The position numbers and the translations under genes are program-made. DNA of 64,000 nucleotides, from positions 1-64,000 of the forward strand of contig DXJG01000010.1 in the NCBI GenBank assembly GCA_019056805.1, written 5' to 3'. The stretch is from Candidatus Baldrarchaeota archaeon (GTDB lineage Archaea > Asgardarchaeota > Baldrarchaeia > Baldrarchaeales > DXJG01). Under the pieces are notes generated by a model, which was given only the letters and a program-made list of their open reading frames with translations, was not told the DNA's origin and searched no databases. Below, in pieces: positions 1-64,000 of this stretch (positions are counted from its first letter, which is position 1; each line of letters opens with the position of its first letter).

Positions 1-317
1 AACCTAATGAATTAATTCTCGAAAATCTCAAAAAACTATCCCGAGAAACAGTTCCAATAATCATAAGAATTCCTATAGTCCCAGGATACAATGATCAAAA
101 AGAAAACATTAAGTCCACCGCTGATTTTATCAGTAAACTAGGTGGAAACATTACGAGAGTCGAATTACTACCCTACCATAGATTAGGGATTTCCAAATAT
201 AAGCAGTTAGGTAGAGAGTATAAATTGAATGATGCAAAACCTCCAACAAAAGAAAAACTGCAAAATATTGCAAGCATAATAAAAGTATATGGCTTAAAAG
301 TTCGAATTGAAGGTTAA
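1..317 (+). CDS. C-terminal part of a glycyl-radical-enzyme activating (PFL-AE-like) radical SAM protein
   Basis: The gene is cut by the left edge; frame 3 is open from base 3 to a TAA at 315-317, giving 104 residues. The visible text includes IRIPIVPGYND and ELLPYHRLGISKY, which match the conserved C-terminal half of pyruvate formate-lyase activating enzymes (VPGYND...LPYHRLG..KY..LG). Those proteins use a 4Fe-4S cluster and S-adenosylmethionine to put a glycyl radical on a partner enzyme. The CxxxCxxC cluster motif would lie upstream, outside the window, and the glycyl-radical partner is not visible. The C-terminal family signature is clear; the substrate is unknown. Confidence 0.75.
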   Translation, partial: PNELILENLKKLSRETVPIIIRIPIVPGYNDQKENIKSTADFISKLGGNITRVELLPYHRLGISKYKQLGREYKLNDAKPPTKEKLQNIASIIKVYGLKVRIEG

Positions 318-466
318 CATTTTTTACCCCTTAACAAAAGTATAAAAATCCTTTTCATCGTTCTCACTAAATTTTACTCAAAAATTAAAATTCCATACTT
401 GTAAAGTAACATTGAAAACATCAATTTTATAATCAAACACTCAAATAATTTCATTAGTGATGTAAG

Positions 467-1417
467 ATGTCTGAAAGCGAAAAACATTATGATTTGGTTA
501 TAATTGGTGGGGGACCTGCTGGTCTTACCGCTGCCATTTATTCTGCAAGAAAAGGATTGAAAACACTAGTGATTGAGAGAGGGATTCCAGGCGGTAGAAT
601 GAACGACGCGCCTTTTATTGAAAATTATCCAGGCTTTCCAGATGGAATAAAAGGCTCAGAACTAGCAATTCTATTTGTAAAACAAACTGAGAAGTTTGGA
701 GTTGAAATTCATCAAATGGAAGAAGTTGTCGATTTAGATTTTAAAAGTGATCCCAAAGTTATAGTTACAAGAAAAGGGAAATACTTGGCATCGGCTGTAA
801 TAATTGCAATTGGAGCCGAGAGAAAAAAGCTTCTTATACCTGGAGAAAAAGAATTTCTAGGTCGTGGAGTTTCATACTGTGCAACATGTGACGGTTTCTT
901 CTTTAAAAACAGAATCGTTGCTGTTATAGGTTCTGGCGACGAAGCAGCAGAGGATGCTCTTCTTCTTGCAAATCTAGCCTCAAAGGTGTATCTCATTACT
1001 AATGCTAAAAGTTTGGAATGTGAAGAGGTTTTAAAGGGAAAAATACGGGAAAGCGGAAAAATAGAGGTAATAAATAATTATAAGGTGACTAAAGTAATTG
1101 GAGACGAAGTAGTAAAGGCTGTACAACTAAAAAATATAGATACTGGTGAAGAAAAAGAAATAGAGGTAAATGGTGTTTTCTTTGCTCTCGGAGCAGTCCC
1201 CATGACCGAAATTATGAGAAAAGCAGGTATAGAAACCCATGAAAGAGGCTGTATTATAGTAGATAATATGCAGAAGACGAATATTGAGGGCGTATTTGCC
1301 GCTGGAGACTGCACATGCAACTCTCTCTTTCAAGTAATAACCGCCGCTGCGCAAGGCGCAAAAGCCGCTACTTCAGCATATAACTACATAAGAGACCTAA
1401 AGAAAACAAAACGCTAA
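467..1417 (+). CDS. trxB: Thioredoxin-reductase-like FAD-dependent disulfide oxidoreductase
   Basis: This 316-residue flavoprotein has the low-molecular-weight thioredoxin reductase layout: an N-terminal FAD-binding GGGPAG motif (residues 14-19), a second nucleotide-binding fold starting [11 protein letters not shown], the redox pair C138-A-T-C141 followed by D142, and a C-terminal FAD motif ending AAGDC. Family enzymes pass electrons through FAD to the CxxC pair and on to thioredoxin or glutaredoxin-like proteins. After the second Rossmann strand the text is [14 protein letters not shown], where NADPH-dependent members carry HRRxxxR. The electron donor may therefore not be NADPH; some archaeal homologues use other donors. 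No strong Shine-Dalgarno is visible. It stands alone between intergenic gaps. Confidence 0.88.
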
Positions 1418-1756
1418 AACAAATAACTAACTGTTAAAATGGCAAAACTTTAAGCATAAATTTAAAACCCATATCATTTTTTTAAACTCTTAAATACTTG
1501 TTGAAAAGGCTGTAAAGAAATTTATGTTGGAAGTTTGCGAAGAAACTGTATTTTGTCATTATACTTCAGAGATTTTGGAATTAAAGAAGAAATAGAAACT
1601 TATATTGTTGTGAAATAAGCCATCTGATTTCATTTTAATTTCGCAATTCATATTGCACTCAATGTAGATTTATTTTATTAATCATCTTCATAGTTTTCCA
1701 TAAAAAAATTAATATAGAAGCAAAGGCGATTTTGAAGGGGGGTAATAGGGGTAGTC
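1418..1756. other. Intergenic region with a possible coding relic
   Basis: These 339 bases hold no intact gene. Around 1500-1620 two + strand frames read like short coding pieces, one ending LELKKK and the other ending IETYIVVK, which could be a decayed gene end. The last 30 bases carry the G-rich Shine-Dalgarno tracts of the radical SAM gene. Nothing else is recognised. Confidence 0.3.
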
Positions 1757-1762
1757 GTGTTG

Positions 1763-2887
1763 ATGAAAAATGTAGGTTCTGCAATGCTTAATTGTGTACA
1801 TAATTTGTCGTCTTATGTAACTAATTTTAAAATTATTCCGAAACCAGTGGCAATGCACCTTGAAATAACCTACAGATGTAATCTTAAATGTGTTTTTTGC
1901 GATAGATGGAAGGTTGGTCCAGAAATACATGCAAAGGAACTTAAATGGTCAGAACTGAAAAAACTACTTTTCCAAGCAAAAAGGTTGAATATAAAGCTTC
2001 TGGCATTTTCAGGTGGAGAACCCCTATTAAGAAAAGAAACAATTAATTTAGCTAATTTAGCGAGAAAACTCGGAATATTAACTTTCCTCAATACTAATGG
2101 TACTTTAATAGATGAAAATAATGTGAAAATAATTACAAAGAGTTTTGATCAAGTTATAATCAGCATAGATAGCACAAATCCTCAACTTCACGATTTCTTC
2201 AGAGGAGTAAAAGGTACATTTGAAAAAGCATTAAAAGCAATAAAACTGTTAGTAAAAAATAGTAAACGAAAAAGCCAAGTAGCTGTGCAAACAGTTTTCT
2301 CAAATAAAAATTATCAAGAATTTTTATACATGCAAGAGTTCTTCAAAAAACTAGGTGTCCCACTATTTGCCCAACCAATACACAACATATCCTCAAGCCT
2401 ATACATAGCAAATAACGGATTTAAAATCAATAACAAAGAATACATAGAAATCAAGAAAATTGTAAAAGCTTTTCTAAGTAACTCTACTTTCTGCGACCCC
2501 TATGTAAACATAGCTTACAAAACCATTTACAAACGATATTTCAAAAAGTTTCCAGAATTCCTAAAAAACCCAAACAATCTAAACAATCATTTTATCTGCT
2601 TTGCAGGATCATTTAGCTTCTTAGTTGATCCAATAGGTGACGTCTATCCATGCGATGGACTAAGAATTCCCCAAGGAAACATAAGAGAAAAGTCTCTCAT
2701 AAAAATATGGAGAGAAATGACAAATATAAGGAGAAAAATAAGTAGCATAGAAAGATCATGTAACTGTTGGCTTCTATGCATAATTCCATTTTCTATGATA
2801 TTATCAATTCCATTTACTCCATTTCTCTATATAAAAAGAAGAAAAACAAATAAAAATAAGATTGGAACTCTACAAATTCAAAAATAA
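1763..2887 (+). CDS. Radical SAM protein with SPASM-like C-terminal cysteines
   Basis: About 374 residues. The radical SAM cluster motif is TYRCNLKCVFCDRW near residues 37-48, followed by the family FSGGEPLLR motif. The C-terminal third has further cysteines: ICFAGSFSFLVDPIGDVYPC, then a region rich in Cys (SCNCWLLC), which resembles a SPASM auxiliary-cluster domain. Such proteins often modify peptides or make cofactors; the substrate here cannot be told. Starts GTG 1757, TTG 1760 and ATG 1763 are all possible. ATG 1763 is preferred because the AGGGGT at 1747-1752 lies 10 bases upstream. The end is hydrophobic then lysine-rich. It converges on glnA. Confidence 0.85.
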   Translation: MKNVGSAMLNCVHNLSSYVTNFKIIPKPVAMHLEITYRCNLKCVFCDRWKVGPEIHAKELKWSELKKLLFQAKRLNIKLLAFSGGEPLLRKETINLANLARKLGILTFLNTNGTLIDENNVKIITKSFDQVIISIDSTNPQLHDFFRGVKGTFEKALKAIKLLVKNSKRKSQVAVQTVFSNKNYQEFLYMQEFFKKLGVPLFAQPIHNISSSLYIANNGFKINNKEYIEIKKIVKAFLSNSTFCDPYVNIAYKTIYKRYFKKFPEFLKNPNNLNNHFICFAGSFSFLVDPIGDVYPCDGLRIPQGNIREKSLIKIWREMTNIRRKISSIERSCNCWLLCIIPFSMILSIPFTPFLYIKRRKTNKNKIGTLQIQK

Positions 2888-2888
2888 T

Positions 2889-4271
2889 TTAGAAATTGAA
2901 ATATTGCGTATATTCCCATGGCGTTACTTGCATTGAATATTCAATCCACTCTTTTCTTTTTACCTCCAAAAATTGATCTAAAACTTCTTTTCCAATCGCA
3001 TTTTGTACAACTTCATCAGATTCCAAAGCATCTAAAGCATCCTTCAAAGATCCAGGCAACTCTCTTATACCTAATTCCCTCATCTTCTTCCTTGAAAACT
3101 CGTAAACATCTTCATCAACAGGATCCCCGGGATCAATTTTCTTCTTAATTCCATCCAACCCAGCTAGAGCCATGGCAGCAAAAGCTAAATAGGGATTACA
3201 CAATGGATCTGGAAACCTAACCTCTACCCTCTTTCTACTTTTCACAGCTTCGCCTCTTAAATACAAAGGTACTCTTACAAGAGCTGACCTGTTCTTTCGA
3301 CCCCAACATACATATACTGGTGCTTCAAAACCAGGAACAAGTCTCTTATATGAGTTCACTGTAGGCGCAACAATCGCAGCCAAAGCTTCAGCATGCTCTA
3401 AGATGCCGCCAATATAGTATCGACCCACTTGACTTAACTCTGCATACTCGTCATCCGGATCATAAAAAACATTTACATCTCCTTTCCATAAGCTTTGATG
3501 CACATGCATTCCACTTCCATTATCCTCAACTATAGGCTTAGGCATAAAAGTAGCCACAAGTCCATGTTGATCCGCTATGTTCCTCGCTGTAAACTTGTAT
3601 ATCTGAACCTTATCGGCCATATTCGTAAGCTTATCAGCAATCATTATAATTTCAACTTGCCCAAGGGTAGCAACTTCATGATGCGTTTTACCTATTTTTA
3701 TACCCAACTTCATTAATGCATTTGCAAAATCCATTCTGAACTCATGGGTTTCATCAAGAGGTGGGATCTGGAAATATCCATCCTTAAACTTTATTCCATG
3801 CCTAAAATTCGTTACAGTGACTTCCTCAGCCATTTTAAATACGAAAAATTCTATCTCTGGCGCCATGTAAGCCGCTGTGAAACCTGCTTCATCTAAGATT
3901 TTTTCTGCTCTTTGAGCTACATATCTTGGGTCGCCTTTAAACCTCTCTCCACTATAGCCCTCATATACGTCAGTAATGAAAAATGCAGATTTATGATCAC
4001 CTTTAGTCCACGGTATAATTTTCATCGTTTTAATATCTGGCTTCGCCACCATATCCGATTCTTCCACGCTTTTAAAACTAGGTATTGAAGACCCGTCAAA
4101 CCCCATGCCCGTTTCAAAATCCTTTTCATCTAAATTGGCGAGCGGATATGAAAAACTACGTATACGACCATTAATATCAGTTATCCAGAAATTTATCCAC
4201 TTAACTTGTTCACGTTGCAAATACTCAACCACATTTTCACTTGTCAAAGCTTTACACCACTTACCAAACAT
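2889..4271 (-). CDS. glnA: Glutamine synthetase, type I
   Basis: This 460-residue protein makes glutamine from glutamate, ammonia and ATP in the cytoplasm, the main entry of ammonium nitrogen. Signatures in order are MGFDGSSIPSF near the N terminus, the NGSGMHVHQSLW ATP-site segment, and APTVNSYKRLVPGFEAPVYV. The adenylylation-site tyrosine context of the bacterial beta subtype is not seen; the corresponding region reads VDEDVYEFSRKKMRE, consistent with the shorter alpha type found in archaea. The start ATG at 4269-4271 is in a good N-terminal context. A divergent Lrp-family gene begins 136 bases away and is the obvious candidate regulator. Confidence 0.96.
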   Translation of the reverse strand: MFGKWCKALTSENVVEYLQREQVKWINFWITDINGRIRSFSYPLANLDEKDFETGMGFDGSSIPSFKSVEESDMVAKPDIKTMKIIPWTKGDHKSAFFITDVYEGYSGERFKGDPRYVAQRAEKILDEAGFTAAYMAPEIEFFVFKMAEEVTVTNFRHGIKFKDGYFQIPPLDETHEFRMDFANALMKLGIKIGKTHHEVATLGQVEIIMIADKLTNMADKVQIYKFTARNIADQHGLVATFMPKPIVEDNGSGMHVHQSLWKGDVNVFYDPDDEYAELSQVGRYYIGGILEHAEALAAIVAPTVNSYKRLVPGFEAPVYVCWGRKNRSALVRVPLYLRGEAVKSRKRVEVRFPDPLCNPYLAFAAMALAGLDGIKKKIDPGDPVDEDVYEFSRKKMRELGIRELPGSLKDALDALESDEVVQNAIGKEVLDQFLEVKRKEWIEYSMQVTPWEYTQYFNF

Positions 4272-4407
4272 TTAACATAATATAGCTTAGAAACGCTTAT
4301 CAAATTAAAAGTTTTTCAAATAAAAAACAAACAAATAACATAAAACTTAAAAAATATATGAACAAATGTATCAGTACAACTCATTTTATCGAGGAGGAAT
4401 TGTGCAA
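4272..4407. promoter_or_regulatory. Divergent promoter region between glnA and the Lrp-type gene
   Basis: This AT-rich spacer separates two genes read outward. A GAGGAGG Shine-Dalgarno for the regulator lies at 4391-4397, and T/A-rich TATA-like stretches occur on both strands. Lrp/AsnC proteins commonly bind their own promoter and that of the neighbour, so this is where an operator for joint control would be expected. No clear palindrome was identified. Confidence 0.4.
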
Positions 4408-4911
4408 ATGTTCAAAGAAAAAACCCTTGCTATCGATGAAAAAGATCTAAAGATATTGGAAGCCTTGCAAGAAAACTCTAGACTTTCATTTAGACAATTA
4501 GCGAGGAAAACAGGGTTCTCAGTGGCGACAGTAATGTCAAGAGTAAAAAAGCTTGAAAAAATAGGGATAATCAAAAAATATACTGTTGAGATAGATTACT
4601 CAAAACTCGGCTTAGATTTCCCAGTAATAATTGATGTAAGAGTTTCAAAAGGAAAATTATTTGAAGTCGAAGAAGAAATAGCAAAAGACCCTCATGTTCT
4701 AGCAGTTTACGACATTACCGGAGACTTTGATGTAGCTATACTCGCCATATTCAAGACAAGAAAAGAATTAGACAAATTCGTGAAAGAACTACAAAAAATG
4801 GAATACGTAGAAAGAACCTACACAAAACTAATACTAAACATAATAAAAGAAACCTTAGGAAATGACGTAACAAAAATAATCAAAATACAAGAAAACAAAT
4901 CTTATACTTAA
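4408..4911 (+). CDS. Lrp/AsnC-family transcriptional regulator
   Basis: The protein of about 167 residues has an N-terminal helix-turn-helix (LSFRQLARKTGFSVATVMSR) followed by an AsnC/RAM effector domain with the sequence VLAVYDITGDFDVAILAIFK. Lrp-family regulators bind amino acids in the RAM domain and assemble as dimers or octamers. ATG 4408 is chosen because GAGGAGG at 4391-4397 sits 10 bases upstream; GTG 4402 is the alternative, and an upstream ATG at 4366 would place the Shine-Dalgarno inside the gene. Its position divergent from glnA suggests a role in nitrogen or amino-acid control (inference). Confidence 0.92.
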   Translation: MFKEKTLAIDEKDLKILEALQENSRLSFRQLARKTGFSVATVMSRVKKLEKIGIIKKYTVEIDYSKLGLDFPVIIDVRVSKGKLFEVEEEIAKDPHVLAVYDITGDFDVAILAIFKTRKELDKFVKELQKMEYVERTYTKLILNIIKETLGNDVTKIIKIQENKSYT

Positions 4912-5186
4912 AAATCTTGATTCGAAATTATATTTTATTTTGAATCAACATTTTACAATAGTAAACAAAGATTATAATTTTTGTTTTCTTCAAATCTTAA
5001 TTACCATTACCTAAAGAAACAAGATCTTTATCGTTTATTAGCAAAATGGAAAGAGAAAAGCATATATAAGATTGTCATTATTTTGTTCGGAAATGATGAC
5101 TTATCCAAGCCAATTTAAATTAACTCCACAACACGAACATTTCAAATATCAATACATCGCCCCTAAGACTATTAAGGAGGGATAAA

Positions 5187-5384
5187 ATGAACGAAGAAGA
5201 ACTCCTCAAAATATTGAAAGAACGAGGTCCCTTAACAAGAGACCAACTAGTAAAAATAACTGGATTACCTAGAACGACAATATATGATAAACTTTCCAAA
5301 CTTCTAATAAAAAGAAAAGTAGTAAAGGAACCAGAAAAACGAAACAGTCGAGGAAGACCGAGAATTTACTGGAAGGCAGTTTAA
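5187..5384 (+). CDS. Small winged-helix DNA-binding protein
   Basis: 65 residues forming a single winged helix: a LLKILKERGPLTRDQLVKI helix pair, a recognition helix in GLPRTTIYDKLSKL, and a wing with RGRPRIYWKAV. The GRPRIYW ending is common in small archaeal wHTH proteins. A GGAGGG Shine-Dalgarno lies just upstream of the ATG, and a TATA-like TATATAAG is near 5062-5070. There is no effector domain, so it is probably a simple DNA-binding repressor or architectural factor. Its target is unknown. Confidence 0.8.
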   Translation: MNEEELLKILKERGPLTRDQLVKITGLPRTTIYDKLSKLLIKRKVVKEPEKRNSRGRPRIYWKAV

Positions 5385-5504
5385 ACAACTCCTCAAAATT
5401 TTTCCTGTAACACGGAATGAAATCAAATAACTTGCATTTAAAAGAAGCAATTTAAGCCTCTAAACCTTTAGTATCTTCTAAATAAAGTTCGATTTTAATG
5501 CAAG

Positions 5505-6125
5505 TTACTTTTCTCCTTTCCATTCTCTAAAAAACTCATCTAAGAAAATTTCCATGAATCTTGTTCTCTCTTCGGCGATTTTTCGACTTTCTTCAAGATT
5601 TAAACTATCTTTTATTTTCAACAATTTTTCATAAAAATGATTTATACAACTATCGCTTTTTCCATCATATTTTTCTTTAGGTTTTATCCAAGGTATCCAT
5701 ATCTTCTGATTTCTCAGCCCAGAATCTGAAAAACACCTCGCAATTCCAATTGCTCCAATAGCATCTAACCTATCAGCATCCTGAAGAATCTTCGCCTCTA
5801 AACTCTTCGCTCTACAACCTCTAAGAAACCTATGAACCCTTATACAATAAACCACGTCTCCCGTTTTCTCTTCTGGGAAACCAACATTCCTTAAAATTTC
5901 CTCCGCCATCTTAGCGCTCAAAATTTCATGATTCTCCACGTCTTCCTTATATCCTACATTATGTAGCAAAGCTGCAGCTTTCAATACGTCTAAATCAGCG
6001 CCAAGCTTTTCGCCAAGTCTTAAACATAAATTATAGACTCTTATAGCATGAAAAAAGTCGTGTCCCGGCCAATTATTCCACATATATTTTTTAACAATCT
6101 CTTTTAACTTCTCTTCCCAGCTCAT
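5505..6125 (-). CDS. HD-domain family protein with an HN instead of HD doublet
   Basis: This 206-residue protein has the layout of small HD phosphohydrolases: HDFFHAIRVYNLC at the N terminus, then AAALLHNVGYKEDVENHEILS, RVHRFL, and QDADRLDAIGAIG. The pattern resembles the YpgQ/YedJ group. The metal-binding His-Asp doublet that names the family reads H55-N56 here; the codons at 5958-5963 (complement) are CAT AAT. The remaining ligands (H at the first motif, D in QDADRLDA) are retained. It may have altered metal use or reduced activity. No operon partner is obvious. Confidence 0.82.
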   Translation of the reverse strand: MSWEEKLKEIVKKYMWNNWPGHDFFHAIRVYNLCLRLGEKLGADLDVLKAAALLHNVGYKEDVENHEILSAKMAEEILRNVGFPEEKTGDVVYCIRVHRFLRGCRAKSLEAKILQDADRLDAIGAIGIARCFSDSGLRNQKIWIPWIKPKEKYDGKSDSCINHFYEKLLKIKDSLNLEESRKIAEERTRFMEIFLDEFFREWKGEK

Positions 6126-6233
6126 AGACTCACATATAACACAACTTCTTAAAACTATTATCTATCAAGCATAATAACGAAGTATACTACTAAATGTAAG
6201 TCCCAAAAGAATAAAAAACGTTTAAAATCTTCT

Positions 6234-6500
6234 CTACTCGACTTTTTCTTCTTTAAGATACGTTTCTTCAACGTCTTTAACCCAACTCTGTAAAATGTCA
6301 AGTAAATTCTTTATTTCATCAAGAGAAAACCACATACTTTCAGTTCCCATTATAACTAGAAACTCCTTTTTTCTCTTATCAAAACAAGCAATAACTTCAT
6401 TTTCAGTAAAAGTCTTTAATGGTTTCAAAAGTATGCAAGCCCTGTCATCATCGTATTTCTTCCGGTATTTTAAACCATTTTTCATTTTGAACACCGTCAA
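6234..6500 (-). CDS. Uncharacterised 88-residue protein
   Basis: An acidic-tailed small protein with a predicted beta-rich first half (ACILLKPLKTF, VIACFDKRKKEFLVIMG) and an amphipathic helix (SLDEIKNLLDILQSWVKDVE). Start could be the outer codon or the internal ATG at KMKNG. Its codon composition is gene-like and it lies 108 bases downstream of the HD gene on the same strand. No family is recognised. The frame on the opposite strand is judged a shadow. Confidence 0.6.
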   Translation of the reverse strand: MTVFKMKNGLKYRKKYDDDRACILLKPLKTFTENEVIACFDKRKKEFLVIMGTESMWFSLDEIKNLLDILQSWVKDVEETYLKEEKVE

Positions 6501-6900
6501 TCTCTTTTTATTCCGCGAGATTTACCGCGAATTCTTTCTGGTTTCAGATCATTGTCTGGTAATGAGGTGTAGTGTTAAATGAGATTTCGTAACAAATGTC
6601 GCAACAAGTACTCTCTGAAACAGAAAGCAAATTGACATAACAAAGTTATAAACTTTTATATACAGCACTGCTTATAAAAATAATTTATTTTCTGTATAAA
6701 TTTTGTTAATTTAAATATAAAATTTTCAAACTAAATTCCATTTTAAGCTTAAAATTAGTAACAAAGAAAAATATACGGTTTTAAAAACAACGTTATTAAA
6801 TGCAAATTAAAAAATATTAATTTAAATCCAAGAAAGGTTAATATACCATTTTATAACATTCTATTATAGACTTCGTGGTAACTAGGGGGAGAAAAATAAA
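6501..6900. other. AT-rich intergenic region
   Basis: No gene or repeat is seen in these 400 very AT-rich bases. A TATA-like TTTTATAAC near 6850-6858 and the GGGGGAG Shine-Dalgarno at about 6886-6892 belong to the following zinc-ribbon gene. Confidence 0.4.
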
Positions 6901-7791
6901 ATGAGCGCAAGATACTGCCCATATTGCCGCGCGGAATTACCTGCAGGAGCAACCTTCTGTCCATACTGCGGAGCTAATGTCGCAGAAAAACCACCAGTTG
7001 AAGTAACTAAGCCGCCTACACCTGTTGTAGCACCGCCGTCTGCGCCTACACCAGCACCGGTAGCAGGAACAGCTGTTGCAACAATCCAAGATGCAATTAG
7101 AAGAAGATCAGAATCGGATATTAAAATGTCAGGTGCCTGGATACTTGTTGTTATATTCTCACCTGTACTTCTAGCCATCGGTATCTTTATGGTACTCATA
7201 GGATTTTTCGCACCAGTATTGCTTCTAATAGGTGGCCTAGTAGCCATTATTGCCTTAGTTCTAGCAGCAGTTCTATACTACAAGTTGATAAATCGAAGAA
7301 ACAAACATTTCATGAGAAGTAGAATGTTAAGAGAAGGATTGATCAGACATATCGAAAGTAAAGCTAGTGAACTAGGAAGAACCCAAGACGTTATGTCCGA
7401 ACTCTCTACGATGAGAATGGTGCATTCAGAATTGAATAGTGAAGAGGGAGATAAATCAGCTGGCCTATATGCAATTCTATCAATCATTGTACCATTCGTC
7501 TCACTTTATGTTATGTATTTCCTAACAAAGGAATTCGTTTCACATGACACAAAAGAAAGGGCATTCTTCCAAGCACTTTCCACAGCCGCTAACAAGCTAG
7601 GAATTCCAGCGCAATTTCCATATTGGAAAGAACTGCCAAGAAGATCTGCAGGACTCTACTTAATACTAACAATAGTTCTCAGCGGTTTATTCGCAATCTA
7701 CTGGATGTGGACCCTTATAAAAGATCCTCATCAGCACTTTGATGCACATGCAGTTTTTGAAGATGCTCTTATGTCTACACTTTATCGCTAG
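6901..7791 (+). CDS. Membrane protein with N-terminal zinc ribbon and duplicated DUF4234-like unit
   Basis: 296 residues. The N terminus is a zinc ribbon (YCPYC ... FCPYCG). A proline-rich linker follows, then a strongly hydrophobic pair of helices (about residues 80-125) and a cytosolic helical part. Two related units follow: SAGLYAILSIIVPFVSLYVM ending near FFQAL, and SAGLYLILTIVLSGLFAIYW ending near FEDAL. These look like an internal duplication of the DUF4234-type YxxYW/L-TKE segment. Such proteins are membrane-bound with cytosolic zinc ribbons; no function is established. It has a strong GGGGGAG Shine-Dalgarno and converges with another membrane zinc-ribbon gene. Confidence 0.82.
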   Translation: MSARYCPYCRAELPAGATFCPYCGANVAEKPPVEVTKPPTPVVAPPSAPTPAPVAGTAVATIQDAIRRRSESDIKMSGAWILVVIFSPVLLAIGIFMVLIGFFAPVLLLIGGLVAIIALVLAAVLYYKLINRRNKHFMRSRMLREGLIRHIESKASELGRTQDVMSELSTMRMVHSELNSEEGDKSAGLYAILSIIVPFVSLYVMYFLTKEFVSHDTKERAFFQALSTAANKLGIPAQFPYWKELPRRSAGLYLILTIVLSGLFAIYWMWTLIKDPHQHFDAHAVFEDALMSTLYR

Positions 7792-7794
7792 CTA

Positions 7795-8124
7795 TTAATT
7801 CATTTTTTCTTCTTTTACAGCAGTTAAACAATAAGGACAAATTACGACATCAAACAGTATCCTTTTTCCGCACGTTTTACAAAAAATGTATTTACCTATC
7901 CGCTTTTTCTCTTCTCTTAAAAAACGTGAAGCCATGTACAATATTGTGGATAAAAACAATAAAGCGATGCCTATTATGATTGTTGCTAACCTAAGTTCAT
8001 GAAAACCTCGCACACTACTACCAAGAACACCGCTAAACTCCAAAATATAGGTTGATGAGATCCATCCCATTGAACTCCATATTAACAACATGCTAAGTAA
8101 CATTAACATTTTCTTCAATGCCAT
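7795..8124 (-). CDS. Small membrane protein with C-terminal zinc ribbon
   Basis: 109 residues: two transmembrane helices (about residues 5-25 and 42-65), then a lysine/arginine stretch and a zinc ribbon FCKTCGKRILFDVVICPYC. The topology is the mirror of the neighbour at 6901-7791 (ribbon at the C terminus). It follows the PrsW-like gene with a gap of 14 bases on the same strand, so the two are probably co-transcribed. Its role is unknown; it may be a membrane adaptor. Confidence 0.75.
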   Translation of the reverse strand: MALKKMLMLLSMLLIWSSMGWISSTYILEFSGVLGSSVRGFHELRLATIIIGIALLFLSTILYMASRFLREEKKRIGKYIFCKTCGKRILFDVVICPYCLTAVKEEKMN

Positions 8125-8138
8125 AACATATCAACCTC

Positions 8139-8672
8139 TTATAATCCCAACATTATCGTTCCAAGATTATATAGGCTGTGAATAATCATTGCTATTATGA
8201 GGAATAAAAAATATTCATTTTCGCCATAATTATCCCAACTTCCAACACCATACGCCGCAATAGTAGTGGTTGTTAAGTGTAGTGGAGTACTTAGCAAAAA
8301 ACGTAGCAAAAGAAGCCACACTGCACCATACATTCCAAAAATATTAATAAATGTAAAAAAGTAGGACAGGTTTTCCAGCAATGAAAATCCAAGCGCAGAT
8401 ACAACGCCCAACTGTACCCATTCGATAACGCTTGGCTCAATGTTCTCTTGAGTTTTCAGAAAGAAAGGAGGAAGAATCTTAACGAGTTCTTCTGCAAAAG
8501 GAGCTATCATCACGGCAACAACTATCAATATAACATTTGCATAAATATCTTGAAAGGCCACAAAAGGTAGTAATAATATCATTTGTTTTGTATTAAAAAT
8601 CGCGGCTCCGACTCCAAATACAGCCCCCAATAATAAGGATGCAAGATAGTGAGCACGACTAATATTTACCAT
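8139..8672 (-). CDS. PrsW-like intramembrane protease family protein
   Basis: 177 residues with about five or six transmembrane helices. Motifs typical of the PrsW/M82 group are present: AEELVK (EExxK) near residue 60, ENLSYF near residue 100, a histidine in TPLHLTTT, and HSLYNLG near the C terminus. PrsW-type glutamyl membrane proteases cleave membrane-spanning substrates such as anti-sigma factors; archaeal substrates are not known. It is shorter than most bacterial PrsW proteins. The downstream membrane zinc-ribbon gene could encode a partner or substrate (inference). Confidence 0.75.
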   Translation of the reverse strand: MVNISRAHYLASLLLGAVFGVGAAIFNTKQMILLLPFVAFQDIYANVILIVVAVMIAPFAEELVKILPPFFLKTQENIEPSVIEWVQLGVVSALGFSLLENLSYFFTFINIFGMYGAVWLLLLRFLLSTPLHLTTTTIAAYGVGSWDNYGENEYFLFLIIAMIIHSLYNLGTIMLGL

Positions 8673-8940
8673 TTCAATACCCCTTTCTTAAGTTCTAATT
8701 CTCAAAACTCTTTTTAAACCTTAATACAAATAAAATATCAACATAATCTTTATCTGGAATGATTCTTGCTTGTTCACCTTCTAGACAGGAAACCAGATTC
8801 AAAAATTTTAAAACTAATCCTACATTTGAATGTCGTAAAATTTATTGAGAACTTCACCATAATTTTCTCAACTAATTGTAAAGTTTTTATTTGTGGAATA
8901 AACATTATAATTATAAATCATAGTTCCACGGTCGAGAAAA

Positions 8941-9312
8941 ATGACTTCCACAGTACCATCACATATGTTTAAAGAAATTTTAACAGAGCTTAAAATTAAC
9001 TCAGGGATATATGCGTCTGCAATCGTTTTAAAAGACGGTTTAATAGTAGCTAGTGATATGCCTTCGGACATAAATGAAGAAGCCCTGGCAGCTATGACAG
9101 CTACCATGCTTAAAGCTGCAGAAACGGTATTCACAGAACTTAACAAAGGTGATATCGAGAGAATTATAATCGAAGGTACTCATGCCAAAATAATAGCTGC
9201 CGCTGCTAACAAAGACTTTGTACTCGTCAGTATGGCAGAACCTAAATCCACCTTAGGACTAATACTTCACAATATGAACAAGGCTATAGAAAAGCTAAAC
9301 CAAATAACCTAA
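8941..9312 (+). CDS. Roadblock/LC7 domain protein
   Basis: 123 residues covering one roadblock/LC7 fold. SGIYASAIVLKDGLIVASDM is the first beta hairpin, then the central helix (EEALAAMTATMLKAAETVFT) and the strand with AKIIAAAANKDFVLVSMAEP. Bacterial and archaeal members act as dimers that bind small Ras-like GTPases such as MglA. No GTPase gene is adjacent. The ATG follows a long AT-rich leader with a possible TATA element; there is no clear Shine-Dalgarno, so it may be leaderless. Confidence 0.85.
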   Translation: MTSTVPSHMFKEILTELKINSGIYASAIVLKDGLIVASDMPSDINEEALAAMTATMLKAAETVFTELNKGDIERIIIEGTHAKIIAAAANKDFVLVSMAEPKSTLGLILHNMNKAIEKLNQIT

Positions 9313-9351
9313 CATTAAAACATGTCAATTATTTTTCCTTTCTATTCAAAA

Positions 9352-10449
9352 TTACTTATTCGTAGTTTTAGGATATTCACCATAGCGATACCATATGTTA
9401 CATGTTCCCTCACTTGAAACCATACAAGGTCCATAAGGCTTTTCAGGCGTACAAACTTTTTTGAAAAATGCACAATCAGTCGGTTTAAGCTTCCCAGTTA
9501 AAATAAGATGACAGCAACACTCCGGCCGAATATCTACAGCTTTCCCAATTCTCACATCAAACTTAACACGTGCATCATATTCCTCAAACTTCTTCCTAAT
9601 TTTTAACGCTGAGTATGGAACTCTACCTATGCCTCTCCAACGACCATCAACAATCTCGAAAACTTCATCCATCAACTTCTGAGCTTTAACATTACCCTCT
9701 TCCGTTACTACACGAGTATACTCATTCACAGTCTCAGCCTTTCCCTCCCTAATCTGCTCTAACAAAATTTTAATGGCAACAAAAATATCTAATGGCTCAA
9801 ACCCTGCAATAACCGTTGGCATTCCATAAACATCAGAGAAAAGCCTAAACGGCTTAACACCTATAATCGTAGCCACATGACCAGGACAAATAAATCCATC
9901 AAAATAAGTCTCTCCAACACCTAACAACAATTCCATAATTGGCGGAATCAAACGATGAGAAACCAAGACACTAAAATTATCTGGCGGCTCATTTAGAATT
10001 GCAGAGGCAGTTGTTGGAGCAGTTGTCTCAAAACCTATAGCAAAAAACACAACTTCTTTGTCAGGATTCTTTCTTGCAAGTTCAACAGCATCAGAAATAC
10101 TGTAAACAATTCTAACATCTCCACCCATAGCTCTTGCATCCCAAAGGGAAAACTTGGATCCCGGAGCTTTAAACATATCTCCAAAAGTGGTTAAAATAAC
10201 ATTCTTTTTCTCGGTAGCAATTTTGATAGCTTCATCGATTTCTCCAGCTGGGACACAGCAAACAGGACAACCAGGCCCAGCAATAACTTCCAAATTATCT
10301 GGCAATAAAGATCTTAAACCAAATCTCGAAATGACTTGCTCATGAGTACCACATACATGAAGTAGCCTAACTTCGTGGTTTGGGACCAGTTTTTTAATCG
10401 ACTTAACAACCGCATCAACCAATTCCTTTCTCCTGTATGCATCGAACAA
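9352..10449 (-). CDS. hypD: Hydrogenase maturation factor HypD
   Basis: HypD works with HypC to build and deliver the Fe(CN)2CO unit of NiFe hydrogenases. Visible signatures are LLHVCGTHEQ and GPGCPVCCVP near the N terminus, GFETTAPTTA in the middle, and a cysteine-rich end (PECCCHLILTGKLKPTDC, VCTPEKPYGPC, GTCNIWYRYG) that holds the 4Fe-4S cluster. The frame is open to a TTG at 10462-10464. However, a GGAGGTT at 10456-10462 lies 7 bases before a second TTG at 10447-10449, giving a start LFDAYRRKELV that matches usual HypD N termini. No hydrogenase or other hyp gene is in the window. Confidence 0.93.
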   Translation of the reverse strand: MFDAYRRKELVDAVVKSIKKLVPNHEVRLLHVCGTHEQVISRFGLRSLLPDNLEVIAGPGCPVCCVPAGEIDEAIKIATEKKNVILTTFGDMFKAPGSKFSLWDARAMGGDVRIVYSISDAVELARKNPDKEVVFFAIGFETTAPTTASAILNEPPDNFSVLVSHRLIPPIMELLLGVGETYFDGFICPGHVATIIGVKPFRLFSDVYGMPTVIAGFEPLDIFVAIKILLEQIREGKAETVNEYTRVVTEEGNVKAQKLMDEVFEIVDGRWRGIGRVPYSALKIRKKFEEYDARVKFDVRIGKAVDIRPECCCHLILTGKLKPTDCAFFKKVCTPEKPYGPCMVSSEGTCNIWYRYGEYPKTTNK

Positions 10450-10565
10450 TCCTGTAACCTCCAAACCATGCTTCCTTCTAACATTTTAAAATATTTTCTA
10501 AACAACGATTCAAAACATAGGAATCGCGTTAACTAACTGGAAAAACAAGTAAAATAAATCGCTTA

Positions 10566-11486
10566 TTATTTTATATGTTTTAAAATTTCTAACGCATTTA
10601 GACGAAGTATCTGCTCAGTTTCCTCGCCACTTATTTCTTTCGAGGATACTACGTCATTTATTGAATCTTTTATAGCTTTTCCGGCAATAACTGGATAATC
10701 TGAACCAAATAATACACGGTCAATCCCTAATTTCTCCCTGATTTTTCTTATGAATTTTCTTTTAAAAATGAGATATGATACAGCAGCTATATCGATCCAA
10801 ACATTATCATGCTTCCTACAAATTTCTAAAGCTTCTTCAAGCCAAATTCCAGGAAACTTAATACTATAACTTCCAGCATGAGCAAGCACCACATAAACAT
10901 CTGGAAATTCAGATATTATCTGCTTAAACCTACTTGGCCTCGCGTTGTCAGATAATCTTGGATCCTCCCATGGACCTGGATCGCAGCCAGTATGAATTAG
11001 AACCAGTTTTCTATATTTCTCACAAAAATCAAAAATTAATCTTAGCTCTTCCATTTTTTCAATTGGATCAAAAAACTGCAAAGTTGGAATTATTTTAACT
11101 CCCTTCAACCCAAGTTTTTTAATCTCCTCAATTTTTTCCCTCACATAGTTCTCACCAAAAAAGACATTTATCGAGCCGATTCCTATCAGTCTACTTGGAC
11201 ACGAATTCATTAGAGAGGCAACTTCCTCGTTTGTAATTTTTGCTAATTGCAATGTACATTTAATATGTTCAATAGCCCATAGTCCCCAATGTCCACTATC
11301 AAACAGTATTTTAACCATTTTACTTTTTACATCTTTTTTATCGAGAATTCTATGGTCAACGTCTATTGCTAATAAAACGCACTTCTTAACATTGCAGAAA
11401 TCTAGTTCTTCCATCAAAAGTGTTTTTGAAAGTAATTTAAGAGGGTGAACATGGAAATCTATAACTTCGAAATTTGTTGATGACAT
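10566..11486 (-). CDS. Amidohydrolase-2-type TIM-barrel metal hydrolase
   Basis: 306 residues. The N terminus has the metal-binding VIDFHVHP motif; IHTGCDPGP and YVVLAHAGS supply further histidines, and the C-terminal RVLFGSDYPV carries the catalytic aspartate. This is the PF04909 pattern shared by decarboxylases and hydrolases such as 2-pyrone or ACMS-type enzymes; the substrate is not predictable. It is divergent from the acyl-CoA ligase gene with only 31 bases between starts, so their promoters overlap and the two may serve one pathway. Confidence 0.85.
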   Translation of the reverse strand: MSSTNFEVIDFHVHPLKLLSKTLLMEELDFCNVKKCVLLAIDVDHRILDKKDVKSKMVKILFDSGHWGLWAIEHIKCTLQLAKITNEEVASLMNSCPSRLIGIGSINVFFGENYVREKIEEIKKLGLKGVKIIPTLQFFDPIEKMEELRLIFDFCEKYRKLVLIHTGCDPGPWEDPRLSDNARPSRFKQIISEFPDVYVVLAHAGSYSIKFPGIWLEEALEICRKHDNVWIDIAAVSYLIFKRKFIRKIREKLGIDRVLFGSDYPVIAGKAIKDSINDVVSSKEISGEETEQILRLNALEILKHIK

Positions 11487-11490
11487 AAAA

Positions 11491-11500
11491 TCTTATAAGA
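11491..11500 (+). promoter_or_regulatory. TATA-like box for the acyl-CoA ligase gene
   Basis: The sequence CTTATAAG lies 20-25 bases upstream of ATG 11518, at a distance expected for an archaeal TATA box and a nearly leaderless transcript. The site is within the 31-base gap shared with the divergent amidohydrolase gene. Confidence 0.45.
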
Positions 11501-11517
11501 AACTTTCGTCCATATAT

Positions 11518-13185
11518 ATGATTCGAGGGGAGGTTATGTCGGAAGCGTACAAATACCCCCTTCTAATAAAAGATCTACTTGAATACGGACTTGTAAGAGC
11601 CCCAAACAAAGAAATCGCATATAGAGACGTTATCCGTTATACTTGGAAAGAATTCTACGACAGAGTTAAAAGATTGGCAAATGCATTAACCAAACTTGGA
11701 GTAAAAAAGGGTGACAAAGTCGGAGTAATGGATTTTGACACCCATAGATACTTAGAACTATACTTTGCAGTCCCAATGATAGGAGCAATACTACATACAG
11801 TAAACCTCAGACTGCCACCGGAATGGATACTATACACAGTAAAACATGCAGAAGACAAAGTAATAGTTATCAGAGATGAATTCGTCCCAATGGTTGATAA
11901 AATCAAAGGCATACTTCCACCATCTATAAAACACTTTATAATTGGAAGCGATAAGGGAGAAATGCCATCAACAACACTAGAACCAGCCTACGAATATGAA
12001 TCCCTATTAAAAGAAGCAGAACCAGAATACGAATTCCCAGAACTAGATGAAAACACAACAGCCACACTCTTCTACACAACCGGAACAACAGGACTACCAA
12101 AAGGAGTAATATTCTCCCACCGGCAAATAGTACTACACAGCTTATCAGTCATAATTCATTTAGCAGCATTTCCGTCTGAGGCAAGAATAGGTTCAACAGA
12201 CGTATTAATGCCAATGGTTCCATTCTTCCATGTCCATTCATGGGGAATGCCATATATCGCTTCTCTACTAGGAATGAAACTAGTCCTACTAGGCAGATAC
12301 GAGCCAGAAACAATATTCGAAATAATGAGAAAAGAAGGAGTAACTTTCTCGCACATGGTTCCATCCCTATTACACATGATGGTGTTTCATCCAAAAGCAG
12401 AAGAATACAAAGACGTCTTATCAAAATGGAAAGTAGTAATTGGAGGAGCCGCCCTACCAAAAGGACTGGCAAGAAGAGCAAAAGAACTAGGAATAACAGT
12501 AATGGTAGGCTATGGGCTATCCGAAACCTGTCCAGCTTTAACAATATCAGTATACAAAGACCATATGTTAAACTGGGATGAAGAAAAGAAACTAGACGTT
12601 GCCATTAGTACCGGCCATCCAATTCCATTAGTCAAACTAAGAGTTGTAGATGAACAAATGAAGGACGTACCAAAAGACTGGAAAACAATGGGAGAAATCG
12701 TCGTAAGAGCACCATGGTGCACCCCAGAGTACTATAAAGACCCAGAAAAAACAAAGGAACTATGGCATGGAGGATGGCTTCACACAGGAGACATGGCAAA
12801 ATGGAACGAAGAAGGATACATTCAAATTGGAGGCAGAACAAAATTCGTTGTAAAAAGCGGAGGAGAATGGATCCCCCACCTACTATTAGAAGATCTCCTA
12901 TCATTACATCCAGCAGTACTAGAAGTAGCTGTAATAGGCGTTCCAAGTTCAAAATGGGGCGAAAGACCAGTAGCTCTTATAGTTTTAAAACCAGAATATA
13001 AAGAAAAACCACCAACAGAAGAAGAACTCAGAAACCACCTTATGAAAGCGGTAGAACAAGGAAAAATAGCTAAATGGTGGATTCCAGACAAATTCATATT
13101 CGTAGACACATTACCGAAAACAAGCGTAGGAAAAATAGACTACATGAAACTGTGGAAAGAATATCAAACCATGAAACTCCCATAA
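11518..13185 (+). CDS. AMP-forming acyl-CoA ligase
   Basis: 555 residues of the ANL superfamily, which activates a carboxylic acid with ATP and joins it to CoA. Motifs: the phosphate loop YTTGTTGLPKGV, the GYGLSETCP motif, WLHTGDMAKW with the catalytic hinge region GRTKFVVKSGGEW, and the C-terminal lysine context PKTSVGKIDYMKL. The pattern is that of medium/long-chain fatty-acyl-CoA ligases. Two starts are possible: ATG 11518 (leaderless, TATA upstream) or ATG 11536, which follows GGGGAGG with a spacing of only 2 bases. It sits next to a divergent amidohydrolase, and a 3-hydroxyacyl-CoA dehydrogenase is elsewhere in the window. Confidence 0.93.
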   Translation: MIRGEVMSEAYKYPLLIKDLLEYGLVRAPNKEIAYRDVIRYTWKEFYDRVKRLANALTKLGVKKGDKVGVMDFDTHRYLELYFAVPMIGAILHTVNLRLPPEWILYTVKHAEDKVIVIRDEFVPMVDKIKGILPPSIKHFIIGSDKGEMPSTTLEPAYEYESLLKEAEPEYEFPELDENTTATLFYTTGTTGLPKGVIFSHRQIVLHSLSVIIHLAAFPSEARIGSTDVLMPMVPFFHVHSWGMPYIASLLGMKLVLLGRYEPETIFEIMRKEGVTFSHMVPSLLHMMVFHPKAEEYKDVLSKWKVVIGGAALPKGLARRAKELGITVMVGYGLSETCPALTISVYKDHMLNWDEEKKLDVAISTGHPIPLVKLRVVDEQMKDVPKDWKTMGEIVVRAPWCTPEYYKDPEKTKELWHGGWLHTGDMAKWNEEGYIQIGGRTKFVVKSGGEWIPHLLLEDLLSLHPAVLEVAVIGVPSSKWGERPVALIVLKPEYKEKPPTEEELRNHLMKAVEQGKIAKWWIPDKFIFVDTLPKTSVGKIDYMKLWKEYQTMKLP

Positions 13186-13203
13186 ATTCAACCTCTCTTT
13201 TTA

Positions 13204-14400
13204 TTATTCTCCCAGCTTCTCATCAATAACCTCTAATATCGCTTTACATAATTTTAACGCCCTCTGCAAATTCTCTTCACTCATATTCTCCGGAACATCA
13301 TCAGGCAAATGCCACTTCACTAATTCGAGCTTCGAACTCAAAGCAATTAAGGTAACGGCATCAAAACCTTTTCGAGAAAAAGATGCAGCATCTGTGTCAC
13401 CATAAGGTAAAGAAACATATTCCACTTTCAATCCTACTCTTTCTGCAGCTTCCCTTACTAACATTGCAAGTTTCTTTGAATGTTTAACTCCTATAGACTT
13501 CTCTTCAACGTCTACAAATAGTTCACCAGCACCTAACATCTCCATATTTATTACATATGCATTCCTAGCAATATCTGGATGCATTTCTACAAACCTACGA
13601 GACCCCTTAAGCCCAGGTTCCTCTGACCCAAAAGAAACAAAAAACACCTCAACATTTCTAGGCCTACTTTGCGAAACAACCTTTGCTAACCTTAAGACAA
13701 CAGCAACTGCAGAAAGATTATCATTTGCACCCATTACAGGAACCTTTGTCACAATATTCAACTTAAAAAACACAGCAAAAAACAATCCAATCAAAGGAAT
13801 TATCAAAAGTAAATCGTAGATAGAGATACCAAAAACAGGTCTCCAATCTAAACTCTTGACTCCTAAAATCACCAAAGACTTCAAAGTAGACAAAATGAAC
13901 AGCGATATCGCACCAACAACACCCATATTTTGAATCAAAGGAACGTAACGAAGATATTTTGGTTGAAAAAGAGGCATCATATACGCTGAATCGTGATGCC
14001 CCGAAAAAACCACATACCTTTTAACATCCCCAGTAGGTTTAATTTTTCCAATTATATTCTGCGACCTAGCCTTTTTCGCAAACTTATCCAAAATCTCTTT
14101 ACCTCGAAATCTCGTCAAATAAAACACCAAAATCCCATTAATAACAAAAATAGCAGACAAATACGGGAAAAACAAGTAAAGAACAAAAGCAATAACATAA
14201 GAGTATACAACGAAATCTATGAGAGCTTGAAGAACCCTAGGACAAGTAACAAACTCCTCAACAACAATCTCATCACAATAATTCCTCAATCTCTCCGCAA
14301 TAATTTCAGCAGCCTTTGCCTCAGCCTCACTACCAGGAGGCCTCGGACCAACTGTATCACAAATCTCCACAACAAAATCTAAAAGTTGATCACCCTCCAT
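13204..14400 (-). CDS. Membrane-associated M28-family zinc aminopeptidase
   Basis: About 398 residues. Zinc-site motifs follow the M28 order: SGHHDSAY, GANDNLSAVAV, FGSEEPGLKGSR with the catalytic Glu pair, INMEMLGAG, and a last histidine in KWHLPDD. NMEM replaces the common NMDM, which still supplies a carboxylate. Several hydrophobic segments interrupt the domain (near residues 65-95 and 165-220), so it is membrane bound, probably with the peptidase domain on one face. The start at 14400 is preferred because GGTGA lies 5 bases upstream; an in-frame ATG at 14412 is the alternative. It converges with the acyl-CoA ligase gene. Confidence 0.86.
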   Translation of the reverse strand: MEGDQLLDFVVEICDTVGPRPPGSEAEAKAAEIIAERLRNYCDEIVVEEFVTCPRVLQALIDFVVYSYVIAFVLYLFFPYLSAIFVINGILVFYLTRFRGKEILDKFAKKARSQNIIGKIKPTGDVKRYVVFSGHHDSAYMMPLFQPKYLRYVPLIQNMGVVGAISLFILSTLKSLVILGVKSLDWRPVFGISIYDLLLIIPLIGLFFAVFFKLNIVTKVPVMGANDNLSAVAVVLRLAKVVSQSRPRNVEVFFVSFGSEEPGLKGSRRFVEMHPDIARNAYVINMEMLGAGELFVDVEEKSIGVKHSKKLAMLVREAAERVGLKVEYVSLPYGDTDAASFSRKGFDAVTLIALSSKLELVKWHLPDDVPENMSEENLQRALKLCKAILEVIDEKLGE

Positions 14401-14650
14401 CTCGCTCACCATTTATCAACATTTACAACAATATTAAACACGTATCTCGTATTTTAATCGTATCATCTATCACCATATAATAAACCATTTATCCTCTCCC
14501 ATCTAGAAGGTTTACAATTTGAAACTTGAAAAGTTTTTATTTCTTTACTTTTTACCACCGAAAATTTAATGTACGTAAAGTAGTAATATAAACCATAACA
14601 AACATTTCCATGTTAAAATGGAGGAATAAATAATAAAGGAAGAACAAATT

Positions 14651-14923
14651 TTGATAAAAAAGACAAACAACGAAATTAAAGAAACTATCCTCAAATTTAT
14701 CTACGATTATTATGAAAAATTCAAAAACAGAAAACTTTCTCTCGATAAACTCAAAAAAGAACTCAAAAACCTTGGCCTAGAAGAAAACGAAATAATAAGT
14801 AACCTAGAAAATCTAATTGAAAACAATTGGATAATAAAAGAGGAAGAAGAATACTCAATCATCAAAATCGCTGAACGAATAAAAATCAAAGTTGTCTACC
14901 TCAAAATCGGAAAAAAGTCATAA
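14651..14923 (+). CDS. Small lysine/glutamate-rich winged-helix-like protein
   Basis: 90 residues with a TTG start; a weak GGAAG precedes it. The text has three amphipathic helices (ETILKFIYDYYEKF, LSLDKLKKELKNLGL, NEIISNLENLIEN) and a terminal beta hairpin (WIIKEEEEYSIIKI), the secondary-structure order of a winged helix. No family name can be assigned. A TATA-like element is present in the upstream AT-rich gap. Confidence 0.55.
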   Translation: MIKKTNNEIKETILKFIYDYYEKFKNRKLSLDKLKKELKNLGLEENEIISNLENLIENNWIIKEEEEYSIIKIAERIKIKVVYLKIGKKS

Positions 14924-15163
14924 AACACATCGAAACAATAAATTTCGACTATATAATATACAAGATGTAGACCTATCTATATTCGTTGATCAGCGTATAA
15001 GCGAACTCGTAAGAAGTTATTTCTTTTTCAAAAACTAAAATTTACTATTTTAAACTCTTGTTACAAATTACATTACTTTAATATTTCCAATTACCTACAA
15101 ATACTATTAACACTCAACCTATATTTCCTTCCAAGTAATGTTTTCGTTATTTAGGTGATTTGC

Positions 15164-15994
15164 ATGATTGATGTTCATGTTCATTTATTTCCTGATGAAA
15201 TAGTGTGGCGTTTTTATGCTTGGATTGAGAAAAAACACAAATTAAAAGTTGTAATGCCGATTGAATGGGAAAAAGCATTTGAAATACTTAAAAATATGGG
15301 TATAAAACAAATTTTCAACTTAACTCATGCTGTTACACCTGAATACAGTAAAATGCTCAATGAATGGCAAGGTAAACTAAAAAAGAAATTTGGATTTATA
15401 ACCTTTGGAGCATTCCACCCAGAAAACAACGAAGAACTACTTATAGAAGCATTTAAACAAAAATGGATAGACGGACTAAAATTACATCCACCTGTCCAAA
15501 AATTTAGACCGGATTCAAAAGAAGCCCTAAAAATCTACGATTTACTCGAAGAATTGAAAAAGCCACTGTACATTCATACTGGCTGGTTCCCTGACAATGG
15601 TTTCCAATATTCAGCCCCAGAAATGTACGAACCTCTAATATACAATTACAATTTTCCAGTAATCCTTGCTCACATGATGCTAGGAAAAACCAAAGAAATT
15701 AGAAAATTTCTCGACGAACGAAGAAACGTATACACCGAAACATCAAACGCACTCATCAACCTAGAAACCATCGATCCTATTACGGGTGAAAAAGTGAAAT
15801 GGTTAACTGAAGATGTAATTAAACTAATAGAAGACTATCCGGATAGAATCTTATACGGAAGTGAAATACCTTTAATCTGGTGGAAACCAGAAGAAACATT
15901 AGAAAACATACATAAGCTTAACATTGACGAAAAAATAAAAGAAAGAATTTTGTGGAAAAACGCTGTAGAGTTCATTGAAAAATACATAAAATAA
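15164..15994 (+). CDS. Amidohydrolase-family metal-dependent hydrolase
   Basis: 276 residues of the amidohydrolase TIM-barrel group. Metal ligands are visible in MIDVHVHLF at the start, GLKLHPPVQ, IHTGWFPD, ILAHMMLG and LYGSEIPL. In the last motif serine and glutamate take the place of the usual GSD aspartate, so metal binding may differ from the standard form. ATG 15164 is chosen because GGTGAT lies four bases upstream; GTG 15155 would add three residues. It is only distantly like the amidohydrolase at 10566-11486. No partner gene is adjacent. Confidence 0.8.
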   Translation: MIDVHVHLFPDEIVWRFYAWIEKKHKLKVVMPIEWEKAFEILKNMGIKQIFNLTHAVTPEYSKMLNEWQGKLKKKFGFITFGAFHPENNEELLIEAFKQKWIDGLKLHPPVQKFRPDSKEALKIYDLLEELKKPLYIHTGWFPDNGFQYSAPEMYEPLIYNYNFPVILAHMMLGKTKEIRKFLDERRNVYTETSNALINLETIDPITGEKVKWLTEDVIKLIEDYPDRILYGSEIPLIWWKPEETLENIHKLNIDEKIKERILWKNAVEFIEKYIK

Positions 15995-16353
15995 AATTTT
16001 GCCAAATTTAATTTACCAGTTCTCTCTGATAATGGAATTAACGCTAAAAAGAGCTCAATCAAGTCTTCGAGGTCAAATGGATAAGATATATCATGAGAAA
16101 ATCTTAGCAAATGGAAATGAAACGAGATATGTAGAGGAGAAAAATCCTTTAAACTTGTTCAAAAATATATTCCTAAAAATATTGGTTATATTTAGAAAAT
16201 ATAAGCTGTTCGTCAACCTAAAAGATCCCAGTTAACAAATGTTAGACATAATTTACATTAAATAGATTTTTGGAACGTTAAACATTAAAATCTTGTCAAC
16301 TCACTTTAATTTAAGGTAATAGAATTGACAAGTTAAAAGTGTGGCCCATAATT
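15995..16353. other. Intergenic region without a convincing gene
   Basis: A 78-codon open frame starts with TTG at 15999 but has poor codon texture and no recognisable motif, and it is rejected. The rest is AT-rich. Nothing else is seen. Confidence 0.35.
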
Positions 16354-17109
16354 ATGCGAATAATCTCTTGGAATGTATGCGGGTTGAAATCAGTTTACGC
16401 AAAAGGTTTTGCCAAAGAGTTACGAAAATATGAAGCTGATATAATATGCCTTCAAGAGACAAGAACTACGAAAATTGAAATACCTCTCGAGTTCGCACTT
16501 TCCGGCTACAAAGCTTACGTTAATTCTTCTTGGCGAAAAGGATTTCACGGTACAGCTGTGTTAACTAAACTGAAGCCTTTGAAAGTTACAAAGAAAATTG
16601 GTCACTCCAGATTTGACTCGGAAGGTAGAATTCTAAGACTTGATTTCTACAAGTTTATTCTTATCAACGTTTACATGCCTCATGGTGGACGAGCTAAAGA
16701 AGAAATGGATTATAAACTCGAAGCTTATGACGCTTTACTTAACTACTTAGCTAAGCTAGCCCACCTCAACATCATTTTGGCAGGAGATTTCAATGTCGCC
16801 CACAAACCAATAGACTTAGCACGGCCTAAAGAGAACGTCAACAATACTATGTTCACCCCAGCGGAAAGACATAAAATAGATGAATTAATTAAACTAGGTT
16901 TCGTTGATACTTTTAGGAAGTTTTGTAAAACTGGTGGTCACTATACATGGTGGCTTCGTGCCTATGATGCTAGAAAAAGAAATATCGGATGGCGAATAGA
17001 CTATATCTTTGTTTCAAAGAGCTTAGAAGATAAGATAAAAAGCGCTTTCATCTTGTCAGAAGTTGAAGGATCTGACCACTGTCCTATAGGTATTGAATTA
17101 GAACTTTAG
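16354..17109 (+). CDS. xthA: Exodeoxyribonuclease III / AP endonuclease
   Basis: 251 residues of the ExoIII family, which cuts DNA at abasic sites in base-excision repair. Motifs in order: MRIISWNVCGLKS, CLQETRTT with the metal-binding Glu, NVYMPHGG, AGDFNVAH, HYTWW, RIDYIFVSKS, and the catalytic SDHCPIGIEL. The length is normal. ATG 16354 is preferred to GTG 16339 because the family begins at M-K/R-I-I-S-W-N; no Shine-Dalgarno is seen, so a leaderless transcript is likely. Confidence 0.93.
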   Translation: MRIISWNVCGLKSVYAKGFAKELRKYEADIICLQETRTTKIEIPLEFALSGYKAYVNSSWRKGFHGTAVLTKLKPLKVTKKIGHSRFDSEGRILRLDFYKFILINVYMPHGGRAKEEMDYKLEAYDALLNYLAKLAHLNIILAGDFNVAHKPIDLARPKENVNNTMFTPAERHKIDELIKLGFVDTFRKFCKTGGHYTWWLRAYDARKRNIGWRIDYIFVSKSLEDKIKSAFILSEVEGSDHCPIGIELEL

Positions 17110-17347
17110 TTGTTCTCTTGACAAGAAAATACATCTTGCAATTCTTTCATAATATCGTTAAAAACTAAAAATAAATTTTAAACCTATCAGTCTTTTTCTA
17201 TTTCTTCTATGATTAACATCAAAATGCAATTTGTTCCAACTTGGAAACAATGATTTCCACAAGTTTGATACTTATATATTATAGAGGCAAAATTAAAACG
17301 TACATCACCTAACAAAGCTATGTATTTCTGCATGGGGGTATTTAAAA

Positions 17348-17701
17348 TTGCCAGAAGCAAAAGTTATTCGTTCAATTCAGGTAGAATGGTTTGAACCACC
17401 CTTACATACGAAATCCCTTGCAAAAAACCTAATAACACCTGAAAACACAGAAACCAACAACATATCCCTAAGATTATTCAGAATGGACCCAGGAGGAACA
17501 GCCGAACCCCACTCACATAAAAAAGTCGAACACATATTCTACATGATCAACGGACAACTACTCATAACATGCAATGGAAAAAATTACATCCTCAACCCCG
17601 GAGACGCCATACACATACCACCAGGAGTCCAACACAGCGCAAAAAACACAACAAACCAACCAGCAATCCTAATAGTCATCAACACACCACCACAAGACTA
17701 A
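17348..17701 (+). CDS. Cupin-domain protein
   Basis: 117 residues forming one cupin barrel. Motif 1 is AEPHSHKKVEHIFYMINGQ (His-His-Glu metal ligands) and motif 2 is NPGDAIHIPPGVQHSAKN with the last histidine. Such small cupins are dioxygenases, isomerases or metabolite sensors; the substrate is unknown. Start TTG 17348 follows GGGGGT at about 17334-17339. The 3' third of the coding strand is notably C-rich. Confidence 0.88.
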   Translation: MPEAKVIRSIQVEWFEPPLHTKSLAKNLITPENTETNNISLRLFRMDPGGTAEPHSHKKVEHIFYMINGQLLITCNGKNYILNPGDAIHIPPGVQHSAKNTTNQPAILIVINTPPQD

Positions 17702-17797
17702 CACCCTTTAACACACTTCAACAAAGTAAGCACATTTAAATTCATACATCTAGAAACCTTATATTTTAAACAACTACTAACCACAAGTTGCAAGAAG

Positions 17798-18466
17798 ATG
17801 TTAACTCATAGATTAGAGGATCTAAACAGAAAAAGAGAAAATCTAAGAGGAAAACTAAAGATAAAAGAATATCACGCTGACGAAGGCATTACACGAGTTA
17901 TCATAGGTGAAATGCACAATCGAGAAAGACACGCTACCTGGCCTTTACTTGAGAAGTTTAAACCAGAACCCTTAGAGGGATCTGTTATAATAGTTCCTAC
18001 AGTCGACCTTGCAGGAAACGTGTATATCAGTGTTGTCAACCCAAAATACATGAAGACACCAGCCTACAAAGTATATCGCTCAGTTTTAGAATGCTATAAG
18101 CCCACTATAGTTGTAGAGCTACATGCATTTAACTCCAAAGCCTACTCAAACTTAACAGATCCTAATCGCCTAGAAAAAAGAGGAGTACCGCCTCTCATAC
18201 CTTACAAACAAGAACCATTAATAGAGGATCAAGTTTTACACGGAGGCCCTCCACCTTTTGCAAAAAATAAATTCAAGGAACATGGATCCTATATCACCCT
18301 AGAAATCCATAAAAACTATACAGAAAAAGCGGAGAAAACACTACTAGATGTATTAAACATAGTAGTAAAATCCAACAGCCCACAGAAAATTGTAAACAAA
18401 CTTACAGAAAAATACCCAGAATCAATGAAAAAAGCAAAAGAACTACTATATAAATATTTAAAATAA
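17798..18466 (+). CDS. AstE/M14-like zinc-site protein (DUF2119-like)
   Basis: 222 residues. The first motif IIGEMHNRERHATW matches the GxHxxE zinc motif of M14 carboxypeptidases and succinylglutamate desuccinylases. IVVELHAFNS supplies the second histidine, as in the DLHT motif of those enzymes. This resembles the archaeal DUF2119 group, but the assignment rests on motif memory. A TATA-like TATATTTT is about 30 bases upstream and no Shine-Dalgarno is visible, so it is probably leaderless. The substrate is unknown. Confidence 0.65.
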   Translation: MLTHRLEDLNRKRENLRGKLKIKEYHADEGITRVIIGEMHNRERHATWPLLEKFKPEPLEGSVIIVPTVDLAGNVYISVVNPKYMKTPAYKVYRSVLECYKPTIVVELHAFNSKAYSNLTDPNRLEKRGVPPLIPYKQEPLIEDQVLHGGPPPFAKNKFKEHGSYITLEIHKNYTEKAEKTLLDVLNIVVKSNSPQKIVNKLTEKYPESMKKAKELLYKYLK

Positions 18467-18574
18467 ACTTCATTCAATACTCGATTGAATCAACTTTAAA
18501 GTCTTAACATTTCTCATAAGAAGTCTAATTTAAGTTAAACTATAAATTAATAAATTAAATTTTAGGTGTTTCGA

Positions 18575-19273
18575 ATGCCTGCCACAGGATTACATGGCAT
18601 ATTACATTACCTTATAGTTAAAGTTTCAAAGAAAATTAACTATACAAAAAGAAAGATATCCAATGACTTCTACTATGGATTTATCATTGGAGCTTTCCTA
18701 CCAGACTATGACCCCTTCATATCTCTTCTCATATGGTTAACATCAGGAGAACTCAGCATAGAAAAACTTGCAGAAATACATGAAGCATTTCACAGAACCG
18801 CAACCCACAGTATATTCTTCGCAGCCACATTAATGATAATAGGATATATCTTAGGATCCCGCTACCCTAAAGCCAAATCCATAATTTTAGGCATAGGCAC
18901 AGGCATAATACTACACGCAATAATAGACCTACCTTACATGCTAGGTGTTGCAATACTCTGGCCACTAAGCACCCAAAAATTCGGCCTCTTCTGGAACCTA
19001 CCGCCACTCATAAACCACATAAGACAGGCACTCTTCAAAATATGGTACATAATCTTCTTTAACCTAATCTACTACGTCTCAAAAACAAAAGAAAGTAGAA
19101 GAATAAAAATCTCAACACTAATATTCACCATTTTCTTCGCCACAACAATAATAACAGTCACAAAACCCACAATATTTGATATAGTACATGGAATCACAGA
19201 GCTTATTAGCCTAGTACTCGTAGCGTATCTTCTCTATGCAGAAAAACCCCTAATATACGAAGCCATAAAATAA
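18575..19273 (+). CDS. Membrane-bound metal-dependent hydrolase of the YdjM/DUF457 type
   Basis: About 232 residues with five or so transmembrane helices. The family pattern is present: GLHGILHYL, GAFLPDYDPF, FHRTATHSIFF and ILHAIIDLPYMLGVAILWPL, i.e. conserved His and Asp residues at the membrane face with the HR.THS core. Bacterial members are annotated as membrane metal-dependent hydrolases or LexA-regulated proteins; biochemical function is unproven. ATG 18575 follows AGGTG with a spacing of six bases; GTG 18566 is in frame but overlaps that site. Confidence 0.78.
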   Translation: MPATGLHGILHYLIVKVSKKINYTKRKISNDFYYGFIIGAFLPDYDPFISLLIWLTSGELSIEKLAEIHEAFHRTATHSIFFAATLMIIGYILGSRYPKAKSIILGIGTGIILHAIIDLPYMLGVAILWPLSTQKFGLFWNLPPLINHIRQALFKIWYIIFFNLIYYVSKTKESRRIKISTLIFTIFFATTIITVTKPTIFDIVHGITELISLVLVAYLLYAEKPLIYEAIK

Positions 19274-19308
19274 ACCACTTTCCAACAAATATAAGATTTA
19301 AGTACGAA

Positions 19309-20025
19309 TTAAAAACGTTCTAAAACCTTAGGTACTTCCCTAATAGATTCTATCTCGAAATCCGGCTTCACATCCAAACCTCGTCTAACAACACCTGTTT
19401 TAACCAATATAGTATACATACCTACCTTCTTAGCTCCATAAATATCATACAATAAGTCATCTCCCACCATAACCGCTTCATCAGCCTTTGCACCACACCT
19501 ACTCAATATTTCTTCGAAATACGCTGGATGAGGCTTTATCGCATGCATATTCTCACCATGAGTAACTAAACAATAAGGTAAACCATCAACACCAGCCCAC
19601 CGCAGCCTAAGATCCACAGCAACAGCCTTAGTAATAGGATCAGTAGCAACACCTACACCTAAACCACTATCCAATAAAGCTTTCACAACTTCACGATTGC
19701 CCTTAACAGAACGATAAAACTGTTTCAACAAACCAAATTTTTCGTCATAAAACCTATTAACAATCTTCTCAACAACTGTAGGAGAAACCCTAAACTTTTC
19801 AGAAACTCTTAAACAAAACTCATCCATAATAGTTTTAACAAGCGGAGGGTTCTTCCTCATACCGTCTATAACTCCCAAAAACACCTCCGCAACAAAACTT
19901 TCCTTTAAATTCACTTCTTCTACAGCTACTTCCACAAGACCACCAACAAAAGTCCTCGCAAACAGTTCTCTATCCGTTACTTCACCTAAAGTATTATCCA
20001 AATCAAAAAACACAAATCTAACCAT
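19309..20025 (-). CDS. HAD-superfamily hydrolase
   Basis: About 238 residues. HAD motif I is FFDLDNTLG; motif II is in GVATDPITK; the lysine of motif III is in HAIKPHPAYF; motif IV is VGDDLLYD. A helical cap domain lies between motifs I and II, as in phosphoglycolate-phosphatase or pyrophosphatase-like HADs. The frame is open 48 bases upstream, but ATG 20025 follows GGGGTGGTT and matches the normal distance to motif I. The substrate is unknown. A short upstream frame may form a leader. Confidence 0.86.
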   Translation of the reverse strand: MVRFVFFDLDNTLGEVTDRELFARTFVGGLVEVAVEEVNLKESFVAEVFLGVIDGMRKNPPLVKTIMDEFCLRVSEKFRVSPTVVEKIVNRFYDEKFGLLKQFYRSVKGNREVVKALLDSGLGVGVATDPITKAVAVDLRLRWAGVDGLPYCLVTHGENMHAIKPHPAYFEEILSRCGAKADEAVMVGDDLLYDIYGAKKVGMYTILVKTGVVRRGLDVKPDFEIESIREVPKVLERF

Positions 20026-20129
20026 GCATAACCACCCCAACAAACAACAATAGTAAAACCGTAAACAAAACAACTTATATAAAACATTGACCCTTCAATC
20101 CCTCTAGTCTCCAGAGCCTTTCTAACCAT
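19986..20129 (-). CDS. Candidate 47-residue hydrophobic leader or small membrane peptide
   Basis: A short frame starts at ATG 20127-20129, after a well-spaced GGGAGG, and reads MVRKALETRGIEG followed by a hydrophobic stretch. It overlaps the first 40 bases of the HAD gene in another frame. It lies downstream of a TATA-like CTTATAAAAG at 20177-20186. It could be a leader peptide of the HAD gene or chance. The upstream 70 bases are GC-richer than their surroundings. Confidence 0.3.
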   Translation of the reverse strand: MVRKALETRGIEGSMFYISCFVYGFTIVVCWGGYAWLDLCFLIWIIL

Positions 20130-20176
20130 GTGAATCCTCCCGTTCCGACCAGAAGTTTCCAATACGTCCCTTAAAT

Positions 20177-20186
20177 CTTTTATAAG
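20177..20186 (-). promoter_or_regulatory. TATA-like box upstream of the HAD gene
   Basis: On the minus strand the sequence CTTATAAAAG is a good archaeal TATA match. A start about 26 bases downstream, near 20157, would give a leader with the GGGAGG of the small frame at 19986-20129. Confidence 0.4.
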
Positions 20187-20286
20187 TGATCAAAATAAAA
20201 CTTCTCATCTCTTTATTTATCTGAAAATTCTCTTTTAGCCCATTCAACTTACCATAAAATCAAAACGTCAATGTTACTCATCTTCC

Positions 20287-20628
20287 CTATCTATCAATTA
20301 ATTTATCTGGACATTCATTGACATATTCACAGCCCTTACACTTGTAAGCTTCTCTCGTAGGTACAGCTTCTCTTTCCCCAAACCAAAAAGGCAAAGTCCA
20401 TTCCAAACTATTCAAAGCTCTCTTCTCATCAAAGTAATTGACATACACATTCATCTTTGTAGCTAACTTTTCACCACACAGCCCCGAGATATTTTCCAAA
20501 AACTGCTCAATACTTTTCGAAGTAATTTTTAACATTTCCTCCACTCTAAGAACAAAATCGATAAATCCCATACAATGGTAAAAATCTCCACATCTACCAC
20601 AATTTTTGATCCATAAGAACAAGAACAT
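20287..20628 (-). pseudogene. C-terminal fragment of an exonuclease V (EXO5/DEM1)-like nuclease
   Basis: The 113-residue frame ends with FWFGEREAVPTREAYKC and then CEYVNEC. This resembles the iron-sulfur C terminus of EXO5/DEM1 nucleases, in which a W-G-ER-A sequence precedes E-A-W-K-C-x2-C-x5-C. The catalytic PD-(D/E)xK half that should lie upstream is missing: the frame stops just before 20628 and no continuation was found up to the divergent gene at 20756. It is therefore probably a gene relic. A second cysteine cluster (NCGRCGDFYHC) is at the N terminus and its origin is unclear. Confidence 0.5.
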
Positions 20629-20755
20629 ACTTTAGTTCGGAAGTATCAAACCCCATATTCTTAAGAAGCAAACAACACATATCTGCTCCGAACATGATAA
20701 CAAGCCGCATCCGCTCCCTCTACCCTAAGACCGAAGGTGAATATGTAAAACTCCC

Positions 20756-21121
20756 ATGGAACTTCGCCAATACAATTCAAAAAATATAGACGAGCTAAAG
20801 GATAAAAACAAAGTCCCAATTTTTCTGATTGTACGCTACGACCTGCTGAGAGAAATCCTTGGAGAGAACACGGCAAGAAGAACCATAAAAGAAGTTATTT
20901 CATCAAGCATGATAAAAAATGATATCTGTATAATTACAGTATCCCATTCCGATAAAAGTGAGAACAAAGAGTTAAGAGAATTTGCCACAGCAATTATTAA
21001 AGTATTTGAAGAACATGGAAAAACATTCATATACGGTGAAAAACCATACATTCAACTCTTCGGAATAACATTCCAAGAAAAAGAAAATCACATAGAATCA
21101 AATTTCATACCCGTAGCATAA
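20756..21121 (+). CDS. Uncharacterised 121-residue protein, possibly a truncated RecA/KaiC-like C terminus
   Basis: The text has alternating strands and helices: VPIFLIVRYDLLREILGE, then NDICIITVSHSDKSENKEL, then KVFEEHGKTFIYGEKPYIQL. It has coding-like composition. The end, with GEKPYIQLFGITF, resembles the end of archaeal KaiC/RecA-superfamily or signal-output proteins, but no Walker motif is present. It may be a detached domain. It starts at ATG 20756 without a clear Shine-Dalgarno. Confidence 0.5.
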   Translation: MELRQYNSKNIDELKDKNKVPIFLIVRYDLLREILGENTARRTIKEVISSSMIKNDICIITVSHSDKSENKELREFATAIIKVFEEHGKTFIYGEKPYIQLFGITFQEKENHIESNFIPVA

Positions 21122-21491
21122 GATAGATAACCAAATTTTAATTAAGAATACAAGCCTTAAAACTAAAAACATTGATCTCAATAATATACTGGGCAGCGGC
21201 TTCCAAAAGATTCACCAATCTTAATATTATACAACCCAACGTAGTATTTCGAATATTCAATAACCATCAACTAAGATAATTTCATGGTCACTTCTTTACT
21301 AAGGCCTCATGTATTTTTGTCGTATCCTTCTAACCAAAATCTTACAAAACTCAAACATAAAAATTGAAATCAAAATGACCAAATCATATTTTCACCCAGA
21401 AAAAGAACACTAATAAACCCATTAAACTATCATTAAATTAACACAAAATTTGAAACTTAAAGGTTAATTTAATGAAAAAAGGTTATGAAAA
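21122..21491. other. Intergenic region, nothing recognised
   Basis: 370 AT-rich bases without a supportable gene, repeat or RNA. An AGGTT about ten bases before TTG 21492 serves the next gene. Confidence 0.4.
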
Positions 21492-21701
21492 TTGAGTATA
21501 GGAATACTTTTAAACGTATTTGCAAAATATCCCGTTATTGTCGCCGTTTTCTTACTGGTAGGTGGAGGAATTTTACTTGGAATAGCTAGTTTACTCACCG
21601 GAATAGCGCTTTTCAAAACACTATGTATAATCCTGATAGCTCTTGGTCTACTTATACTTCTCATCAATTTCTTCCTAAAATCAACATCTAAAAAACAATA
21701 A
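21492..21701 (+). CDS. Small two-helix membrane protein
   Basis: 69 residues with two transmembrane helices (about residues 12-34 and 40-62) separated by a short loop, and a basic tail KSTSKKQ. It starts at TTG with AGGTT ten bases upstream. No family is recognised. Confidence 0.6.
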   Translation: MSIGILLNVFAKYPVIVAVFLLVGGGILLGIASLLTGIALFKTLCIILIALGLLILLINFFLKSTSKKQ

Positions 21702-21873
21702 AAGGGCTAATATTTTGTCACTTTCAATTTATTTTTATATACCATTTGCAAATTTCACTTTAGTTTATTCCGCACCTATCTTCATCACTTTTAAAGGTAC
21801 ATTTAAGTTTCAGCAAATTAAATGTAGATAAACCATAATAGATTTAAGTAGATGTGAGTGTAGGGTGGTCTTT

Positions 21874-22383
21874 TTGGGTGTAGTGGTTTTTGACATCGAT
21901 GGAGTATTAATTGATCCTAGTAAACGCTTAGAAAAATGCTTAGAGGAACAAGGAGCATCGTCTTTTAAAAATTTAGATAAACGTAGCAAGCGAGTTTTTT
22001 GGAAATGTTTTCTAAGCGACAAATACATGGATTTAGATGAACCAATCATTGAAAATATCAAGTATCTACAAAAATTGAAAGGAAAGGGAGTAAAAATCAT
22101 ATTGTTAACCGGGAGGAGAGAGGACACTCAAAAAGCTGCAACTTTATCACAACTAGATAAATGGAAAATACCCTACGATGAAATATACTTCAGAAGAAAA
22201 AACGACTTTAGAAAAGACTTCATATATAAAGCAAGTATAATAAAACTTCTTTTAAAAAGAAAATATGAAATCTTGGAAATATGGGATGACAATGAAGAAG
22301 TAGCTACCAAACTAAAAGAAATAACCTCAAACACAAAAATTATCCTATATAATCCCAACACCAAACAAAAACAGATACTATAA
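21874..22383 (+). CDS. HAD phosphatase resembling the T4 polynucleotide kinase 3'-phosphatase domain
   Basis: About 169 residues. HAD motif I is VVFDIDGVLID, motif II LLTGRRED, a later segment IPYDEIYFRRKNDFRKDFIYK, and motif IV EIWDDNEEV. The order TGR...T..., IPYD..x.R...D.RKD..K and DDN/R matches the phosphatase half of T4 Pnkp, which removes 3' phosphates from nucleic acid ends. A role in DNA or RNA end repair is likely but inferred. TTG 21874 is preferred as the start, with GGTGGT five bases upstream; GTG 21865 is the outer option. Confidence 0.75.
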   Translation: MGVVVFDIDGVLIDPSKRLEKCLEEQGASSFKNLDKRSKRVFWKCFLSDKYMDLDEPIIENIKYLQKLKGKGVKIILLTGRREDTQKAATLSQLDKWKIPYDEIYFRRKNDFRKDFIYKASIIKLLLKRKYEILEIWDDNEEVATKLKEITSNTKIILYNPNTKQKQIL

Positions 22384-22507
22384 TCTCAAAGCCAAAAACT
22401 ATCCACATAACAATCATTTAAGATTAAAATATCCTAGAACTTAAAATGCTGTTAACGAAGTGTATAAATAAAGATAGGATATTGGTTTTGAAACATGTTT
22501 AATATCG

Positions 22508-23896
22508 CTAGCTTACTCCAATTTTTTCTACTCTTATAATGTCGGTTGCTCCAGCAGTCATACCAGCAGTTAAAATTACTATATCACCTAATGTAATTTC
22601 CTGTTTCTCCCTGAGAAAATCAATAATTTTCGGAAACGCACTTTGAGGATCAGTTTCATCTATAGTATACGCTTTTACTCCTCTAAGTATTCCTAGTTGT
22701 CTTGCAGCTTTCAACATGGGAGTAAATGCGTAAACCTCACTATTAGGCCTATACCTAGCAAGCCTGTAAGCAGTAGTACCTTTCCTTGTATAGGCCACTA
22801 TTTTAGCTCCTAAAGATTCGGAAAGCTGAACAATACCATGAGCAAACCTATCATACAATTCTTCTTCCTTAGGTTCAACCTCCATAATTTTACCTTTCTC
22901 AGCTTCCCTTATTATTCTATTAAGCCATAAAACACTTTCAACAGGATATTTACCGATCGCAGTCTCCCCTGTTAAAAGCAAACCATCAACACCTTCCCTA
23001 ATAGCTGCAACAACATCAACAACCTCAGATCTAGAAGGTATAGGATTCTCACACATAGAATCAAGTAGCTGGGTCCCAATCATAACTGGTTTCCCAAGCT
23101 CCCTAGACACCCTAACTATATCTCTTTGAATCTCAGGTATTCTCTCCAAATCATAATAGATCGCTAAATCCCCCCTAGCCACCAAAATAGCATCACTTTC
23201 CTTAACTATCCACTTAAGATTCTCAACACCCCTCTTAGTCTCAATCTTCGACAAAATCTTAACATCTTCCCCACCTAAACTATCAAGTATCTCCCTTAAC
23301 CCCTTCACATCCCTAGCAGTTCTAACAAATGATAAACCGATATAATCAAGACCCTTCTCAACCCCAAACTTAACATCCTCAACATCCTTATCACTTAAAG
23401 TCGGAAGAGGAATATCCTTACCCTTAATTGCCAAAGTCTTCTCAGGTTTAATAACACCATCAACAAGAACCTCAGCCTTAACCTTAACATCCAAAATATT
23501 TCTAACCTGCAAAACAACTCTCCCACTCTCAATCAAAATAACATCTCCATCCTCAATCATACTATACAACTTCTCATTAGGAACTGGAACCTCCTTCTTC
23601 TCGATATCACCTTTTACATCATTAATAAGATAAACAATATCACCTCTTTTCACAGGTAAATCTTCCATTTCACCAACCCGAACGACAGGCCCTTGCAAAT
23701 CTCCCACAATAGGAATAAAAAGCTTTCTACGCCCCTCTATATCCCTAATAATCTTTATAATTTCCTCCTTTTCCTCATGTGTACCATGGGAAAAATTCAA
23801 TCTAAAACCATCAACACCAGCCCTTATAAGCCTCAAAATCATACTCCTACTAAACGTAGAAGGCCCTAAAGTAACGAAGATCTTAGTCTTCCTCAT
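22508..23896 (-). CDS. pyk: Pyruvate kinase
   Basis: About 462 residues. The enzyme moves phosphate from phosphoenolpyruvate to ADP at the end of glycolysis. Motifs: MRKTKIFVTLGPST at the N terminus, FRLNFSHG, the active-site ILSKIET with the catalytic Lys, VARGDLAI, and VMIGTQLLDSM continuing with the PIPSRSEVVDVV segment. The C-terminal domain ends with GDIVILTAGM. Start ATG 23896 has GGAG nine bases upstream; frames up to TTG 23911 are also open. No glycolytic neighbour is present in the window. Confidence 0.95.
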   Translation of the reverse strand: MRKTKIFVTLGPSTFSRSMILRLIRAGVDGFRLNFSHGTHEEKEEIIKIIRDIEGRRKLFIPIVGDLQGPVVRVGEMEDLPVKRGDIVYLINDVKGDIEKKEVPVPNEKLYSMIEDGDVILIESGRVVLQVRNILDVKVKAEVLVDGVIKPEKTLAIKGKDIPLPTLSDKDVEDVKFGVEKGLDYIGLSFVRTARDVKGLREILDSLGGEDVKILSKIETKRGVENLKWIVKESDAILVARGDLAIYYDLERIPEIQRDIVRVSRELGKPVMIGTQLLDSMCENPIPSRSEVVDVVAAIREGVDGLLLTGETAIGKYPVESVLWLNRIIREAEKGKIMEVEPKEEELYDRFAHGIVQLSESLGAKIVAYTRKGTTAYRLARYRPNSEVYAFTPMLKAARQLGILRGVKAYTIDETDPQSAFPKIIDFLREKQEITLGDIVILTAGMTAGATDIIRVEKIGVS

Positions 23897-24463
23897 AAAC
23901 CTCATCTCCAAGATTCATCAATAAATTAAATCAACATAAATAACAACAAAATAGAGTATATAAGATAAATGGTTAAGAAACAAAACTTAACAATAATCTA
24001 AACTTAAAACTTATATAATCAAGCCTTATATTAGCATTCGGACAAATATAACATCTTCTCCATAAACTAAATGAGGAGTCATTTATGGAAGTTTACTCGA
24101 AGGGGAGAGGCCCCTTAGATCCTTTGAAGACGACAATTTTCTCCAAATTATAGAGGAAAAAGCACTAAAAAACAGAGGAAATATTCTTGTTTTAGAGATT
24201 TCAATGATAGCTAGAATTTTTGAAGGGGAACTACCAAAGCTCAGCCATTAATAAAGTTGAGGTTAGAGAATTTTGGTGCAAAATTGTACCATCTTCATAC
24301 ATATTTTACTATTAACAAAAATACTTCAAATTAAAACCATACAGAAAAACCACCATAAATTCTTCTTTTAATCACACACAACAAACACAACAATACTCCT
24401 TTTTTGGATTCTTGAGATTAAAATACAATAAAGTATATAAGTTGAAATAAAAGTATAATACTT
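23897..24463. other. Long intergenic region with a coding-like relic
   Basis: Between about 24078 and 24251 one + frame reads IYGSLLEGERPLRS, FEDDNFLQIIEEK, ALKNRGNILVLEI and ends at TAA, without a usable start codon. It has coding texture and is probably the tail of a decayed gene of unknown family. The last 60 bases hold the promoter of the following ATPase gene. Confidence 0.35.
24434..24439 (+). promoter_or_regulatory. TATA box for the DUF234 ATPase gene
   Basis: TATATA within AAGTATATAAG is centred about 27 bases before ATG 24464. This fits an archaeal promoter with a leaderless transcript, and no Shine-Dalgarno is present. Confidence 0.55.
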
Positions 24464-25858
24464 ATGATTCAACAATTTATAAATAGAGAAAAAGAATTAA
24501 AATTTCTTGAAAAAAGATATTTATCCGATAAATCAGAGCTAATCGTAATCTATGGACGACGTAGAATTGGAAAAACAGAATTAATACTGAAATTTGCCAA
24601 AGACAAACCACATATTTACCTTCTAGCAACTGAAAAACCAATAAAAGACAACTTAAAAGACCTACAAAATCTCATGGCCAACTATCTCCAAGATGAATTA
24701 TTTAAACTTGCAAAAATAGAGGATTTTGAAAAACTATTTAAAGAATTTCTTAAAAGAAAAGGAAAAGAAAAAACAATTATTATCATAGACGAATTTCCAA
24801 TTCTAATAGAAAGATACAAACCGATTATATCCATTTTCCAGAGAATTTGGGACACGTTAATTTCCAACAGAAAAGACATAATGTTAATTCTCTGCGGATC
24901 AAGCGTTGGAATGATGGAAACCGAAGTACTCGGATACAAAAGTCCTTTATACGGTAGAAGAACAGGGCAGTGGAAAGTTGAAGAAATCGAATTCTGGTAT
25001 CTTAACCATTTTTTCCCAAAATACGAATTTACAGAATTAATTAAAATATACGGAGTAGTTGGAGGTATACCCGGCTACTTAACAAGGTTTGATGCCGATA
25101 AAACACTCAAGGAAAACCTTATAGAAAACGTATTTTCAAAAGGCAGCTACCTCTATGAAGAAGCAGAAATACTTCTTAAACAAGAGTTAAGAGAGCCAGC
25201 CAACTACTTTGCAATACTCAAAGCAGTCTCAGCAGGAAAAAGAAAATTCGGGGAAATCGTAAATGAAACAGACCTAGATAAATCCATGATCTCAAAATAT
25301 CTCTCAGTTTTACAGAACCTTAAGATAGTTGAAAGAATTTTACCAGTAATGACAAGCATAAAAGAGAAAACAAGAATAAAAAGAGGAATATACGTAATAT
25401 CAGATAAGTATTTATCCTTTTGGTTCCGCTTCATTTTCCCATATAAAAGTCTGCTTGAAAGCGGCGAACTCGGCACCTTCATGAAAATATTCAACAAGGA
25501 ATTCAACAATTACCTAGGAGAAGTTTTTGAAGATCTATGCAGAAAATATTTCATAAAAAAACTCGTAAAACACCCTCTTAAAGAAATAGGAAAATGGTGG
25601 CACAAAGGAGAAGAAATCGACATCGTAGGCGTAGGAGTCTCAGAAAACCTAATTCTCATAGAAACCAAATGGTCAGACATCTCCTACAGAGAAGCAATAA
25701 AAATACTAAAAAATCTTGAAGAGAAAGCTAAAATCTTTGAAAAAAGCAAAAAATATGGAATAATAGCTAAAAAAATCAACAACAAAGAAAAAATCCGAGA
25801 AAAAGGATATCTAGCATGGGATCTAACAGATATACAACCAAATAAATCCTATAAATGA
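24464..25858 (+). CDS. Archaeal ATPase with C-terminal DUF234 nuclease-like domain
   Basis: 464 residues. The N-terminal STAND/AAA-type ATPase has a Walker A GRRRIGKTEL (about residues 29-38) and a Walker B TIIIIDEFP, followed by a GSSVGMME sensor. A winged-helix segment (AILKAVSAGKRKFGEIVNE) follows. The C-terminal DUF234 domain has GEVFEDLCRKYF, EIDIVGVG and ILIETKWSD, matching an E...D...ExK nuclease core. These ATPases are multi-copy in thermophilic archaea and are suspected to act in DNA handling or mobile elements. The length is normal. Confidence 0.9.
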   Translation: MIQQFINREKELKFLEKRYLSDKSELIVIYGRRRIGKTELILKFAKDKPHIYLLATEKPIKDNLKDLQNLMANYLQDELFKLAKIEDFEKLFKEFLKRKGKEKTIIIIDEFPILIERYKPIISIFQRIWDTLISNRKDIMLILCGSSVGMMETEVLGYKSPLYGRRTGQWKVEEIEFWYLNHFFPKYEFTELIKIYGVVGGIPGYLTRFDADKTLKENLIENVFSKGSYLYEEAEILLKQELREPANYFAILKAVSAGKRKFGEIVNETDLDKSMISKYLSVLQNLKIVERILPVMTSIKEKTRIKRGIYVISDKYLSFWFRFIFPYKSLLESGELGTFMKIFNKEFNNYLGEVFEDLCRKYFIKKLVKHPLKEIGKWWHKGEEIDIVGVGVSENLILIETKWSDISYREAIKILKNLEEKAKIFEKSKKYGIIAKKINNKEKIREKGYLAWDLTDIQPNKSYK

Positions 25859-26028
25859 TCCATAAACTTACCTAAAAATAATTTAAAATAAAAGTAAACA
25901 TCAATATTTTAAATTTAATCTAAAACTTCACAAATTTATATAAGCTACACGATTTAAATCTAAGAAAAAATTAAAATCACATGGCAATTTTCTGAAACAT
26001 GAAGTTAAAACGATTTAGGTGTTATATT

Positions 26029-26493
26029 ATGAAGCTATATTTAGTTCAACACGGCGAAGCGAAAAGAAAAGAAGAAGACCCTTCAAGACCATTAACCAAT
26101 AAAGGTATCAAAGACGCTGAAAAAGTTGCAGAATACATTTCCAAACTCGACATAAAAGTTAAAAAGATTTTCCACAGCGGAAAACTGAGAGCCAAACAAA
26201 CAGCAGAAATATACGCTAAATACCTAAAACCTGAAGAGGGAATTTCAGAAACCGACGGACTAAACCCACTAGACGAGCCAAAAACTTGGATCGAAAAAAT
26301 AAAAACCATAGATGAAGACATAATGCTCACAGGGCACTTACCACATCTAAGCAAACTCGCATCAGCCCTAATAACCGGAGATGAGAACAGAGAAATCATA
26401 AAATTTAGAAACGCAGGAATAATATGCCTAGAAAGAGACGAACAAGGCAAATGGACAATCCTATGGGTAATACCCCCAGAACTGATTCCATAA
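26029..26493 (+). CDS. SixA-like phosphohistidine phosphatase
   Basis: 154 residues of the histidine phosphatase superfamily. The catalytic motif reads LVQHGEAKRKEED (QHG in place of the usual RHG), followed by FHSGKLRAKQTAEIYA and the second histidine in MLTGHLPHLSKLASAL. SixA removes phosphate from histidine residues of phosphorelay proteins; archaeal targets are unknown. ATG 26029 has GGTG seven bases upstream, so the ten extra residues before it are rejected. Confidence 0.83.
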   Translation: MKLYLVQHGEAKRKEEDPSRPLTNKGIKDAEKVAEYISKLDIKVKKIFHSGKLRAKQTAEIYAKYLKPEEGISETDGLNPLDEPKTWIEKIKTIDEDIMLTGHLPHLSKLASALITGDENREIIKFRNAGIICLERDEQGKWTILWVIPPELIP

Positions 26494-26617
26494 GATTACT
26501 ATCTTTCAAAAACAATCTTCGTCAAAAAATTTTGATCATAAAAGACTTTACCACAACGAGACAACCCAAGGTTTATATGCACAAAATTTGAATTTATCCA
26601 AAAGGAGGACCCCAAAA

Positions 26618-26737
26618 ATGCCTTGCTGCCATACTAAAAAAGAAAAATACGAATGCTGCGGATTGACCTTTAACACAAAAGAAGAGCTAGAAGAACATAA
26701 AAACAAAACGCACAAAAAGAAACCTTGTTCAACATAA
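26618..26737 (+). CDS. 39-residue C2H2-like zinc-finger protein
   Basis: This very small gene has a strong AAAGGAGGA Shine-Dalgarno nine bases before its ATG. It encodes MPCCHTKKEKYECCG, then LTFNTKEELEEHKNKTH, then a lysine-rich end. The second half is a C2H2 finger helix (F...L..H....H), with the two histidines separated by four residues. The usual C-x2-C spacing is collapsed to C13-C14, and another CC pair lies at residues 3-4, so metal ligands may be shared between the two pairs. It is probably a nucleic-acid or protein-binding mini-finger. It precedes the repair cluster but is separated by 212 bases. Confidence 0.75.
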   Translation: MPCCHTKKEKYECCGLTFNTKEELEEHKNKTHKKKPCST

Positions 26738-26949
26738 TAAACACCTAATTTTCTACACTTTAATTTAAAACGCATATTTTTCACGATCGATCTCAAAAGT
26801 TTCAGAGTAACATCATCACATTTTTTCTCTAAGTATTTCAAATTTTGTTATTGTTTTGTGGGCTAGTTTCGATTTGGCGGGCTTGACGGTATTATCAGCG
26901 TATATTTTTTGAGTATCTTTAAAAGTAGACAAAGAACATAGTGTTAATT

Positions 26950-28290
26950 ATGCCTCGATTCTTAGATTTGTTTCTTCATGAAATTCGTCAAACAAAAGAC
27001 AAAATAAAAAACCTCCTACTAATATCAAAAGATAAACTTCAACTATATGAAAATCTCCTCCCAAAATACTGGAACCCTTTACAAATCGCCCAGGAGTTTC
27101 ATGGCGAGGTTTTCGCAGTAGATGGCAGCGATGGCGTCATCGAATATAGAGACGGAGTAATTATTCATGTCTGTCGAGCCCTAGGCCTATCAAATACGCA
27201 CAAAGAATGTAGAGAACTAAAAATAAACGTATTCTACGGTCCTAGGAAAAGAAATGACCTTATAACTTTTAGAAGTAGAATGAGAGAACACATAGAACAC
27301 CTAGTAGCCCTAAAGTGCCTAAACAACTACCATGAGAACTCAAATAGTCGCATACTACTTTTAGATGGATCTCTCTACGGCAGAATAGCCCACTTACCCA
27401 AAGACTCCGAAATACCTGGATATCAAGCATTTATGCTAAAATACATAGAAACCTATACAAATCTTCTCGAAAAATCCGAAGAAAAACATATACCAATAAT
27501 AGGAATAAGCAAAGACTCGAGATCAAGAATCCTAACAAGAATCCTACTAACCCACAAACTAAAAAACTACCTTACACATAACCCACTAAACCCTGAAATC
27601 AAAGAAACAATAATATCAAGCTGGGGAGAAATCTGGAAAAGACCAAGAAATGCGCTAAGAAAAATGGAAAAACTCTCCAAACAAATTCCAATACCCTCCG
27701 AAATCCGAGAAATTTTCAAAGAAGCTTTAACATCAAGACCAGACATCCAAATCATAACCTCTCTCATAAAAGAACCAGGATACACAACTCCACTTATCTT
27801 AGGAATACCAACACCTGTTCTCGATCCGTTAATTTATGCTTTTGAAGGAGGAACAATAGAAACCTACATTGAAAATAATTTTTCTAAAGCTTTAGTTGAA
27901 CAAGGAGAAGAACTCTTCAACTGGGCGAAAAAAGTCTTACCAAAGATTTTTGAGTACCCTGCAATTTTCATGTTCTATTATATTTCTGGGAAAAATGAGA
28001 TACCTCTACGTATAGATGTTCCCAGCTGGATGCTTGGACACAACTACACTATAAACGATGTAACAAGTTATGAAGCTTCTTGTTCTCAAGAAAAATTAGA
28101 ATGGATATTAAACATGCTAAATAGTTTTTATGCTGGACCAAAACACTACAACGTTTTATTGGAAGAAGTTGATGCAAAAGTTAAACTCAAACAAAAAGAT
28201 CTCACAACCATTTATGAATCCACCTTAATGAAAGAACTAAAAATGATAATAGAACACACGAGGGATGTAAGACGTGTCAAATACCCATAA
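26950..28290 (+). CDS. nurA: NurA nuclease of the HerA-Mre11-Rad50 repair cluster
   Basis: About 446 residues. NurA is a 5'-3' nuclease that works inside the HerA ring to resect DNA ends. The two metal-site motifs are visible: FAVDGSDGVIEYRDG near the N terminus and ILLLDGSLYGRI, followed by KDSRSR. A C-terminal FEYPAIFMFYYISGK and the RIDVPSW motif also match. The protein is longer than many NurA proteins. Start ATG 26950 or GTG 26941; a TATA-like TTTAAAAG is about 30 bases upstream. Its end overlaps herA by 17 bases, showing an operon. Confidence 0.9.
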   Translation: MPRFLDLFLHEIRQTKDKIKNLLLISKDKLQLYENLLPKYWNPLQIAQEFHGEVFAVDGSDGVIEYRDGVIIHVCRALGLSNTHKECRELKINVFYGPRKRNDLITFRSRMREHIEHLVALKCLNNYHENSNSRILLLDGSLYGRIAHLPKDSEIPGYQAFMLKYIETYTNLLEKSEEKHIPIIGISKDSRSRILTRILLTHKLKNYLTHNPLNPEIKETIISSWGEIWKRPRNALRKMEKLSKQIPIPSEIREIFKEALTSRPDIQIITSLIKEPGYTTPLILGIPTPVLDPLIYAFEGGTIETYIENNFSKALVEQGEELFNWAKKVLPKIFEYPAIFMFYYISGKNEIPLRIDVPSWMLGHNYTINDVTSYEASCSQEKLEWILNMLNSFYAGPKHYNVLLEEVDAKVKLKQKDLTTIYESTLMKELKMIIEHTRDVRRVKYP

Positions 28291-29905
28291 CCCTAAACTC
28301 ATCGGAAGAATAGTAGGCGAAGCATCCCCAACAGAATTCCTATTCGTAGCAGACAAAGAAAACCACCCACCAAAATACGAATACGTCATAGTACACTCAA
28401 AAGAAGACGTAAACGGCACCATACAACAAGTACAAGTACTAGCACAAGTAACAGGAGTAATATCAAAAAGCATTTCCTACAATAAGGACCTAGACTTCGA
28501 AGCCTTAGAAAGAATGTTCCACGCAGGAATAGAAGACATCAACGTAATCTGCCAAGCAAGAACCCTAGGCTACATGGCAGAAATCAACGGAAAACGAGAA
28601 ATCCTAATACCAAGAAGAGCAATATACCCAGGCAACGAAGTATACCTAGCTCCAGATAAACTAGTACAAGAATTCTTCTCATATCCTGAAGAAGAAGGAC
28701 TACACATAGGCTACCTAATATCAAGAGCCACAATACCCGTCCACATATCACTAAACGGCTTCAAAAGACACCTAGCCATACTAGCACAAACAGGAGCAGG
28801 AAAATCATACACCGTAGGCGTACTAGTAGAAGAACTCTTAGCGAAAGGAGCCACCATCATAATAATCGATCCTCATGCAGACTACGTTTTCCTAAGCAGA
28901 AAACCCGACGGAACAAGATACGAGTATGCAAACAGAATAAAAATATTCAGAAACCCCAGCAGCACAGGAAGATACTCCAAAGAGGAACTAGACAATGTGT
29001 ACGACTACACAATAAAATTTTCCGACCTAACAGACGAAGAAATATGTGAAATCCTAGAAATACCTGAAAAATGGACAAATATCAAAGCAATAATATCAGA
29101 AGCCCTCAACCAACTAAAAACCGAAGAAAACAAAGAATACACATACCAAGACCTCATAAACAAACTACAAGAAATAGCTCAAAGCGACGACAAAAAGAAA
29201 GCACTCCACGCCTACAACGCCCTAAAATACGTCAAAAAACTCGAAAAACTAAAGGTTTTTGGAGACAAAACCACACCAATAGAAGAAATGTTAAAACCAG
29301 CTCAACTATCAGTCATAGACCTCTCAGGTCTAAACGATGCAAGCATGGACTACATAACCTACCGTATCCTAAACAGCTGCTACAACGAAGTATCAAACGG
29401 AAACTTCCAATACCCAATCTTTGCCATAATAGAGGAAGCCCACAAATTCATACCCAGAAAAAGAGAAAGAAGAAGAATGTCCAGAGAAATAATAAACGTA
29501 ATCGCAGCAGAGGGAAGAAAATTCGGAATATTCATGACCCTAATAAGCCAAAGACCATCAAAAGTAGACCCAGACGCCCTAAGCCAATGCAACAGCCAAA
29601 TAATACTCCGCGTATCAAACCCCATCGACCAAAGAGCAATAATAGAATCAAGCGAAAGACTAAGCGAATCCCTACTCAGAGACCTCCCAGGCTTAAACGT
29701 AGGAGAAGCAGTAATAGTAGGTGAAATATCAAAAGTACCAGTAATGGTCAAAATCAGAAATAGACGTACAAAAGAAGGCGGAGCAGACATAGACATACTA
29801 ACAAAACTCAAACAAGCAAGAGAAGAAACAAAAATCCTACAAGAAATAAAAGAAACCCGAGAAAAAACCATTACACGAGAAAACACAATGCTCTCAGAGG
29901 TCTGA
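28274..29905 (+). CDS. herA: HerA DNA translocase ATPase
   Basis: 543 residues. HerA is a hexameric FtsK/HerA-family pump that couples with NurA in end resection. An N-terminal HAS-barrel (NPKLIGRIVGEASPTEF) is followed by the Walker A ILAQTGAGKSYTVG (Lys177), Walker B-like IFAIIEEAHKFIP, the GRKFGIFMTLISQRPS sensor segment, and the arginine-finger region SNPIDQRAIIESSE. It starts with GTG inside the end of nurA and stops two bases before mre11. Its + strand is rich in C and A, as in the rest of this cluster. Confidence 0.95.
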   Translation: MSNTHNPKLIGRIVGEASPTEFLFVADKENHPPKYEYVIVHSKEDVNGTIQQVQVLAQVTGVISKSISYNKDLDFEALERMFHAGIEDINVICQARTLGYMAEINGKREILIPRRAIYPGNEVYLAPDKLVQEFFSYPEEEGLHIGYLISRATIPVHISLNGFKRHLAILAQTGAGKSYTVGVLVEELLAKGATIIIIDPHADYVFLSRKPDGTRYEYANRIKIFRNPSSTGRYSKEELDNVYDYTIKFSDLTDEEICEILEIPEKWTNIKAIISEALNQLKTEENKEYTYQDLINKLQEIAQSDDKKKALHAYNALKYVKKLEKLKVFGDKTTPIEEMLKPAQLSVIDLSGLNDASMDYITYRILNSCYNEVSNGNFQYPIFAIIEEAHKFIPRKRERRRMSREIINVIAAEGRKFGIFMTLISQRPSKVDPDALSQCNSQIILRVSNPIDQRAIIESSERLSESLLRDLPGLNVGEAVIVGEISKVPVMVKIRNRRTKEGGADIDILTKLKQAREETKILQEIKETREKTITRENTMLSEV

Positions 29906-29907
29906 AA

Positions 29908-31080
29908 ATGACGATGTCAACAATAAAAATCTTACACACAGCGGACAACCACCTAGACCCAACTCTAACCATGTACAGACACAAAATAAACGAAAGAAGA
30001 AAAGACTTCTGGAATACATTCAAATACCTCCTAAACTACGCAGATCAAAGAAAACCAGATCTATTTCTAATATCAGGAGACCTATACGACAAAGTTAACC
30101 CCAGAAACCCACCGAGAACACAAATCCTAAAATATTTCAGGCATCTGCACAACAAAGGAATAAAAATCTTCCTAATAGGAGGACACCACGACACTCCACG
30201 CTCAATTGAGGAAGGAGCTTCGCCTCTAGACGAACTCGCCGCCTCAGGATACGTAACATACCTCCCAGGAATAAACAAACCAGCCGTACAACACGTAAAA
30301 ATAAAAGACCTAGACATCTGCATATCCGGCCTAACCTACAACTTCAACCTAAACCCGGGAGAAGACCCCTTAGAAAAAACAAAACCGAAAACAGAAGGCG
30401 ACATCAACATACTAATGCTACACTACACAATACAAGGATTCACACCAACCTATATGACAAACGAACCAACAGTAAAAACCTCAAACATACCAAACGAAAT
30501 AAACTACGTAGCAGCAGGACATCTACACGAACACAAAGAAAAACAACGAGGAAAAACCCTCATTGCATACCCTGGAAGCACAGAAAGAAGAAGTTTCCTA
30601 GAAGAAAAAACAGAGAAAAAAGGCTTCCTATGGATAGAACTAAACCAAGAAAAAACAGTAAACAAAGAATTTATCGAAGTACCTACGAGACCAATGAAAA
30701 CCCTAACCTACAAAATCACACCAAACACAAAAAACCCAACAACAGAAATAATCACCTACGCCTTCCAACATAAAAACCCAGAACTAATTTTAAGACTACA
30801 AATAACAGGAAAAGTACCCCTAAACATCCTAACACAATACCAAAGAAACGAAATACTAAGAAAACTCCTCGACCACTTCTTCTACATAGTAATAGACGAC
30901 AGAGACCTCATATACAAGGCAGAGAAATTCGAAACAATAGAAAGGTTAACGCCTCTCAAAGCCTTCACAGACTACATGAACCAACTAATACAAAAAGAAA
31001 AAGACCCCCAACGAAAAAGAATACTCGAACTAGCAAAAGAAATAGGCATAGAAAAACTTGAAGAGGCAGGAGCATGGTAG
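29908..31080 (+). CDS. mre11: Mre11 nuclease
   Basis: 390 residues. The Mre11 phosphoesterase motifs are ILHTADNHLD (D-x-H), FLISGDLYDK, IGGHHDTPRS, ILMLHYTIQG and VAAGHLHEHK. Motif III is G91-G92-H93-H94-D95, so the asparagine of the standard GNHD motif is replaced by histidine. The GHxH motif and the others are intact. Mre11 with Rad50 processes DNA double-strand ends using Mn2+. The start ATG follows AGAGGT with normal spacing; the end overlaps the rad50 start by seven bases (ATGGTAG). Confidence 0.93.
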   Translation: MTMSTIKILHTADNHLDPTLTMYRHKINERRKDFWNTFKYLLNYADQRKPDLFLISGDLYDKVNPRNPPRTQILKYFRHLHNKGIKIFLIGGHHDTPRSIEEGASPLDELAASGYVTYLPGINKPAVQHVKIKDLDICISGLTYNFNLNPGEDPLEKTKPKTEGDINILMLHYTIQGFTPTYMTNEPTVKTSNIPNEINYVAAGHLHEHKEKQRGKTLIAYPGSTERRSFLEEKTEKKGFLWIELNQEKTVNKEFIEVPTRPMKTLTYKITPNTKNPTTEIITYAFQHKNPELILRLQITGKVPLNILTQYQRNEILRKLLDHFFYIVIDDRDLIYKAEKFETIERLTPLKAFTDYMNQLIQKEKDPQRKRILELAKEIGIEKLEEAGAW

Positions 31081-33467
31081 TCTTAAACCGTCTAGAAGCT
31101 CAAAACTTCAGAAAACTAAACCTAACACTAGACTTCCCAGAAGGAATGCTAATAATAAAAGGACCAAATGAAGCGGGAAAATCAACAATCCTAGAAGCAA
31201 TACTTTATGCCCTATTCGGAAAACTAATGCGAGGAACAAAAGAACTAGCCATAAACCACCAATCAAACATCGCAAAAATAAAACTAACATTCACAATAAA
31301 CAACCAACAATACCTAGTCCAAAGAATCATAAAAAGAAACGGAACACAAGCAAAAATCTGGAAAATAACCCCAAACGGACTAGAACCACAAGCATTAACA
31401 ATACAAGAAACAAACAAATTCATAAAAGACCTACTGGGAGGCCTATCCTTCAACGAAATCCTAGTAACAAACATAGTAGCACAAAAAGAACTAAACAAAC
31501 TCACAGAACTAAAAGGACAAAACAGAGAAAAAATAATAAACGCCCTTCTAGGCCTCGACAGCTACAACAAAGCAATAGAAAAAATAACAGAAGACAGAAG
31601 AAACAAAAAACACGAACTAGAAACAAAAACAGAAAAACTTAACCAAATAACCAAAAGACTAGAAGCATATAGAAGAGATGTAGAAGATCTGAAAAGTAAG
31701 CAACAAAAACTAAAAGAAAACCAAGAAAAACTCGAAAAGAAAACCAAAGAATTTGAAGAAAAACATCCCGTATATCTCAAACTAAAAGAATATAGAGAAG
31801 CTCTAAACAAAAAACGCCAATTAGAAGCTGAACTAAAAGGAATAGAAAACATGATAAAACAACTTCAACAAAACCTACAAAACCTAGAAAAACAAACAAC
31901 AGAAAAACAACAAACACTTAACAAAACAAAAGAAATACTGACACAACAAAACGAACAACTCAACAAAGAAAAACTAAAATTAGAAGAATACAAAAACTTG
32001 GAAAAAACAGAAGAAATACTGATAAAAGTAGAAAGGAGATTTAGAGATCTTCAAGAACTGGGAAATAGGAAAAGAGAAATTTTATATCAATTAGAAGGGC
32101 TAAATGAAGATCTAAGAAAACTAAAAGAAAAACTTGAATCAAAAGAAACTAAAGAAACCTTAAGAAAAGAAAAAGAATTAAAAGAAAAACTTGGAAAAAC
32201 AAAAATATCACCCCTAATACTCATCCTCCTACTTTTACCATCACTCCTAGCCATATTATCACCCCTACTCATCACAATAGGACCTGTAGCTGTAATTCTC
32301 TACATTTTCTATATTACAAGAACTAGGAATTCTTTTCAACAAGAATTGATCCAAATAAAAGACAAAGTAATAGAACTAAAGGGTCTACCCGCCCTAATCC
32401 AACAAAACGAAAAACAAATACATGAAATAAAGCAAAACATAGCAATCATGGAAAAACAAGAAGAAAGCCTAAAACAAGAAATAAAAACAGTCCTACTTAA
32501 CTTAGAAGAAAAATATAAGCCGAAAACATGGACTAACCTCGAAGAACTATTACAAAAAACTAAAGAAAACTTAAGACAACTACAAAAAGAAAAAATAGCA
32601 ACAGAAACAAAAATAACCATACTAACGAACAAGATCCAAATGCTAAAAACTCAAATCGAAGAACTAGAAAATGGTATTGAAAAACTAAAGGAAAAAAGAG
32701 AAGAAACAACAAAAAGTATAGAAGAAAAGAACAACGAACGGTTAGAAATTCAACAACAATTAGATTCAATAAATCTACCAAAATTACCGGGAGACATTCA
32801 ATACAGCGAAGAACTATTTGAGAAAACAGAGCAAGAAATTACAGATCTTAAAGGAGAAATAAATACTCTAAAAGGTATCATCGAAGAGCTTCAAAGAAAT
32901 ATCGGGGAGCTTAAGAGAAGAGTAGAAGAGAATAAAAGCGTAGAGCAAGAATATAAGCAAGCAAAACAAGAAGTAGAAGAACTTGAAACACTTATTGAAG
33001 CACAAACAACAGCAATAGAAAAATTGAAAGAAACAGCAAGAAGCATGCGAGAAAAATTTTTGCCAGCGATAGAAACAAACATGAGCCAAATAATCTCCCA
33101 AATAACAGGAGGAACCTATAAAGCAGTAAGACTAGACGAAAACTACAACATCGAAGTCCTAGACTCTAACGCAGGAAAATTCATACCAAAAGACATATAC
33201 AGCGGAGGAACCGTAGACCAGTTTCTCCTAGCAATGAGACTAGCCTTCATACTATCCCTACTACCACAAACAAAACAAACATACCCCCGATTCCTATTCC
33301 TAGACGAACCCCTAGCATCATCAGACCAAAACAGAAGAAACAACATAATAAACCTACTAACAAAAACACTAAGCGAAGAATTCAAACAAATAATACTAAT
33401 AACACACCTAAACATAAACCCACCAAACACAAAAACAATAACAATAAACCAAGGAAAAACAGCTTGA
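31074..33467 (+). CDS. rad50: Rad50-like SMC ATPase with a hydrophobic membrane hairpin in place of the zinc hook
   Basis: 797 residues. The N-terminal half-ATPase has Walker A KGPNEAGKST (residues 29-38); the C-terminal half has the signature IYSGGTVDQFLLAMRLAF (near 709) and Walker B FLFLDEP (743-746). Between are two long Lys/Glu/Gln-rich coiled coils. At the apex, where Rad50 proteins carry the CxxC zinc hook, residues 378-414 are ISPLILILLLLPSLLAIL followed by SPLLITIGPVAVILYIFYI, with flanking charged residues. The whole protein contains no cysteine. This predicts a two-helix membrane hairpin, the same idea as in bacterial YhaN. The gene is last in the nurA-herA-mre11 operon, so it should be the Mre11 partner. 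Confidence 0.93.
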   Translation: MVVLNRLEAQNFRKLNLTLDFPEGMLIIKGPNEAGKSTILEAILYALFGKLMRGTKELAINHQSNIAKIKLTFTINNQQYLVQRIIKRNGTQAKIWKITPNGLEPQALTIQETNKFIKDLLGGLSFNEILVTNIVAQKELNKLTELKGQNREKIINALLGLDSYNKAIEKITEDRRNKKHELETKTEKLNQITKRLEAYRRDVEDLKSKQQKLKENQEKLEKKTKEFEEKHPVYLKLKEYREALNKKRQLEAELKGIENMIKQLQQNLQNLEKQTTEKQQTLNKTKEILTQQNEQLNKEKLKLEEYKNLEKTEEILIKVERRFRDLQELGNRKREILYQLEGLNEDLRKLKEKLESKETKETLRKEKELKEKLGKTKISPLILILLLLPSLLAILSPLLITIGPVAVILYIFYITRTRNSFQQELIQIKDKVIELKGLPALIQQNEKQIHEIKQNIAIMEKQEESLKQEIKTVLLNLEEKYKPKTWTNLEELLQKTKENLRQLQKEKIATETKITILTNKIQMLKTQIEELENGIEKLKEKREETTKSIEEKNNERLEIQQQLDSINLPKLPGDIQYSEELFEKTEQEITDLKGEINTLKGIIEELQRNIGELKRRVEENKSVEQEYKQAKQEVEELETLIEAQTTAIEKLKETARSMREKFLPAIETNMSQIISQITGGTYKAVRLDENYNIEVLDSNAGKFIPKDIYSGGTVDQFLLAMRLAFILSLLPQTKQTYPRFLFLDEPLASSDQNRRNNIINLLTKTLSEEFKQIILITHLNINPPNTKTITINQGKTA

Positions 33468-33618
33468 ATTTAGCATCAAAGAGTTTAAAGAACTCACCTC
33501 CACAAGGAGTTAAAAAAGTCACTTACAATAGATGCCTCAGTCTATATCGACAGATACTCAAAAAACTACTAATAACAGAAGCGTCAACAATTACTAAAAA
33601 CAAAACTCATATACTCTA

Positions 33619-34035
33619 TCAAGCGCCAATTTCCCGTGAAATCAATTTAGCTATTTGTTTAAGCAATTTTTCACGAGCATTAGAAATCTCCACCCCAACC
33701 AATTTACCACCCTCATCATACTCAACCCTAACTCCTTCATCAACCTCCTCAGAATCAACAGCAACACCTTTTCCAAACGAGATATAAAGAATATCCGACT
33801 CTTCATCATACCAAATCTTCACTTTACCCTTACCCATCTCCCAAAACCCACCCTTTCTTTCAATTTCCCTATCAATTCTCCTACAAGGATAAACAGTAAC
33901 AACCCTAATAACATTATCCCCCCTAACATAAACAACCACCAAATTAGTTTTAACACCCTCTACTCCAACTTCAGAAACAGCTACAAAAGCCCTAGACAAA
34001 AGATCATAAAAAACAAACCTAGGATTAACAAGCAC
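33619..34035 (-). CDS. DUF2283 protein fused to the tail of a DUF4258-like toxin
   Basis: 138 residues in one frame. The C-terminal part, starting MGKGKVKIWYDEESDILYI, is a DUF2283 domain, a small antitoxin-like fold. The N-terminal part (NLVVVYVRGDNVIRVVTVYP followed by CRRID) looks like the end of a DUF4258/BrnT-like toxin whose first half is missing: only GTG 34035 is available and a TGA lies just before it. Probably an antitoxin gene (internal ATG) joined in frame to a truncated toxin. It converges on the rad50 end. Confidence 0.6.
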   Translation of the reverse strand: MLVNPRFVFYDLLSRAFVAVSEVGVEGVKTNLVVVYVRGDNVIRVVTVYPCRRIDREIERKGGFWEMGKGKVKIWYDEESDILYISFGKGVAVDSEEVDEGVRVEYDEGGKLVGVEISNAREKLLKQIAKLISREIGA

Positions 34036-34189
34036 ATTCTTTCAATTGCAGCAAGAAAAACAGACAACCCATGAACCACATTATAACCAAAGAATAAATT
34101 TTCTCGTAATGAAATCATCTTGCTAATTCGCATTTCATAATCGTACTATCTGTTCATTCACATTGGTTACAGAGAACTTTCGAACCGTC

Positions 34190-34245
34190 TCTATCTCTCC
34201 TAAACTTCCTCCAAGACAGGAGACTTCGTGGCTTGAGGGCTCTCT
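34190..34245 (-). ncRNA. Possible IS605-like right-end hairpin or RNA relic
   Basis: On the minus strand the sequence CCACGAAG is followed by CTCC...GGAG and then GAAGTTTAGGAGA. This is the same GAAG-hairpin-AGTTTA layout as the clearer element at 39340-39500. The + strand also holds a TCTCCT...AGGAGA inverted repeat. The match is short and could be chance. Confidence 0.25.
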
Positions 34246-34567
34246 AAGTAGTTGGAAGCTCTGCACAATGCTTATGTAAAGCTTCAAGAACCCTTTTTAC
34301 AACTGTCCGCCTAAGATCACCAGTTAATCTATCATATATACCTTCAACCGTATCAAGACAATCAAAAATTATTTCACCCACCGAAGAAGGCTTCTGCATA
34401 TCCCTATAATAACCATCAAACAGAAAAACTATATACTCAACCACAGAATCCACTACCTTATTTATAAGCACCTTTTCTTTATCTAACGCTTTCTTAGCAA
34501 ACTCATATACCCGCTTCTGCTTCTCATACACTTTCTTCGGATCCGGAAAATATTCCACACACAACAC
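34244..34567 (-). CDS. Uncharacterised helical 107-residue protein
   Basis: A mostly helical protein (VYEKQKRVYEFAKKAL, INKVVDSVVEYIVFLFDGYY) ending RVLEALHKHCAELPTT. It has coding composition and a start close to a stop on the upstream side. No family is recognised. It lies in the accessory zone near several broken genes. Confidence 0.5.
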   Translation of the reverse strand: MLCVEYFPDPKKVYEKQKRVYEFAKKALDKEKVLINKVVDSVVEYIVFLFDGYYRDMQKPSSVGEIIFDCLDTVEGIYDRLTGDLRRTVVKRVLEALHKHCAELPTT

Positions 34568-35018
34568 ATCCTCAACAATTTAACAAATCAAACTACAATT
34601 CATATTTCCAACAAACTTAAAACACTATCTATTTCAATACACAATTCCTGAACATATTTTCCTCTTCTACACATCACCAAGAAAACCTTTGCCCCATTCT
34701 TTTATTCCATCTTCTGTTTCTGAATGAGTATTGAATAATTTGTTACGTGCTCTAAGATTTTGTTGTATTTTTCTCCTCTTCTTTGTATAGTGTTTCTAAT
34801 TTTCGAGGGCTAATATCGTGTGTTGTGGTGGAGAGTGTACTGGAAAAAGAAATGTAATGAACTTTTAAATTGACTTAGGAACGCCATTAAAAAGAAATTT
34901 TAGAAATCATTGATCCAGCTGAAAGAGTATACAATATTCATTATTATAGCAAAAACACCAAAACTTGAATAACACAGCACATTTGTGATAAAATCGTTAA
35001 AAAGAGTAAAGTTTGGTG
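34568..35018. other. Intergenic stretch with faint coding relics
   Basis: On the minus strand, around 34670-34790, one frame reads KKRRKIQQNLRARNKLF and then TEDGIKEWGKGFLGD before a stop. This could be the tail of a lost gene. There is no usable start. TATA-like TTGTGATAAAATC near 34983-34995 precedes the GC-rich element at 35019. Confidence 0.3.
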
Positions 35019-35100
35019 GGTTCCGTCAAAAAACGAGAGTGCACCGCATAGTGCGCACAGGGGGAGGAGGGGGGAGACCTACTCACACACCGACGGAACC
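35019..35100 (+). ncRNA. Candidate structured RNA or inverted-repeat element
   Basis: An 82-base GC-rich block stands in very AT-rich DNA. It begins GGTTCCGTC (35019-35027) and ends GACGGAACC (35092-35100), an exact 9-bp stem that extends with G-U pairs. Inside are GTGC...GCAC, which can form a short stem, and a purine run with GGGGG, GG and GGGGGG tracts. Strand is assigned by the TATA-like element upstream and is uncertain. It could be an RNA gene, a mobile-element end or a G-quadruplex-forming site. Confidence 0.4.
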
Positions 35101-35126
35101 TTTCACCCTTATGCTTTCCCAATATA

Positions 35127-35369
35127 CTAAACACTCAATTTCCCCTCCTCATCATCCTCAATATATTTAATATATTTTTTCAATGCTTCCACAAAAACTT
35201 TAAACTCTCTAAAACTCATCCTCGAAATATAATCCTTAAAATCCATTAAAATTATTCCAGAACGCTTATCAAAAGACAGCTCCACCCTAGAACCATTAAA
35301 CAACCTTAAAAACCCAACAACCCTACCCTCTTCATTCCTCACCTTCACACCCCTCACCCCACCACCCAT
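35127..35369 (-). CDS. Uncharacterised 80-residue protein
   Basis: The first half is beta-rich (VKVRNEEGRVVGFLRLFNGS, SGIILMDFKDYI), and the second half is helical (REFKVFVEALKKYIKYIEDD). It follows the gene at 35382-35612 with a 12-base gap, so the two are probably a unit. A frame on the opposite strand is a shadow. The pair resembles small plasmid or virus-type genes of archaea, but no family is certain. Confidence 0.55.
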   Translation of the reverse strand: MGGGVRGVKVRNEEGRVVGFLRLFNGSRVELSFDKRSGIILMDFKDYISRMSFREFKVFVEALKKYIKYIEDDEEGKLSV

Positions 35370-35381
35370 CGTACAAAATCT

Positions 35382-35612
35382 TCAAGTAAATGACGTCTGC
35401 GATGCTTCCTCCGACTTAACCTCTTCCCCAATACTCTCACTAACACTACCTGACGCTTTCTTCGCTTCATGACAACGACATGCCTTCAAAAGCAAAGCTT
35501 TCACCAAATCACCAAAAGTAAGCTTAACCCCTCTCATAGCATGCTCATACTTCAACTTCAACAAAAGCTTGTAAGTCTCCTCATCCACCTTAATACTTTT
35601 CAACCTTACCAC
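35382..35612 (-). CDS. Small ribbon-helix-helix-like DNA-binding protein
   Basis: 76 residues. The N terminus MVRLKSIKVDEETYKLLLKL followed by a second helix (TFGDLVKALLLKAC) has the strand-helix-helix order of archaeal RHH/CopG-type regulators. The tail is serine/glutamate rich and looks disordered. It probably regulates the two-gene unit with the downstream gene. Confidence 0.55.
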   Translation of the reverse strand: MVRLKSIKVDEETYKLLLKLKYEHAMRGVKLTFGDLVKALLLKACRCHEAKKASGSVSESIGEEVKSEEASQTSFT

Positions 35613-35728
35613 CAGTACAAAAGTAGAAAATAGCTAATATATAAAATTAACCATATACTCTATTAGGGGCTGTAAACGTTTAGAAGTTTTCAAACTTATC
35701 TAAGTCTTCAAAACCGTTTCTCTTCACC

Positions 35729-35740
35729 TAGCGCGCGCTA
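35729..35740. repeat. GCGCGC palindrome, copy A
   Basis: TAGCGCGCGCTA is a perfect 12-base palindrome and contains the stop codon of the Ig-like frame (SAR-stop). Three more GCGCGC sites lie within 3.2 kb. Confidence 0.5.
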
Positions 35741-36514
35741 TCTAAATACACATGTATCGGCACAGCACCCTTCAACACAAAATCCTCAGGTATACTTACA
35801 TCAATTGTTAGCGTGCCAACCATGATTGGCCAATCGTTTACAACCTCAATATTATAGTAGAACTGACCTGGATTCGTTGCAACAAGCTTATAGCCCCCCC
35901 CCCCGACCTATCCTTTGCAAAGACGACGTCGAAGTATGTTATTGGATTAAATTCGCTGTCAGTTAGATACGAGTTAACTTTGAGACTAACCAAGATAACC
36001 GTTACAGAATTCGGCGTTTCTTCATTACCTGCAACATTAACACTATAATATTCAATGGTGTAGTTTCCGTCTGGGCCTTCAAGCTTGAAGGGTCCAACAT
36101 ACTCAGTCCAGTTGCCACCATTAATACGATAGTAGGTATGTGCAACACCTGAAACATTGGCTACTCCTAGAACATCGTCGCTTGCTGTAAGCGTGAACTC
36201 CGTAGCAGAAGTAACATAGATATTACCTGCTTCATCAACGCAGTGGGTTCCAATAGTCAAATTGGGTTTTGGAGGAGTCTTATCAATCTTTATTACCTCA
36301 CACTCCGTTGCTTCCACGTTCCCTGCATTATCTGTTGAATTGTAGTAAACCGTAATTATTCCCTCAGTTGTGATAGTAAACGGCTCCGTATAAGTTATCC
36401 AAGTGACGCCATCAAAACTATACGCCGTTTCAGCTACACCCGAAATATCATCCGTCGCCGATAAAGTAACGGTCACGTCCGAAACATACCAGCCTTCAAA
36501 CCCTAGCGTGCCAT

Positions 36515-37143
36515 TTAAACTAATCGTGGTCTCAGGAGGAGTCGTATCAGCAGGTTTAGCCCAGCCACTCCTCTCCGTAAACGGATAGTAGTCATAATCT
36601 GGCGCGCGCATTGCGGACAATAAATCTTGTCTTCAACTGTAGAAGTTACCGGTTGCACTTTTTTATCAGAGCCCCAAAAAACACCAAGTAAAGCCCCATA
36701 TATCAATGGAACAATAAATGAACCGACAATTGATCCAACCGTCTCATCTCCAACACCCGAAGCAAAGATAAGAACAATCCAGCCAAGTATTGAGTAGACA
36801 ATGGCAGTGAGGTAACGTGACTTAATAGGAAATATATAGCATAAAATATCGCATAGACGAGTCCAATAATCGTACTGCCAAGAATAAGGATAACATACAC
36901 GACTACAAAAATACTACCGAATATAATGATCTCAAGTCCTCCAGATCCTCCACCAGACGTTGCAAAACCACCAAAAATATAAGAAATAACTGCTCCCAGA
37001 CCTGCACCTAATCTCCCAAAAACCGCCCCCAAAACAATAACGATGAAAACCGTTAACAACGCAAAAATAAAACCAAAAACAACACCCACAAATGCACCAG
37101 CTCTCATTCCCCTTGTAAGATAAAGCGACATTTCACTCACCAA
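36515..37143 (-). pseudogene. Multi-pass membrane protein with zinc-ribbon half, frame-disrupted
   Basis: The first frame (from 37143) has Gly-rich transmembrane helices and runs out of register after YAIFYAIYF near 36838. From there a second frame (that of 36706) continues sensibly with IKSRYLTAIVYSILGW and reaches DKIYCPQCA, the first half of a zinc ribbon. It then meets the GGCGCGCGC site at 36601-36609, after which only the unrelated Ig-like frame follows. So the gene has an indel and a 3' truncation. It belongs with the other membrane zinc-ribbon proteins of the window. Confidence 0.5.
36601..36609. repeat. GCGCGC motif, copy B, at a gene junction
   Basis: GGCGCGCGC lies exactly where the membrane zinc-ribbon frame ends and the Ig-like frame begins, both on the minus strand. 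Confidence 0.45.
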
Positions 37144-37249
37144 GCTTTAAAACAACTCTTATTCAAATCTTTCAAAATTTTAAATTAATAGTAAAATCTC
37201 AACCTTTTAAAATGATCGTATAAACCATCACAGTATCCTTAAAGTATTG

Positions 37250-37519
37250 TTAAAATATTCCTCGATAAGCTCTTCTTCGGTGGCGAACATAATAAATAAC
37301 TACGATTTTCGCCTTAGTATCCACTTGGTAAATAACTCTGTAATCCCCGACCCTAATTCGATAAATTCGCTCAACACCCCTAAGCTTACGACAATCCGGC
37401 GGAAAAGGATTTACTGAAAGCGATTCAACAACCTCAATAATCCTTAAAACATGCTTCGGCTCAATACTCTCCAAATCCTTCTCAGCCGATCTCTTCCACA
37501 AAATTTTATAAGAGCCCAC
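37250..37519 (-). CDS. relE: RelE-family toxin
   Basis: 89 residues: YKILWKRSAEKDLESIEP at the start and KLRGVERIYRIRVGDYRVIYQ, then YYVRHRRRAYR at the end. This is the standard RelE fold with basic C terminus, an mRNA interferase acting at the ribosome. The gene overlaps its antitoxin by 14 bases, with the antitoxin upstream. Length and motifs look intact, so the module is probably functional. Confidence 0.88.
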   Translation of the reverse strand: MGSYKILWKRSAEKDLESIEPKHVLRIIEVVESLSVNPFPPDCRKLRGVERIYRIRVGDYRVIYQVDTKAKIVVIYYVRHRRRAYRGIF

Positions 37520-37706
37520 GACTCCTCAACCTTTTCTTAACCTCTTCAAAAGACACCGTAGGTTCATCTCGACGCTCAGCAACCACAGCCAAATCATGAA
37601 GATCCTCCAAAAGATCCTCAAACTCATCAATAGGAATAATAACCGCAACTTTTCCCCCCTTCTCATCCACAATATACTGCCTCTGAACCTTCTTCAAAAA
37701 CACCAC
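37506..37706 (-). CDS. relB: Phd/RelB-type antitoxin
   Basis: 66 residues: an N-terminal strand segment RQYIVDEKGGKVAVIIPIDE and a helix EFEDLLEDLHDLAVVAERRD, then a C-terminal tail SFEEVKKRLRSRGLL that would wrap the toxin. The frame is open to GTG 37706; the TTG three codons downstream has a GGGGTGGTG tract before it and may be the real start. It is paired with the relE gene at 37250-37519. Confidence 0.82.
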   Translation of the reverse strand: MVFLKKVQRQYIVDEKGGKVAVIIPIDEFEDLLEDLHDLAVVAERRDEPTVSFEEVKKRLRSRGLL

Positions 37707-38041
37707 CCCAACAACCTATAAAGAGAACCTAATAAACTTCTCCAAACCACACCAAATAAACCTTTCCACTACCAACCACACCAACAAAAAGTAAGCCCAC
37801 ATCCAACTTAACAACAACAGCAGGTATCCCCACTCTACTATCACTTTCTTCATTAACATTAGAATAAAATTCTTTGCTTGTTTTCTTGGCTTAACTGCCT
37901 ATGCTACTTAGTAAATACAAGTAAAATTTTCTGAAAATTCTAAAAGAAAAAGAGGATATTAGTTAAGTTAGAAGATCATTGTTCATCATCTTATGAACGC
38001 ACTCATACTTCTCAAATGTACAAACCTACCTCACTCGAAAA
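37707..38041. other. Intergenic region between toxin-antitoxin unit and helical-repeat gene
   Basis: 335 bases without a supportable gene. The part next to the antitoxin start is probably the module's promoter and operator; no palindrome was recognised. Confidence 0.35.
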
Positions 38042-38350
38042 TCACTCATAACCTTTAGAATAAAGTATTGCCGCTCTAGCAAGATCGAAAGCTATATCCC
38101 TCAAAGCCGCCGAACGACTAGAAACATCTTCAATACTTTTAGCAATTTTTATTGCTTCCTCGAACATTTTCTCTGCCTTTTCACGTTCCCCATTCTTAAA
38201 AAGCTCAAAAGCAATAGACTTCAAAGCCTTCACACGAAAATTCCCATCCATAATGCTCCTAGCTATTTCAACAGCTTCTTCGAATCTTCCAGCCTTGACA
38301 ATTTCACAAACAATAAAAAATAAGATGATAATAATGGCAAAACCTTCCAT
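38042..38350 (-). CDS. Short TPR/HEAT-like helical-repeat protein with membrane anchor
   Basis: 102 residues. An N-terminal hydrophobic helix (FAIIIILFFIV) is followed by helical repeats ending in IARSI (AGRFEEAVEIARSI, ALKSIAFELFKNGEREKA, SRSAALRDIAFDLARAA). The repeat pattern is that of bacterial and archaeal TPR-like units of the form A..A..IA. Only about two repeats remain, so it may be a fragment of a longer gene. Confidence 0.5.
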   Translation of the reverse strand: MEGFAIIIILFFIVCEIVKAGRFEEAVEIARSIMDGNFRVKALKSIAFELFKNGEREKAEKMFEEAIKIAKSIEDVSSRSAALRDIAFDLARAAILYSKGYE

Positions 38351-38361
38351 TCACCTATTCA

Positions 38362-38899
38362 TGGTTCTTGGAAGTATCATCTCCATAGTTTTCGGAGTAT
38401 TAACAAGCTTCTCCCAGGCTTAGGCTATCTTAAAAGCACCATCCACGCCGAAACAATCGTGACCATCGACCACCTACCAACCAAATTTCAACCCTACCCA
38501 TACACCTACAGCCCACTCATAATAAGCTTCGCAGGCATCCTAACCCTAATAGCATCAATTAAACGCGGGGAAAGAGAACCCATCCTCTGCCTACTAGCAA
38601 CTACCCTAGACTCCCTAGGAATATTCTCCTCCCTATTCGAAATAGGAATCGAAGTTCTCACATATAGAGGAGTTGCAACATTTACAATCTATTTTCCCTG
38701 GATAGCATACCTAACAATGCTTCTCGGATTCCTAATAATATTTGTAAGCATCATAGTTAGGTTTCGAGGATCCACCCTAACTCTCCTAGCCATCCCACTA
38801 CTCCTACCATTAATAATCCCCACAATCTCCCTCTACATCTACATTATCCCCGAACTTCAAATCACAACGGCCACAATAATAAATGAAAGCGCGCGCTAA
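38362..38899 (+). pseudogene. Membrane protein interrupted by a frameshift
   Basis: The first 20 codons (MVLGSIISIVFGVLTSFSQA) stop at TAG 38422-38424. In the next frame the text continues from PGLGYLKSTIHAETIVTIDH, and the frame from 38459 runs to SAR-stop at 38899. The second part has four hydrophobic helices. The break near 38400-38420 suggests a one-base indel. The gene ends inside GCGCGC copy C. No family is recognised. Confidence 0.5.
38888..38898. repeat. GCGCGC motif, copy C
   Basis: AGCGCGCGCTA contains the stop codon of the membrane-protein frame, again as SAR-stop, the same ending as the Ig-like frame at copy A. Confidence 0.5.
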
Positions 38900-38935
38900 C
38901 ATACACTAAACAATAGCTCTATTTAACAAACAAGT

Positions 38936-38942
38936 GGCGCGC
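38936..38942. repeat. GCGCGC motif, copy D
   Basis: GGCGCGC lies 16 bases past the stop of the minus-strand zinc-ribbon gene at 38959-39276, and about 40 bases from copy C. Confidence 0.4.
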
Positions 38943-38958
38943 ACCTAAACAACTTGCA

Positions 38959-39276
38959 TTACCCATCTGCCTTAGGTCTTAAGTCTTCCCCACACTCAGG
39001 ACAGAAATTTACATTAGAGGGGATGCGGGCTTTGCAACTTGGACAAATCGCAAGAAGAGACTCAGATACTTTAGGCGTTATAGGTGTAGGCTCCAGAGAA
39101 ACTTTCTTAGGTGAAGGTGCAGAAACCTTCTTCGACGAAGATGTAGCTAACCCCATGACAATAAATAAGATACTAAGAACAACGATACCTATTGCAGCCG
39201 GGTGTTGTAATCGATTATATGTCCAAAAACCGAATACGAGTAAAAAAATTCCAAAAACCACTTGTCCACGATCCAT
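38959..39276 (-). CDS. Small membrane protein with C-terminal zinc ribbon
   Basis: 105 residues: two transmembrane helices (about residues 5-21 and 27-46), a serine/proline/lysine linker, then a zinc ribbon ICPSCKARI...FCPECGEDL. Same architecture as the proteins at 7795-8124 and 45069-45440. A GGAGGTG Shine-Dalgarno sits before the ATG. No function is established; the ribbon faces the cytoplasm by positive-inside reasoning. Confidence 0.75.
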   Translation of the reverse strand: MDRGQVVFGIFLLVFGFWTYNRLQHPAAIGIVVLSILFIVMGLATSSSKKVSAPSPKKVSLEPTPITPKVSESLLAICPSCKARIPSNVNFCPECGEDLRPKADG

Positions 39277-39339
39277 TTTTCCACCTCCTTTTCAACATTA
39301 TTCTTTCTTTTAGTTTCTTTTAGAGAGAGAAGAAACCGT

Positions 39340-39500
39340 TAACCCACAACGGATCTCATAGCAAACTCCCCTTAGCTCACTTAAGGGGCTTCCTGCATCA
39401 GAGAAATACTTGCCCGTAGCTAACACATAAACTGGGACAAGAAATAGAAACATTCTATCCACAGGAACTATGAGCCTTCTCAACTCCGATCAAGACTGAT
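39340..39500 (-). mobile_element. IS605/IS1341 right-end or omega-RNA-like element, tnpB absent
   Basis: On the minus strand the text CGGGCAAGTATTTCTCTGAT leads to GCAGGAAG and then a hairpin CCCCTTA-loop-TAAGGGG (stems at 39368-39374 and 39382-39388), followed by AGTTTGCTATGAGATCCG. This is the conserved right end of IS200/IS605 TnpB elements, where the omega-RNA folds (GGAAGCCCC-hairpin-GGGGAGT). No tnpB frame is found nearby, so it may be a relic, a non-autonomous element or a stand-alone guide RNA. Confidence 0.45.
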
Positions 39501-39677
39501 CTAATAAAATATTTCTAGAAACTATAAATACTTTTCGGCTATAAAAGAGGAAGTTACACTATCAATCTCTGCTATTTTTCTAGGTTCATACACCAATTAG
39601 AAGTATTTTAGAGAAAAGCAAAAACACTATGAAAAGAAAGAGCAGTGCAAAACAATGTTTATTAACGTATTTATATA

Positions 39678-39697
39678 ATGTATCTTTGGTGATACAT
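39678..39697. promoter_or_regulatory. Inverted-repeat operator overlapping the vapB Shine-Dalgarno
   Basis: ATGTATC (39678-39684), a six-base spacer and GATACAT (39691-39697) form a perfect inverted repeat ending one base before the vapB ATG. A TATA-like TTTATATA lies immediately upstream and GGTGAT is inside the repeat. Binding of the AbrB-type antitoxin here would block transcription start or ribosome binding (inference). Confidence 0.55.
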
Positions 39698-39698
39698 A

Positions 39699-39956
39699 AT
39701 GGCGATAACCAAATATAGGACAAAAGTGTTAAGCGGATATAGAATAACCATCCCAAAAGAGATCAGAGAAAAACTCAATATAAAAATCGGAGACGAACTA
39801 GAGATAATTGTAGAAAGCGGAAAATTATTAATCCCCATTATCAAAGAAGATCCCGTCATGATGCTCGCCGGTATAGCAGAAGGCGCACCAACAGAAATCA
39901 AAGGAGACGAACTATTTTTAGAAGAACTAAAAAGGAAGATTAAAAATGAAGACTAA
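39699..39956 (+). CDS. vapB: AbrB/SpoVT-fold antitoxin (VapB)
   Basis: 85 residues. The swapped-hairpin AbrB domain reads YRTKVLSGYRITIPKEIREK followed by KIGDELEIIVESGKLLIP, the typical archaeal VapB sequence. The C-terminal helix (FLEELKRKIKNED) would bind the toxin. It overlaps the PIN toxin gene by 11 bases. An inverted repeat at the promoter is a probable autoregulatory operator. Confidence 0.88.
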   Translation: MAITKYRTKVLSGYRITIPKEIREKLNIKIGDELEIIVESGKLLIPIIKEDPVMMLAGIAEGAPTEIKGDELFLEELKRKIKNED

Positions 39957-40443
39957 ATTCGTTGACACACCAATATTTATAAAATGGATGTCAGCCAAGA
40001 AAAACAAACTATCATTAGAAGCTGCAATAAGCGGCTACATCCTCACAAAAATCATGAAAGGCGAAAAAGCCGTCACAACAACATTAGTAAAAGACGAAGT
40101 CATCATATGGCTCTCCAGATACAAAGCAACCGCACTACCAAAATTTATCCAATCCATAAGAGCACTAGTCAACCTAGAAATCATATCACCAACCCTAAAC
40201 GACCAAGAAGAAGTATGCAACAACTACGGAAAATACCCACTAGGCATTTCAGACCTAATAAACCTAGCGGTAATGCACAGAAAAAACATAAACGAAATAT
40301 ATACAACAGACAAAGGATACGCCTCAACAAACATAAAAATAATATTCCACGAACTATCCAAAGAATCAAGCTTCAAAGCATTCGTAAAAAACCTCAAAAA
40401 CAAAGGATTCAAACCATCCTTTCCACTAAACCATCAAACATAA
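39946..40443 (+). CDS. vapC: PIN-domain toxin (VapC-like)
   Basis: 165 residues. PIN acidic residues are visible in KFVDTPIFIKW (first Asp), VKDEVIIWLS (Glu), GISDLINLAV (third acidic residue) and YTTDKGYAST (fourth). VapC proteins are Mg2+-dependent RNases. It is longer than the minimal PIN toxin and has a lysine-rich C terminus. The start lies inside vapB. Confidence 0.82.
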   Translation: MKTKFVDTPIFIKWMSAKKNKLSLEAAISGYILTKIMKGEKAVTTTLVKDEVIIWLSRYKATALPKFIQSIRALVNLEIISPTLNDQEEVCNNYGKYPLGISDLINLAVMHRKNINEIYTTDKGYASTNIKIIFHELSKESSFKAFVKNLKNKGFKPSFPLNHQT

Positions 40444-40704
40444 CAATAATCAAAACACTACCAACACAGCAATCAAGAAAAATTAACCACTATCATCATA
40501 AAGTCTCATAGATTCATATCATACGCTAATTTTAATTTTCCCTACCATATTAACGTCATACAAAACTTCTTCATCAAAACACTCAAGTTGTACTATAATG
40601 AAGATCTAAGATCTACCTAGCTAATATTCGAAAAACTTAATAGTATTAGTTGTAATACATATTACCACAAATTTTTAAAACCTAACAACGTTAGGTGAAA
40701 CCAG

Positions 40705-41514
40705 ATGAATAAAAAAATACTTGCAATAATTTTAGTAATCATTGCAAGCACCCTAATTTTAGGAAAAACCTTAAATATTCTTGAAAGATTCCAGGGAACT
40801 CAAGAAAATGTTGGATTTGAAGAAAATCCACCTCCCGAAGGAGAAAATATAGATAATGAAGAAATTAAAAGTACGGAAATTCCGCTTTCAGAACAAGAAA
40901 TTGAAAACATCTTAACAATTCACATAATCGATGAAACTGATGAGGAAGCTGCAGAAATCGACAATGCGCCTCCAGGTGGAGCCGTTAGCTGGCCACCAGT
41001 AAACATAACAAAAGTCAGCATTGGAACCTATGAAGGATATTTATATGTAAAGTTTGAATTCCTCGGCGAAATACCCGTGGAAAAGGAAGAACCAATAGAA
41101 ATGATAAGTTTCTCAGTAGAGATAGATGCAGACCTTAATTACAATACAGGCTGGCACGGTACAGACATACAAATAGCCGTTCACCTAAAATATGACGAAG
41201 AAACCCACATCATTGAGCCAGGCGATATAGATGTCACTGTATGGTACAATATACCTACAACCGAAGATGAGGATGAGGCTCATAATACAGACATAATATA
41301 TGGAGAATATAAGGGTGGACCTGGAACAAACTACTTCATATTCCGAATACCTATGAACGTCGTTGGTTTACATTCTGGACAACAAATTTACTTCTCAGCA
41401 GGTGCAGAAGCATCAAGCCCAGAATATCATCACTATGCTTTCGATGGATTAAGATCTCCCCAAATATCAGTTCCAGGTACAGATGGCAGCCTATTTCTAT
41501 TAACCATACCCTAG
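40705..41514 (+). CDS. Secreted or membrane-anchored beta-sandwich protein
   Basis: 269 residues. A hydrophobic N-terminal helix (KILAIILVIIASTLIL) is a signal anchor. An acidic linker full of Glu/Pro follows, then a long beta-rich domain with ITKVSIGTYEGYLYVKFEFL, SVEIDADLNYNTGWHGTDI and FRIPMNVVG, which resembles extracellular carbohydrate-binding or DOMON-like beta sandwiches. It is probably displayed outside the cell. No partner gene is adjacent. Confidence 0.68.
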   Translation: MNKKILAIILVIIASTLILGKTLNILERFQGTQENVGFEENPPPEGENIDNEEIKSTEIPLSEQEIENILTIHIIDETDEEAAEIDNAPPGGAVSWPPVNITKVSIGTYEGYLYVKFEFLGEIPVEKEEPIEMISFSVEIDADLNYNTGWHGTDIQIAVHLKYDEETHIIEPGDIDVTVWYNIPTTEDEDEAHNTDIIYGEYKGGPGTNYFIFRIPMNVVGLHSGQQIYFSAGAEASSPEYHHYAFDGLRSPQISVPGTDGSLFLLTIP

Positions 41515-41921
41515 ACCATAGTATAAGAGCATAAACCACTAATAAGAATAAACGATTCTTATAGCGTGTAAGAAGAGGGGTGTACCGCCTATCCGATGAA
41601 AAAGATTTTGCGATAATACATAAAACTACTTAGTTTTTCTTTCCTTGTCTCCAAATGTTCTGCATTCTTAGCCTAAAGCTAAAATCCTAAATTCAATAAC
41701 TCAATGATTTCTTTACTAGCCTCTGAGATTAAAGAAATCGTAATTACGGCTTTTGGGTTATTGTTTTTTCTTCCCAACCACGTAACCGTACCCTATGAAA
41801 TCGCTGTATTCTTTGAAAATTTTCCCTATATTTATAAATAAAATGTATAAAAACGTTATATAGATCCTATCAATAAACAGTATTTGACAGTGAGATACTA
41901 AACTTTCAAATATTTCTTGCC
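41515..41921. other. Intergenic region with a methyltransferase C-terminal relic
   Basis: On the minus strand, ending at a TAA at 41758-41760, one frame reads IGKIFKEYSDFIGYGYVVGK, which looks like the last strand of a class I SAM methyltransferase. No start or upstream part is seen, so it is a relic. The rest shows no gene. Confidence 0.35.
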
Positions 41922-42626
41922 TTATCTTTTAGTACTTTGAGACTTTTTCCACTTATTATATCCAGATTCCATCATTATCCTCTTCATAATCTTAGATATT
42001 TTTGTTATCGGAGGCAGATATTTGTAGTCTTCGGCTTGAGCTTCAAACATTATTGAAGGAATTCCTCCAACGTAAAGGTCGATGTCCTCTAGGTCCTCAA
42101 AGTCTTCATGCCACGAAATTTCATCAAAAACAACCGAACATAACTCTCGAATTTTATCAAGTATTTCATCTGGTACATTTTGATCGATGATGGCTTCAGC
42201 GGCAATTTCCGCTTCTCCATTGACCCTATATATCCAGAGGTAAATATTGTCAACATACAGTGTTGAAGCTTCCAATTGACCAAGATAAAAATAGATGTAG
42301 CCATCTTCATAGTTAACTTCTATATCCTCCACACGATAATGTTCAAGACATTGAAGATGTTTAAGAAGCGGTCTAACAAACCACCGATAAAAGCGAAACC
42401 CCATATCAAGCGCATACATAAACGCAAATCTTAATTGCTTTCTTTTACCCTTGATACGAGGAGGATTCTCAAGTACAAGAGAATCTACCACAAAATCTCC
42501 CATAATCGCTGCAGCACCAATAACTTCTTTAACTAAATCCTCCACCGATACATTAGTTTTCCGACTCAATTTCTCTAAATATTCGTAAATAGATTTATCA
42601 GCAATATTTACAGTTAATTTTACCAA
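41922..42626 (-). CDS. Uncharacterised 234-residue protein with RHH-like N terminus
   Basis: The N terminus VKLTVNIADKSIYEYLEKLS followed by a helix NVSVEDLVKEVIGAAAI is RHH-like. The middle has aromatic and basic residues (RFYRWFVRPLLKHL), and the C-terminal part is acidic (WHEDFEDLEDIDLYVGGIPS). TTG 42626 is preceded by a strong GGAGGGGTG. The gene follows a small hydrophobic frame. No family is recognised. Confidence 0.65.
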   Translation of the reverse strand: MVKLTVNIADKSIYEYLEKLSRKTNVSVEDLVKEVIGAAAIMGDFVVDSLVLENPPRIKGKRKQLRFAFMYALDMGFRFYRWFVRPLLKHLQCLEHYRVEDIEVNYEDGYIYFYLGQLEASTLYVDNIYLWIYRVNGEAEIAAEAIIDQNVPDEILDKIRELCSVVFDEISWHEDFEDLEDIDLYVGGIPSIMFEAQAEDYKYLPPITKISKIMKRIMMESGYNKWKKSQSTKR

Positions 42627-42642
42627 TCTTCACCCCTCCATT

Positions 42643-42777
42643 TCACCTAACTATTTCCATCGTTTCCAAATAAGAAATACGATGTTGAATCAGATCAACA
42701 CCCTGCTCTATTACTCCAAAAAGTAATAAAACAGCAAGCACATTAATATCTACCAAAATACACTCAAGCAGCACCAT
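42643..42777 (-). CDS. Small hydrophobic 44-residue protein upstream of the RHH-like gene
   Basis: The frame starts at ATG 42777, preceded by a GGAGG and a GGGGTGA tract, and reads MVLLECILVDINVLAVLLLF, then a helical tail. Its stop is 17 bases before the next gene's start, so the two are probably co-transcribed. Its role is unknown. Confidence 0.4.
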   Translation of the reverse strand: MVLLECILVDINVLAVLLLFGVIEQGVDLIQHRISYLETMEIVR

Positions 42778-42874
42778 TCACCCCTATATCCTCCACACAC
42801 AATACATTAAACAAATCATAACATTTAAACCTTTAGGAAACAAAACCAAGGAATCCTAGTATATATTGAAAAAC

Positions 42875-43110
42875 CTATGACCTTGCTTTAATTAAAAGGT
42901 CAAATCCCCCCTTGCTTCCTCTTTGAGTCATAAGTCTCTCACATGTAGGACAAACCGTAATCACACCTCTAAGTTTCTCAATCTCTGCCTTCAAATCACC
43001 TACCTTAAGTTTTAAACCCTCTATTTTCCTCTCAATCTTCTCTCCAACTCTTCAACGCTCCCCTCACCAACTTTCCATAACAGTTTAACTGAATATATTC
43101 GCTGTAAGTG
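42875..43110 (-). pseudogene. Frame-disrupted coiled-coil protein with a CxxC end
   Basis: The downstream frame has IERKIEGLKLKVGDLKAEIE, a coiled coil, then VITVCPTCERLMTQRG and a stop at 42875. It has no start codon. The upstream part is in another frame (CHLQRIYSVKLLWKVGEGSV, then EELERR), which looks like a helix-turn-helix piece. So one gene appears split by a one-base indel near 43040. It would be a DNA-binding or small zinc protein. Confidence 0.4.
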
Positions 43111-43220
43111 ACAACTGGTTACTTCTTGGACCTGTTTTAATGATAATAGTAACTATACCAACCATCATTCTCTTAGAAAAAATTGCACATCAACCGTGGT
43201 TCAGGCAATTTAAAATCTAA
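43095..43220 (+). pseudogene. C-terminal membrane-protein fragment
   Basis: A + strand frame without a proper start reads IFAVSDNWLLLGPVLMIIVT followed by hydrophobic residues and the end HQPWFRQFKI. It is the tail of a lost membrane protein. It lies head to head with the disrupted gene at 42875-43110. Confidence 0.3.
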
Positions 43221-43310
43221 AACCGTCCTTTATTTTGCTTTTGTAAATGTAAAACTCATTTCATGGTAATTATTATATTTTTACATAGCCTTTTACTTTT
43301 GGTGTTGATA

Positions 43311-43703
43311 ATGACTAAGAGTTACTGTAAGTCTCAGTTAATGGAAATGCTGAACACAAAACTTAAGAAAGCTATTGAATCAAATTTACTCTCAAAAAAT
43401 TTTGTTGAACACGTTGAGAAAGAGGAAAAGAAGTTGGAGGAGGATTTTAAAAGTGTGATAAAGGAGATGGATAGGGGAATAGGTGATGTGGTTAGTGATT
43501 TGCCTGTTTCTTTTAATAAAAATAATATTATTGCTGCGATAGTTAACTATTGTAGGCGTATTTATGTTTTCATGGATTCTGTAGAATCTTTTATAGACGA
43601 TTTATTCTCTTATGGTACATTTGGGGAATACAGCTCTTATGTGCTTAAAGAAGAACCTGAAGATTTTCATTTATTTGGAAATGAAGATGTTGTAGATGAT
43701 TAA
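43311..43703 (+). CDS. Uncharacterised 130-residue helical protein
   Basis: A charged helical protein (MTKSYCKSQLMEMLNTKL, EKEEKKLEEDFKSVIKEM) with an acidic C terminus (PEDFHLFGNEDVVDD). ATG 43311 has GGTG seven bases upstream; the longer frame from 43263 adds a hydrophobic stretch that is probably not translated. It is the first gene on the G/T-rich side of the composition switch. No family is recognised. Confidence 0.55.
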   Translation: MTKSYCKSQLMEMLNTKLKKAIESNLLSKNFVEHVEKEEKKLEEDFKSVIKEMDRGIGDVVSDLPVSFNKNNIIAAIVNYCRRIYVFMDSVESFIDDLFSYGTFGEYSSYVLKEEPEDFHLFGNEDVVDD

Positions 43704-43847
43704 CTTAACTTGTCATTCTTTTAATTTTTATGTGTATTGTTGTCTATTCGATGACTTTTTAATATTTGAACTCCATTTTCTTTACGATCTAAATTTGTAA
43801 CATTGCTTTCAATTTTTTCGTCTTGCGAAAAATATTCTAGATTTCAA

Positions 43848-43861
43848 CCTACTATAGTAGG
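43848..43861. repeat. Perfect 14-base palindrome followed by a G tract
   Basis: CCTACTATAGTAGG is its own reverse complement and runs into GGGGGC. A dyad next to a G string is the layout of archaeal origin recognition boxes, although the sequence itself is not the known consensus. It could also be a transcription-factor site. Confidence 0.35.
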
Positions 43862-43977
43862 GGGGCTACAAAGTTACTTTAGTAGTTTCTTGGAAAGGTC
43901 CTAATTTGCTATGGTGATAATAGTTATATTTTGGTGTTACATTATTTTGTTCTACATGGACTTGGGGGGGGTCTAGG

Positions 43978-45072
43978 GTGGACCGGGTAGATCAATTTTT
44001 GAAATTGTTTTTTATCCTAGGTTTTGTCATATTTTTGATTGGTAGTTCTGTTGCTTTGGCTGCTGTGGTTCGGCTTTCTGTGGTCGGTGTGACGAGAAAC
44101 CAAGTGATATACGATGAGAAACCTCTAGTCATATCTGCTGGATGGATATCTAAAAGCTACGAGTTGGTCGATGAGATTTTAGAGGTTTATTGGTGGACCT
44201 ATGATTATACCTGGGAATATACGCCTTGGGTCGGAGAGGGAAGAAACTTTGTAATTAGTGGCAGCGCCATTGAACTATCCTCTCCTTAACGCCCCTTTAA
44301 CTTCTATGTGTTTGACTCCGATAATTTCTACTTGTGGCGTGACGGTAAAAAGTACACCGCATTCTATGAGGTTAAAAACGTTTTCTCAACTAGTTTCAGC
44401 TTTACCATAGCTTCGGAAGAAGATCTACCCAGCTCTTTTTACTTTGTTGTTGAAGAAGTTGATGAAGGTTCGCCACCTACTGTTCGAGTCGAGGCTACGA
44501 TGGAATGGATCGAGAAAACATCTCGATACTATTGTTCAAACTATGTAGGCTACAAGGAGTCGATTTCAGGAGAAGAATTCACTGTTAAAGGAACTGTAAA
44601 AGAAGTTAATAACCGTAAATTCAATTTCTACGTGTTGGATTATGATAATTATCAAAGATGGCTGGCAAACCAAACATACATGGCATATTTCGAAGCAAAA
44701 AACACAGCTGCAACAACGTTCACAATTTCATTCATCACTCTACCATCAGAGCTTTACTTCGTTGTTGAGAATCCGAGTAGCGTAGATGAACAGGTAATAA
44801 TCTCCATAACCATACAGTGGAAAGAAAAATCACTCGCAGAAGCTCTTCCAAGCATATTAGCAGGTATTATTATATCCATTACGGGTTTTGGCACAGTAAT
44901 AATGGTAGTACTAAGTCTACCAACCTACCTGTCACTAGACTATATCAAAGTCAAAGCAAGGAAAGAAGAAAAGAAAAAGAGAAGAGAAAAGCCTGAAGAA
45001 AAACTGCTTAGAACAGCTAGAGAAATAATTGATGAAGTTAAGAGGAGATATTTGGGAGAAGAGGCGATATGA
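43978..45072 (+). pseudogene. Membrane-anchored protein with two GOLD-like repeats, interrupted by an in-frame TAA
   Basis: Two open parts, 43978-44289 and 44308-45072, are in the same frame, separated by TAA 44287-44289. Repeat 1 (FVISGSAIELSSP, stop, RPFNFYVFDSDNFYLW) aligns with repeat 2 (FTVKGTVKEVNNRKFNFYVL), so the stop falls inside a duplicated domain. An N-terminal transmembrane helix and a C-terminal one (ILAGIIISITGFGTVIMVVL) flank the repeats, and a charged cytosolic tail ends the protein. The next gene overlaps by four bases, so the unit is operon-like. It may be a pseudogene or read-through. Confidence 0.6.
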
Positions 45073-45440
45073 GGTTGAAATATACGTTTTGGGGGTTCAC
45101 CTGGTTCCTAATAGCACTCATACAAATGACGTGGGTGGAACAACTGAAAATAATGGCGAAAGCATTAAATTACAGGATAATTGGCTACATTTGGCAAATC
45201 AACTATATTATGATCATAACAGTCTTCCTTCTTCCGGTGACTCTGATTGCAGACTACTTCGCAACTAAGAAGGAGGAGGAGGAAAGAAGATTTAGAGACG
45301 AAGCGATAATCCTGATCAGAGAGATCGAGGAACTGAAAAAACTAGTTGAATTAAGGCAACCGGTGAAATGTTCACGTTGCGGAGCAGCAGTAACACTACC
45401 AGGAGCAAAATACTGTCCTAACTGTGGAACACCACTATAA
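45069..45440 (+). CDS. Membrane protein with C-terminal zinc ribbon
   Basis: 123 residues: two or three hydrophobic helices (residues 5-22 and 43-66), a charged coiled segment (KKEEEERRFRDEAIILIREI), and a zinc ribbon VKCSRCGAAV...YCPNCGTPL. It starts at the ATGA overlap with the preceding repeat protein, so the two are co-translated and probably interact in the membrane. Same family layout as the proteins at 7795-8124 and 38959-39276. Confidence 0.75.
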   Translation: MRLKYTFWGFTWFLIALIQMTWVEQLKIMAKALNYRIIGYIWQINYIMIITVFLLPVTLIADYFATKKEEEERRFRDEAIILIREIEELKKLVELRQPVKCSRCGAAVTLPGAKYCPNCGTPL

Positions 45441-45724
45441 TAAACCTACTACGAACCTCTATTTTTATTTTTTAACGCTTTAAAAAGAGGTAGTCTCTCT
45501 AACTTTTCCTGAACTAGGAGAGGCTGAAAAGGTTTATTTTTCTATCTATTCTTTCAGACTTTACTTTTAATGTGCTTTAACTTTGTTGTTAATTTTGTTT
45601 AAATTTCTAGAAATTTTTTCTCGTTCAAAATTTATAGTTATTGTGTGGGATGTATGGATGAATTTTTATTGTTTTCAAAAAGGTAATAAGAGTATTAGGA
45701 GTATAGGTGTGTGAGGTTGGTTGG

Positions 45725-46702
45725 ATGATTAGGAGTTTGGAGATTGAAAATTTTAAGTCGATTAAGAGTTTGAGGTTGGATTGTAGGAGGATAAATATTT
45801 TTATTGGGGAGCCGAATACTGGGAAATCTAATATTTTAGAGGCTTTGGGTGTTTTTTCTTACGGAGCATATAGTAATTATTATTCTCTTAGGGATTTTGT
45901 TAGGTTGGAGATCATGAGTAATTTGTTTTATGATGAGAATTTAGATGAGACCACAAGAATAAAAGCTGACGATAAAATTTTTAGGATCGAATTTAAGGAT
46001 GGAAGATTTGGGGGTGTTTGTCAAGAAGCTGATAAGGAGATTTTTAGTTTTGTTTTTGACTATGATGGGTCTGGCGAGAGTTCATCTTTTCGAAGACCTT
46101 TGTTGGTTCCTTTTAAGTTTTATAGGTTTGTTGTGAGAGAGAAGTTTCCGAGGAGGGAGTCTGATTTTCTTTTGCCGCCTTTTGGAGAGAATCTTTTAAC
46201 TATTCTTTTGACTCATGGGGATTTGAAGTCTCTTGTTAGTCAAATTTTTAATCAGTTTGGTTTAAAACTGCTTTTTAAGCCTCATGAGAATAAGATTGAA
46301 GTTGCTAAGTTGTATGGGGATGTTCTTATTTCTTACCCGTATTTTTTGGCGTCGGAGACTTTACAAAGAATTGTTTTTTATCTTGCTGCAATTAGTACGA
46401 GTAGAGATTCTATTTTGGTTTTTGAGGAGCCTGCGGCGCATGCTTTTCCTTATTATACGAAGTTTCTTGCTGAGAGGGTTGCTTTGGATGAGAGTAATAA
46501 TCAGTATTTTATTTCGACGCATAATCCTTATTTTCTTCTTTCAGTTTTGGAGAAGTCTCGTAGGGATGAGGTTTCGGTTCATGTTACGTATTTTGAGGAT
46601 TATCAGACAAAGGTTAGGACTCTGGATGAAGAAGGTATGGAGAAGTTGATGGATCTTGATGTGGATGTTTTCTTTAATATTGAGAGTCTTTTGGGGAAGT
46701 AG
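45725..46702 (+). CDS. OLD/RecF-like AAA ATPase
   Basis: About 325 residues: MIRSLEIENFKSIKSLRL, Walker A IFIGEPNTGKSNILEAL, and the C-terminal Walker B SILVFEEPAAHAFPYYT followed by YFISTHNPYFL. This is the ATPase of the AAA_15/OLD group used in several anti-phage systems (PARIS AriA, Septu, retron effectors). GAGGT lies before ATG 45725; the outer GTG 45707 is less likely. The next gene begins two bases after the stop. It is short for the family, with no nuclease domain of its own. Confidence 0.85.
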   Translation: MIRSLEIENFKSIKSLRLDCRRINIFIGEPNTGKSNILEALGVFSYGAYSNYYSLRDFVRLEIMSNLFYDENLDETTRIKADDKIFRIEFKDGRFGGVCQEADKEIFSFVFDYDGSGESSSFRRPLLVPFKFYRFVVREKFPRRESDFLLPPFGENLLTILLTHGDLKSLVSQIFNQFGLKLLFKPHENKIEVAKLYGDVLISYPYFLASETLQRIVFYLAAISTSRDSILVFEEPAAHAFPYYTKFLAERVALDESNNQYFISTHNPYFLLSVLEKSRRDEVSVHVTYFEDYQTKVRTLDEEGMEKLMDLDVDVFFNIESLLGK

Positions 46703-46704
46703 AG

Positions 46705-47172
46705 ATGATTTTTGTGGAGTGTAAGCCGGATCGTGTTCTTGTAGAGTCTATAACGGGGATTTCGAGGAGGAAGATTAGGCATGCGGGGAATAAGCCTAGG
46801 GTTTGTAAAGAGTTGGAGAGGCGGAGAAATTGTAAGGGTTTGGTGGATGAAGATCCGTGGAGTGTTCAACCTCCTTATTTGAGGAGGATGGTGGTGGTTG
46901 AGGATTTATCAAGTTTTGGTATTAAAATCTTATATGATGAAAGTAGGAGTAATTATTTAGTTGTTTTGTGTCCAAGGTTGGAGGAGTGGATTTTAGAGGC
47001 TGCAAAGGAAGCCAAAATAGATTTGAGAAAGTATGGTTTGCCGAGGGATGTTGAAAGGTTTCATAGAGAGGTAAGTGTTGGGCTTGTAAAGTTTGAAAGG
47101 TTAATAAGTGATTTAAAAGGTCATAGTGAGAGAATTGAAATGTTAAAAAGGTCGTTGGAGTGGGAAAAGTAG
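46705..47172 (+). CDS. Stand-alone TOPRIM-like protein paired with the ATPase
   Basis: 155 residues. The start MIFVECKPDRVLVESI resembles the TOPRIM first motif (E5, D9 context), and GLVDEDPW gives D48-x-D50 for the second. Helical stretches follow (RLEEWILEAAKEAKIDL). OLD-type nucleases have an ATPase and a TOPRIM in one chain; here they appear as two adjacent genes. A nuclease role beside the ATPase is likely, but the assignment rests on two short motifs. Confidence 0.55.
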   Translation: MIFVECKPDRVLVESITGISRRKIRHAGNKPRVCKELERRRNCKGLVDEDPWSVQPPYLRRMVVVEDLSSFGIKILYDESRSNYLVVLCPRLEEWILEAAKEAKIDLRKYGLPRDVERFHREVSVGLVKFERLISDLKGHSERIEMLKRSLEWEK

Positions 47173-47398
47173 GTATAACTAACAATAGTGTGTTGGCGTA
47201 ATTTTCTAATTTTGTGAATGAAAATATTCTTCACAGTTTCTTAGATCTCAATGAAATTGATTTGAAGAAACCCTTACGAGGGCGTTTTTTTCGGAATATT
47301 TTGGAGGCTTGGGGATTTTCTCTCATGGGGCTAAGAGTTTGTAAGAGGATGTTCTTCTTTTGATGTAGATGGGAGAAATGTGTGAAGTATGTACATAG
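47173..47398. other. Intergenic region with a coding relic
   Basis: A + frame without a start reads NENILHSFLDLNEIDLKKPL and then RGRFFRNILEAWG before a stop near 47361. It is probably the remains of another gene. Otherwise empty. Confidence 0.3.
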
Positions 47399-47806
47399 TT
47401 AGTGAATGCGTGGTACTATTCCGTTGAAGTGTTGGTCGAAACTCATTAGCTTATCTATTTTGTGTTTTTCTATTAGGGCTATTGTGGTGCAGTCTGTGAA
47501 GCTTAGTCTTTTTTCTTTATATTTTTTGAATATTTTCCAAGCGTTTTTGAAAATTTCGTTATCTATGAAAAGTAGTTTGATTCTTGGTGATGAGAGTATG
47601 TAGTTTCCGATGTCGATTGCGATTTCAATGTTTTTTGTTCTTACTAATGCTACGGTTACTGCTTCATCAAATATGTATTCTGAGGTGTAAATTAATCCGT
47701 ATTCGCCTGTGAGGGCTTTTGCCATGAGTTTCTTTGCTTTTTCGTGGTTGATGTCGTCGGCGTTTCTTAGGGCGACGAATATGTTTGTGTCTATGAAAAC
47801 TGACAT
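47399..47806 (-). CDS. vapC: PIN-domain toxin (VapC-like)
   Basis: About 135 residues. MSVFIDTNIFVALRN holds the first Asp, SEYIFDEAVTVAL the Glu, LSFTDCTTIALIE the third acidic residue, and LMSFDQHF the fourth. ATG 47806 follows GGGTGATT. The antitoxin gene starts 277 bases upstream and ends four bases before this start. A complete, probably active RNase toxin. Confidence 0.85.
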   Translation of the reverse strand: MSVFIDTNIFVALRNADDINHEKAKKLMAKALTGEYGLIYTSEYIFDEAVTVALVRTKNIEIAIDIGNYILSSPRIKLLFIDNEIFKNAWKIFKKYKEKRLSFTDCTTIALIEKHKIDKLMSFDQHFNGIVPRIH

Positions 47807-47810
47807 GGAA

Positions 47811-48083
47811 TCACCCGTATAGTGCTTCATCTATTTTTGTTGATGCATCTTTTATGCCCCATTTCTTTGGTTTTTCTAGGAGAATCCATGCTGGATCTTT
47901 TTCGAGTGGTGGGAGTTTTTCGGTTAGTTTTTCGATGAATTTTTCTTCGTTTTCTATTATCCATTCAATTGCTTTCTCCACGATTTCCTTTTTTTCTTTT
48001 TTCAAATTGTATTTGAGGAGAAGGTTTGCTATGAATTTGTTAAGTTTTTCATTGACTTTTTTATCTATTTTAATAGAACTCAT
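47811..48083 (-). CDS. VapB-type antitoxin
   Basis: 90 residues: an N-terminal RHH-like strand-helix (SSIKIDKKVNEKLNKFIANL), a long charged helix, and a C-terminal PAWILLEKPKKWGIKDAST tail that would bind the toxin. It lies immediately upstream of the PIN toxin gene on the same strand, four bases apart. Confidence 0.75.
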   Translation of the reverse strand: MSSIKIDKKVNEKLNKFIANLLLKYNLKKEKKEIVEKAIEWIIENEEKFIEKLTEKLPPLEKDPAWILLEKPKKWGIKDASTKIDEALYG

Positions 48084-48129
48084 TTTTACCTCCGGTATAA
48101 TGTTCTACTAATCTATTAATACATTTTTC

Positions 48130-48280
48130 TACTATTAGATTCTTAGGTAAAGAAACTAAGAAGTATAGGTTTGATTTATCTGATGTGGTTTATGTTAGGC
48201 TTGATAGTGGAATTGCTACATTGGATACAAGAGTGTTAGCTTTTGGGATTGTAAATATTGATGTGGATAGGAATTCTTAA
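48130..48280 (+). pseudogene. C-terminal fragment of a PIN-domain toxin
   Basis: A + frame without a start ends at TAA 48278-48280 and reads RFDLSDVVYVRLDSGIATLD followed by TRVLAFG. The DLSDV..R.DSGIATLD region matches the C-terminal acidic motif of PIN proteins. It is a relic of another module. Confidence 0.4.
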
Positions 48281-48381
48281 AGATGGCGAGAGACCTTTTT
48301 GAGGAATGACTATAGAAAAGTTCGTGGAATTCTATAGGAGGAGGTTAGTGAGGAAGAATTAAATGAAATTAAAATTTAAAA

Positions 48382-48545
48382 ATGGAATCTTCAAAAGGAG
48401 GAATCACGCCGTGGAACAACATAAAAGAAAAAGTTAGGAAGTTAATCAAGTGACTAGGTTCAAGGTTTTTCTTCACAGGAAAGATGAAAAATCTTTATAC
48501 ACGCTACCTAAGCAAGTTCTTAAGAAGGTTTACGTATGGTCGTGA
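48382..48545 (+). pseudogene. Remnant of a small antitoxin-toxin pair
   Basis: A 23-codon frame (48382-48453) reads ESSKGGITPWNNIKEKVRKL and ends in TGA overlapping the GTG start of a second frame (48450-48545), VTRFKVFLHRKDEKSLYTLP and then KQVLKK. The second is the start of a RelE-like toxin that breaks off. Overlapping stop/start and order match toxin-antitoxin genes. Confidence 0.35.
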
Positions 48546-48670
48546 AAGGTCAATTTTACGACCAGAAAAATCTGAGTGACATAATTGTTTTTGTTTGTTG
48601 TGGTTGTGTTTCGATTTGTTTAAATGTTTATATGGTTTATTATTTGTGTGGTTGTTAGGGTGGTGATGGT

Positions 48671-48841
48671 GTGTCTGTGGCTGATTATGTAAGAGAGGTT
48701 AGGGAGTCTATTGAAGAGATAAAGAAACTTCTGTATGGTATTTTGGAGACGCTTGAGATTTTGGAGGACAGGGAGTTGATGGAGCAGATTAGGGAATCTG
48801 AGAAGCAGATTGAAAGGGGAGAATACGAGAGGTTTCTTTAA
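48671..48841 (+). CDS. Small RelB-like antitoxin
   Basis: 56 residues starting at GTG 48671 or 48677. A GGTGAT lies upstream. The protein is a long helix (DYVREVRESIEEIKKLLYGI, then EQIRESEKQIERGEYERFL). It ends in TAATG overlapping the RelE start by one base. Size, helix and position all fit the antitoxin of the following toxin. Confidence 0.65.
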   Translation: MSVADYVREVRESIEEIKKLLYGILETLEILEDRELMEQIRESEKQIERGEYERFL

Positions 48842-49098
48842 TGGAGTATACTATTTTTGCATCTAAAAGATTTATTAAGGAGTTTGATAAACTTCCAAAG
48901 GATGCTCAAAAGAGAATTAAAGAAAAACTAGAAATTCTCAAGAAGTCTCCTTTTGTTGGTTTGTCTTTGCATGGAAGCCTGAAGGGCAAATATAGGATAA
49001 GGGTTGGAGATTATAGAGTTATTTATATGGTAAGTGAAAAGGAAAAAAGGGTTTATTTACTTGGTGTAGCCCATAGAAGAAAGGTATATGATGTTTAA
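48841..49098 (+). CDS. relE: RelE-family toxin
   Basis: 85 residues: MEYTIFASKRFIKEFDKLPK at the start, KSPFVGLSLHGSLKGKYRIR, then VGDYRVIYMV and HRRKVYDV at the end. This is the standard RelE layout with complete C terminus. It overlaps the preceding antitoxin by one base, and the module is intact. It is about 50% like the RelE at 37250-37519 in its key motifs but clearly a separate copy. Confidence 0.88.
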   Translation: MEYTIFASKRFIKEFDKLPKDAQKRIKEKLEILKKSPFVGLSLHGSLKGKYRIRVGDYRVIYMVSEKEKRVYLLGVAHRRKVYDV

Positions 49099-49256
49099 GG
49101 ATTGCTTATTTAAGGTGTTTTTGAATCATTCGATTTGTTTAAATGTTTGGATGTAGTATTATTTGTGTGTATGTTGTTGGGTGGTTTAGTAGATTTTGGT
49201 GGTTTTGTGGAGAGAGTTTTGGTAGGACGGTTTGGTTAAGGTGTGGAGGTGTTATT

Positions 49257-49460
49257 ATGGGGTCGGTTGAGGAAAAATTTAGGCGTTTGCCTTCTGAGTT
49301 GCAGAGAGAAGTTATGGATTTTATTGATTTTTTGCTTCGGAAAGTTAAGAAGAAGCCGGCGAAGAAGCTTAGGTTGGATTGGGCGGGTGGTTTAAAGGAA
49401 TATCGAGATAAGTTTACTTCTTTGGAGCTTCAGAAAAAGGCTCTTGAGTGGTGGGATTGA
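49257..49460 (+). CDS. DUF2281/VapB-type antitoxin
   Basis: 67 residues: MGSVEEKFRRLPSELQREVM then DFIDFLLRKVKKK and a tail with WAGGLKEYRDKFTSLELQ ending ALEWWD. This is the DUF2281 antitoxin pattern (L-P..LQ.EV.DF..FL, W.GGL.). ATG 49257 follows GGAGGTG five bases upstream. The stop overlaps the start of the following PIN frame (TGATG), but that toxin is broken. Confidence 0.8.
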   Translation: MGSVEEKFRRLPSELQREVMDFIDFLLRKVKKKPAKKLRLDWAGGLKEYRDKFTSLELQKKALEWWD

Positions 49461-49853
49461 TGTACCTTGTGGATACAAACATTTTTCTTGAGCTGGTTTC
49501 TTGAACAGAAGAGGGCAGATGGGGTGAGAAAGTTTTTTCTTCTGTGGATTCGTCAGATATATCGCTTACTGATTTGTCTCTTCATTCTATAGGGATAATT
49601 CTTATTAAATTTAAAAAATTTTAGGGTTTTCGCTAGATTTGTAAGGGATGTTGCTGATGGAAATGTGCAAATTTTGTCTTTAAATTTAGGAGATATGTTT
49701 AGTTTATTGGAGTTTGTGAAAAAGTTTGGTCTTGATTTTGATGATGCTTACCAATACACGATAGCTGAAAAATATAATTTGCAAATTATTAGCTTTGATA
49801 GGGATTTTGATAGAACGGAAAGAAAGAGAAAAGATCCTTTAGATATATTATGA
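49460..49853 (+). pseudogene. Broken PIN-domain toxin of the DUF2281 antitoxin
   Basis: It begins MYLVDTNIFLELV and hits a TGA at 49502. Further pieces lie in other frames: GVRKFF, then SSVDSSDISLTDLSLHSIG, then LGDMFSLLEFVKKFGLDFDD and YNLQIISFDRDFD ending in the family C terminus. At least three indels separate the pieces. The toxin is decayed while the upstream antitoxin remains intact. Confidence 0.65.
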
Positions 49854-49873
49854 TGAAATGGATGCGTGTTTGG

Positions 49874-50494
49874 CTAGGATTTTAATGATGTGTTGTTGGT
49901 TTGTATGTAGACTTTGATTGTGTGGTATTTTACTTTGAATTTGTTTAGTACTTTTTCTATTTCTATGCGTTTGTTCCATGGGATTATGATTGCTCCTCTT
50001 CCTATTTTGTTGCCTTCGAGTTTCTCTAGTAGACCTTCACGCATGTTTGGTGTCTTTTTCCTGCCGAAGAGTATGTAGTTTAACTTTAATTTTTCTTTAT
50101 GTGATAGATTGGTTAGATTGTATGTTATTATTGCTGCGGGTTTTGTGTTTAGGATGTGGGGTGGTGTTATAAATGGGTATCGCTGGAAGATTACTATTCC
50201 CTCTTGCAATATTGTGTGTAGGAATGTTTCTTCTAGGTTCTTTAGTTCTTCGATGGCTACGGGCATTGCTTGGACAAATAGTCCAGTTTTGCTTATTTTG
50301 TTGTAGAGTTTTTCAAAGTTTTCCCATAGTTTTTGTTTGCTGTTGAATATTATTAGGAGGTCGTAGTCTGAATATTGATCGTAGTCTCCTCTAGCTCTGC
50401 TGCCGAAAAGTATTGCTGCTATTACTCCATCGACAACAACTGCTTCACTAAGTTTATTTAAGTCTGATTCCAGTTTTTCTTTGGATTTCATCAA
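49874..50494 (-). CDS. MNT-type minimal nucleotidyltransferase
   Basis: 206 residues. The nucleotidyltransferase motif GSRARGDYDQYSDYD puts G31-S32 and D43-x-D45 in the GSx10DxD pattern. MNT proteins are antitoxins that modify HEPN toxins by AMP transfer. The gene overlaps the HEPN gene by 41 bases and is second in the pair. The C-terminal half (HKEKLKLNYILFGRKKTPNM) is longer than in minimal MNTs. Start is TTG 50494 or ATG 50491. Confidence 0.85.
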   Translation of the reverse strand: MMKSKEKLESDLNKLSEAVVVDGVIAAILFGSRARGDYDQYSDYDLLIIFNSKQKLWENFEKLYNKISKTGLFVQAMPVAIEELKNLEETFLHTILQEGIVIFQRYPFITPPHILNTKPAAIITYNLTNLSHKEKLKLNYILFGRKKTPNMREGLLEKLEGNKIGRGAIIIPWNKRIEIEKVLNKFKVKYHTIKVYIQTNNTSLKS

Positions 50495-50840
50495 GGATCC
50501 TCTCCATAGCTTCTATTGCTTTTTTGGCTCTTTCACCATTAATACCATTATATCCGAGAAGCCCGTAGATGCCCCAGAGAATGTCTATATAACTTGCAAC
50601 TTGAGGGAAATTCTTTTTAAGCCACATACTACGTTTGTAGTGTGCGCTTCTTGGATCTTTGTGGAAGTGTAGGTTTTCTTTTGATGCTGCAGCTTCTATG
50701 GCTTGTTCAACAGCTTTAAGAGCTAGGTCTGCTACATTTGTATATCTTTTTTTAGAAAATTCATCTAGTGCTCCGCTTCTTTTTTCTCTTGCAATTCTTG
50801 CATGATGCTCGTCGTTTCCCAACTTCAACACCCTTTTCAT
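50454..50840 (-). CDS. HEPN-domain protein, MNT partner
   Basis: 128 residues, mainly helical: HHARIAREKRSGALDEF, RYTNVADLALKAVEQAIEAA, HYKRSMWLKKNFPQVASYID, then GINGERAKKAIEAMERILDE. This matches the HEPN partner of MNT proteins. The common R-x4-6-H RNase motif is not obvious, so activity may rely on other residues. It starts at ATG with an upstream TATA-like ATATAAT near 50860. Confidence 0.78.
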   Translation of the reverse strand: MKRVLKLGNDEHHARIAREKRSGALDEFSKKRYTNVADLALKAVEQAIEAAASKENLHFHKDPRSAHYKRSMWLKKNFPQVASYIDILWGIYGLLGYNGINGERAKKAIEAMERILDEIQRKTGIRLK

Positions 50841-51043
50841 ATTATATGAAAAAATTATATAATATAAGTATTTTTGTGGAGAGATTGCGAGCCTTATTCA
50901 GGTGGATGAGGTTGGTTGTAATATTGGATAAGATTAGTTTATGTGAACAATATGGGAGGTTGACGAGGATAAAAGGTTGGTAAGTAGTGGTTATTGTGAT
51001 TTTAGTTTGTTGTTTTGTTAATTGATGCACCAGAATAGTTCTT

Positions 51044-51412
51044 TTATTTTTTGAATAATTGTTTGTTTAGTGTTGGGATTTTTTCTGGGAGTTCGTCTAT
51101 TGTGTGGTATGGGCGGTTTTCTTTGATTTTTTGGAAGAGTTTTTCGTCTATTCCCAGTAGTTTTGTCATTGTTTCTTTGGAGGCGATGTTGATTTCTCTG
51201 CGTAGTTTTTCGTATTTTGGGTCTCCTCTATATTTTTCCTCTGTTTCTTTTGTTGCTAGTTCGTGGGCTTGGTCTACGCTAAGGCCTTCGGCTCTATGTT
51301 TTATTTCTCTTAATTCGTGGTAAAGAATGTATTCTTCAAATTCTTTGTATTTTTTGGAAATCCATATTTCGTTGAGTGGTATACCTAGTTTATCTGCGGC
51401 GGGTGGGAACAC
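51044..51412 (-). CDS. HELREIKH-motif protein with helix-hairpin-helix end (start uncertain)
   Basis: The readable part has YILYHELREIKHRAEGLS, an HExxExxH pattern reminiscent of zinc peptidases, and a C-terminal helix-hairpin-helix (LGIDEKLFQKIKENRPYHTI, then DELPEKIPTL). The same frame continues upstream to about 51545 with KLGYKIVYVPHEVIEDHIAC and a CHKC start, but no start codon exists there. Only GTG 51412 is available. The true N terminus may be lost to an indel in the run of eight A. Phage or plasmid origin is possible. Confidence 0.5.
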   Translation of the reverse strand: MFPPAADKLGIPLNEIWISKKYKEFEEYILYHELREIKHRAEGLSVDQAHELATKETEEKYRGDPKYEKLRREINIASKETMTKLLGIDEKLFQKIKENRPYHTIDELPEKIPTLNKQLFKK

Positions 51413-51712
51413 TAGTTTATCTTTGTATTTAACTCTGTAGCAGGCGATGTGGTCTTCTATGACTTCGTGGGGTACGTAGACTATTTTGTAGCCTAATTTT
51501 TTATTTTCCTCTTTTACATCGTTTTTTTTCTTGCATTTATGACATCTCCCCTAAACACTATATTTAATAAATTCTAGAAATAAAGGCAAAATAACATAAA
51601 GTTAAAATCGGTGATTTAACGGTTTTGTTCGTTTGCGTCTTGTTCTGCCTAAATCTGCCTTCTACGGGGTTCATTAATATATGTTATACGCAAATTATAT
51701 GGGTAGATAAAA

Positions 51713-52252
51713 ATGGCTGGTGAGAATCGGGATTTAGCTGTAAGAATATTACCTTATGATAGTAAGGCACCTGAAATATTTGAGGAGATAAGACGGTTTA
51801 TTTGCGATGTAATTCCGTATCGGATTGAAGTTGAGCATATAGGGAGCACGGCGGTTCCAGGTTTGGGTGGGAAAGGAATTATCGACATATTAATCATAGC
51901 AAAGAAAGAACATATGCAAAGTATAGTTGAAATATTAGAGTCTAAAGGATACAAATATAATCCTCAAGGTGGAACTCCTCCAGAAAGACTTTTTGTCTCG
52001 GGACCATACAAGTATCGTGGAAAAGAACTGCACATACATATTCACATAACGTTTTTTGGAAGCAAAGAACATAGAGATAAATTGCTTTTCCGAGATTATC
52101 TTAGAAAACACCCTGATGAAGCTAAAAGGTATTATGAACTCAAAAAACAATGGAGTAAAGAAGCTGGTCCAGATGGTTCTAAATATACAGAGCTTAAAAC
52201 ACGATATATTAATGAGATATTGGAGAAAGCAAGAAAAGAAGTAGGAAAGTAG
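51713..52252 (+). CDS. GrpB/UPF0157-family nucleotidyltransferase-like protein
   Basis: 179 residues. VRILPYDSKAPEIFEEIRRF at the start, the core EVEHIGSTAVPGLGGKGIID, and LRKHPDEAKRYYELKKQW at the end are diagnostic of GrpB. The HIGSTAV...KGIIDI section is a nucleotidyltransferase fold. Biological role is unknown; family members are often near CoaE. ATG 51713 is in good context. It is isolated between decayed toxin-antitoxin regions. Confidence 0.9.
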   Translation: MAGENRDLAVRILPYDSKAPEIFEEIRRFICDVIPYRIEVEHIGSTAVPGLGGKGIIDILIIAKKEHMQSIVEILESKGYKYNPQGGTPPERLFVSGPYKYRGKELHIHIHITFFGSKEHRDKLLFRDYLRKHPDEAKRYYELKKQWSKEAGPDGSKYTELKTRYINEILEKARKEVGK

Positions 52253-52342
52253 CCGTTACAAAAACGGGGTGGAGCGATTAACCAGCAAAATTCTATTAAT
52301 AAATCAGTTTAACCACATTAATTAAAATGTTTAAGCTAAAAA

Positions 52343-52555
52343 ATGATGTGTGTTATAGTTGTTGTTTTTGAGTTTTATCGTGAAGATAAATTTATTCTTG
52401 GGTAGACTGTTAAGTTTACTGTTCTTTGTGTTTTTTGGGAGTTCGTAAAGGAGTTGGGTAGGTAGAAGGTTAGTGTTGTTAACTGTCCTGTAGAGAAGTT
52501 AAGGGATAGTTGGTTGAGTTTAGGTAGTGAAGGTTTCATGTAGCTGGAGGCTTGA
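52343..52555 (+). pseudogene. Small frame interrupted by three TAG codons
   Basis: From ATG 52343 one frame reads MMCVIVVVFEFYREDKFILG, then TAG, and continues TVKFTVLCVFWEFVKELGR, TAG, KVSVVNCPVEKLRDSW and GFM, TAG, to a TGA at 52553-52555. No TAA or TGA interrupts it before the end. It is most simply a decayed gene; reading TAG as an amino acid is a remote alternative. No family is recognised. Confidence 0.25.
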
Positions 52556-52633
52556 AGGACTTTGTTTGTAATTTTGTTTTTATTGGTTGATAAATTGTTG
52601 TTTTCGGGGGGGTCGTTAGACTGTATGAGCGTG

Positions 52634-53152
52634 TTAGTTTTCTTTAAGGTAGTGTATTAGGTATTTGTTCCAGGTGAGGGAAGTTAGGTAGCCTGCTGCT
52701 ATTCCGTTTATGGTTCCAATTATGAAGATTATGAGGTAGAGTGTTGGTATCATGGGCATTAATCCTATTATGATTGCTGTGCACATTGATATTAGACCTA
52801 CTATAATTGTGCTTAGGGTGAGTGCGGCTGTTAGTCTTATTGTTTTAACTTGGCTGTTGGTTTTAACGTTGAAAGTGTGAATGAAGATATCGATTAGTAG
52901 TCCGTATATTATTGAAAATATTAGGGTGAATGGGATGTATCTGGCTCTTATAATGCTTAAAAGGGCGCCGTTTATTGTTGATGCGTAGGTTGCTCCCCAT
53001 TTGTCTATTAGTAGTGAGGCTAGTGCGAATGTAAGAACTTGAACAACAATAAATGCTTTGTCAATTGGGGTGGGTAGCATAGCCTTAGATAGGAAAGCTA
53101 TAACTCCAAGCAGAGTTGCAAAAGCTAAACGTCTACTAGAGCGGGTGTTCAT
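52634..53152 (-). CDS. Membrane protein resembling an ECF transporter S component
   Basis: 172 residues with about five transmembrane helices. RRLAFATLLGVIAFLSKAML at the N terminus and GIAAGYLTSLTWNKYLIHYL at the C terminus fit the size and shape of energy-coupling-factor substrate-binding subunits, which import vitamins or ions. No ECF ATPase or T component is in the window. The start ATG has a GGAAAC-like leader. A different small membrane protein family cannot be excluded. Confidence 0.5.
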   Translation of the reverse strand: MNTRSSRRLAFATLLGVIAFLSKAMLPTPIDKAFIVVQVLTFALASLLIDKWGATYASTINGALLSIIRARYIPFTLIFSIIYGLLIDIFIHTFNVKTNSQVKTIRLTAALTLSTIIVGLISMCTAIIIGLMPMIPTLYLIIFIIGTINGIAAGYLTSLTWNKYLIHYLKEN

Positions 53153-53417
53153 TTGTTTCCTCCCCTAGTGTTAAACTGTTTTACTTAAGTTTGATAATAA
53201 GTATTATACTCCTAGATATATGTTTAAGGAGTTAATGGCTCAAGCTAAATAGTGCAGATTATTTTGTTTGTGGTTTAGTTATCTTTGTTTTTATGTTTTT
53301 AAATATTTTAATGATCTAATGTTGATGAAGGAGAATAAAGTTTGATGTTATTGAGTTCTTTAATGGTGTTTTTGGCGGTATACTTATATGGTTATGTTGT
53401 TATGTAATATTGTGGTG

Positions 53418-53651
53418 ATGTTGTTGAGAAGGTATGCTACGATTTCGGTTCCTGTGGAGGTTAAAAGGATTCTTGAAAAGGTTAAGGGTGATAGGGAATG
53501 GGGGGAGTTTTTGATTTGGCTGTATGAGGAGGTTAGGAAGCTAAGGGGTGAAAGTTCTTTTAGGGAGTTGGTGGAGATTCTTTCCGAGGAGGAGCTTGAA
53601 AATATTTTAAAGAGTAGTCGGGAGTTTAGGAAGGGGTTTGTTTTGAAATGA
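53418..53651 (+). CDS. VapB-type antitoxin
   Basis: About 77 residues: MLLRRYATISVPVEVKRILE with an RHH-like strand, then REWGEFLIWLYEEVRKLRGE, and a C-terminal SFRELVEILSEEELENILKS that binds the toxin. The start is uncertain: ATG 53418, nearby TTG codons or the outer ATG 53388. It overlaps the PIN toxin by four bases. Confidence 0.78.
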   Translation: MLLRRYATISVPVEVKRILEKVKGDREWGEFLIWLYEEVRKLRGESSFRELVEILSEEELENILKSSREFRKGFVLK

Positions 53652-54001
53652 GCTTGCTGGATACGAGTGTTTTGGTTGAGCTTTTGCGAAGAAAGAAGTA
53701 TGAATTTGCTAGTATTTCTGTTATAACTTTGATCGAGATTTTGAGGGGTGTGAAAGCGGAGAAAAGGGAAAGGGTTAAGGATTTGATTGAGAGGAGTTTT
53801 GATGTGATAGGTTTGGATAATAGAGTTGTTGAAACTTACTGTGATCTTTACGATAGGTTGAGGGAAAGAGGGGAAATGATTTCCGATGCAGATTTACTTA
53901 TAGCTGCTACGGCGATTTCACGTGGCTTAACTTTGAGAACTAGTGATAAAAAACATTTTGAAAGGTTGAAAAAATATGGGTTAAAATTAGACTTAACTTA
54001 A
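53648..54001 (+). CDS. vapC: PIN-domain toxin (VapC)
   Basis: 117 residues: SLLDTSVLVELLRRKKY (first Asp), SVITLIEILRGVKAE (Glu), ISDADLLIAATAISRGL (third acidic pair) and TLRTSDKKHFERL (fourth). This is the standard VapC length and motif order. It overlaps the antitoxin by ATGA. The module is intact. Confidence 0.88.
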   Translation: MSLLDTSVLVELLRRKKYEFASISVITLIEILRGVKAEKRERVKDLIERSFDVIGLDNRVVETYCDLYDRLRERGEMISDADLLIAATAISRGLTLRTSDKKHFERLKKYGLKLDLT

Positions 54002-54049
54002 AGTAAGTTACTGTTGAATGTTCCAAGATAGCTTAGAACTTATCTGTTG

Positions 54050-54169
54050 ATGACGGATTTTGAGGAGCCTGTTCCATCTAAGAAAGTTATGGAGGAATAT
54101 TATAGGGATTTTGGAGATGAACACAATCGTATTCCATGGTTTTTAATTGTAGGGGCTAAGAAAACATGA
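54050..54169 (+). pseudogene. Methyltransferase C-terminal fragment
   Basis: A 39-codon frame reads MTDFEEPVPSKKVMEEYYRD and ends HNRIPWFLIVGAKKT. The final IPWFLIVGAKK is a common last strand of class I SAM methyltransferases. There is no catalytic part. It is a relic, on the opposite strand from the intact methyltransferase next door. Confidence 0.35.
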
Positions 54170-54216
54170 ATGTATAAACTTTTAACTTCTTCCTTCACCC
54201 TTTTTCTAGGAGGTTT

Positions 54217-54885
54217 TTATTTTTTCGTGGTTGTTTTCTTAAATGTGAGCACGTAGTGTAGAATGGTTCCATATTTGTTAATTGGTTCGAAATCGGTGTT
54301 TTTGCACCATTTGGTTACTGTTTTTTGACGTGGATAATCTGGATCTAGTAGTAATTCACCTATTGGTAGTATGCCGTCATCTTTTAGAACACGTTTAATT
54401 TCAAGTAATGCTTTCTTTTTATCGGGGATTTCTGCCAGTACTGTGATCATGAAAATTCGGTCAAACATTTTGTTTGTGAAGGGAAGGTAATAGGCAGATG
54501 CCGTTATTGCCGTGCCGTTCGTTATTTTCTCTTTCTTTAGTCTATTGTTTAGTTTTTTTATTAGGGTTGACTGTATATCTACGGCGAAGAGTTTTCCCCT
54601 TTTACCAACGTGTCTTGCTGCTTCGATCGTGAAAGTTCCTGGGCCGGGGCCTATTTCTAAAACATACATACCGTCTTGTATGCCTATCCATTTAACTACT
54701 TTTGTGGGTGGCTGTATTCGTCTTCTAATAGGATTGTCAATAAAGCGGGCAGCGAATGCAGGGATCGGAAAGTGAATATATCGTCTTATAACTCTTATTA
54801 CAGTCTGAACGAAGATAAACCAACCTAGTAAGATAATAAATATCCAAAGAAGTACTGTTAGTATTATAGAAACAATGGGCATCAT
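54217..54885 (-). CDS. Class I SAM-dependent methyltransferase with N-terminal membrane helix
   Basis: 222 residues. An N-terminal transmembrane helix (IILTVLLWIFIILLGWFIF) is followed by the SAM-binding motif MYVLEIGPGPGTFTIEA (motif I), KLFAVDIQ and MFDRIFMITVLAEIPDK, with a late motif DDGILPIGELLLDPDY. The helix suggests a lipid or membrane substrate; the family pattern resembles phospholipid or UbiE-type enzymes. No partner is adjacent. Confidence 0.82.
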   Translation of the reverse strand: MMPIVSIILTVLLWIFIILLGWFIFVQTVIRVIRRYIHFPIPAFAARFIDNPIRRRIQPPTKVVKWIGIQDGMYVLEIGPGPGTFTIEAARHVGKRGKLFAVDIQSTLIKKLNNRLKKEKITNGTAITASAYYLPFTNKMFDRIFMITVLAEIPDKKKALLEIKRVLKDDGILPIGELLLDPDYPRQKTVTKWCKNTDFEPINKYGTILHYVLTFKKTTTKK

Positions 54886-55117
54886 ATTATTCTCCTACAG
54901 TACAGTGTCACTTGATAACTATTAAATGAAATTTGTTTAATGTTAAATTTTAAGTTAAAATTGATTTAAAACAACAGTTTACTTCGTGTTTATTAAGACG
55001 AAGCGAGTTTCATCTTAATAATACTATGTGGAAACCTTCTTTAACCTTACAAGAATATTTCTCTCCAATTACTAAACCATTGCCATTACTATTTTACTGT
55101 TTTTAAGCTTGGTTATT

Positions 55118-55469
55118 TCAGTCTTTTTCAAGTAATTCCAAAGTGTATTTATATGTGATTATCCATGTTAAACCTATTATGAGGACAAGTAGCAATGTTT
55201 TTATGAAGTATAGGTAGAAGAGCTTGTCTATTATAACTCATTTCACTAAGTGCAGTTAACATTCCTGGTTCTCTGGGCCATGGAAAAAATGTTCCAGGCC
55301 CGGTGGAACGCCAATAATAATCCCCATCAAAGTAGCAAATGTGAATAGATACTAAATATGCCTTTATGGTATACGCTGTTATAAATGTTGAAATGATCCA
55401 TAAAGCCACTATTAATAGGTGTTTAGAGAATTTTAGGATTTTTAGTCTTTTATTGAATTTTACATTCAT
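55118..55469 (-). pseudogene. Two-helix membrane protein with a frameshift
   Basis: The first frame (55469 down to about 55240) has a transmembrane helix (LLIVALWIISTFITAY) and an extracellular loop FDGDYYWRSTGPGTFFPW. After SEMS the frame runs into unlikely text and ends at 55149, while another frame continues with LFYLYFIKTLLLVLIIGLTW to a stop at 55118. That second helix completes a two-helix protein. A one-base indel near 55235 is the simplest reading. Confidence 0.45.
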
Positions 55470-55802
55470 ACTTTAACACTTCAGTATTTTACATAATTTT
55501 CTTTAATGATAAAATTAAAAGCTGAATTATAAATTTTTACGTTGTGAATCGCCTTTAACCCTGTAGCTTTGCACATGGTTTTACTTCTTCAAGCTGTGAT
55601 TATATTTAGGAACGCTTTCCGTAGCAAAAGGGTTTAATCAGAGTTTTTAAAGTTTATAAGTTAGGTGATGTGTTCAATTAAGGGTCATGATGTTAGGTAT
55701 GTGTCTTGTTCTGTATTATTGTTAGGACGTTGAATTTGATAATTTAAATAATAGCCTGCCTGTATTGAACGAATCTTTGCAAGGTAGAAGGGCATATGCA
55801 AT
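55470..55802. other. Intergenic region, nothing recognised
   Basis: 333 bases without a supportable gene, repeat or RNA. It separates the accessory zone from the metabolic genes. Confidence 0.4.
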
Positions 55803-56747
55803 TTACAACTTGTTTAGGATGTGAAGTGTTTTTATGATTTTCTTTATTCGTTCGTTGTACATTTCTTCGAACGTTTTTCCTTGGTAGTTATATATGCCTT
55901 TTCCTGTTTTTATTCCAAGTTGGTTCATTCTTATTTTGTCGGCTAGCCACTTGGGTGGTTTAAATCTTTCATCTTTGAGTGTTTTTGATAGGTAGATTGA
56001 TGCGAGGTATACGATGTCTAGGCCTATGTAATCTAGGTTTCTGAAGGGACCAAATAGCAGGTATATAAGTCCTAGATGTTCTGTCCATGTTTTGTCGATG
56101 TCTTCTATGGTTGTAATGCCTGTTTCTATGAGTTTTGTTGCCTCTGCAAGTACTGCTGCTGCCATTCTATTAACAAGAAAACCTGGAATATCTCTGCATA
56201 CTATAGTTTTCTTTTTGCATTTATCTTCTAAAAATTCTTTTATTCTTTTAACCGTGTTGTCTGAGGTGTGTGTTCCTCGGACTATTTCAACTAGAGGTAG
56301 AATGAAAGGAGGGTTCATCCAATGTGTGCCGATCATTCTTTCAGGTTTTTCTATTGCTTCTGAAATATCACTTATTCTTATTACGGAGGTTGTTGTTGCA
56401 AGTATTGTGTCTTCTGAGACATATTTTTCTACTTCTCTGAAAATTTTTCTTTTAAGCTTTAAATCTTCGGGCACAGCCTCTATAACTAAATCTGCTTCCT
56501 TTACGCATTTCTTAAGGTCATTCATCATTTTAATACGTAAAATTATTTTATCTATATCTTGATGATCGATTATGTTTTCGTTTGCTAGTAATTCTAAATT
56601 AGATTTTATGCGTTTTAAGGCTTCTTTTAAAATTTTATCTTTAATGTCGTATAATGTTACGTTGCAGTTGGCTTGTGCACATGTTTGTGCAATGCCGTGG
56701 CCCATTAGTCCTGCTCCTATAATGGAAACTTGTGTTATTTTTTTCAT
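55803..56747 (-). CDS. 3-hydroxyacyl-CoA dehydrogenase
   Basis: 314 residues. The NAD-binding motif VSIIGAGLMGHGIAQTCAQA is at the N terminus, then ADLVIEAVPEDLKLKR, ATTTSVIRISDI and GTHWMNPPF with the catalytic His, and GFLVNRMAAAVLAEA in the C-terminal domain. The enzyme oxidises 3-hydroxyacyl-CoA to 3-oxoacyl-CoA; length matches the stand-alone HBD/PaaH type. It follows the SDR epimerase gene with a 13-base gap, so the two form an operon. Confidence 0.93.
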   Translation of the reverse strand: MKKITQVSIIGAGLMGHGIAQTCAQANCNVTLYDIKDKILKEALKRIKSNLELLANENIIDHQDIDKIILRIKMMNDLKKCVKEADLVIEAVPEDLKLKRKIFREVEKYVSEDTILATTTSVIRISDISEAIEKPERMIGTHWMNPPFILPLVEIVRGTHTSDNTVKRIKEFLEDKCKKKTIVCRDIPGFLVNRMAAAVLAEATKLIETGITTIEDIDKTWTEHLGLIYLLFGPFRNLDYIGLDIVYLASIYLSKTLKDERFKPPKWLADKIRMNQLGIKTGKGIYNYQGKTFEEMYNERIKKIIKTLHILNKL

Positions 56748-56760
56748 ATAATCATCTCTC

Positions 56761-57741
56761 TTAATACCCGATGTACATATCTTTATGGGTTTGAACGTAT
56801 TTTATGAAGTCTTTAACGATTTCTTCTATGGATGTGTATTTAAGTTTCCAGTTAATGTCTTCTATGTTTCTGTAAAGTTTTTCTTGCCCTGCTTTTACTA
56901 CAAGTGTTGTGAGTAATGTCCATATTTTTGCTACTCGTTCAGCTTCTTCATCTATTTCTATGTTGATTTTTGCGTTTGGAATGTATTTTTTCAACGTTTC
57001 TATAAGTTCTTTCATGGAAATGGGTACGCCTCCAACGATGTAAATTCTTTTCTTAACTCTCTTTGCTTTCCACAGGGATATGAGGAAGTTGACTGCATCT
57101 TTGATATAAAGTATAGGTAACATCGTGTTTTGTGGAATGTCAATTGTAGCCGTTTCATTTAATGCTGCTTTTTCTATTAGGGTGGAGAAAGTTACTGTTG
57201 CTCCTTCACCTCTTCTTCCAGGTCCTATTACAACTGGGAATCTTGCACATCTAAAGTCTATGCCGTGTTTGTAGTGATAGAACATTCCAATTATTTCACC
57301 GAAGACTTTTGTGACACCGTAAAATGATGTTGGATCTCTGTAACTGTTTTCTTTTATAGGGAAGCCAGATTTTGGACCGTAAACAGACAAACTGCTGGTG
57401 AAAATAATCTTTTTCACACCTAGTATTCTTGAGGCTTCAAAAACATTAAATGTTCCTTCGATATTTGTTTTAAATGCTGTTGCATGGCTTTTTTCCGCTT
57501 TAACTGAAAGTTCAGCAGCTGTATGAAAAACATCCTCTATATCGTGTTTACTTATTACTTCCACTACTTCATTCCATAGGTTAACGTCGCCCTCTACAAT
57601 TTTAACACTATTTAGTATATCTTTAATTCTGTTATAGTTGATGTATTTGTCAAATAAAATGATGTCATGGCCTTCTTTGATAAGATTTCTAGCTAAATGT
57701 GAACCGATAAACCCGGTACCTCCGGTTAAAAGAATTGCCAT
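56761..57741 (-). CDS. NAD-dependent epimerase/dehydratase (extended SDR)
   Basis: 326 residues. The cofactor motif is LLTGGTGFIGSHLARNL, and the catalytic YGVTKVFGE (YxxxK) follows SSLSVYGPKSG. The text resembles UDP-sugar 4-epimerases and related hydroxysteroid-type enzymes; the substrate is not clear. Co-transcribed with the hydroxyacyl-CoA dehydrogenase, it may act on an acyl or organic-acid intermediate rather than a sugar (inference). Divergent from the MFS transporter gene. Confidence 0.86.
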   Translation of the reverse strand: MAILLTGGTGFIGSHLARNLIKEGHDIILFDKYINYNRIKDILNSVKIVEGDVNLWNEVVEVISKHDIEDVFHTAAELSVKAEKSHATAFKTNIEGTFNVFEASRILGVKKIIFTSSLSVYGPKSGFPIKENSYRDPTSFYGVTKVFGEIIGMFYHYKHGIDFRCARFPVVIGPGRRGEGATVTFSTLIEKAALNETATIDIPQNTMLPILYIKDAVNFLISLWKAKRVKKRIYIVGGVPISMKELIETLKKYIPNAKINIEIDEEAERVAKIWTLLTTLVVKAGQEKLYRNIEDINWKLKYTSIEEIVKDFIKYVQTHKDMYIGY

Positions 57742-57902
57742 TTTGTACCCCTCTTAAATAATGTCAAATCTTTGATGTTACCATTTTATTATCTTTTCCT
57801 AAATTTTACTTATGTAATGTTTATTCTTTTTAACATGCTAAGAAATTTTAAATATTTTATTTTCCATATGAAAAGGCAAAGGTACGGAAGTAGGGGAGTT
57901 AC

Positions 57903-59153
57903 ATGGCGGAGGATGTAACTGAAACTTATACTTTTAGAGAGAAGGCAATAGTGTTGCTTGCAGTGTCACTTGGATGGGCTCATGATGCTATAGGCCTTAC
58001 GATAATCAATTTTCTAGCAGTGCCGATAATGGAAGAATTTAATGTAGGGAAGGTTGAGATGGGTTTCATATTTTCTGGTCAATATATAGCGACGGTCTTT
58101 GGCGCTATACTGTTTGGTGAACTTGCTGATAGATTTGGGAGAAAACGTGCATTAATCATTTCTATTCTTTGGGATTCTATATTGACAGCGGCGTCTGCAT
58201 TTGCACCTAACTATTGGACATTGGCGGCATTGAGAATTATTTCGGGTATGGGAGTTTCGTGGGGTATAGCATTTGCTCTTTTAAGCGAGATTTATTCTCC
58301 CAAGCGTAGAGGATTGTTTGGAGGGATTGTTCATGCAACGTTTTGCTTCGGGTACATTGGATCAGCGTTAACTGTTACTTTGCTGTATCCAATTTACGGT
58401 TGGCGCCCCTGCTTTTTCATTGCACTGTTTCCAATACCGATTTTAGTGCTTTTGGAATTTGCTCTCCCTGAGTCGAAACTTTGGGAAAGGTATAAGGAAA
58501 TAGAGGAAGAAGTTGAAGCTTTAAAGACAAAAGTTCGTATAGGTGAGCTCCTTAAAAGTGCATATTTTAAATTAACGTTGCTATGTACATTTCTTTTCTG
58601 GACAGCGGAGTTCGCTTATCATGCGGTGGTGGATTGGGCACCTACATTTCTAAGCGAGGAATGGGGATTTGCTGTTGAAGAAGCAAGTTCCCTAGTTTTG
58701 TTAGTTGCTCTTGAAGCTGTTATTATCCTTCCTTTGATCGGTTTAATTAGTGATTTTATTGGACGGAGAAGGTCTTTTGCAGCGTCGGCTTTTATGGGAT
58801 TGATTGGCACAATTTTACTTGGCTACTTTACGTTGATGATACGTGTTAAAGGACTTGCAATATTGTCGCTTTTTATAATAGCGATGGGATTTGGTTCTCA
58901 TGCTTTGTTTGGGGTTTGGTCTAGTGAAATTTTTCCAACGAAGGTAAGGGCTACGGCTACTTCTTTCATATTTAGTGTTGCAAGAGGATTATCTCTCGGA
59001 GGGCTGATAGTAGGTTATCTTGCTACGATAGTAGGTTTAACAGCTGCGATGCTTTTAGCGGCTCCCGGTTTCCTTTTGATGATTATACTTCCGATGTTTC
59101 TACCAGAAACTAAGGGTAAAGTTTTAAAAGCTGTGGAAGAACCGGTGGTGTGA
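57903..59153 (+). CDS. MFS transporter, sugar/organic-acid symporter type
   Basis: 416 residues with 12 predicted helices. The MFS loop motif is GELADRFGRKRA between helices 2 and 3, and a second copy LISDFIGRRRS lies between helices 8 and 9. The N terminus DAIGLTIINFLAVPIMEEF and the sequence WGIAFALLSEIYSPKRRGLF resemble aromatic-acid or metabolite H+ symporters. It stops one base before the ThDP enzyme gene, so it is probably translated with it and brings in that enzyme's substrate. Confidence 0.9.
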   Translation: MAEDVTETYTFREKAIVLLAVSLGWAHDAIGLTIINFLAVPIMEEFNVGKVEMGFIFSGQYIATVFGAILFGELADRFGRKRALIISILWDSILTAASAFAPNYWTLAALRIISGMGVSWGIAFALLSEIYSPKRRGLFGGIVHATFCFGYIGSALTVTLLYPIYGWRPCFFIALFPIPILVLLEFALPESKLWERYKEIEEEVEALKTKVRIGELLKSAYFKLTLLCTFLFWTAEFAYHAVVDWAPTFLSEEWGFAVEEASSLVLLVALEAVIILPLIGLISDFIGRRRSFAASAFMGLIGTILLGYFTLMIRVKGLAILSLFIIAMGFGSHALFGVWSSEIFPTKVRATATSFIFSVARGLSLGGLIVGYLATIVGLTAAMLLAAPGFLLMIILPMFLPETKGKVLKAVEEPVV

Positions 59154-59154
59154 A

Positions 59155-60846
59155 ATGTCAGAAATTAATGGCGGGAAAATCGTTGCAAAGGTTCTAAAAG
59201 TGGAAGGCATCAAATGTGTTTTTACATTACCTAGCGGCGAAATATTGCCAATACTTGAGGAGCTTGTGGAAGAAGGTATTCAAGTTGTGACGACTAGACA
59301 TGAGCAGGCTGCTGGTAACGCTGCTGATGGTTGGGCTCGTGTTACAAGGTCTCCTGGAGTATGTGTGGTTCCTGCTGGCCCTGGTTTTGCAAATTTGATA
59401 CCAGCAATTATACAAGCCTTTTATGCAGGGAGTCCTGTGGTTGCAATTTCAGGTCATTCACCACATAAATATGTGGATATGGATGCCTTTGAGGAAATTG
59501 ATGGAGTAGAAATTGTTTCATCTGTTACGAAGTGGGCAAAACGATGTATGTTTACTGAAAGGATACATGAATATCTTCAGGAGGCTTTTAGGTATGCAGT
59601 TTCGGGGAAAATGGGACCTGTACTTTTAGAAGTTCCAAAAGATGTTCTTCAAGGGAAATGTAGCGTTGAAAGGATTAAAATCGTTCCTCCAGAGCGGTAT
59701 AGGTCGAAGGGAAGGGTGTATGGTGATCCAAAACTAGTTAAAAAGGCTGTAGATCTTCTAGTAGCTTCGGAAAAACCTCTTATTATTGCTGGCAGTGGAG
59801 TTTATTGGTCTGGCGCATGGCTGGAGTTAGTGAAGCTTGCGGAGCTACTTTCAATACCAGTTGCATGTGAGGGACTTGCAGTGGGCTGTATTCCCTATGA
59901 TCACCCCTTGTATGTTGGAAATGCTATTGGAAACCCATTTATGAGGAATGCGGATGTTCTGTTGGTTGTAGGCGCAAAATTTGATGAATTCCTGGGGTTT
60001 GGACGGGATCCATCTTTCTACTCTGATGATGTAAGGGTAATAAGGATAGATGTGGAGTTTTCTGAGATAGGTAAAAATCGTCCAGTAGATGTGGGTATAG
60101 TAGGCGATGCAAAAGCTGTTCTTTCACAAATGCTTAAAATCATCGGAGAAACAGCTTCCACGGTATCTGAGGAGAGAAATTGGGCGAAGAAGTTTAGATC
60201 TGCTTGGATCAGTCTTAGCGAAAGTTTTGATAAAGTAGCAGAGTCTTCGGAAAAGCCGATTAGACCTCAAAGATTAATGAAGGAAATAAGAGAGGTGGTT
60301 GATGAAGACACCATATGTATTTTGGATGGCGGAGATACGACTGTATGGGCTTATTTATATTTAAGGGCGTATAGACCGGGGCAGATAATAGGTTCACAGG
60401 GGCCTTTTGGACATTTGGGTGCTGGAATACCTATGGGGATAGCGGCGAAACTTGCTTACCCAGATAAGAAAGTTTTTGTTATTACTGGTGATGGAAGTTT
60501 TCTTTTCAATGGAAGTGAATTGGACACTGCTGTAAGATATAATGTTCCAATCGTAGTAATAGTGGTGAATGACTCTGCTTGGGGGATGGTTTATCATACA
60601 AGGTTTATCACATCAAAATCGAAAGAAAAAGCGGGACTTTTCACGTTGTTAAACGAAAGGGTAAGGTATGACAAATTTGCTGAAAGTTTAGGAGCATACG
60701 GGGAGCTGGTTACGGAGCCTGATGAAATAAAACCAGCAATTAAAAGAGCATTTGAATCTGATTTGCCAGCGGTAATTGATGTAAGGGTGTCTAGAGAGTT
60801 TCCGACGCCACTCAGTTATATACTCACCACGAAGAGGAAAATTTGA
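59155..60846 (+). CDS. Thiamine-diphosphate-dependent decarboxylase/synthase-family enzyme
   Basis: 563 residues of the acetolactate-synthase/benzoylformate-decarboxylase superfamily. The N-terminal PYR domain has the catalytic Glu in TTRHEQAAGNAADG (E50), the middle domain has GSGVYWSG, and the C-terminal PP domain has the ThDP motif ITGDGSFLFNGSELDTAVRY ending with NDSAWG. Such enzymes decarboxylate 2-oxoacids or join them. Next to an MFS transporter and upstream of AOR, a decarboxylase forming an aldehyde is more likely than a biosynthetic acetolactate synthase (inference); no small subunit gene is present. Confidence 0.88.
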   Translation: MSEINGGKIVAKVLKVEGIKCVFTLPSGEILPILEELVEEGIQVVTTRHEQAAGNAADGWARVTRSPGVCVVPAGPGFANLIPAIIQAFYAGSPVVAISGHSPHKYVDMDAFEEIDGVEIVSSVTKWAKRCMFTERIHEYLQEAFRYAVSGKMGPVLLEVPKDVLQGKCSVERIKIVPPERYRSKGRVYGDPKLVKKAVDLLVASEKPLIIAGSGVYWSGAWLELVKLAELLSIPVACEGLAVGCIPYDHPLYVGNAIGNPFMRNADVLLVVGAKFDEFLGFGRDPSFYSDDVRVIRIDVEFSEIGKNRPVDVGIVGDAKAVLSQMLKIIGETASTVSEERNWAKKFRSAWISLSESFDKVAESSEKPIRPQRLMKEIREVVDEDTICILDGGDTTVWAYLYLRAYRPGQIIGSQGPFGHLGAGIPMGIAAKLAYPDKKVFVITGDGSFLFNGSELDTAVRYNVPIVVIVVNDSAWGMVYHTRFITSKSKEKAGLFTLLNERVRYDKFAESLGAYGELVTEPDEIKPAIKRAFESDLPAVIDVRVSREFPTPLSYILTTKRKI

Positions 60847-61002
60847 AATGTCATTTTTTATAATAATATCTCTCCTTTTTTAACAGACCTGTGTATTAAA
60901 AGAGTTGTCTACTAAATGTTTATCAGCTAGTTTCAAATATAATCATCACAATATTCATAGCCTTTCAATTAAATCTCAGTGGTAACATGAGGGGAATTTA
61001 AA

Positions 61003-62910
61003 ATGAGTTATGGATATGTTGGTAAAATTTTGAGAGTAAACTTGTCAATAGGAAGTATAGATGTTGAGAAGTTTGATGAAAATTTTTATAGAAAGTATCT
61101 GGGTGGTAGAGCTCTAGCTTTGTATTTCTTGCTTAAAGAATTGAAACCAGGCGTCAACCCTTTTTCTCCCGAAAATAAATTGATATTTGCTACAGGTGTT
61201 GCTACTGGAATACCATTACCAGGTATGAATAGATATGCAGCGGTGTCTAAATCCCCTTTAACAAATACGTTTGGTGAATCTTATGCTGGAGGTTTTTTCG
61301 GGCCAGAGCTTAAATTTGCTGGATTTGACGCTATTATCATAGAGGGGAAAGCCGAAAAACCAGTATATTTATGGATTCATAACGGAGAGATTGAGATAAG
61401 GAAAGCAACGCATATTTGGGGTATGAAAATCAAAGAGACCACCGAAACTATACGTAGAGAAGTTAAAAATCCTAAGGCAAGAGTTGCTGCAATAGGTCCT
61501 GCTGGAGAAAAGTTAGTGCGTTTTGCAAGTATATTGCACGATATGAAATATGCAAATGGTAGATGTGGGTTAGGTGCCGTGATGGGATCTAAAAATCTAA
61601 AAGCCATCGCTGTGGTGGGTAGTCATAAGTTAAGATTTGCAGATAAAGAGAAGATCGTTAAGTTGGCAAAGTGGGCGTCTAAAGCAATAAAAGATATGCC
61701 TGGACCACATTCCAGGTGGATGTATGGCACTGGTGCTGTTTTATTACCGTTAAATGAGCTCGGACTTTTACCAACAAGAAATTTTCTTGATGGTGAATTT
61801 GAACATGCTGAAGATATATCGGGGGAAAGAATGGCAGAAACTATTCTTTTAGGTAGAAAAGGGTGTTATAGTTGTGGAATTATGTGTAAACGAATTGTAA
61901 AAGGAAAATATCCTTATGAAACTGACCCAGACTATGGAGGCCCTGAATATGAAACTTTAGCGGCTTTTGGTTCCTTGTGTGGAGTTGGTGATTTAAATGC
62001 GATCTCATATGCTAATATGCTATGTAATGCATATGGACTTGACACGATTAGCACAGGTGTGACAATAGCATTTGCCATGGAATGTTATGAAAACAAAATA
62101 CTTACTAAGGAAGATTTTGGGGGGCTTGAGCCAAAATTTGGTAATGCGGATGCTATGGTAAAACTTGTTGAGATGATAGCAAAAAGAGAAGGTATCGGAG
62201 ATATATTGGCGGAGGGTGTTATGAGAGCTTCAAGAATAATTGGTAGAAATGCCGAGAGATTTGCGATGCACGTTAAGGGAAAAGAAATACCGATGCACGA
62301 GCCGAGAGGTAAAAAATCGTTAGCTTTGGCGTATGCAACTTCTCCGTCTGGTGCGGATCATATGCAGAATGCTCACGATACACTATTTGAAAGAAATGTG
62401 GAGAAAATTTTACCATTAGGAATATTAAAACCGTTAAGCAGCATGGATCTTGGCCCAGAAAAAGTGAGAATGTTCATGTATCTTAGCATGTGGTGGAGTT
62501 TGTTTGATTGTCTGGGAGTTTGTAAATTTGCAGTGATGCCCCATCCTGCAGCTGTTTTCAGCATATCACAGCTCAGAGATATTGTTAAAGCTGTTACTGG
62601 ATGGGAGGTAACAATATGGGAATTATTGAAGGTGGGAGAAAGAGCTATTAATATGGCACGTTGCTTTAATGTTCGTGAAGGGTTCAATAAAAGTGATGAC
62701 ACATTACCTGAGAGATTTTTCCAGCCTCTTCGTTCTGGTGCTATGAGAGATGAAAAAATTGCAGGAGAAGAATTTGAAAAGGCTTTAAAGCTGTTTTACG
62801 AGATGATGGGATGGGATTCAGAAACAGGAGTTCCCAAAAAAGCTAAACTCCATGAACTGGACATAGGATGGGCCGTCAATTTTCTAGAAAAATCAAATAA
62901 TAAAACTTGA
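61003..62910 (+). CDS. aor: Aldehyde:ferredoxin oxidoreductase (tungsten/molybdopterin family)
   Basis: 635 residues. N-terminal domain MSYGYVGKILRVNLSIGSID, GGRALALYFLLKEL, and AVSKSPLTNTFGESYAGG bind the bis-pterin; GCYSCGIMCKRIVKG supplies the C-x2-C-x3-C cluster ligands with a fourth Cys in LGVCKFAV. The family oxidises aldehydes to acids and reduces ferredoxin. Length and order match archaeal AOR/FOR enzymes. It begins 156 bases after the ThDP enzyme and probably belongs to the same unit. TATA-like and GAGGGG elements precede the start. Confidence 0.94.
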   Translation: MSYGYVGKILRVNLSIGSIDVEKFDENFYRKYLGGRALALYFLLKELKPGVNPFSPENKLIFATGVATGIPLPGMNRYAAVSKSPLTNTFGESYAGGFFGPELKFAGFDAIIIEGKAEKPVYLWIHNGEIEIRKATHIWGMKIKETTETIRREVKNPKARVAAIGPAGEKLVRFASILHDMKYANGRCGLGAVMGSKNLKAIAVVGSHKLRFADKEKIVKLAKWASKAIKDMPGPHSRWMYGTGAVLLPLNELGLLPTRNFLDGEFEHAEDISGERMAETILLGRKGCYSCGIMCKRIVKGKYPYETDPDYGGPEYETLAAFGSLCGVGDLNAISYANMLCNAYGLDTISTGVTIAFAMECYENKILTKEDFGGLEPKFGNADAMVKLVEMIAKREGIGDILAEGVMRASRIIGRNAERFAMHVKGKEIPMHEPRGKKSLALAYATSPSGADHMQNAHDTLFERNVEKILPLGILKPLSSMDLGPEKVRMFMYLSMWWSLFDCLGVCKFAVMPHPAAVFSISQLRDIVKAVTGWEVTIWELLKVGERAINMARCFNVREGFNKSDDTLPERFFQPLRSGAMRDEKIAGEEFEKALKLFYEMMGWDSETGVPKKAKLHELDIGWAVNFLEKSNNKT

Positions 62911-63016
62911 AATTTTTAGAAGGTGTAATGAGCGAATTTCTATGGTTGACAAAAATTGAAAATAAAAGTGTTTGGGTTGTGTTATTGTGTTATGAGAAAT
63001 TTTAGAATTTTAGCTT

Positions 63017-63856
63017 TTATGTTGTGGTTTCTATTCCTTGTATTAGGTTATCTATACATATTCCTAGTTTGGTGGTGTATCCTCCTTCAAGTATTATGAA
63101 GACAGGTAATTCTAGTGAGCCTATTCTTTTCCCTATTTCTTTGTAACATTCTAAGGTTAGGTTTAAGCCTCCTAGGTCTCCTTTAAGTGTGTCGAAACCT
63201 GCTGATACAGCTACCACTTCTATTTCACTTGTATCCACGTTGCTGAGGGCTTTGTCTAAGGTTTTTAAATACAGTTTGTCATCTGTTCCAATTGGAAGAG
63301 GATAATTGTAGTAATTGTCTTCGCTTCTAAATCCTGTCCCAGGGTAAATGCCCCTAGTGTGTAGGGAGATGAAGATTACATCTTTTGAACCTTCAAATAT
63401 TTCTTGGGTTCCGTTTCCATGATGCGTGTCGATATCTAGGATTAAGGTTTTTTTACCTAGTTTTTTGACCGCTATTGCAATGTTGTTGAAGTAGCAGAAG
63501 CCTAGGGTTGGAGCTCCTAGCGCTTTTCCTTTTATACCAGCGTGGTGTCCTGGTGGGCGCATTAGGGAGAATGCTTTTTCTTTCGCCGCTAATATTGCTG
63601 CCCCAGCGGAAAGTTTAGCGTATTCGTAAATGTTTTCGTAGGCTGGTGTATCAGGATCATAGAAGTTTCCATTTTTAATTTTTTCAATGTATTCCTTGGT
63701 ATGTACTAGTAGTAGGTCTTCTTCTGTGGCTGGTTTTGGTTCAATGAACTCATATTTATCTTTTAGGTGTTCATAGGCTAGTTGAACTCTTCTGGGGTTT
63801 TCAGGATGATATGGTGAACCATACTCTAAGCATTTAGGCGAAAACACGATCTTCAT
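63017..63856 (-). CDS. Histone-deacetylase-fold amidohydrolase
   Basis: About 279 residues. The arginase/deacetylase fold motifs are MRPPGHHAGIKGKALG, GFCYFNNIAIA, LDIDTHHGNGTQEIF and AVSAGFDTLKGD. The Asp-His-Asp zinc site is present (DIDTHHGNG, GFDTL). Prokaryotic members act on acetylated amines or lysine, such as acetylpolyamine amidohydrolases and AcuC. ATG 63856 has GGAGG five bases upstream; the outer GTG 63871 is less likely. No partner is adjacent. The right-hand 144 bases show no further gene. Confidence 0.92.
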   Translation of the reverse strand: MKIVFSPKCLEYGSPYHPENPRRVQLAYEHLKDKYEFIEPKPATEEDLLLVHTKEYIEKIKNGNFYDPDTPAYENIYEYAKLSAGAAILAAKEKAFSLMRPPGHHAGIKGKALGAPTLGFCYFNNIAIAVKKLGKKTLILDIDTHHGNGTQEIFEGSKDVIFISLHTRGIYPGTGFRSEDNYYNYPLPIGTDDKLYLKTLDKALSNVDTSEIEVVAVSAGFDTLKGDLGGLNLTLECYKEIGKRIGSLELPVFIILEGGYTTKLGICIDNLIQGIETTT

Positions 63857-64000
63857 TGCTTCCTCCACCACGCATCTTCATTTCTCCTTACTATAATTAA
63901 GTTGAATTATTAAATGATACTGGTCTCACAGGAGGATGTGTGTTTTGAGATAATAATTTCATAGACATCTTTTATACAAGATATATCCTCTGCTCTTTAT

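Follow-up and report, generated by a model that had tools for sequence, protein, structure and literature searches.

A Rad50-type ATPase encoded in the window (the whole 64,000-nucleotide stretch analysed here, from a Candidatus Baldrarchaeota archaeon) carries a predicted two-helix membrane hairpin at the apex of its coiled coil, where other Rad50 proteins carry the CxxC zinc hook. Judged from sequence, the protein belongs to a new variant: archaeal Rad50 that is linked to HerA and NurA, lacks the hook and ends in a putative membrane hairpin, no other Rad50 having been found in some of the genomes. The comparative sequence analysis confirmed that the hydrophobic apex noted in a preliminary description of this DNA is real and conserved, and that it is distributed more widely than that description knew.

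The gene cluster and the apex of its Rad50

Four adjacent genes on the forward strand, nurA, herA, mre11 and rad50, lie in the arrangement of the Mre11-Rad50-HerA-NurA end-resection cluster. The first, nurA (26941..28290; start codon uncertain), encodes a NurA nuclease (Pfam PF09376, 9.6e-19) and overlaps by 17 bases herA (28274..29905), the product of which is a HerA helicase/translocase matching PF01935 (HerA/DUF87) at 1.4e-46 and NF040819 at 6.2e-69. The Mre11 nuclease gene (29908..31080; 390 aa) matches PF00149 (Metallophos) at 6.2e-14, and in a sequence search its product was matched by Mre11 crystal structures, down to 1.4e-21. The catalytic motifs of Mre11 are present, with motif III reading GHHD (residues 92-95) rather than GNHD. 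This N-to-H change, at a metal-ligand position, also occurs in G002, G177, G008 and locus L078, and is absent from Hermodarchaeota and from L081. The rad50 gene (31074..33467; 797 aa) begins within the last 7 bases of mre11, the overlap being as first described.

The ABC head of the window Rad50 is complete. Walker A (GPNEAGKST, residues 30-38, 31161..31187) and Walker B (FLFLDEP, residues 740-746, 33291..33311) are recognised from the sequence and kept in the family alignment, and the ABC signature SGGTVDQFLLAMRLAF (residues 710-725, 33201..33248) has the GTxDQ form (SGGTVDQ), whereas hook Rad50 has SGGE. The protein matches the Rad50 structure 3aux by sequence at 3.7e-24, and its fold matches are 7zr1 and 3auy. 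Its best Pfam match is AAA_27 (PF13514), which scored 37.7 bits where the cut-off is 22; this match was weaker, at 21-26 bits, in three relatives scanned.

As the preliminary description stated, the chain is free of cysteine over all 797 residues; a CxxC hook is thus absent, and the Pfam scan gave no match to the zinc hook family PF04423. The longest run without D, E, K, R, N, Q or H covers 38 residues (378-415; codons 32205..32318) and is centred on the midpoint of the protein, so that the hydrophobic middle seen earlier is real, its end falling at 415 instead of 414. The next longest uncharged run in the protein has 9 residues, and the longest in 2000 shuffled sequences had 19. The maximal 19-residue Kyte-Doolittle mean, 2.79, was reached by 5 of 5000 shuffles. 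Basic residues flank the run (K375/K377 and R416/R418) and lie outside it only.

A scan of apparent insertion energy, on a re-implemented scale that gave -1.8 for the glycophorin A control, resolved the segment previously placed at 378-414 into two short predicted membrane helices, at residues 376-395 (32199..32258; apparent dG -1.2) and 398-418 (32265..32327; apparent dG -1.0). Between them is a two-residue Ser-Pro turn (residues 396-397, 32259..32264) at the site of CxxC in hook Rad50s, where relatives have N/P turns. Membrane hairpins as a class have tight turns of Asn or Pro and keep their basic residues on the cytoplasmic side. The window apex resembles such proteins in its tight turn between hydrophobic helices and in its basic flanks; it differs from the general class in forming the tip of an SMC-like ATPase. 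The preliminary description had proposed structure prediction of an Mre11-Rad50 dimer; AlphaFold models of Rad50, full-length and as a segment, did not resolve the apex: the full-length model had a pLDDT of about 40-47 over residues 371-400, and the segment model drew a single continuous helix through the apex with a pTM of 0.28. By every sequence criterion available the apex behaves as a membrane hairpin, and we regard the interpretation given in the preliminary description as partly supported.

Hairpin relatives among archaea

Of 228 genomes from the window's own phylum (Asgard), 14 carry a close hairpin relative, and the hairpin module occurs in 19 of 300 Thermoproteota genomes, including that of the cultured Thermofilum pendens Hrk 5. 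The order nurA-herA-mre11-rad50 was seen in 11 of the 12 Thermoproteota clusters examined, the twelfth ending at a contig edge, and also in Asgard, Bathyarchaeota and Hermodarchaeota loci; within the main archaeal clade it is kept wherever the contig shows it. The preliminary description had suggested a search for archaeal Rad50 proteins that adjoin herA and nurA, lack CxxC and have a hydrophobic apex, and the search was productive. CxxC was missing from every one of the 34 archaeal relatives whose apex is complete, and each gave a helix pair joined by a turn of 0-4 residues in the dG scan (four further rows of the scan table were fragments lacking the apex, or had it outside the scanned middle). 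The turns are usually N, P, NP or SP and never contain K or R, and the flanks are basic. In the same scan the apex of 12 hook Rad50s reached a dG no better than +4 kcal/mol, with nothing resembling a hairpin, and hook and hairpin never occurred together in one archaeal protein. Because the relatives keep the hairpin, we rejected a sequencing or frame artefact as its source.

The columns of the hairpin show 21% identity and 4% charged residues, and the coiled-coil arms 40-43% charged residues. Low charge maintained at such low identity is as expected for helices that face lipid, and it bears on a second interpretation, namely that two hairpins meet face to face in a four-helix bundle, a soluble dimerisation knob that stands in for the hook with no part played by the membrane. 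The zinc hook is regarded as a constitutive point of dimerisation that ranks among the best-conserved features of Rad50 (PMC6969161). In yeast, the hook of Rad50 and the hinge of SMC proteins can replace one another as dimerisation modules (PMC6969161), which makes a protein-protein module at the apex plausible; the AlphaFold models, for their part, leave the apex undecided. We nevertheless find a soluble knob improbable, since both helices have a favourable or near-zero insertion energy in nearly all relatives and are flanked by basic residues, and since a specific interface should have conserved side chains and polar edges rather than hydrophobicity alone.

The length of the hairpin raises a different question, that of how far it enters the bilayer. 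The window hairpin is short, at 38 residues, or two crossings of about 18 residues and a turn, so that partial insertion is conceivable. Archaeal tetraether membranes are thick, and prolines stand at residues 380, 389, 397 and 404; the hairpin might then dip into one leaflet as a re-entrant or monotopic anchor and make of the protein a peripheral membrane sensor. In many relatives, however, the hydrophobic stretch runs to 42-47 residues, long enough to cross the membrane fully twice, and we therefore hold a re-entrant anchor to be rather unlikely, the preferred reading being a hairpin that spans the membrane.

Larger and more distant hairpin Rad50s, with open frames of 912-1093 aa, were noticed in other families of the window's phylum (L170 in G118, L171 in G101 and L173 in G046); two of these three loci have an adjacent Mre11, their neighbourhoods having been covered in part. 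In two genomes of the Hermodarchaeota family (f10), two conserved open reading frames follow hairpin rad50 directly (L039, 2382-4231; L040, 2290-4235), coding for a protein of about 450-470 aa and one of about 150-160 aa with a hydrophobic segment.

Hook-type systems and a proposed membrane-anchored complex

Searching the 1.92-Mb genome that contains the window with PF13476 identified a second Rad50, on contig C17, of 704 aa, with a CPTC hook and a match to PF04423. Its gene follows those for an Mre11 of 470 aa and a divergent HerA of 601 aa. The preliminary description had allowed that a second, CxxC-bearing rad50 serving Mre11 in the same genome would count against its reading, and this is such a gene. 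Because of the CPTC-hook pair, the hairpin form must be regarded in this genome as an additional system and not as a general replacement. The argument that the window gene lies in an otherwise standard cluster and is therefore no unrelated paralogue overlooked this second pair (L001/L043); and the proposal of a membrane-anchored Rad50, favoured by a dG of about -1, N/P turns, basic flanks and conservation, has to accommodate a hook Rad50 with its own Mre11. Both of the same-genus genomes carry the two kinds of Mre11-Rad50 pair. The hook cluster (L043, G000:C17:165000-184000) lies near genes that by eye resemble those for E1-, E2- and RING-type ubiquitin proteins, and a 443-aa open reading frame without a Pfam match occupies the nurA position.

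Elsewhere the hairpin pair appears to stand alone. Neither a hook-Rad50 alignment nor PF04423 detected a hook Rad50 in G229, in G008, which is 94% complete, or in seven genomes of Hermodarchaeota with a completeness of 74-85%. Absence from an incomplete genome is weaker evidence than absence from one that consists of a single large contig, as does that of T. pendens. With an Mre11 profile, just one Mre11 was found in each of T. pendens, G008, G011, G089, G090, G091, G229, G305, G386 and G398. The only Mre11 found lies in the hairpin cluster in G008, in most of the Hermodarchaeota relatives, in T. pendens and in three further genomes; in T. pendens and most Hermodarchaeota relatives the hairpin pair is the only Mre11-Rad50 found. 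In G026 the profile gave a second match, within an open frame of 35 residues that lies next to herA where a contig ends; this match probably represents the beginning of that same mre11 gene. A genome from the genus of G026, G019, has the hook form of Rad50 and lacks the hairpin.

Rad50-like ATPases of about 800 aa with CxxC and without an adjacent Mre11 match occur at Thermofilum-type loci (L295-L299, L301, L303, L310 and L322). Those of T. pendens and G305 were considered as second hook Rad50s and rejected, because an adjacent Mre11 match is absent and the best NCBIfam match is arcadin-4. At Thorarchaeota-like loci (L178-L185, family f4) a short Rad50-like ATPase, mostly of 428-456 aa, stands beside an Mre11-like protein of about 365 aa; these ATPases have neither a CxxC hook nor a hydrophobic apex and almost no coiled coil, and group with hook Rad50s.

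The explanation that we favour, and consider probable from the sequence comparisons, is that the window encodes a membrane-anchored Mre11-Rad50-HerA-NurA end-resection complex, in which an apical hairpin replaces the hook while the heads and Mre11 are cytoplasmic. In such a complex, antiparallel coiled-coil arms would end in the two-helix hairpin instead of a zinc hook. The hairpin would keep the apex embedded in the cytoplasmic membrane; the heads and Mre11 could sit up to about 30 nm away in the cytoplasm, the length estimated for arms of about 200 residues. By analogy with other Rad50s, the ABC heads, working with the co-encoded Mre11, would bind DNA ends and open them, and HerA-NurA would extend the resection. 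The coupling provided by the hook might be replaced by packing of at least two hairpins within the membrane, by simple tethering, or by both. For the genome of the window, the best reading is that the hairpin complex acts beside the second, hook-type Mre11-Rad50. We advance more tentatively, as a serious possibility, the broader proposal that in several archaeal lineages, Thermofilum among them, the sole Mre11-Rad50-HerA-NurA system is anchored in the membrane, so that resection would take place at the cytoplasmic membrane with the bilayer doing the work of the hook. If this is true, a clade that exchanged hook for hairpin would link archaeal break repair to the membrane and provide an experiment of nature on the purpose of the hook. 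The question can be addressed directly in T. pendens, which is cultured and has one copy.

Bacterial counterparts and ancestry

The hairpin itself is not new, being general in bacterial pairs of the YhaN/SbcE type; the preliminary description had already pointed to membrane segments at the apex of YhaN. In bacterial YhaN/SbcE-YhaO, as in the window, genes for an Mre11-like and a Rad50-like protein stand side by side, CxxC is absent from the apex, a hydrophobic two-helix segment interrupts the coiled coil, and the head is of AAA_27 type with a GT-x-[DE]-Q signature. The apical hairpin was also present in Bacillales members (L119 and L138). Unlike the archaeal hairpin clusters, the YhaN/SbcE loci that we fetched had no herA or nurA match beside them. 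The zinc-hook Rad50 of the Sulfolobus/Pyrococcus type, conversely, has the head fold, the Mre11 partner and the HerA-NurA cluster in common with the window protein, but carries CxxC and SGGE where the latter has the hydrophobic hairpin and the GTxDQ form, and the window protein falls into a clade separate from the archaeal hook Rad50s sampled. What appears to be new is the joining of the hairpin to HerA-NurA in place of the hook. A limited literature search found no paper on a membrane-anchored Rad50 and no publication describing the YhaN-type hairpin. SbcE/YhaN, for which the archaeal proteins would provide a counterpart, has been little studied; the title of Krishnamurthy 2010, as given in PMC4205851 and PMC3896406, reports a role for it in repairing double-strand breaks, and it has been tied to competence by a title cited in PMC4205851.

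The Rad50 tree was built from the heads, leaving out apex and arms, and is unrooted, so that gain and loss are indistinguishable in it. Thirty-one archaeal hairpin Rad50s formed one clade (96/87), separate from the hook Rad50s, which formed another (100/99) that included three short Thorarchaeia-type proteins. Four sequences from Ktedonobacteria and Rubrobacter adjoined the archaeal hairpin Rad50s (95/78), and most bacterial YhaN-type proteins were split from the archaeal sequences (100/100). The Ktedonobacteria/Rubrobacter loci (L084-L087) hold Mre11-Rad50 pairs with a hairpin apex, and no herA or nurA match was found in the fetched flanks. The HerAs of hairpin clusters likewise formed one clade (99), away from the hook-linked HerA and from paralogues, several of which are long branches. 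In both trees the window sequence grouped with Thermoproteota. So did that of G008, its neighbours including G251 and G369. These placements suggest that the module has been transferred as a whole from one phylum to another.

One could envision from this pattern that the module is a membrane-tethered nuclease directed at foreign DNA, in defence or in the handling of imported DNA, and not at chromosomal breaks. Its patchy distribution and the mixing of Asgard and Thermoproteota in the trees suggest module transfer, it is a second system beside the hook cluster in the window genome, HerA relatives occur in anti-phage systems, and the competence link of SbcE/YhaN would fit as well. Yet PADLOC gave no specific match to a Lamassu or HerA-type anti-phage component: its LmuB model is generic, matching the hook Rad50 of the window's genome (6.5e-34) as it does the hairpin Rad50 (6.6e-35), and it had no match for NurA or Mre11. 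The hairpin was present in 0 of 38 viral relatives checked. We therefore think a role confined to foreign DNA unlikely and keep to end resection as the preferred reading; as the only Mre11-Rad50 found in T. pendens and others, the hairpin pair probably does the housekeeping job there.
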